A stretch of DNA of 20,203 nt from the NCBI GenBank assembly GCA_029907045.1, contig JARYMR010000013.1:1-20203 (forward strand), given 5' to 3'. This document shows, one piece after another, positions 1-20,203 of the stretch. Positions within the stretch are counted from its first letter, which is position 1. Each line of letters starts with the position of its first letter. The notes beneath the pieces are model-generated. The model did not search any database and was not told the origin of the DNA. It worked only from the letters and a program-made list of their open reading frames with translations. This DNA comes from Candidatus Bathyarchaeota archaeon. GTDB taxonomy: Archaea; Thermoproteota; Bathyarchaeia; Bathyarchaeales; UBA233. The position numbers were made by a program, and so were the translations under genes.

Positions 1-330
1 AACAGTCTTGTAAACGTAAGGATTCTTCTCGCTGTATAAAGCCAAGTAATTTCTCAAATCGTCTTTTGTTAGAATGTACGGATTAAGCTTCATGATTCTA
101 AGAAATCTCTTAATTTCCCTGATATGGTTTCTGATACTTAAATCTGCTAATTGAAGGTCAACTTTACAGAATAACTCAAAATCCTTCAACAATTCTTCAA
201 AGTCTATTCTCCTATTCTCTCCATTCTCTATTCTGCTATCGTATGGTTTCCATACGCATTCTTTATAAGAATTGTTCCTTATAAGATCCTCTGGCGTAGC
301 CTCCGTGGGTTCGAATCCCACCCCCCGCAC
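1..330 (-). CDS. Tyrosine recombinase/integrase, N-terminal part (runs off window; possibly the int(C) piece of a split integrase)
   Basis: The minus strand is open from 348 down to base 1, and a GTG at 330-328 gives a product beginning VRGVGFEPT. That start is characteristic of archaeal integrases whose 5' end lies antisense over the T-arm of a tRNA gene. About 110 residues are visible. Roughly residues 45-110 look like the helical SAM-like core-binding domain of phage-type integrases (segments such as FEELLKDFELFC, LSIRNHIREIKRFL and TKDDLRNYLALYSEKNP). The catalytic R..HxxR..Y domain lies outside the window. In SSV-type elements the attachment site sits inside int, so integration splits the gene. 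The arrangement here, recombinase body to the left of the tRNA 3' fragment and reading away from it, fits the int(C)/attR side. An intact integrase overlapping the att site is the alternative. The start codon is uncertain. Confidence 0.75.
   Translation of the reverse strand, partial: MRGVGFEPTEATPEDLIRNNSYKECVWKPYDSRIENGENRRIDFEELLKDFELFCKVDLQLADLSIRNHIREIKRFLRIMKLNPYILTKDDLRNYLALYSEKNPYVYKTV
286..329 (+). other. tRNA-Leu 3' fragment, attachment-site (attR-like) junction
   Basis: A perfect T-arm is present: stem GTGGG (305-309) and CCCAC (317-321) around loop TTCGAAT (310-316). It is followed by acceptor strand CCCCCGC (322-328) and discriminator A329. GGCGTAGCC at 293-301 resembles the long variable arm of archaeal tRNA-Leu. 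The partner strand GCGGGGG, the D-arm and a usable anticodon arm are absent upstream; that DNA instead reads as recombinase. It is therefore a 3' fragment, as left at one end when an element integrates into a tRNA gene. The left limit of homology is estimated. The Leu assignment rests on the acceptor and variable arm and is moderately sure. Confidence 0.72.
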
Positions 331-496
331 TTTTTGGTGGCACTTGACTTATGTCGACGTTTAGATTCTGTTGTAACGGTTGTAGACATGGAATAGTCTT
401 TGGCCAATAGCTGGAGGTCTAAATCGCTTGTGCTGGTTTCTCTATAGGTAATAAAGCTAAAATAATGAACATATAATCTAATATAGGTGTGATGAA

Positions 497-943
497 GTGT
501 CTGAAGGCGAGAAGAATTATTCCGATTATGTTAAACATCTTTCGAATCTTATGAGTGGCATGTTATTTCTTGCAGGCTTTACATTTACAGTTGTCACGAT
601 TCTCCTTACTCGGCTTCCTCATTTGAGTAGTGTGCAGTCGCAACTCATACTCCTCTTTTTTACAGTGTTTTTCTACCTACTCATCTTTCTTGCAAGTCAT
701 TTCGCAATTGAAGTTATTTACTATTGTGAAAGCATTCCCCCCTTGTCGATACAAACAAAGATTACAAACCCTCTCGTGGTGCTTGTCATTCTCTTGGTTG
801 GTTTTGCTTTACCCCTGCTTTTCCTCCTTTGGGAGTTAACTTCGCTTGCTACAATCTCAGGTCTGATATGGGTGTTCTTTGCAATTGCAATTTTTCTTTT
901 CGTCTATATGCCTTTCCAAAGATGGCGAAGTAGAATCCATTGA
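497..943 (+). CDS. Small four-helix membrane protein, unknown function
   Basis: The product has 148 residues and a GTG start, preceded by AGGTG (485-489) at seven bases spacing; an in-frame stop at 479 excludes a longer protein. Four hydrophobic segments are evident at about residues 18-38, 49-72, 92-112 and 117-138. The N-terminus is short and charged, and the tail QRWRSRIH is basic, so the C-terminus is likely cytoplasmic. I recognise no family motif or catalytic residues. AT-rich boxes at 440-447 and 470-479 could be TATA elements. The gene is monocistronic: the tRNA/integrase junction lies to its left and a convergent phosphoesterase gene to its right. It could be a host gene or debris of an earlier integration at the same tRNA. 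Confidence 0.7.
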   Translation: MSEGEKNYSDYVKHLSNLMSGMLFLAGFTFTVVTILLTRLPHLSSVQSQLILLFFTVFFYLLIFLASHFAIEVIYYCESIPPLSIQTKITNPLVVLVILLVGFALPLLFLLWELTSLATISGLIWVFFAIAIFLFVYMPFQRWRSRIH

Positions 944-1081
944 GCCTTTGACATGAGACTTGAGGCAAGATTTAATCAGCGTTATTGCTTCTATCTCTAC
1001 ATGAGTTTGGCACGAAATCAACCAATAGGGACTTTATCCTCTATATTTTTGGATTATAAAAGGCTGGTGAAGATTTTGTTT

Positions 1082-1858
1082 TTATTGGGCTAGGGAGTCG
1101 CTGTATTGTGAAATGTCTGATGCTTGCAGTATCTCCCTTCTCTTCACTATTTCTTTAAAGTCTACGTAGCCTCCGCCTACAATTTTCAGTTTAGCATCAA
1201 TTTTCTTGTTTTTAATTTCTATAACGTTGTAGGAGTTGCAGAAGAAGCCTCTCAATTTTTCACATGATATGCTTCCTGCGTGAACAACGAGCATGTCTTC
1301 AATTCTCCATCTCCATGGTCTGTGGCGGTGTCCACAGAGAACCAAATCAGTTTTTGATTTTACGAGGCTTCTTAGGACGTCGCCTGCGTCTACAATTGTT
1401 ATTTGGTCTGCTCCTGTGTCTGGAACTGGGATTATGTGGTGGTGGAGGGCTACAATTTTTACTTTGTCTTTATATTCTTGGAGGGTTTTTTCAAGCCAAA
1501 GGTTTTGTCTGTGACCCACTTCGCCGTCGTCTCTGTCTGGTCTGGCTGAGCTTAAGACCAGTATAACTGCGTCGTCAACTTCTGTTACTTGCGTGAATGG
1601 GAAAAACTCTTTAAATAGAAGATAGCCTGTTGACCGATAGTCATGGTTTCCGCTTACGTAAATTATTTTTTCTGCCTTCAGCCTTTTCAACTCTTTAACT
1701 GCGGTTTCAAACTCTGATATTAAACCGTTTTCCGTTAAATCTCCGCAAACCAGAACCAGGTCTGGAGATAATTCGTTAATTTCCTTAATGCCAGCCCTAA
1801 GCGTTTCTTTGCGAAGCATTGGACCGCAATGGACATCTGATATTTGAGCGATTAGCAT
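1082..1858 (-). CDS. Calcineurin-like metallophosphoesterase
   Basis: This 258-residue soluble enzyme carries the full set of dinuclear-metal phosphoesterase motifs: D8-V-H10 (ISDVH), G-D40 (VCGDLTENG), GNHD at 70-73, HHH at 139-141 and GHRH at 176-179. The family includes Icc-type cyclic-nucleotide phosphodiesterases and many enzymes of unknown substrate, so hydrolysis of a phosphodiester or phosphomonoester is as far as the sequence goes. Length is normal and no signal peptide is seen. The ATG lies only six bases past the stop of the upstream DUF47 gene and has little Shine-Dalgarno of its own, so it is probably translationally coupled to that gene. Confidence 0.88.
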   Translation of the reverse strand: MLIAQISDVHCGPMLRKETLRAGIKEINELSPDLVLVCGDLTENGLISEFETAVKELKRLKAEKIIYVSGNHDYRSTGYLLFKEFFPFTQVTEVDDAVILVLSSARPDRDDGEVGHRQNLWLEKTLQEYKDKVKIVALHHHIIPVPDTGADQITIVDAGDVLRSLVKSKTDLVLCGHRHRPWRWRIEDMLVVHAGSISCEKLRGFFCNSYNVIEIKNKKIDAKLKIVGGGYVDFKEIVKRREILQASDISQYSDSLAQ

Positions 1859-1864
1859 ATTATT

Positions 1865-2533
1865 TCATTCTCTGCTTGCAAGTATAACAATGTAATCCGC
1901 CGTGTCAGCACACATGTCCGCTGCATGTTCAATAAACTCAACTAAATCGTCAAATATTACCATGGCGCCACAGTTCAATTTATCCGAAAATTTGGTGAAC
2001 AAAGCCTTCATTTTCAAATACTCCTCATCAATATCATGTTCAATCTCTTCCACTTTTTTAGCGCCTTGCATGGCGGCTGCTGCATCCACCGTTATTTTTT
2101 CAAGGCTTCCCCGTAATGCGTGGGCGCACTCCACCAATGTTGAAGTCATGTGGGCTGCGCTGTCCCACAATTCTTTTGGGACATTTATGTCTCCGAGCAT
2201 TTTTATGCACCTTGCCACATCTTTCACGTGGTCTGCGAGGGTGTCTAGGCGTTTAACGAGGTGCATTAGGTCTTCGCGGTATTCTGCGAATAGGGCTGCG
2301 CCTTTTGATAGTTCTTTAAAAACTTCTGTTCTTAGGCTGTCCACTTCCTTTTCCACTTTGAAGAGATTTTCGATGCTTTGGAATGCTTCCTTCTTTTTTC
2401 CTTCTGAAATGTTTTTTATTGCTTGATGTAGCAGCGTTACCGTGTCTAAAGCTTTTGTTATTTGTTCTTGGGCTAGGTCTAAAGCTTTTGTTCTTCTACG
2501 TCTTTCAAACCATGCATAGCTTCTTTTTTCCAA
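1865..2533 (-). CDS. DUF47 / PhoU-like helical protein
   Basis: The protein has 222 residues and is almost entirely helical. It has the layout of the DUF47 family (PhoU-like, TIGR00153 type): an N-terminal FERRRRTKALDLAQEQ region, the LMHLVKRLDTLADHVKDVAR segment (about residues 90-110), and a C-terminal VEFIEHAADMCADTADYI segment whose acidic residues resemble PhoU metal-binding helices. DUF47 proteins are usually encoded beside a PiT-type phosphate transporter and thought to regulate it; no transporter is in this window. The start is a TTG at 2533. A TATA-like box lies upstream at 2573-2580. The gene is first in a two-gene operon with the phosphoesterase. Confidence 0.82.
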   Translation of the reverse strand: MEKRSYAWFERRRRTKALDLAQEQITKALDTVTLLHQAIKNISEGKKKEAFQSIENLFKVEKEVDSLRTEVFKELSKGAALFAEYREDLMHLVKRLDTLADHVKDVARCIKMLGDINVPKELWDSAAHMTSTLVECAHALRGSLEKITVDAAAAMQGAKKVEEIEHDIDEEYLKMKALFTKFSDKLNCGAMVIFDDLVEFIEHAADMCADTADYIVILASRE

Positions 2534-2572
2534 ATTTGCATCCCTTTTTAAACCTTTATTTTCACAAGTCTA

Positions 2573-2580
2573 CTTATAAC
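2573..2580 (-). promoter_or_regulatory. TATA-like box for the DUF47-phosphoesterase operon
   Basis: On the minus strand the sequence reads GTTATAAG, with an expected transcript start about 25 bases downstream (near 2551). That leaves a short leader before the TTG at 2533. It is the only strong TATA-like match in the moaE-DUF47 gap. Assigned by eye. Confidence 0.4.
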
Positions 2581-2592
2581 CCTTCTCTAAAT

Positions 2593-3060
2593 TCACCTTT
2601 CCAAAAGGGAAGAGGATTCTGAAACCCAGCGGGCAGATGTTTTGCCCTTTTCATCTATGACATATTCTTTCTTGAAGATAGGCGCCTCCTTCTTGTACCT
2701 TTCAACGGCCTCTTCCAAAACTGGAAAGACATTTTTGCGGTGGGAGCCAGCAACTATGACGTATACCATTTCTTCGCCAACATTAAATTCGCCGAGTAAA
2801 TGGTGAATTTGAACGTTTACTATGCCCTCTCTCCGCTCCAAATCTTGACAGATTTTGGCTAAAACTTCATTTGCCTTCTCTTCATAGGCTTCTAACTCCA
2901 ACTTCTGAACTTTTTTCTCTTCTAATGTTTCTCCGCGAACCACTCCAATAAACAAGGCAATTGCACCAGCCTTCTCAAAATTCGGCAAATTTTTTAAATT
3001 TTCTATCGCTTCTAGAAGGGAAAATTTTCCTTTCTCATGAACTCCAGCGAAAGTTTTCAT
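2593..3060 (-). CDS. moaE: Molybdopterin synthase catalytic subunit MoaE
   Basis: MoaE and the thiocarboxylated small subunit MoaD convert cyclic pyranopterin monophosphate to molybdopterin, the precursor of the Mo/W cofactor. Family motifs are present in order: GAIALFIGVVRGET, LELEAYEEKA, the IHHLLGEFNVGE loop, SHR followed by F..LE.AV..YK, and APIFKKEY, which matches the usual PIWKKE with the conserved lysines kept. Length is normal at 155 residues from the ATG at 3060. This start has GGTG (3072-3069) eight bases upstream; a GTG at 3069 is possible but has a poorer ribosome site. No MoaD or other cofactor gene is in the window. The gene follows pxpC by a short gap and may share its transcript or use a TTTAATAG box near 3096-3103. 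Confidence 0.9.
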   Translation of the reverse strand: MKTFAGVHEKGKFSLLEAIENLKNLPNFEKAGAIALFIGVVRGETLEEKKVQKLELEAYEEKANEVLAKICQDLERREGIVNVQIHHLLGEFNVGEEMVYVIVAGSHRKNVFPVLEEAVERYKKEAPIFKKEYVIDEKGKTSARWVSESSSLLER

Positions 3061-3104
3061 GATAGGCACACCATGATATCATTGCTTCAGTTTTCTATTA
3101 AACG

Positions 3105-4058
3105 TTAATATGGCTTCTTCAATAGCATTCCGCCGAGGTTATTAAGCAGCCGGTGATAAGCTTTTGTTTTTTCATGGGCTGATTGCATTGAGATTTTGGA
3201 AAATGCTATAGTGTCGTTTGGTTTTGCTTGTCCAAGCATGGAAACGTCTGGCGTGATGGCTACTGCAATTTTTGGATAGCCACCCGTGGTTTGGGCGTCC
3301 CGCATTATCAGTATTGGTTTTCCATTTTTTGGAACTTGGATTGCTCCGGGCAAGAGGGCATCTGAAACAATGTCTGCTTTTGCCTTGTGCTCTATTGTTG
3401 GTCCTTCGAGTCTGTATCCCATGCGGTCCGCTTCTGATGTAACCGTGTATGGGTTTGATAGGAATGTTGTTATCCCATTTTCGGTAAACATGTCGGCTTG
3501 TGGTCCCAATACTACGTGAACTGTGAAGTTTCCAGTGTATTGTGGTATTAACGCTTCTGGCATTGCATATCCCATTTTAAGAGGTGGAGTGGCGAATCCT
3601 TCAATAATGTCTCCGCTCTTTAATTGTCTACCATTTATGCCTCCGAATCCGCCACGCACATAGGTGGATCTGCTTCCAAGCACCAGTGGCGTGTTTATTC
3701 CTCCTTTTATGGATAGGTATGCTCGGCATCCGCTCTTCATTTTGCCAAAAGAGATGACGTCTCCCTCTTTTACTTGTAGTGTTTGCCACATGGGGGCATT
3801 TTCGCCGTTAATTTTTGGTTCTGCGTCTCCGCCCGTTATTGCAATGGGGGTTTTTGTTAGAGCCTTAAGTTCTGGACCTATTAGGGTTATTTCTAAGCAA
3901 GCGTCGTTTGGGTTATTTTCAACCAAAAGGTTTGCTGCGATTAATGCGAAGGTGTCCATGGCGCCTGATATTGGCACGCTATATTTTAGATAGCCGTATC
4001 TTCCTAAGTCTTGAACTGTTGTGAACAATCCTGGCTTTAGAACTTGGAAAACCTGCAT
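3105..4058 (-). CDS. pxpC: 5-oxoprolinase subunit PxpC (biotin-dependent carboxyltransferase-like, KipA/YbgK family)
   Basis: This 317-residue subunit of the prokaryotic ATP-dependent 5-oxoprolinase works with PxpA and PxpB to open 5-oxoproline (pyroglutamate) to L-glutamate. Recognisable elements run in family order: the N-terminal KPGLFTTVQDLGRYGY, PISGAMD, ITGGDAEPKING, CRAYLSIKGGINTP, LGSRSTYVRGGFGG, then EADRMGYRLEGP and LPGAIQVP in the second half, and DAQTTGGYPKIA. The length is that of the family. The ATG at 4058 has GAGGATTAGG just before it, a good ribosome site, and follows the pxpB stop by a few bases. It is the last of the pxpA-pxpB-pxpC run. Confidence 0.92.
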   Translation of the reverse strand: MQVFQVLKPGLFTTVQDLGRYGYLKYSVPISGAMDTFALIAANLLVENNPNDACLEITLIGPELKALTKTPIAITGGDAEPKINGENAPMWQTLQVKEGDVISFGKMKSGCRAYLSIKGGINTPLVLGSRSTYVRGGFGGINGRQLKSGDIIEGFATPPLKMGYAMPEALIPQYTGNFTVHVVLGPQADMFTENGITTFLSNPYTVTSEADRMGYRLEGPTIEHKAKADIVSDALLPGAIQVPKNGKPILIMRDAQTTGGYPKIAVAITPDVSMLGQAKPNDTIAFSKISMQSAHEKTKAYHRLLNNLGGMLLKKPY

Positions 4059-4063
4059 TTAGC

Positions 4064-4801
4064 CTAATCCTCAAAGGTGGGTTTCCATTCGCCTTTTGAA
4101 ATAGCTTCTTCAATTGTTTTGAATTCGCTTTCAGAAATTGGTTTAAACTTCACAATATCGCCTGGGCTTAAAAGTGCTAGTGGATGCTGGAGTGAATTGA
4201 AGAGTTTTATTGGTGTTCTGCCTATTATTCGCCATCCGCCCGGCGCCTCGCAAGGATAGATTCCCGTTTGTTTTTCTGCTATGCCCACCGAGCCTTGTGG
4301 AACTTTTAGTCTTGGGGTTTCAAGGCGTGGTGTTGCAATTTCGTCTGGAACTTCTCCTAAATATGGGAAACCAGCGACGAATCCGATCATGTAAACCCTA
4401 TATTCCCTTTCAGAATGCAACCTTACAACTGTTTCTTCTGTTATTCCATGATATTTGGCGACAAACCCCAAGTCTGGTCCATACTCTCCGCCATAAACCA
4501 CTGGAACAATCAATTTTCTTCCTTCAATTTTGACTGCTAACTTGTTCAGATTTTTTTCAATGTCTTTGATTTGGAATACAAGTTGCTCATAATTGATTTT
4601 TAACGGGTTATAGCGGATGAGGAGCGACCGATATGTGGGAACTGTTTCTTCAACTCCTATGATGTTAGCTTTTGAAACTGCATTGTTTAAGGCTATTACT
4701 TTTTGGTTTGCTTCCAGACTTATTACTTCGCCAAACTCGATAACTAGAGCGCTGTCGCCGAAAGGCAAGTAACGGGCAGATTCGTAAATTTTCGCTTGCA
4801 T
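4064..4801 (-). CDS. pxpB: 5-oxoprolinase subunit PxpB (KipI/YbgJ family)
   Basis: This subunit of the PxpABC 5-oxoprolinase is a paralogue of KipI-type proteins. The N-terminal domain begins ARYLPFGDSALVIEFG. The C-terminal cyclophilin-like domain has GFVAGFPYLGEVP, ATPRLETPRLKVPQGSVG, and QTGIYPCEAPGGWRIIGRTP, all standard family signatures. I take the ATG at 4801 (245 residues), just past the pxpA stop with AAAGG upstream. A TTG at 4828, overlapping pxpA, would add nine residues that match nothing typical. Spacing to pxpA and pxpC indicates one transcript and one complex. No frameshift or missing motif is seen. Confidence 0.92.
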   Translation of the reverse strand: MQAKIYESARYLPFGDSALVIEFGEVISLEANQKVIALNNAVSKANIIGVEETVPTYRSLLIRYNPLKINYEQLVFQIKDIEKNLNKLAVKIEGRKLIVPVVYGGEYGPDLGFVAKYHGITEETVVRLHSEREYRVYMIGFVAGFPYLGEVPDEIATPRLETPRLKVPQGSVGIAEKQTGIYPCEAPGGWRIIGRTPIKLFNSLQHPLALLSPGDIVKFKPISESEFKTIEEAISKGEWKPTFED

Positions 4802-4811
4802 TGTTAAGCCT

Positions 4812-5585
4812 TTAAATAAAGTTGCCAACAGCCGTAACTTCTACTCCAGACTTAACCAGTTCCTTCTTCAAAACCTCTGTCAATTTTATAGCTGTGGGTG
4901 TGTCGCCATGCACGCAAATCGTATGCACTTTGCCTAAGGTTACGGTTTCGCCGTTGGCAGCCAAAACCTTTCCTTCCCTTATTACTTTTAGGGTTCTTTC
5001 GAGAACTGTGGATGGGTTTGTGATGATTGAGTTTGGTTGTTTTCTCGAGACGAGGGTTCCATCAGCATTGTATGCTCTGTCAGCAAAAAATTCGTATGCT
5101 ACACGCAATCCCGCATTGGTGGCAGTTTTAGCTAAGGCTGATTTTGGAGGTGCAAAAATTATGAGGCTTTTGTCTAATGCTTTAACTGCGTCTACTATTC
5201 CCTTGCTTGTTTCCTCATCTTTCACTGCTGTATTGTATAATGCTCCATGAGGTTTTACATGTTGAAGGTTTAAGCTAGCAATTTTTGCGAATCCTTGAAG
5301 AGCGCTTACTTGGTAAATTGTATAATTTCTAATTTCTTCCAAAGTTAGACGCATTTCTCTCCTTCCAAAACCAAGAAGGTCCGGATAGCCTGGATGGGCG
5401 CCCACTGCCACACCATGCTTTTTTGCTAGGTTCACTGTTTGCATTATTGTTGTTGGGTCGCCTGCGTGGAATCCGCATGCTATGTTTGCTGATGTTATGT
5501 GTGGCATTATTTCCTTGTCATTTCCAATTTTGAATGTTCCGTAGCTTTCGCCTAAATCACAGTTTATGTCTATTTTTAGCGTCAA
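4812..5585 (-). CDS. pxpA: 5-oxoprolinase subunit PxpA (LamB/YcsF family)
   Basis: The 257-residue protein shows the LamB/YcsF signatures: IDINCDLGESYG at the N-terminus, then SANIACGFHAGDP, VAVGAHPGYPDLLGFGRREM, LQHVKPHGALYN and, near the C-terminus, ICVHGDTP. In bacteria PxpA with PxpB and PxpC converts 5-oxoproline plus ATP to glutamate. The only start compatible with the conserved N-terminus is the TTG at 5585, preceded by GGGAT. It begins 19 bases after the stop of the oxidoreductase gene, so the four genes read as one operon. The predicted role is recovery of glutamate from 5-oxoproline formed spontaneously from glutamine/glutamate or from peptides. Confidence 0.92.
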   Translation of the reverse strand: MTLKIDINCDLGESYGTFKIGNDKEIMPHITSANIACGFHAGDPTTIMQTVNLAKKHGVAVGAHPGYPDLLGFGRREMRLTLEEIRNYTIYQVSALQGFAKIASLNLQHVKPHGALYNTAVKDEETSKGIVDAVKALDKSLIIFAPPKSALAKTATNAGLRVAYEFFADRAYNADGTLVSRKQPNSIITNPSTVLERTLKVIREGKVLAANGETVTLGKVHTICVHGDTPTAIKLTEVLKKELVKSGVEVTAVGNFI

Positions 5586-5604
5586 ATTTTATCCCATAAC
5601 ATGT

Positions 5605-6636
5605 TTATAGTGAAACGTATTTTCTCATGTCTTCCACGGCGGCGGAAGGCACCGGCAAGTCTTTCATTGTAACTAAGCCTGGCGGCGCCTTGATCACTTT
5701 TGGAATTGCGTTAACAACCATTGCCACTGTGCCTATGTCACCATGAACGCATGGCTGAATCCTCTGCTTTATAGTTGGGGTTCCATGGATTGTTATGGCG
5801 TCATACTCTTCTTCTGCTCCTATGTATGCTTGAAAATCGAGAATTATGACTTCTTTATTTTTGATTATTCCCTTCGCCTTTTGTCGTAAACCAGCAGCTT
5901 GACCAGCCTTAACTTTTATGTGTTCGCTTTCTACTGGTTTTTTGGCGATTACTGGTTCCGCTGGTTCAGCTATTATTTTGTCAAGCTTCCACGCTAAGGC
6001 GTCAGCTACTAAGGCAATGGACTGTTCAAGTCCCACATGCCCTGTGATTTGTTTGGTTTCAATTTTCTTTTGGAATTCTTCAAGAGTTAAGCCGGCACCA
6101 ATCTTTTTCTGGAATGGCAAGCGTCTGGTAGCAGCGTTCATGACTCTTACTGCTTCAATTTTCTCTATTTTTTGGCAAACAGCCGTGAGCGTTATCACCA
6201 ATGTGTCCATTAGAAAGCCCGGGTTTATGCCTGTGCCCAAAACGGTTGCGCCATGCTTTTTGGCAAGCGCGTCCAGTTCTTTTGCGATTTTTGGTTCGGT
6301 ATAGTATGGGTTGGAGAGTTCTTCGCATGTGGATACTATTTTGACGCCGTGTTTTATGAGTGTGGCTAATTGTTGATGTGTATCCTTTAGGAAGGAGGAG
6401 GTTGCGTGGATAGCTATGTCTGGTTTGGTTTTTGAAAGAACTGCATCCACATCACCTGAAATTTTAACGCCGACTTTCTTGTTTATGCTTAGAACTTCTC
6501 CCAAATCTTTTCCAACCTTATCTTTAGCAACGTCAATAGCCCCAACTATTTCCACCCCTTCCTTTTCAAGCAAAAATTTTGCGATTAAGCTGCCGACAGC
6601 CCCAACTCCAAAAATAGCAACTTTCACCTTCCTCAT
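5605..6636 (-). CDS. 2,4-diaminopentanoate dehydrogenase-like NAD(P)-dependent oxidoreductase
   Basis: This is a 343-residue Rossmann dehydrogenase. The nucleotide-binding GVGAVG lies at residues 10-15. HATSSFL (78-84), GTGINPGF (134-141) and the stretch RRLPFQKKIGAGLTLEEF (171-188) resemble the dihydrodipicolinate-reductase-like group that includes 2,4-diaminopentanoate dehydrogenase (Ord) of ornithine fermentation. The substrate is not certain; the other ornithine-pathway genes (OrA/OrB, OraS/OraE) are not in the window. I choose the ATG at 6636, because GGGAGG lies six bases upstream and a TATA-like GTTTATAGAG (6685-6676) lies at a suitable distance. The open frame extends to 6768, but that N-terminal part is low-quality sequence overlapping the promoter. 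It is the first gene of the pxpABC operon. Confidence 0.78.
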   Translation of the reverse strand: MRKVKVAIFGVGAVGSLIAKFLLEKEGVEIVGAIDVAKDKVGKDLGEVLSINKKVGVKISGDVDAVLSKTKPDIAIHATSSFLKDTHQQLATLIKHGVKIVSTCEELSNPYYTEPKIAKELDALAKKHGATVLGTGINPGFLMDTLVITLTAVCQKIEKIEAVRVMNAATRRLPFQKKIGAGLTLEEFQKKIETKQITGHVGLEQSIALVADALAWKLDKIIAEPAEPVIAKKPVESEHIKVKAGQAAGLRQKAKGIIKNKEVIILDFQAYIGAEEEYDAITIHGTPTIKQRIQPCVHGDIGTVAMVVNAIPKVIKAPPGLVTMKDLPVPSAAVEDMRKYVSL

Positions 6637-6675
6637 TTTTAGCCTCCCTTTTTGCTTATCCTCTATTGTTTTGTG

Positions 6676-6685
6676 CTCTATAAAC
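6676..6685 (-). promoter_or_regulatory. TATA-like box for the oxidoreductase-pxpABC operon
   Basis: The minus strand reads GTTTATAGAG, about 40 bases before the ATG at 6636. The expected transcript start near 6655 leaves a short leader containing the GGGAGG ribosome site. This supports 6636, not 6768, as the true start. Confidence 0.45.
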
Positions 6686-6718
6686 TTGTCTTCGGGGATA
6701 TGATGCTGGTTTTGACAT

Positions 6719-6744
6719 GGTTTAAAACCTTTACGTTTGTAAAC
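6719..6744. promoter_or_regulatory. Two adjacent dyads in the divergent promoter region (possible operator)
   Basis: GGTTTAAAACC at 6719-6729 is a perfect dyad around a central A. Six bases further on, GTTTGTAAAC at 6735-6744 is a GTTT/AAAC dyad with a two-base spacer. They lie between the start sites of two divergent operons, upstream of both genes. Such paired AT-rich dyads could bind a dimeric regulator; TTTAAAA could also be a TATA box for the plus-strand operon. The function is inferred. Confidence 0.3.
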
Positions 6745-6779
6745 TTTTATATTTTGGAGAAACCCCAATACTAAGGAGG
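6744..6779 (+). promoter_or_regulatory. Promoter element and strong ribosome-binding site of the hdr-kor operon
   Basis: CTTTTATATTTT at 6744-6755 is a TATA-like box, and AAGGAGG at 6773-6779 is a near-ideal Shine-Dalgarno nine bases before the TTG at 6789. The strong ribosome site decides that unusual start. The TATA box sits rather close, so transcription may instead start from the TTTAAAA upstream at 6721. Confidence 0.45.
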
Positions 6780-6788
6780 CTTAAAGGG

Positions 6789-8225
6789 TTGCAAACCACA
6801 GAAACTATAGTGTCCAAAGAAAACCTCAAAAGACTGTTAGACATTGAAAAATTAAAATACTGCTTTGAATGCGGCATCTGTACAGCCAGCTGTCCCATGG
6901 CAGAACTTTTGGGGAAAGACTACAATCCAAGAGGGCTTCTTGAAAAAATTTTCTTGAATCCCGAAAGTGTTCTAAATTCGGATGAGCTTTGGCTCTGCGC
7001 TTGGTGCTATCGCTGTTATAGACATTGTCCCCAAGCGCTTAAAATACCAGAAATCCTTCTTTTCATGCGAAAAACAGCTGCGGAGCACGGTTTTTTGGCA
7101 CCTCTCGAAAATGCCCTACAAAAAATAGTTGAAAACATTCCGATTCCCCTTGCAACAACGCTGGTTTGCTTCCACCCAGAACGTGTTGGATTGGATAAAG
7201 AGAAAATTCTTGAAAAGATTGAACAAATGCGCCTTGAACGTTTTAAGAAAAGAAAAAGAACAAAGGCAACAAAAAATTCTCAAAGAAAAATTGCGGTTAT
7301 TGGTTCTGGACCTGCTGGTCTCACAGTTGCTTATCAACTAGCTCAGAGAAAATGTAAAGTTACAATTTTTGAGGCGCTCCCAGAAGCTGGTGGAATGTTG
7401 CGGAGATGCATTCCAGAGCATCGTTTGCCAAAACAAGTTTTAGCCAAAGAAATCCAATTCATAAAAGATTTAGGCGTAGAAATAAGGACTGGCGTAACTG
7501 TTGGTAAAAATTTGAATTTTGAAGATTTATGGAATGAAGGCTACAAAGCCATTTTTATCGGCGCAGGTGCGCACGAAAGCCAAAAATTAAAAGTTGAAGG
7601 TGGAGATTTGGAAGGAGTAATTCACGCTCTCGACTTTTTATGGAAAATGAATTCTGGCGAAAAATTGGAAATGGGAAAAAACGTTGCTGTTATTGGTGGT
7701 GGAAACGTTGCAATAGATGCCGCAAGAACCGCACTGCAAAATGGAGCAAAAGAAGCGACAATGTTTTATCGTAGGTCAAGGGATGAAATGCCAGCAAACC
7801 CATGGGAAGTTAAAGAAGCAGAAGACAAAGGCGTGAAAATCGAGTTTCTAGTTGCTCCTAAGAGATTTTTGGGGAAAAATGGGAAAGTTTCATCCATCGA
7901 GTTTGTTCGTATGCAACTCGGCGAACCAGACGAGTCTGGCAGAAGGAAACCTATCCCAATAGAAGGTTCAGAATTCCCACGAGAAGCGGATATGGTGATT
8001 TTGGCGGTTGGAGAAATGCCAAACTTGACATTTTTGCCAAAAGAGATAGAGTTAAATGAGGATGGAACTGTTTGGGTTGACCCAATAACCATGGAAACAA
8101 GCTTACGAGGCGTTTTTGCAGGAGGGGATGCTGCAACAGGTCCAGCAACAGTGATTGAAGCGATTAAAGCTGGAAAACGTGTTGCAGAATCAATTGAAAA
8201 ATATTTGGAATCTTTAGGAGGATAA
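6789..8225 (+). CDS. HdrC-like [4Fe-4S] domain fused to GltD-like NAD(P)H/FAD oxidoreductase
   Basis: The protein has 478 residues. Residues about 20-95 hold two cluster motifs, C25-C28-C31-C35-P and C70-C73-C76-C80-P, spaced as in HdrC-type subunits (first motif CFECGICTASCPM). From 166 on it resembles the small subunit of glutamate synthase: FAD-binding GSGPAG at 172-177, LPEAGGMLRRCIPEHRLP, a second dinucleotide fold GGGNVA at 303-308 with YRRSRDEMPA (327-336), where NADPH-type binding is expected, and FAGGDAATGPATVIEA near the C-terminus. No glutamate synthase large subunit and no HdrB accompany it, so it is probably the NAD(P)H module of an HdrA-based electron-transfer complex. It starts with TTG, is first in the operon, and ends within the ribosome-site region of hdrA. 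NADH versus NADPH preference is not settled. Confidence 0.88.
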   Translation: MQTTETIVSKENLKRLLDIEKLKYCFECGICTASCPMAELLGKDYNPRGLLEKIFLNPESVLNSDELWLCAWCYRCYRHCPQALKIPEILLFMRKTAAEHGFLAPLENALQKIVENIPIPLATTLVCFHPERVGLDKEKILEKIEQMRLERFKKRKRTKATKNSQRKIAVIGSGPAGLTVAYQLAQRKCKVTIFEALPEAGGMLRRCIPEHRLPKQVLAKEIQFIKDLGVEIRTGVTVGKNLNFEDLWNEGYKAIFIGAGAHESQKLKVEGGDLEGVIHALDFLWKMNSGEKLEMGKNVAVIGGGNVAIDAARTALQNGAKEATMFYRRSRDEMPANPWEVKEAEDKGVKIEFLVAPKRFLGKNGKVSSIEFVRMQLGEPDESGRRKPIPIEGSEFPREADMVILAVGEMPNLTFLPKEIELNEDGTVWVDPITMETSLRGVFAGGDAATGPATVIEAIKAGKRVAESIEKYLESLGG

Positions 8226-8228
8226 GAC

Positions 8229-10637
8229 ATGACTGAAGGCGAGATTCGAATTGGAGTTTATGTTTGCCATTGCGGATTAAACATAGCTGGCTCTATAGAC
8301 TGTGAGGAAGTGGCAAAATATGCAGCAACCCTTCCTCACGTAGTTTTAGCTAAGGACAACCGTTACACATGCTCAGATCAAGGGCAAGAAATGATTAAAA
8401 AGGACATTAAAGAACATAGGCTTAACCGTGTTGTTGTAGCCTCGTGTTCGCCAAGGCTTCACGAACCAACTTTTAGAAAAACATGCGAGGATGCTGGTTT
8501 AAACAAGTATCTTTTTGAAATGGCTAACATACGTGAACAGTGCAGTTGGGTGCATTTGCATGATCGAAGGGCTGCTACTGAAAAGGCTAAAGATCTTGTG
8601 AAGATGGCCGTGGCTAAAGCTGCTTTGCTTCAACCAGCTGAAGAAATTGAAGTTCCAATTATTCAGGAAGCCCTTGTCATTGGCGGTGGAGTGGCTGGTA
8701 TTCAAGCGGCTTTGGATTTGGCTGATACTGGTTATAAGGTGTATTTGGTTGAAAAGGAGCCGAGCATTGGCGGAATGATGGCTCGCATAGACAAAACTTT
8801 TCCAACAATGGACTGTTCCATTTGTATTCTTGCGCCTAAAATGTCTGATGTGGGCCATCATCCAAAGATTGAACTTTTAACCAATAGTGAAGTTGTTGAT
8901 GTGAAGGGCTATATTGGCAACTTTAACGTTAAAGTTTTGAAAAAACCCCGCTACGTCAAAAGCGACTGCACAGCATGCGGAGAATGCGCCAAAGTTTGTC
9001 CAGTCATAGCTCCAAATGAGTTTGATGCTGGATTAGCCATAAGACATGCCATTTACACGCCTTTCGCCCAAGCTGTTCCCTCCACATACATAATTGATAT
9101 GAATAGATGCCTCAACAAAGACGGCGTAATCGCCTGCGACAAATGCATAAAGGCATGCGAAAGACAAGCCATAGACTTTGACATGAAACCAGAAACCATA
9201 GAACTTAAAGTTGGAACAATAATAGTGGCCATAGGCGCAGACGTATTCGACCCATCTACCTTACCGAATTATGGATATGGAAAATACCCAAACGTGATAA
9301 CTTCACTTGAATTCGAAAGGCTAATAAACGCTGGCGGTCCATCTGGTGGACATCTTATAAGACCAAGCGATATGCAGATTCCTCAACGTGTAGCCTTCAT
9401 CCAATGTGTAGGTTCCCGCTCAGACAGAAATGGAAGATTATATTGCAGTAACGTTTGCTGCATGAACACAATTAAAGATAGCTTGCTCATTAAGGAGCAT
9501 TGGCCTGAAACTGAAATTTACGTTTTTTACGTTGACATAAGGGCTTATGGAAAAGGCTTTGAAGACCTTTATAAGCGTGCAAAAAAGGAAGGCGCCATCT
9601 TCATCCGCGGGCTTCCAGCCGAAATCATAGAGGAGAGAAAAACCCATAATTTGTGGCTTATCGGCGAGAACACACTTCAGAAAGAATTGTACAAAATTAA
9701 TGTTGACATGGTAATCCTTTCTGTTGGTTTGGAGCCGAGAAAGGACAGCGAAATCATCCAGCGATTATTAACATTATCACGGACTCAAGACGGCTTCTTC
9801 ATGGAAGCACATCCAAAACTTAGACCAGTCGATGCTGCCACGGGCGGAATATTCTTTGCTGGATGCGCTGAAGCACCCAAGGACATAAAAGATAGCGTAA
9901 CACAAGCAAGCGCTGCCGCTGCTAGAGCTGGCATTTTGATGGCTAAGGGAAAAGTGACTGTTGAAGCCATTACTCCAATTTCTTATGCCGATAAGTGTAA
10001 GGCTTGTGGGCTTTGCACAAAAGTTTGTCCTTACAATGCTATAACATTAAACAAGGAGTTAAAACGCATAGAAGTTATTGAGGCTGCTTGTGGCGGATGT
10101 GGAACCTGCGCAGCAGAATGCCCCTTTGATGCCTTAACCCAAAATCACTTCACAGACGAACAAATCTTAGCGCAGATAGACGTCGTAACGGAGTTTGATG
10201 CTGAAAAGAAAATTGTCGCCTTCTGCTGCAACTGGTGCGCTTATGCTGGCGCAGACTTTGCCGGCGTCAGCCGAATGCAATATCCCCCAAATGTGCGAAT
10301 AATAAGGACCATGTGTTCTGGGCGAGTGGCTCCAAAATTCATAGAAAGAGCCTTTGCAAGGGGAGCCGCAGCCGTTTTAGTGGCTGGTTGCCATCCCGGG
10401 GATTGTCATTACATAAATGCTAATTATCATACCAAAAGGCGTGTGGAACGTTTCTGGGAGAAAATGAAGAAAAATGGACTAAACAAGGAAAGATTACAGC
10501 TATTATGGGCTACGGCGGCTGAGGGCGAAAGATTTGCTTCAAAAATCCGTGAAATGCAAGCTATAGTGGAAAAGGTCTCTAGAGAAGAGATAGAAAATGG
10601 CAAAAAAGTTTTTGAAAAAGCCTTAGGTGGAAGTTAG
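8229..10637 (+). CDS. hdrA: HdrA-like flavin/iron-sulfur subunit fused to MvhD-like [2Fe-2S] domain
   Basis: This 802-residue protein is an HdrA, the FAD subunit that performs electron bifurcation in heterodisulfide reductase complexes. The N-terminal domain has GVYVCHCGLNI. FAD-binding GGGVAG is at 152-157, and TMDCSICILAPKM at 193-205. A ferredoxin-like insert has C247-C250-C253-C257-P and C294...C303-C306-C310. CVGSR is at 393-397 and SNVCCMN around 407-413. A second two-cluster ferredoxin domain has C590-C593-C596-C600-P and C621-C624-C627-C631-P. Residues about 660-780 match MvhD, with Cys at 666, 667, 670, 696, 721 and 726 for a [2Fe-2S] centre. HdrA-MvhD fusions are known, for example in HdrA2 of Methanosarcina. 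AGGAGG lies just before the ATG. HdrB and hydrogenase subunits are absent, so the physiological partner is likely the adjacent oxidoreductase. Confidence 0.93.
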   Translation: MTEGEIRIGVYVCHCGLNIAGSIDCEEVAKYAATLPHVVLAKDNRYTCSDQGQEMIKKDIKEHRLNRVVVASCSPRLHEPTFRKTCEDAGLNKYLFEMANIREQCSWVHLHDRRAATEKAKDLVKMAVAKAALLQPAEEIEVPIIQEALVIGGGVAGIQAALDLADTGYKVYLVEKEPSIGGMMARIDKTFPTMDCSICILAPKMSDVGHHPKIELLTNSEVVDVKGYIGNFNVKVLKKPRYVKSDCTACGECAKVCPVIAPNEFDAGLAIRHAIYTPFAQAVPSTYIIDMNRCLNKDGVIACDKCIKACERQAIDFDMKPETIELKVGTIIVAIGADVFDPSTLPNYGYGKYPNVITSLEFERLINAGGPSGGHLIRPSDMQIPQRVAFIQCVGSRSDRNGRLYCSNVCCMNTIKDSLLIKEHWPETEIYVFYVDIRAYGKGFEDLYKRAKKEGAIFIRGLPAEIIEERKTHNLWLIGENTLQKELYKINVDMVILSVGLEPRKDSEIIQRLLTLSRTQDGFFMEAHPKLRPVDAATGGIFFAGCAEAPKDIKDSVTQASAAAARAGILMAKGKVTVEAITPISYADKCKACGLCTKVCPYNAITLNKELKRIEVIEAACGGCGTCAAECPFDALTQNHFTDEQILAQIDVVTEFDAEKKIVAFCCNWCAYAGADFAGVSRMQYPPNVRIIRTMCSGRVAPKFIERAFARGAAAVLVAGCHPGDCHYINANYHTKRRVERFWEKMKKNGLNKERLQLLWATAAEGERFASKIREMQAIVEKVSREEIENGKKVFEKALGGS

Positions 10638-10639
10638 CT

Positions 10640-10924
10640 ATGCCCGTCAGACTTTGGCGCACACCATTAGACTCTGAAAAAGTGAAGCTTCCAAAAGCAG
10701 AAATTCACATACTAAAAGATCAATGTAAGGGATGCGGTTTCTGTATTCATTTTTGTCCCAAAAAAGTTTTGGAAGAATCTGAAGAAATAAATGCCAGAGG
10801 GGTTCATCCTCCAAAAATTGTTGACGAAAGCAAATGTATTCTCTGCAGTTTTTGCACTTCAGTTTGCCCAGACTTCGCAATTTTTGTTGTTGAAAAACCA
10901 TGTAAAGAGGGATGTCAAACATGA
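10640..10924 (+). CDS. korD: 2-oxoacid:ferredoxin oxidoreductase delta subunit, 2[4Fe-4S] ferredoxin-like
   Basis: This 94-residue ferredoxin-type subunit carries C29-C32-C35-C39-P and C66-C69-C72-C76-P, so two [4Fe-4S] clusters. The segment NARGVHPP between them is typical of delta subunits of KOR/VOR-type enzymes. It passes electrons from the thiamine-diphosphate/Fe-S core to ferredoxin or, here, perhaps to HdrA. It begins two bases after the hdrA stop, and its stop TGA overlaps the korA start in an ATGA arrangement, which implies coupled translation and fixed stoichiometry. Confidence 0.9.
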   Translation: MPVRLWRTPLDSEKVKLPKAEIHILKDQCKGCGFCIHFCPKKVLEESEEINARGVHPPKIVDESKCILCSFCTSVCPDFAIFVVEKPCKEGCQT

Positions 10925-12072
10925 GTAGAAAAGGAGTAATCCTCGAAGGTAGCCACTTCATGAATGGCGATATTGCCTGTGCAGAAGGTGCCATAGCTGC
11001 TGGTTGCAGATTCTTTGCTGGTTATCCTATAACGCCGGCGACAGAAATCGCCGAACATTTAGCCCAACGCATGCCCGAAGTTGGCGGAATATACATTCAA
11101 ATGGAAGACGAATTAGCCTCAATGGCAGCAATTATAGGCGCATCCTATGCAGGCGTAAAGGCTATGACCGCTACTTCTGGACCAGGTTTTAGTTTAATGC
11201 AAGAAAACATAGGATTAGCCGTGATGACGGAAGCTCCATGCGTTGTCGTGGATGTTATGCGTGGCGGACCCAGCACTGGACAGCCCACATTACCCGGACA
11301 GCAAGATGTTATGCAAGCCAAATGGGGCTCTCATGGAGATTATGAAATAATAGCCCTAGCGCCTTCTTCTGTCCAAGAAATGTTCGACTTAACTATTGAA
11401 GCCTTCAACCTTTCCGAAACCTACAGAGTTCCAGCCATAGTGTTAGCTGACGAAGTGGTTGGACACATGTGGGAAAAAGTCGTGATTCCTCCCGCTGAAA
11501 AAATAAAAATAGTGAACCGAAAAAAGGCAAATGTTCCATCAGAATCTTATGCGCCCTTCATGCCTGATGACGATTTGGTTCCGCCAATGGCATGTTTCGG
11601 AGAAGGCTACAGCTTTCACGCTACAGGCTTAACGCATGATGAGCATGGTTATCCACAAACATCCAGCTCTGAAGCCCAACAAAAACTTGTAAAAAGACTT
11701 TGTGATAAGATTAGGAAAAATGCGGATAAAATAATCAGGGTTGAAGAGGTTATGTTAAGCGATGCCGATATAGCGGTTATAGCCTATGGAATAGTTGCCA
11801 GAGCCGCGTTAAGCGCCGTGAGAAAGGCTAGAGCAGAGGGAATAAAGGCTGGGCTTCTACGCCCAATCACTTTATGGCCTTTCCCAGGAAAGTATGTAGC
11901 CAAAATAGCCAAACAAGCAAAGGCCATAGTGGTTCCGGAAATGAACTGCGGTCAGCTAGTGCGGGAAGTGGAGAGGGCAGCAAAGGAAACACCTGTTACT
12001 TTTATTTCCAAATTGGGAGAAGAACCTCATACGCCAATGGAAATTCTCGAGGCAATAAGGAGGAATAGCTGA
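10921..12072 (+). CDS. korA: 2-oxoglutarate:ferredoxin oxidoreductase alpha subunit
   Basis: At 383 residues from the ATG at 10921, the length fits KorA. Visible signatures are EGAIAAGCRFFAGYPITPATEIAE, MEDELASMAAIIGASYAG, KAMTATSGPGFSLMQE, RGGPSTGQPTLPGQQD, and HGDYEIIALAPSS, all typical of the alpha subunit that supplies pyrimidine-domain contacts for thiamine diphosphate. I use ATG 10921, with GAGGG nine bases upstream and an ATGA overlap with korD; an ATG at 10912 would have almost no spacing. The C-terminal half (VIAYGIVARAALSAV, LLRPITLWPFP) is the transketolase-C-like domain. Specificity for 2-oxoglutarate is inferred from similarity to KorA and could be another 2-oxoacid. Confidence 0.92.
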   Translation: MSRKGVILEGSHFMNGDIACAEGAIAAGCRFFAGYPITPATEIAEHLAQRMPEVGGIYIQMEDELASMAAIIGASYAGVKAMTATSGPGFSLMQENIGLAVMTEAPCVVVDVMRGGPSTGQPTLPGQQDVMQAKWGSHGDYEIIALAPSSVQEMFDLTIEAFNLSETYRVPAIVLADEVVGHMWEKVVIPPAEKIKIVNRKKANVPSESYAPFMPDDDLVPPMACFGEGYSFHATGLTHDEHGYPQTSSSEAQQKLVKRLCDKIRKNADKIIRVEEVMLSDADIAVIAYGIVARAALSAVRKARAEGIKAGLLRPITLWPFPGKYVAKIAKQAKAIVVPEMNCGQLVREVERAAKETPVTFISKLGEEPHTPMEILEAIRRNS

Positions 12073-12911
12073 TGGAAACTGAAATGGTGCATCCTTTTGC
12101 AAAATACCTACGGGAAGCCATGATGCCTCACATTTGGTGTTCAGGATGCGGCAATGGCATAATCCTAAACTGTTTCGTTCAAGCCGTAGACGAGCTTCAA
12201 ATAGACCTAAACAAGCTTGTTGTTGTGTCTGGCATTGGATGTATTGGACGAGCAGCCGGATATGTCAACACTAACTCTTTTCACACAACTCACGGACGCC
12301 CAATAGCCTTCGCTACTGGAGTAAAATTGGCAAATCCAGAACTGGAAGTGGTAATTATCAGCGGTGATGGCGACCTCTTCGCCATAGGAGGAAACCATTT
12401 CATACATGCGGCTCGGAGAAACATTGGAATCAAAGTTATCTGCGCAAACAACTTCAATTATGGAATGACAGGCGGACAACAAGGACCAACAACACCAATT
12501 GAGGCTTTAACAACCACAACCCCCTACGGAAACATTGAACACCCCTTCAATCTGGTGCATTTGGCAGCAGCCTCAGGCGCCACTTATGTGGCTAGGTGGA
12601 CAACTTTGCATGTGCGAAGGCTTACACAATCTATTAAAAAATTGTTGCAGAAGGAAGGTTTCGGCTTTATTGAGGTTGTTTCGCCTTGTCCAGAAATTTT
12701 TGGTCGCTATAATAAAATGCGCACTGGACTTGAGATGATGGAATGGTTTAGAAAAGCTTCCGCGATAGAAAACTTTTCCGACCCGGCAAAAGCAGAAATT
12801 ACACCAGAAAGGATAGTGGTCGGAGAATTTGTTGATATAGCAAAAGTCAGTTATGAAAGGCTGATTCATGAAAAAATTGCTGAAATTAATGAGAAGAAAA
12901 TGGGATGGTGA
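12072..12911 (+). CDS. korB: 2-oxoglutarate:ferredoxin oxidoreductase beta subunit
   Basis: The 279-residue thiamine-diphosphate-binding subunit has the TPP motif SGDGDLFAIGGNHFIHAARRN (GDGD at 98-101) ending at N126-N127. Cysteines 23, 26 (WCSGCGNG), 57 (GIGCIGR) and 208 (SPCPE) are placed as the ligands of the proximal [4Fe-4S] cluster in this enzyme family. GNHFIHAARRNI is close to what I know of 2-oxoglutarate-type KorB, so succinyl-CoA formation from 2-oxoglutarate, or the reverse carboxylation, is the best guess. The ATG overlaps the korA stop by one base (TGATG), and AGGAGG lies upstream inside korA. Confidence 0.92.
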   Translation: METEMVHPFAKYLREAMMPHIWCSGCGNGIILNCFVQAVDELQIDLNKLVVVSGIGCIGRAAGYVNTNSFHTTHGRPIAFATGVKLANPELEVVIISGDGDLFAIGGNHFIHAARRNIGIKVICANNFNYGMTGGQQGPTTPIEALTTTTPYGNIEHPFNLVHLAAASGATYVARWTTLHVRRLTQSIKKLLQKEGFGFIEVVSPCPEIFGRYNKMRTGLEMMEWFRKASAIENFSDPAKAEITPERIVVGEFVDIAKVSYERLIHEKIAEINEKKMGW

Positions 12912-12916
12912 TTTGA

Positions 12917-13462
12917 ATGCGGATTGAAATTAGGTTTGCGGGTTTCGGCGGTCAAGGAATCATCAAATCTGGAATAATCACAGCTACAGCAGCATGCATA
13001 TACGGCGGAAAAAATGCTGTTCAAACCCAGTCTTATGGTCCAGAATCAAGGGGTGGAGCATGCAAATCAGAAGTTGTGATTTCAGAGGAAGAAATAGACT
13101 TTCCAAAGGTTGTTGAACCCGAAATCCTTGTGGTGATGTCTCAGCACGCCTATAATGAATATGCAGAAAACGTGAAGACAAGGGGAACAATAATTTTGGA
13201 CCCAGACATGGTTCCCCACGAAAAAGAACTAAAAAATGTTAGAATCTTCAAAGTTCCAGCCACAAAAATTGCTGAGGAGCTTGGAAGAAAGATAGTTGCG
13301 AACATTGCCATGTTAGGCGCCTTTGTGGCTATTACAGGCGTGTTGGATAAAGAGGCTGTAAAAGAATCCATTAAGGTGAATGTGCCAAAGGGTACCGAAG
13401 AACTGAATTTAAAGGCTTTTGAAAAAGGATACGAATATGGCAAAAACCTGTTGAAAAGCTAG
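12917..13462 (+). CDS. korC: 2-oxoglutarate:ferredoxin oxidoreductase gamma subunit
   Basis: The 181-residue gamma subunit has the family's N-terminal GFGGQG at 9-14 (FAGFGGQGIIKSG), then QTQSYGPESRGGACKSEVVIS and the VVMSQ strand. The gamma domain contributes to CoA handling and subunit assembly in 2-oxoacid:ferredoxin oxidoreductases. It starts five bases after the korB stop with GGTGAT as ribosome site and closes the six-gene operon. Its stop is only two bases from the stop of the convergent eS1 gene. Confidence 0.92.
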   Translation: MRIEIRFAGFGGQGIIKSGIITATAACIYGGKNAVQTQSYGPESRGGACKSEVVISEEEIDFPKVVEPEILVVMSQHAYNEYAENVKTRGTIILDPDMVPHEKELKNVRIFKVPATKIAEELGRKIVANIAMLGAFVAITGVLDKEAVKESIKVNVPKGTEELNLKAFEKGYEYGKNLLKS

Positions 13463-13464
13463 CG

Positions 13465-14067
13465 TTATCCAGCTTTTTGAAGCTGTGGTTGCTGCATTAT
13501 AACTTTTGATTTTCTAATGCCCACATGCCTTAACGGAGCAATTTTTTTAGCTTCGTTGTATATGTCTGATGCTATTCTCCCCAAAACCATTTCTTGGGCG
13601 AACTGGTCTAAAGTGAGTGCAGCAGCTTTTTCTTTAACAATTTTTTCCATAATAGCCCTTATTTCTCTTTCTTGTGCTGTCCTTATCCTCGAAAGTGTAA
13701 AGGCGGATACAGCCACACGAATTTTGTATCCGTCTTTTGTGGTTAGATTGAATAGTCCGTCAACTTTTGTTGTTCTTCTGCGCACTAGGCTTCGCAAGTA
13801 GTCTCGTGAATATTCATGTCCTTTAAACATGGTTTTGGCAGTTTTTCCGTCAACTTCCGTTATTTGGAAATATATTTTTAAATATTGGTGGGCAAAATCG
13901 CCAGTAACATCGTAAAGCGTCGAATCAATAACTCTACCAACGAGTTTTTCTGGCTCGTCGGCTGGCACGCTTCCAAGTTCCACGTTTCCAAAGTATGGTG
14001 GAGCAATTGTTGTGTACCAGGATTTGCTTCGCCACTTATCTCTTACTCGTTTTGTTTTTGAAGACAC
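13465..14067 (-). CDS. rps3ae: 30S ribosomal protein eS1 (S3Ae)
   Basis: This 200-residue basic protein matches archaeal/eukaryotic eS1: KRVRDKWRSKSWYTTIAPPYFGN at the N-terminus, GRVIDSTLYDVTGDFAHQYLKIYFQI, HEYSRDYLRSLVRRRTTKVD and the C-terminal IYNEAKKIAPLRHVGIRKSKV. It binds near the mRNA exit region of the small subunit. It starts with GTG at 14067, with GGAGGAT (14078-14072) as ribosome site. A TATA-like CTTTTAATACC (14115-14105) suggests its own promoter, although serS lies just upstream. Archaeal rps3ae is often found near rps15, recJ and pcc1, as here. Confidence 0.95.
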   Translation of the reverse strand: MSSKTKRVRDKWRSKSWYTTIAPPYFGNVELGSVPADEPEKLVGRVIDSTLYDVTGDFAHQYLKIYFQITEVDGKTAKTMFKGHEYSRDYLRSLVRRRTTKVDGLFNLTTKDGYKIRVAVSAFTLSRIRTAQEREIRAIMEKIVKEKAAALTLDQFAQEMVLGRIASDIYNEAKKIAPLRHVGIRKSKVIMQQPQLQKAG

Positions 14068-14104
14068 GTTTATCCTCCGAATGTAGCTTGAAAATTCGCA
14101 TTTA

Positions 14105-14118
14105 GGTATTAAAAGTTT
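14105..14118 (-). promoter_or_regulatory. TATA-like box for the eS1 gene
   Basis: The minus strand reads AAACTTTTAATACC, partly over the serS stop. It lies about 45 bases before the GTG at 14067 and upstream of a GGAGGAT ribosome site, a suitable geometry for a short-leader archaeal transcript. Confidence 0.4.
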
Positions 14119-15407
14119 TACCGTTTCGGTTCTATTTTTGCTATGCTACCAATGTATTTTCTTAAAACTTCTGGCACCACAACCGAACCGTCTTCTTGCT
14201 GATAGCTTTCGAGAATTGCGACAATTGTTCTTCCAGTGGCGATGGCAGTAGAATTCAAAGTGTGCACAAACCCCTTTGGTGGTTCGCCCTCTTTCTCTCT
14301 GTACTTTATGTTTAGTCTTCTTGCTTGGTAGTCGGTGCAGTTGCTGCACGAAATTATCTCGCGATAAGCGTTCTGCGCTGGCATCCAAGCTTCAATGTCA
14401 TATTTTTTTGCTGCAACTTTTCCTATGTCGCCAGTGCAACAGTTTACAACGCGATATGGTAAGCCAAGCTTTTGCACAAGTTCCTCAGCATTTTTTAAGA
14501 GTTCTTCGTGGATTTTCCATGAGTCTTCTGGTTTGGAGAAAACAAACTGTTCAATCTTGTTAAATTGGTGGGTTCGAAAAATTCCACGGGTGTCCTTGCC
14601 GTGGGCGCCCGCCTCTTTCCTAAAGTTTGTGCTGACTCCAACAAGTTTAAGTGGTAACTTATCAGCCAGCAAAACTTCATCCATGAACATTGCTGCCATA
14701 GGATGTTCAGAAGTTGCAATAAGATAAAGGTCTTCATCTTCAACCTTGTATAGGACGTCTTCGAAATCGCTGAGAGCTACTACGCCCTCGTAGGGTTTTC
14801 TTCGCATAAGAAAAGGCGGCTCTATTGGCTTATAGCCTTTCTTAACCATTTCTTGTAATGCAAAGTTCATCAAAGCCATGTCCAACAATACGCCATCATT
14901 TTTTAAATAGAAGAATCTAGCTCCAGCAACTTTTCCAGCCCTTTCAATATCCATTATGTCGAGGCTTAAGCTCAAATCTATATGGTCTTTGATGGGAAAG
15001 CTGAATTTTGGGATTTCACCCCAAGTCCTTATGGGAACATTATCATTTTCATCTTTGCCAAAAGGAACAGAATCATGTAAAAGGTTTGGAAGTCGCATTA
15101 AATAATACCGAACTTTCTCTTCATATTCAGAAACTTGCTTTTCTAACTTTGTGATTTCTGCATCTATAGCTTTTCCCTTTGCAATTTCTTCTGCTACATC
15201 CTTCCCCTTCTTTTTCAAAGCCACAATTTCTGTCGTTATCAACTTTCTTTCATGCCGCAGTTCATTCAGCCTAGTCAAACTCTGGCGCCATTTCCCATCA
15301 TACTCAATTAGAGCATCAAGCATCCTAATGTTTTCAGGATCTCCCCTCTTCATCAAGTTGTTCCTTACGAATTCTGGGTTTTCACGGATGAGTTTAATGT
15401 CCAGCAT
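14118..15407 (-). CDS. serS: Seryl-tRNA synthetase (common, bacterial/eukaryotic-like type)
   Basis: A 429-residue class II synthetase that charges tRNA-Ser. The N-terminal part MLDIKLIRENPEFVRNNL followed by a long charged coiled-coil (about residues 30-110, LRHERKLITTEIVALKKKG...) is the tRNA-binding helical arm. The catalytic domain shows YKPIEPPFLMRR (motif 1 area), TNFRKEAGAHGKDTRGIFRTHQFNKIEQF (motif 2), and TLNSTAIATGRTIVAILESYQ (motif 3). It is not the divergent methanogen-type SerS. I favour the ATG at 15407, the usual family start; a GTG at 15416 adds three residues. A promoter-like GGTAAAAATATT lies at 15454-15443. Confidence 0.94.
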   Translation of the reverse strand: MLDIKLIRENPEFVRNNLMKRGDPENIRMLDALIEYDGKWRQSLTRLNELRHERKLITTEIVALKKKGKDVAEEIAKGKAIDAEITKLEKQVSEYEEKVRYYLMRLPNLLHDSVPFGKDENDNVPIRTWGEIPKFSFPIKDHIDLSLSLDIMDIERAGKVAGARFFYLKNDGVLLDMALMNFALQEMVKKGYKPIEPPFLMRRKPYEGVVALSDFEDVLYKVEDEDLYLIATSEHPMAAMFMDEVLLADKLPLKLVGVSTNFRKEAGAHGKDTRGIFRTHQFNKIEQFVFSKPEDSWKIHEELLKNAEELVQKLGLPYRVVNCCTGDIGKVAAKKYDIEAWMPAQNAYREIISCSNCTDYQARRLNIKYREKEGEPPKGFVHTLNSTAIATGRTIVAILESYQQEDGSVVVPEVLRKYIGSIAKIEPKR

Positions 15408-15440
15408 CTCTAACACGCAACCTTCTAACCTTAGCTTAAA

Positions 15441-15454
15441 TCAATATTTTTACC
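15441..15454 (-). promoter_or_regulatory. BRE/TATA-like element for serS
   Basis: The minus strand reads GGTAAAAATATTGA within the 161-base gap between pcc1 and serS. It would place the transcript start near 15421, giving a very short leader. I see no other feature in that gap. Confidence 0.4.
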
Positions 15455-15577
15455 TTTCTCGGAGAAGGACGATTTTGTCAAAAATCTATAGAGGGGCTAC
15501 GAATTTAGCAAAGGAAAACAGCTAAAATTTGACTCTCAAAACTTTATCCTAATATGAGAAGGCGAGATGACAAATTT

Positions 15578-15835
15578 TCATTTAAAGCTCTTTGTTATCT
15601 GAATTGTTTTTTCTCCTGTTGAAGTGCAAAAGAGCAAATCGTCAATTGTAGCTATAAAAGTTGGAAGCTTCCTCCTACACTTTATTCTCGTAATGACCCT
15701 ATTTTTCTCTTGAAATGTTTTGATGAATAATCCAGTTGGCGTCTTAAAATTGTCAGGCGAAACCGCTTTGGCGATGGCTTTGGCAGTTTCCTCGTCCTCA
15801 TATTCAATTGTTATTTCAGCTTCTAACTTTCTCAC
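15578..15835 (-). CDS. pcc1: KEOPS complex subunit Pcc1
   Basis: A short 85-residue protein that fits Pcc1, the dimerising subunit of KEOPS, which makes the t6A modification of tRNAs reading ANN codons. It begins with a beta strand LEAEITIEYEDEETAKAIAKAVSPDN, continues with the Pcc1-typical PTGLFIKTFQEKNRVITRIKC strand, and ends with an FIATIDDLLFC helix. The GTG start at 15835 is the only one available, because an in-frame TGA lies just upstream; GAGGG sits unusually close to it. It overlaps the 3' end of the recJ gene by 20 bases. The family call is from short motifs and position in the rps15-recJ-pcc1-rps3ae cluster. Confidence 0.82.
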   Translation of the reverse strand: MRKLEAEITIEYEDEETAKAIAKAVSPDNFKTPTGLFIKTFQEKNRVITRIKCRRKLPTFIATIDDLLFCTSTGEKTIQITKSFK

Positions 15836-17267
15836 CCCTCAACTGTTTCCCTACAAGCTCGTTAACAACTTTAATGAAGACGTCAACATTTTCGATGGGA
15901 ACTTGCGCTCCAGCAGCAATATTGTGTCCGCCACCATTTCCTAGACATTTTTCTGCTGCTACTTGCATTATTTCGCCTAGGTTTATGCCCTTATTTGTCA
16001 TGATGTCTATGGTTCTTGCTGAAAATTTCGCCAAGCCTTCTTCTTCAACGTTAGCGTATGCAATTAATGGTTTTTCTGGATTTGGGAGGCTTGTAGCAAG
16101 TATAGAGGAAATTGCGCCCACAATTTTTTCGTTTATGAAGTTTTCGCCATAAACAACGTAAATGTTTTCCATTTCCCTCATCCTTTCAGTTTTCTCCATT
16201 ATCCATCCAAGATACTTGTTTATTGTTCGCCGATACTCTTCTAAAACCTTGTTCGCCTCTTCCAATGCTAAGCCTCTGTCGCCCATGCAGATGGAAACCC
16301 CAAGACTTGGTTTTTCCATACGCCCAGTAGCATTTAACAAAACCGCAAATTCCCTTGCATCCCTAAGCGGAGTCCAAGGTTCTTCACGGGCTAAGGTGTA
16401 AACATGCCCAATCAAGTTTGTAACTTCATAGCGTAAACCTTTCGAAAGCAAATACTCTGCCAAAGCTGAACACAACCTTTTCTTCTCATCGTCTGAAAGG
16501 TCTCTTAAAGCCCGCCATTTTTCGCCATGTCTTGGTTTAATATCCAAACTTGCCAAAAAAGCCAAACTTTTGTCCTCTTCTCCGCTTATTCCTGGAATAA
16601 AGGGGTTTGTTGTAGAAGCCAGTGTCTTGTGAATTGGACGAGTTTCCCTACCAAAGAATATTAAATCCTTTTCAACAGTCAAAAGCCCAGCATTTATTGC
16701 ATCCTCAACTATTTTTTCATTAACTCCTCCAAGCTTCCGCTGGTCATATTTGTCCTGCAAATCTCCAAGGGCTCCCACAACAGCTATAGGCGCCAAATCC
16801 ACATTCTCCTTATCAATTGCTTTAGCCACAAAATAAGCTACGCCAGCACCGCTGATGTCGCGGGCTCCATCAATCCCATAAGAATGGGGATTTACATGCA
16901 CAATGTTCGGTTTTTCCGCTTCTCCTACAATTTGGTGATGGTCTAAAACCACAATTTTAAAGTTTGAAAGTTTATCATTTAACAAGTCAATGTAGCCGCT
17001 TCCAAAGTCTGATAAAATTATCATTTGAGGCTTTTCTGAAAGGATATCGGCAAAAATTTTTTCGTCAACCCATTGAGTTATGCGAATCCGAAACTTTGCG
17101 TCCAGCCTAAACAAGGCTTTTCCAATAATTCCAGCAGCGGCAACACCATCAGCGTCTAAATGCGAAAAGACCTGTATGAATCCATCTTCCTTCACAGTTT
17201 CCAAAATTGCTTTAGCTGTTTCCGCTGCTGATTTCAAAAACTCCGCTATAGAGTCTTTTTCCGCCAT
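15816..17267 (-). CDS. recJ: RecJ-like DHH-family phosphoesterase/exonuclease
   Basis: This 483-residue soluble protein has the DHH superfamily motifs: SHLDADG (35-41), SDFGSG near D87, the signature VLDHHQ (D109-H110-H111), then DGARDISGAGVAYFVAKAI (about 137-155). The C-terminal DHHA1 domain ends in GNGGGHNIAAGAQVP. Archaeal RecJ-like proteins (GAN/RecJ-type) are single-strand nucleases tied to replication, repair or RNA decay; which of these applies cannot be read here. I take the ATG at 17267, preceded by AAGTGAT, over the GTG at 17276, which has no ribosome site. A TATA-like CTTTAAATAAG lies at 17305-17295. The neighbours are uS15 upstream and pcc1 downstream, overlapping. Confidence 0.9.
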   Translation of the reverse strand: MAEKDSIAEFLKSAAETAKAILETVKEDGFIQVFSHLDADGVAAAGIIGKALFRLDAKFRIRITQWVDEKIFADILSEKPQMIILSDFGSGYIDLLNDKLSNFKIVVLDHHQIVGEAEKPNIVHVNPHSYGIDGARDISGAGVAYFVAKAIDKENVDLAPIAVVGALGDLQDKYDQRKLGGVNEKIVEDAINAGLLTVEKDLIFFGRETRPIHKTLASTTNPFIPGISGEEDKSLAFLASLDIKPRHGEKWRALRDLSDDEKKRLCSALAEYLLSKGLRYEVTNLIGHVYTLAREEPWTPLRDAREFAVLLNATGRMEKPSLGVSICMGDRGLALEEANKVLEEYRRTINKYLGWIMEKTERMREMENIYVVYGENFINEKIVGAISSILATSLPNPEKPLIAYANVEEEGLAKFSARTIDIMTNKGINLGEIMQVAAEKCLGNGGGHNIAAGAQVPIENVDVFIKVVNELVGKQLRGEKVRS

Positions 17268-17294
17268 GGCAATCACTTTAGGCTAAGAAACTAA

Positions 17295-17314
17295 CTTATT
17301 TAAAGATTTAAACA
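17295..17314 (-). promoter_or_regulatory. TATA-like promoter region of the recJ-pcc1 transcript
   Basis: CTTTAAATAAG (17305-17295) and an adjacent TTTAAATC lie in the 76-base gap between the uS15 stop and the recJ start. The expected transcript start is within about 10-20 bases of the ATG. Confidence 0.4.
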
Positions 17315-17343
17315 GTATAATGCAAACGTATGGGATGGTTTAA

Positions 17344-17784
17344 TTAGGTTATGGAGGCTATTTTTGGCTCGTATTTCCAGTTAGGCGGCAAAACTCCTTC
17401 TCGCTTGTAATAGCGTGAGAGTTTGTGAATTTTCGCCTCTAAAATTTGAAGCGCCCTCTTGTTATGCAAATCCTTCCTATTCCTCTCTAAGTGTTTGGTG
17501 AGGCTTTCGGCTTTTTTTAGTAGGTTTGCCAAGTCTTCCGGCATGGCTGGCGCAAGCCCAGCCTCTTGGAGTATTTTTGTTATTGTTTTGCCTGTTATTG
17601 GCTTTACAAGTGGAATTGCATATTGGTCTCTTAATATTGTTCCTATTCGGCTTGGGGGTTGTCCCTCCTTTGCTAGTTTAATCACTAATGCCTCCACCTC
17701 TTCTGGCTGGTATTTGCACCAGCTTGGAGGACGTTTGCTGACTGGTCTTATTTGATGGGATTTCCCCTTTTCTTGTTTTGGCAT
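17344..17784 (-). CDS. rps15: 30S ribosomal protein uS15
   Basis: At 146 residues it is the long archaeal/eukaryotic form, with an N-terminal extension (RPVSKRPPSWCKYQPEEVEALVIKLAKEG) that the roughly 89-residue bacterial S15 lacks. The archaeal PPSRIGTILRDQYAIPLVKPITGK segment is followed by the rRNA-binding helices LTKHLERNRKDLHNKRALQILEAKIHKLSRYYKREGVLPPNWKY. The ATG at 17784 follows AAGGGA (17796-17791) by six bases. A clear TATA-like TTTTAAATATTC (17835-17824) lies upstream. It is the anchor of the conserved rps15-recJ-pcc1 gene order. Confidence 0.96.
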   Translation of the reverse strand: MPKQEKGKSHQIRPVSKRPPSWCKYQPEEVEALVIKLAKEGQPPSRIGTILRDQYAIPLVKPITGKTITKILQEAGLAPAMPEDLANLLKKAESLTKHLERNRKDLHNKRALQILEAKIHKLSRYYKREGVLPPNWKYEPKIASIT

Positions 17785-17823
17785 TTTTATTCCCTTTTAA
17801 GTGTGGTATGAGCGAGGTTAGAC

Positions 17824-17838
17824 GAATATTTAAAACCT
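17824..17838 (-). promoter_or_regulatory. TATA-like box for rps15
   Basis: The minus strand reads GGTTTTAAATATTC, about 45 bases before the ATG at 17784 and just past the end of the upstream PH-domain gene. The spacing suits a roughly 20-base leader carrying the AAGGGA ribosome site. Confidence 0.5.
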
Positions 17839-17844
17839 TCGATG

Positions 17845-18426
17845 TCAAGGTTTAGGCGACCTATGAAAACGAACCAAAGTAAACAGTTCATTCATAACCT
17901 TTGAAGGGTGACTGACATCTTTAAGTTCCACCCTTGAATACGTAGAGCGTCTCATGTAGGGATATGGGACAGCATAAAATCCTCTAACGCCGGGGCTTAA
18001 GGGCGTTATGGAGCCATAGTTGAGGATTCTTGCTATTGGACCTTGATTGAGAATTAAATCTGTTATTTCTGAATATGCGATTTCTCTAACCGAGATTGTG
18101 ATGAATTTTCTAAATAGTATAATGCGGCGATTAGTCAGAATATAGAGGTGTCCTCGAACGTAAAAGTATCCCACCAAAGCCATCAAAGCAAAGAAAACTG
18201 CAAATCCAATTATTATTAAGTAGATTAAAAGCCAAAAGTAACTCTCTAAAGACTGAGAGTATTGGGCAAGATTTCTCACAATTGAACTCAAACTTACTAA
18301 AAGTGCAGTCGCCATGAAGGAAAGGATAGACGTGAATATAGAAGCATAACGCCTCTGCAACCTCATTATTATTTTCTCATCTTGAAGCAATGACACTTGA
18401 GGCGGAACAATCTCCTCAACGGTCAT
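17845..18426 (-). CDS. bPH2 (bacterial PH-domain, DUF304-like) membrane protein, downstream copy
   Basis: A 193-residue protein with a cytoplasmic N-terminus, two membrane helices at about 29-50 and 63-88, and then a PH-like beta domain from about 90 on, starting RGHLYILTNRRIILFRKF. The motif Y(I/L)LTN.RII is typical of bPH2/DUF304 domains. Further conserved parts are EITDLILNQGPIARILNYG and ITPLSP. It is a clear paralogue of the gene just upstream (18432-18989), with the same topology and segment order, and they lie five bases apart, so are probably co-transcribed. GAGGAG inside the upstream gene can serve as ribosome site. The function is unknown; membrane-anchored PH domains may assemble or regulate membrane complexes. 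Confidence 0.75.
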   Translation of the reverse strand: MTVEEIVPPQVSLLQDEKIIMRLQRRYASIFTSILSFMATALLVSLSSIVRNLAQYSQSLESYFWLLIYLIIIGFAVFFALMALVGYFYVRGHLYILTNRRIILFRKFITISVREIAYSEITDLILNQGPIARILNYGSITPLSPGVRGFYAVPYPYMRRSTYSRVELKDVSHPSKVMNELFTLVRFHRSPKP

Positions 18427-18431
18427 TAGTT

Positions 18432-18989
18432 TTATTGCTCCTCTGGCTGTTTAGCTTTCACCAACTTCGCTATATTATCCCTAACTTCGTATGGGTTTCG
18501 CACACCAGAAATGGAGAAAATGGCGGCACCCATAGGCATGATCATTCCAGCCGTTATCGGAGAAACTCTTCCATAATTGCAAATTCTACCAATGGGTCCC
18601 TGATTCACGATGAGGTCTGTTATCTTGTCATGAGTAACCGTTCTTAACAAGATTCCAATGAATTTTCTAAACATTATAATTCTTTCATTTGTGATTATGT
18701 ATCGATGTCCCTTAACGTAAACGTAGCCCAAACCATAAAGGAGAGGTGGAAGAATTATGAAGAAAAACACAGCCAAAGGAAACATAATCCACTGATTTTC
18801 TTTGGGAATAGCAAATTTTAGGATTAATAGCGCTACTGCAATTACCAGGAGCCCAACAGTCGCTATTGTGACGAAGGATATGTAAGTTCTCTCCAAAACC
18901 ATGAGTATCTTTTCATTTGGCGCTATAACTATCTCTCTTGGTATAGCTAAGTGAGGCCCTTCGGATGGTCCCATAGATTCCTCGCTCAT
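18432..18989 (-). CDS. bPH2 (bacterial PH-domain, DUF304-like) membrane protein, upstream copy
   Basis: A 185-residue protein with an acidic, Ser-rich start, two membrane helices at about 37-60 and 68-91, and a bPH2 domain from about 93: KGHRYIITNERIIMFRKF, then DKITDLIVNQGPIGRICNYG and a hydrophobic MIMPMGAAIFSISGV near the end. The ATG at 18989 follows GGTGAT by four bases. It is a paralogue of the next gene; the most similar stretch runs from the second helix to the NQGPI motif, so I infer a tandem duplication. No enzyme motif is visible. It separates rdgB from rps15. Confidence 0.77.
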   Translation of the reverse strand: MSEESMGPSEGPHLAIPREIVIAPNEKILMVLERTYISFVTIATVGLLVIAVALLILKFAIPKENQWIMFPLAVFFFIILPPLLYGLGYVYVKGHRYIITNERIIMFRKFIGILLRTVTHDKITDLIVNQGPIGRICNYGRVSPITAGMIMPMGAAIFSISGVRNPYEVRDNIAKLVKAKQPEEQ

Positions 18990-19035
18990 TTAAATCACCA
19001 TGTTATAATTAAAGTCAAACTCTTATCTTGTTTTA

Positions 19036-19623
19036 TTAACATTTCCTTTCATACCATTCAGCAAACTTCCTCAAAGCATCAGCCCTATGCGAATACTTAT
19101 TTTTCTCCTCAACCGTCATCTCAGCAAAAGTTTTTCCCCCACCATTTAATGGTTCAAAAATGGGGTCAAAACCAAAGCCTCCGCTTCCTCGACGTTCTTC
19201 TCTTGTTATCGTGCCAACAACTTCACCCTTAAAACATAGGGGCGGTTCTCGTTTTGAAGCGCAATAGGCTATGACCGACTGAAACTTCGCATCTCTGTTT
19301 TTAACATTTTCCATAAGCTTCAAAATTCCCTTATTTCCAATAGCCTTATACACGTAAGCAGCATATGGTCCTGGAAATCCATTTAATGCCTCTATGAATA
19401 ACCCAGCATCTTCTGTGATAACTGGCAAATTGGATTTTTTGAAAGCCTCAATGGCGCTTGCTTTTGCGATTTCTTCTAAGTTTTCGCTTTGGATTTCAAA
19501 AGTTTTAACCCTTAACATGCCAACGGCGATTTTGTATTCGGCTAATACCTTGCGGGCTTCGTTAAATTTGTTGATGTTGTTTGTTGCGAAGAATATGAAT
19601 CTGCCTTCTAACCTAAAACTCAT
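19036..19623 (-). CDS. rdgB: XTP/dITP diphosphatase (RdgB/HAM1 family)
   Basis: A 195-residue house-cleaning enzyme that hydrolyses XTP, ITP and dITP to monophosphates and so keeps deaminated purines out of nucleic acids. Family motifs are intact: FFATNNINKFNEA at the N-terminus, ITEDAGLFIEALNGFPGPYAAYV, GSGGFGFDPIFEP and the C-terminal FAEMTVEEKNKYSHRADALRKF. The ATG overlaps the stop of the upstream bud32 gene (ATGA), so the two are translationally coupled. In archaea this pairing with the KEOPS kinase is common. Confidence 0.94.
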   Translation of the reverse strand: MSFRLEGRFIFFATNNINKFNEARKVLAEYKIAVGMLRVKTFEIQSENLEEIAKASAIEAFKKSNLPVITEDAGLFIEALNGFPGPYAAYVYKAIGNKGILKLMENVKNRDAKFQSVIAYCASKREPPLCFKGEVVGTITREERRGSGGFGFDPIFEPLNGGGKTFAEMTVEEKNKYSHRADALRKFAEWYERKC

Positions 19624-20203
19624 GATGGTTCCCTTTTTCTTTCAGCGACGTATCTTCCTCTCTGCTCTATCTCCTTTATCTTCTCTAAAATGTTTTTTGC
19701 AGTTTCAACACCTACAACTTTAGTATATCCATGGATTATGGCTTTAAAACATTCTTCAGTAAAGCGAAAATGGGTGCTCTGGAGAGCCCTCTTCATAAGA
19801 TGCAAGTCAACCCCTCTCGCTTCCAATTCTTTACTCTTTTCGCCGAGTCCAAAGTCGACAAAGAAAATTTTGCCTTCCGAATTCAAAATCATGTTTGATG
19901 TGGTTAAATCGCCATGAATTATCCCATTTTCATGAAGTCTGCCTATCAACTCACCAATTTTTAGGCATAACCGTTGCCTTTCGCTCTTAGAGACTTCGCT
20001 TAACAATTGTTTAACTTGTTTCCCTTCAACATATTCCATTATTATAGTGGCATTTTTTATGTCGACGAAAAAAATTGTCGGCGTTGGCACTCCCGCCCTT
20101 TTTGCTTCATGCATCAACTGCGGCTCGTGGATTGTTCTATAAACTCGAATATGTTCGTCCAAAATTTTTGGACAATACTTTTTAGCCAAACGCTTTTTCA
20201 TTA
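19620..20203 (-). CDS. bud32: KEOPS kinase/ATPase subunit Bud32 (5' end outside window)
   Basis: About 193 residues of a small RIO/piD261-type atypical kinase are visible. HEAKRAGVPTPTIFFVD, IIMEYVEGKQVKQLL, the catalytic loop IIHGDLTTSNMIL, and the Mg-binding FFVDFGLGEKSKELEARGVDLHLMKRA are all Bud32 hallmarks; the C-terminus is basic (RGRYVAERKREPS). Bud32 works with Kae1, Pcc1 and Cgi121 in t6A tRNA modification. The first in-window ATG (20201) falls inside the conserved IKKRLPKKYR-like lysine motif, so about 25 N-terminal residues, or a Kae1 fusion partner, lie beyond the right edge. The gene is partial at its 5' end. Confidence 0.92.
   Translation of the reverse strand, partial: MKKRLAKKYCPKILDEHIRVYRTIHEPQLMHEAKRAGVPTPTIFFVDIKNATIIMEYVEGKQVKQLLSEVSKSERQRLCLKIGELIGRLHENGIIHGDLTTSNMILNSEGKIFFVDFGLGEKSKELEARGVDLHLMKRALQSTHFRFTEECFKAIIHGYTKVVGVETAKNILEKIKEIEQRGRYVAERKREPS

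Follow-up and report, generated by a model that had tools for sequence, protein, structure and literature searches.

An HdrC-GltD/HdrA2 gene pair linked to korDABC in Bathyarchaeia, a possible exchangeable electron-transfer adaptor without HdrB

Background

Linkage of kor genes, encoding a 2-oxoacid:ferredoxin oxidoreductase (Kor), to hdr genes has already been published for tubeworm symbionts, together with a proposed bifurcating delivery of electrons to Kor (PMC6315080). In the Flx-Hdr/KorABCD(/TfrAB) systems of these symbionts and of Thioflavicoccus mobilis, as described in PMC6315080 and PMC11636981, kor and hdr genes are intermingled and accompanied by a module linked to NAD(P)H; FlxABCD is combined with separate HdrB and HdrC subunits, the hosts being Gammaproteobacteria that possess genes of the reverse TCA cycle. 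An HdrA-MvhD architecture is known from HdrA2B2C2 of Methanosarcina (PMC5296606). The HdrA classes outlined in PMC12054007 include a type Ia, and a type III that unites HdrA and GltD in one system with proposed NAD(P)H use, one class occurring in Bathyarchaeota. In type III the GltD part is inserted into HdrA and is interpreted as NADH-type, and mvhADG belongs to the Bathyarchaeota cluster; a term search of the main text of that paper for oxoglutarate, ketoglutarate, oxoacid and kor gave no hits. The Nfn, NfnABC and Stn transhydrogenases (PDB 5jca, 4ylf, 9bov, 9n5u, 8oh5) also wire a GltD-type NADP(H) flavoprotein to ferredoxin, but their partner flavoprotein is of the NfnA or NuoF type instead of HdrA, and their N-terminal cluster domain is not HdrC-like.

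The operon described here, from a lineage of uncultured archaea, represents a new variant of the Kor-Hdr linkage, HdrB-less and probably NADPH-linked. Unlike in the Flx-Hdr/Kor systems, HdrC forms a fusion with GltD and MvhD one with HdrA, and neither HdrB nor Flx is present. It shares the HdrA-MvhD architecture with HdrA2B2C2, but lacks HdrB and has Kor, or in a relative CODH/ACS, as partner. In contrast to type III HdrA, the GltD part is a separate fusion with HdrC, carries a GxGxxA motif and is linked to Kor. All subunits of the four-subunit KorDABC 2-oxoglutarate:ferredoxin oxidoreductase are present, with an extra N-terminal tail on KorD and the Hdr unit in the same operon.

Gene content of the operon

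The window, i.e. the whole stretch of 20,203 nucleotides that was analysed, contains the predicted six-gene operon with all six ORFs intact, and a divergent group of conserved neighbours:

3105..6768, minus strand: PxpABC (5-oxoprolinase) and a 2,4-diaminopentanoate-dehydrogenase-like protein
6789..8225, plus strand: HdrC-GltD, 478 aa, TTG start with AAGGAGG just 5' of it
8229..10637, plus strand: HdrA2, i.e. HdrA with a C-terminal MvhD/FlpD domain, 802 aa
10640..10924, plus strand: KorD, two-[4Fe-4S] ferredoxin with an N-terminal tail
10912..12072, plus strand: KorA, 2-oxoacid:acceptor oxidoreductase alpha subunit (NF006412, above cut-off)
12072..12911, plus strand: KorB, TPP-binding beta subunit (best model NF007207, below its cut-off)
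12917..13462, plus strand: KorC, gamma subunit (NF006323, above cut-off)

The operon genes overlap or nearly touch. The original prediction put all overlaps and gaps at no more than five bases, which is correct except for korD and korA, which overlap by 13 bases with the starts used. KorDABC is complete, with alpha, beta, gamma and delta subunits and the TPP and ferredoxin domains. The 2-oxoglutarate models score best for KorD (OGOR_delta) and KorB, yet below their cut-offs, and KorA and KorC match general 2-oxoacid models above cut-off. The nearest solved Kor subunits are 1yd7 (alpha) and 8ys5 (beta).

A family scan (Pfam and/or NCBIfam) covered the operon, the four genes upstream of it and another 13 ORFs of the window, of which two had no match at all. 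Among these genes no HdrB, hydrogenase, formate dehydrogenase or GltB was found, nor an NfnA (PyrK-like) or NuoF-like partner; an HdrB with CCG domains alongside HdrA, as in HdrABC heterodisulfide reductase, was likewise not among them. The operon contains no FlxABCD or separate HdrBC, HdrC being present only as the domain fused to GltD.

The HdrC-GltD and HdrA2 proteins

HdrC-GltD contains two CxxCxxCxxxC motifs (C25-C35 and C70-C80), an FAD motif GSGPAG, an NADP-type motif GGGNVA, and the sequence YRRSRDEMP. GxGxxA motifs are treated as NADP-type in PMC12054007 and PMC7483475, and the protein probably uses NADP rather than NAD. The GltD part is clearly similar to the GltD-like NADP(H) subunit of Nfn, although curated GltD and related models all score below their cut-offs. 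Nfn and Stn are the best matches in both sequence and fold, the AlphaFold model (mean pLDDT 79.8) matching their GltD subunits in Foldseek. These data support the predicted fusion of an NAD(P)H-type GltD to an HdrC-like domain, in the place expected for HdrB. Identity as a glutamate synthase small subunit was rejected, because 24 of the 26 carriers lack a strong GltB match. Two of these genomes match the GltB core family PF01645 strongly and over nearly its full length, and neither has a linked Kor; short partial matches above the family cut-off, in 25 of the 26, resemble other proteins.

GltD inserted in HdrA occurs only in other proteins, the two being separate ORFs here. Free-standing archaeal fusions carry the double HdrC motif, except L129, for which a late start had been called. 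All the listed GltD-HdrA inserts lack it, and several further long GltD proteins that have no HdrA part match it. On this motif comparison, an origin of HdrC-GltD by excision from type III HdrA seems disfavoured.

HdrA-MvhD scores 1276.6 bits with the NCBIfam model NF040770 (HdrA2, type Ia HdrA; cut-off 1100 bits), and the fusion is therefore not unusual. Its residues E363 and K416 occupy the alignment positions of E356 and K409 in the methanogen protein, the residues of the bifurcating flavin (Methanothermococcus thermolithotrophicus numbering, PMC9430772). Both are conserved in all 29 HdrA sequences aligned (that of the window and 28 others), in support of the predicted bifurcation-type HdrA. 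All 36 HdrA cysteines are conserved in 24 of 26 full-length orthologues, whether the partner is Kor, CODH/ACS or a polyferredoxin; the exceptions are L004, with Thr at C546, and L122, where two cysteines lie 5' of the called start. An in-frame stop flagged in HdrA2 of G004 was dismissed, since the ORF is intact in L144. In Neomarinimicrobiota, we infer that an in-frame TGA at the C197-equivalent codon encodes selenocysteine.

Conservation, losses and exchange of partners

Of 19 sampled Bathyarchaeial genomes that have both halves, 17 show the same gene order, and contig ends interrupt the remaining two. The order recurs in three additional Bathyarchaeial genomes and, among 227 Asgard genomes, in a single one. 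In 21 of 23 loci compared, all six genes lie on one strand in this order (including L121, with korC shortened by a contig end), and again the other two are cut by contig ends. This supports a conserved operon, and a chance neighbourhood was rejected. HdrA2 adjoins HdrC-GltD in all 23 class genomes counted as orthologues.

The linkage to Kor is looser. Seven close relatives have Kor without HdrC-GltD/HdrA2, two of them with deletion relics, and HdrC-GltD is missing from 18 of the 37 genomes with a Kor of this clade: in 16 of them no Hdr gene adjoins Kor within the visible stretch, and two have other Hdr sets. Unlinking of kor and hdr genes, named beforehand as evidence against a complex, is thus partly observed. 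Since Kor persists without the adaptor, it does not need it, and an obligate Kor complex is ruled out by the adaptor-free operons and the relics. Conversely, the HdrC-GltD/HdrA2 unit lies inside a CODH/ACS operon in G015 and beside a polyferredoxin in G151, G077, G088 and L003. A dedicated 2-oxoglutarate complex, as originally proposed, is therefore not supported, and the unit is more aptly seen as an exchangeable adaptor for Kor or CODH/ACS. Repeated linkage of Kor and Hdr is borne out, as it recurs with different Hdr sets: KorDABC-GltD-HdrCB-HdrA in Neomarinimicrobiota, and KorABC-HdrA-MvhD-hydrogenase and KorABC-HdrA-MvhD-HdrC-HdrB in Bathyarchaeia.

These losses and exchanges would also fit separate enzymes, co-transcribed for balance without forming a complex: Kor would use free ferredoxin, and HdrC-GltD/HdrA2 would be a soluble ferredoxin:NADP+ oxidoreductase. 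Kor does stand alone in relatives, and the unit also occurs beside other ferredoxin-linked genes. We regard this explanation as quite unlikely, however, in view of the overlapping or nearly touching genes of the window, the close spacing in relatives (matched regions at most 92 bases apart), the recurrence of Kor-Hdr linkage with different Hdr sets, a canonical-looking Nfn pair (by eye) already present elsewhere in the closest relative, G154, and the fate of the KorD tail.

The N-terminal tail of KorD

KorD of the window starts with the tail LWRTPLDSEK, for which the consensus among relatives is WRxPLD. This pattern, defined after the sequences had been seen, is present in all 25 KorD sequences accompanied by the HdrC-GltD/HdrA2 unit or its Neomarinimicrobiota counterpart, and absent from 19 of the remaining 20; L137, L139, L140 and L159, where KorD was not found, were left out of the count. 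The tail decays where the unit has been lost, yet it is retained on the CODH/ACS-linked ferredoxin, without Kor; with three independent pairs, the association of tail and adaptor is not significant (sign test, p = 0.25). In L171 a tail-bearing KorD adjoins GltD, with KorABC not in view. The Kor operons L152 and L162 have other HdrA sets and no tail, and the tail is thus not a general HdrA docking signal. From its sequence distribution, the tail is a candidate docking site. Tail-bearing KorD proteins also occur in bacteria.

Proposed mechanism and direction of electron flow

We propose, with a confidence that we put at about even, that HdrC-GltD and HdrA2 together make up a portable adaptor that links NADP(H), ferredoxin and a low-potential enzyme of CO2 handling, in this case Kor. 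KorD would dock Kor onto HdrA2 or HdrC-GltD via the WRxPLD tail, and electrons could pass between KorD and NADP(H) by way of the MvhD [2Fe-2S] cluster, the HdrA flavin, the HdrC clusters and the GltD FAD. At the ferredoxin domain inserted in HdrA, electrons may leave for free ferredoxin or arrive from it. In this scheme GltD would occupy the position of HdrB, with NADP+ in place of the disulfide. In most carriers Kor would probably work reductively, forming 2-oxoglutarate from succinyl-CoA and CO2. By confurcation, one electron would come from NADPH and one from reduced ferredoxin, which would halve the ferredoxin need. By standard potentials, 2-oxoglutarate synthesis from NADPH plus ferredoxin is slightly uphill.

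The opposite direction would suit a non-bifurcating wire, in which electrons from 2-oxoglutarate pass via KorD, HdrA2 and HdrC-GltD to NADP+ with the HdrA flavin as a relay; phenylglyoxylate:NAD+ oxidoreductase is a precedent. Such flow is downhill, the operon encodes no high-potential acceptor such as HdrB, and the pxpABC neighbours of many relatives could supply glutamate. This explanation is possible but unlikely in our judgement, because the Glu and Lys of the bifurcating flavin are invariant and the ferredoxin-domain cysteines are conserved in orthologues. A Pad-like enzyme was rejected: the Pad family models score far below their cut-offs (PadG 85 of 700 bits, PadI 45 of 700, PadE 58 of 300, PadF 26 of 150), and a literature search on a Pad-like enzyme gave no match.

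The distribution of citrate synthase also speaks against the wire. It was found in none of the 37 class genomes with this Kor clade and in 40 of the 114 others (Fisher p = 2.3e-6, uncorrected for relatedness), which favours 2-oxoglutarate synthesis. Uptake of glutamate or peptides would also explain the missing citrate synthase, and the neighbouring pxpABC genes fit glutamate breakdown; a Re-citrate synthase would explain it equally.

HdrB and hydrogenase in related genomes

The absence of HdrB and hydrogenase noted at first applies to the window genes scanned, but not to related genomes. HdrB-type (CCG) domains occur outside the six genes in all 26 related genomes searched, and in G154 a different Hdr cluster includes hydrogenase-type genes. 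Their presence elsewhere, also named beforehand as evidence against the complex if they pair with this HdrA, is in part observed. The unit might borrow an HdrB, or the HdrB-like C-terminus of a TfrB-type fumarate reductase subunit, with disulfide or fumarate reduction driving low-potential electrons into Kor. In G135 a tfrA/sdhA-tfrB pair lies directly upstream on the same strand (TfrB model 338 bits, cut-off 385), the Neomarinimicrobiota cluster contains an HdrC-HdrB fusion, and tubeworm symbionts are described as interspersing tfrAB and korABCD with flx-hdrABC (PMC6315080). Nevertheless, the HdrB-type proteins seen in G154 adjoin other HdrA genes (L136, L137, L177) and HdrC is here already fused to GltD; the tfr pair is directly upstream in one locus only (L125), the TfrB-like gene of L119 lying several kilobases upstream. 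We consider such borrowing highly improbable.

More tentatively, and with considerable doubt, the adaptor proposed above may be a portable, HdrB-less confurcating device of archaea that passes one electron from NADPH and one from ferredoxin, via the WRxPLD-docked ferredoxin, to whichever CO2-reducing enzyme bears that ferredoxin, mostly Kor and in one lineage CODH/ACS; where a fumarate reductase pair is part of the operon, the reduction of fumarate could power the formation of 2-oxoglutarate with NADPH as sole electron donor. If so, fixing CO2 by 2-oxoglutarate synthase or CO dehydrogenase would cost less ferredoxin, and the heterodisulfide site of Hdr would prove replaceable by NADP+. Natural deletions, together with the CODH/ACS copy, provide ready contrasts, and the KorD tail a small candidate interface.

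The divergent pxpABC genes, which adjoin the operon in many relatives, and the 2,4-diaminopentanoate-dehydrogenase-like gene are genomic context outside the complex; the true start of the latter is probably near 6636.

Organization and conservation of the six-gene operon

The HdrB-less Hdr adaptor (HdrC-GltD plus HdrA2) beside Kor is real and conserved, has exchangeable partners, and is a new form of an already proposed kind of Kor-Hdr linkage. In earlier papers, flx-hdrABC genes among korABCD and tfrAB of tubeworm symbionts and Thioflavicoccus were proposed to supply electrons to Kor (PMC6315080), and such genes were found to be co-expressed, with KorABCD placed between HdrA and HdrBC (PMC11636981). 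The covered part of the open-access literature yielded no description of the HdrC-GltD/HdrA2/KorDABC arrangement. A term search of the main text of PMC12054007, the source of HdrA types Ia and III, found no mention of oxoglutarate or Kor. Two further papers describe an NfnB-like insert in ANME-1 HdrA (PMC9012536), and a GltD domain in Moorella HdrA together with the E356/K409 marker of bifurcation (PMC9430772). The adaptor is probably NADPH-linked; a complex with Kor, bifurcation or confurcation, and the direction of the Kor reaction are inferences.

As first noted, all six genes are intact at 6789..13462. HdrC-GltD starts with TTG, preceded by AAGGAGG, and since its best named relatives are Bathyarchaeial MAG proteins (88–91% identity), the window is Bathyarchaeial as judged by its proteins. 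By Pfam and NCBIfam, HdrC-GltD joins an HdrC-like di-cluster domain to a GltD-type flavoprotein, HdrA2 is an HdrA that carries FlpD/MvhD at its C terminus (above the HdrA2 family cut-off), and KorD, A, B and C are each recognized. In an alignment of 24 HdrC-GltD proteins including that of the window, the eight cysteines of the two HdrC-type motifs and the GGGNVA nucleotide motif are invariant, as are all positions of the FAD motif GSGPAG except one, which is nearly so. GxGxxA motifs are taken as NADP-type in PMC12054007 and PMC7483475. The AlphaFold model of HdrC-GltD (mean pLDDT 79.8) is weakest in stretches including the first cluster motif and thus says little on the HdrC part; its best structural matches are GltD subunits of Nfn, NfnABC and Stn.

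Among 151 genomes of the same class, drawn evenly with a minimum completeness of 80, 43 gave a GltD match at E <= 1e-90, and 23 of these were counted as HdrC-GltD orthologues (>=50% identity across almost the full protein length). HdrA2 adjoins HdrC-GltD in all 23, and Kor of the same clade is also present in 19. The six genes are in order on one contig in 17 of these 19, among which locus L121 has its korC shortened by the contig end; contig ends interrupt the other two (G068, G124). Three further Bathyarchaeial genomes (G002, G003, G004) have the identical order. A phylum-wide draw of 398 genomes gave 14 genomes with a match at E <= 1e-120, each of them already in the class draw. One of 227 genomes from the phylum to which a Thorarchaeal genome belongs carries the complete operon, KorD tail included, possibly by transfer:

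L174, 170-6900: complete six-gene operon, Thorarchaeal-phylum genome

A further tail-bearing KorD (P0239) bears the name of an Atabeyarchaeia record, whose contig is 2.8 Mb long, and this makes a binning error alone less likely for L174.

HdrA2 can be aligned with methanogen HdrA across residues 5-651, a stretch that takes in E356 and K409, and this pair is kept in all 29 HdrA rows compared. Of 26 full-length orthologues, 24 retain every one of the 36 HdrA2 cysteines; L004 has Thr at C546, and in L122 two cysteines lie upstream of the called start. The HdrA2 of L163 is cut by the contig and misses its N-terminal part.

Kor without the adaptor

Kor of the same clade (E <= 1e-140) was found in 37 of the 151 class genomes and persists without HdrC-GltD in 18, which argues against a fixed complex of Kor and Hdr. 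The gene surroundings were read for all 18. Neither HdrA2 nor HdrC-GltD was found upstream of KorDABC in L145, L146, L148 and L151; the window's neighbours recur on both sides in the first three and downstream in L151. In L150, whose contig ends inside korD, absence of HdrC-GltD comes from the whole-genome search, and the downstream neighbours are again those of the window. Two loci hold relics: L147 has HdrC-GltD residues 1-115 and HdrA2 745-795, then an intact KorD, with unread bases near, and L149 has HdrC-GltD residues 2-52 immediately 5' of KorD. In a quick-method KorABC tree of 49 rows, L145-L148 fall within the starred adaptor clade, and beside it L149-L151 make up another starred group, so that at least two losses of the adaptor are likely. 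In nine loci (L153-L161) no Hdr gene was found beside Kor in the visible stretch, which is less than about 1 kb upstream of Kor in L158 and L160. The last two loci have other Hdr sets:

L152, 2423-9817: KorABC-HdrA-MvhD-[NiFe]-hydrogenase as a continuous gene run that lacks HdrBC; hydrogenase models score below cut-offs
L162, 1982-10000: KorABC-HdrA-MvhD-HdrC-HdrB, then a plant-type-ferredoxin-like protein (by eye)

The former is possibly a hydrogen-linked Kor, and the latter is a third Kor-Hdr arrangement within Bathyarchaeia. In both, several HdrA cysteines differ and HdrA has no MvhD domain.

The N-terminal tail of KorD

The operon KorD starts with a tail ahead of the first cluster (consensus WRxPLDxxK; pattern fixed after inspection of the sequences), a candidate docking tail of which we found no description in the open-access literature covered. 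All 25 rows that carry either the unit (23 rows, Bathyarchaeial) or the Neomarinimicrobiota set (2) show the tail, which is missing from 19 of 20 other rows, relic L147 being the exception; these 20 include the tailless L152 and L162 and the distant Kor of L141, L053 and L062. Tail against adaptor gives only three independent pairs (sign test p 0.25). The tail goes with the unit rather than with Kor, because a CODH/ACS-linked ferredoxin of genome G015 retains it without adjacent KorABC, and the tail-bearing KorD of Neomarinimicrobiota L171 adjoins GltD with no KorABC in view. Among the best 120 of 584 matches to the window KorD, 110 have the strict pattern and 10 near variants; among the best 120 of 211 proteins that match a Neomarinimicrobiota KorD, 106 have a looser pattern and 14 near variants, and some of these 120 are named from other bacterial groups.

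HdrB and NADP-linked enzymes elsewhere in the carriers

HdrB is absent from the six genes, but CCG-domain proteins occur in all 26 carriers. The closest relative, G154, has eight CCG-domain matches. Among those inspected, for which HdrB models stay below their cut-offs, HdrB lies within a GltD-HdrA-MvhD-HdrC-HdrB-hydrogenase cluster in L136, where a TfrB-like CCG protein is also present, and after HdrA-HdrC in L137; in L177 an HdrC-HdrB-like protein of 369 aa is encoded divergently from another HdrA. No orphan HdrB was found among the proteins inspected at these three loci, and HdrB may be exchanged between sets.

L136, 2913-11973, and L138, 5721-15559: Bathyarchaeial operon of GltD (570-587 aa), MvhD-like protein, long HdrA, MvhD, HdrC, HdrB and [NiFe]-hydrogenase
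L177, 3000-5346 (G154): canonical-looking Nfn pair, GltD-like (475 aa) and PyrK-like (315 aa), by eye

The first, in which L136 has small and large hydrogenase subunit parts fused into one ORF, is a possible NAD(P)H-H2-disulfide enzyme. Given the Nfn pair, the HdrC-GltD unit is not the sole NADP-linked ferredoxin enzyme of G154.

A bacterial counterpart in Neomarinimicrobiota

A 767-aa GltD protein has a match at E <= 1e-150 in nine of 120 genomes of the Neomarinimicrobiota phylum. In six (L164-L169) KorC is directly upstream of GltD, and downstream of GltD comes an HdrC-HdrB fusion; L171 has KorD, GltD, MvhD, HdrC-HdrB and the beginning of HdrA, L170 has the HdrC-HdrB fusion alone in view, and L172 encodes a different protein, HdrA-GltD. 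Longer stretches (L019, L037, L175, L176) read KorDABC-GltD-HdrCB-HdrA, with HdrA interrupted at one place:

L019, 10404-12881: HdrA beside Kor, its C197-equivalent codon being an in-frame TGA

This TGA probably encodes selenocysteine; in the other three, HdrA breaks near the same position. Two of these genomes have an HdrA with 59-61% identity to that of the window, and the other full-length HdrA proteins of the four Bathyarchaeial genomes in the same search reached at most 55%. HdrC is fused to HdrB in Neomarinimicrobiota, whereas it is fused to GltD in the window, which supports the idea that GltD may stand in for HdrB.

Direction of the Kor reaction

Citrate synthase (PF00285) is absent from all 22 genomes with a Kor-linked unit and present in all four with the unit but without linked Kor. 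Class-wide it occurs in 0 of 37 Kor-clade genomes versus 40 of 114 others, two of the 40 matches being weak (p 2.3e-6, relatedness ignored). This absence fits a Kor that would supply 2-oxoglutarate through carboxylation. Among the neighbours of the operon, pxpABC fits glutamate breakdown instead:

Window, 3105-6768, divergent to the operon: pxpABC (5-oxoprolinase) and a 2,4-diaminopentanoate-dehydrogenase-like gene (346.6 bits versus a cut-off of 400)

These genes adjoin the operon in many relatives, including three without an intact Hdr unit. As citrate synthase also adjoins the cluster in Neomarinimicrobiota L175, the direction may differ among lineages.

Other partners of the unit

In G015, HdrC-GltD, HdrA2 and the KorD-like ferredoxin sit between cdhA-cdhB and cdhC (cdhB and cdhC above family cut-offs, cdhA spanning two ORFs), and Kor lies elsewhere in the genome with its own KorD. 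A polyferredoxin follows HdrA2 in G151, G077, G088 and L003, HdrA2 of L003 being divided between two ORFs. Two further settings were observed:

L006, 8717-14220: second HdrC-GltD copy of G004, with an FrhB-type protein plus a pair of HdrA-like ORFs alongside
L125, 12790-16077, same strand as the operon: tfrA/sdhA-tfrB pair directly upstream of the six genes, in one genome

The two HdrA-like ORFs of L006 jointly cover an HdrA, and this set is possibly F420-linked. The fumarate-reductase-type pair, upstream of the operon in G135, has its flavoprotein above and the TfrB model below cut-off.
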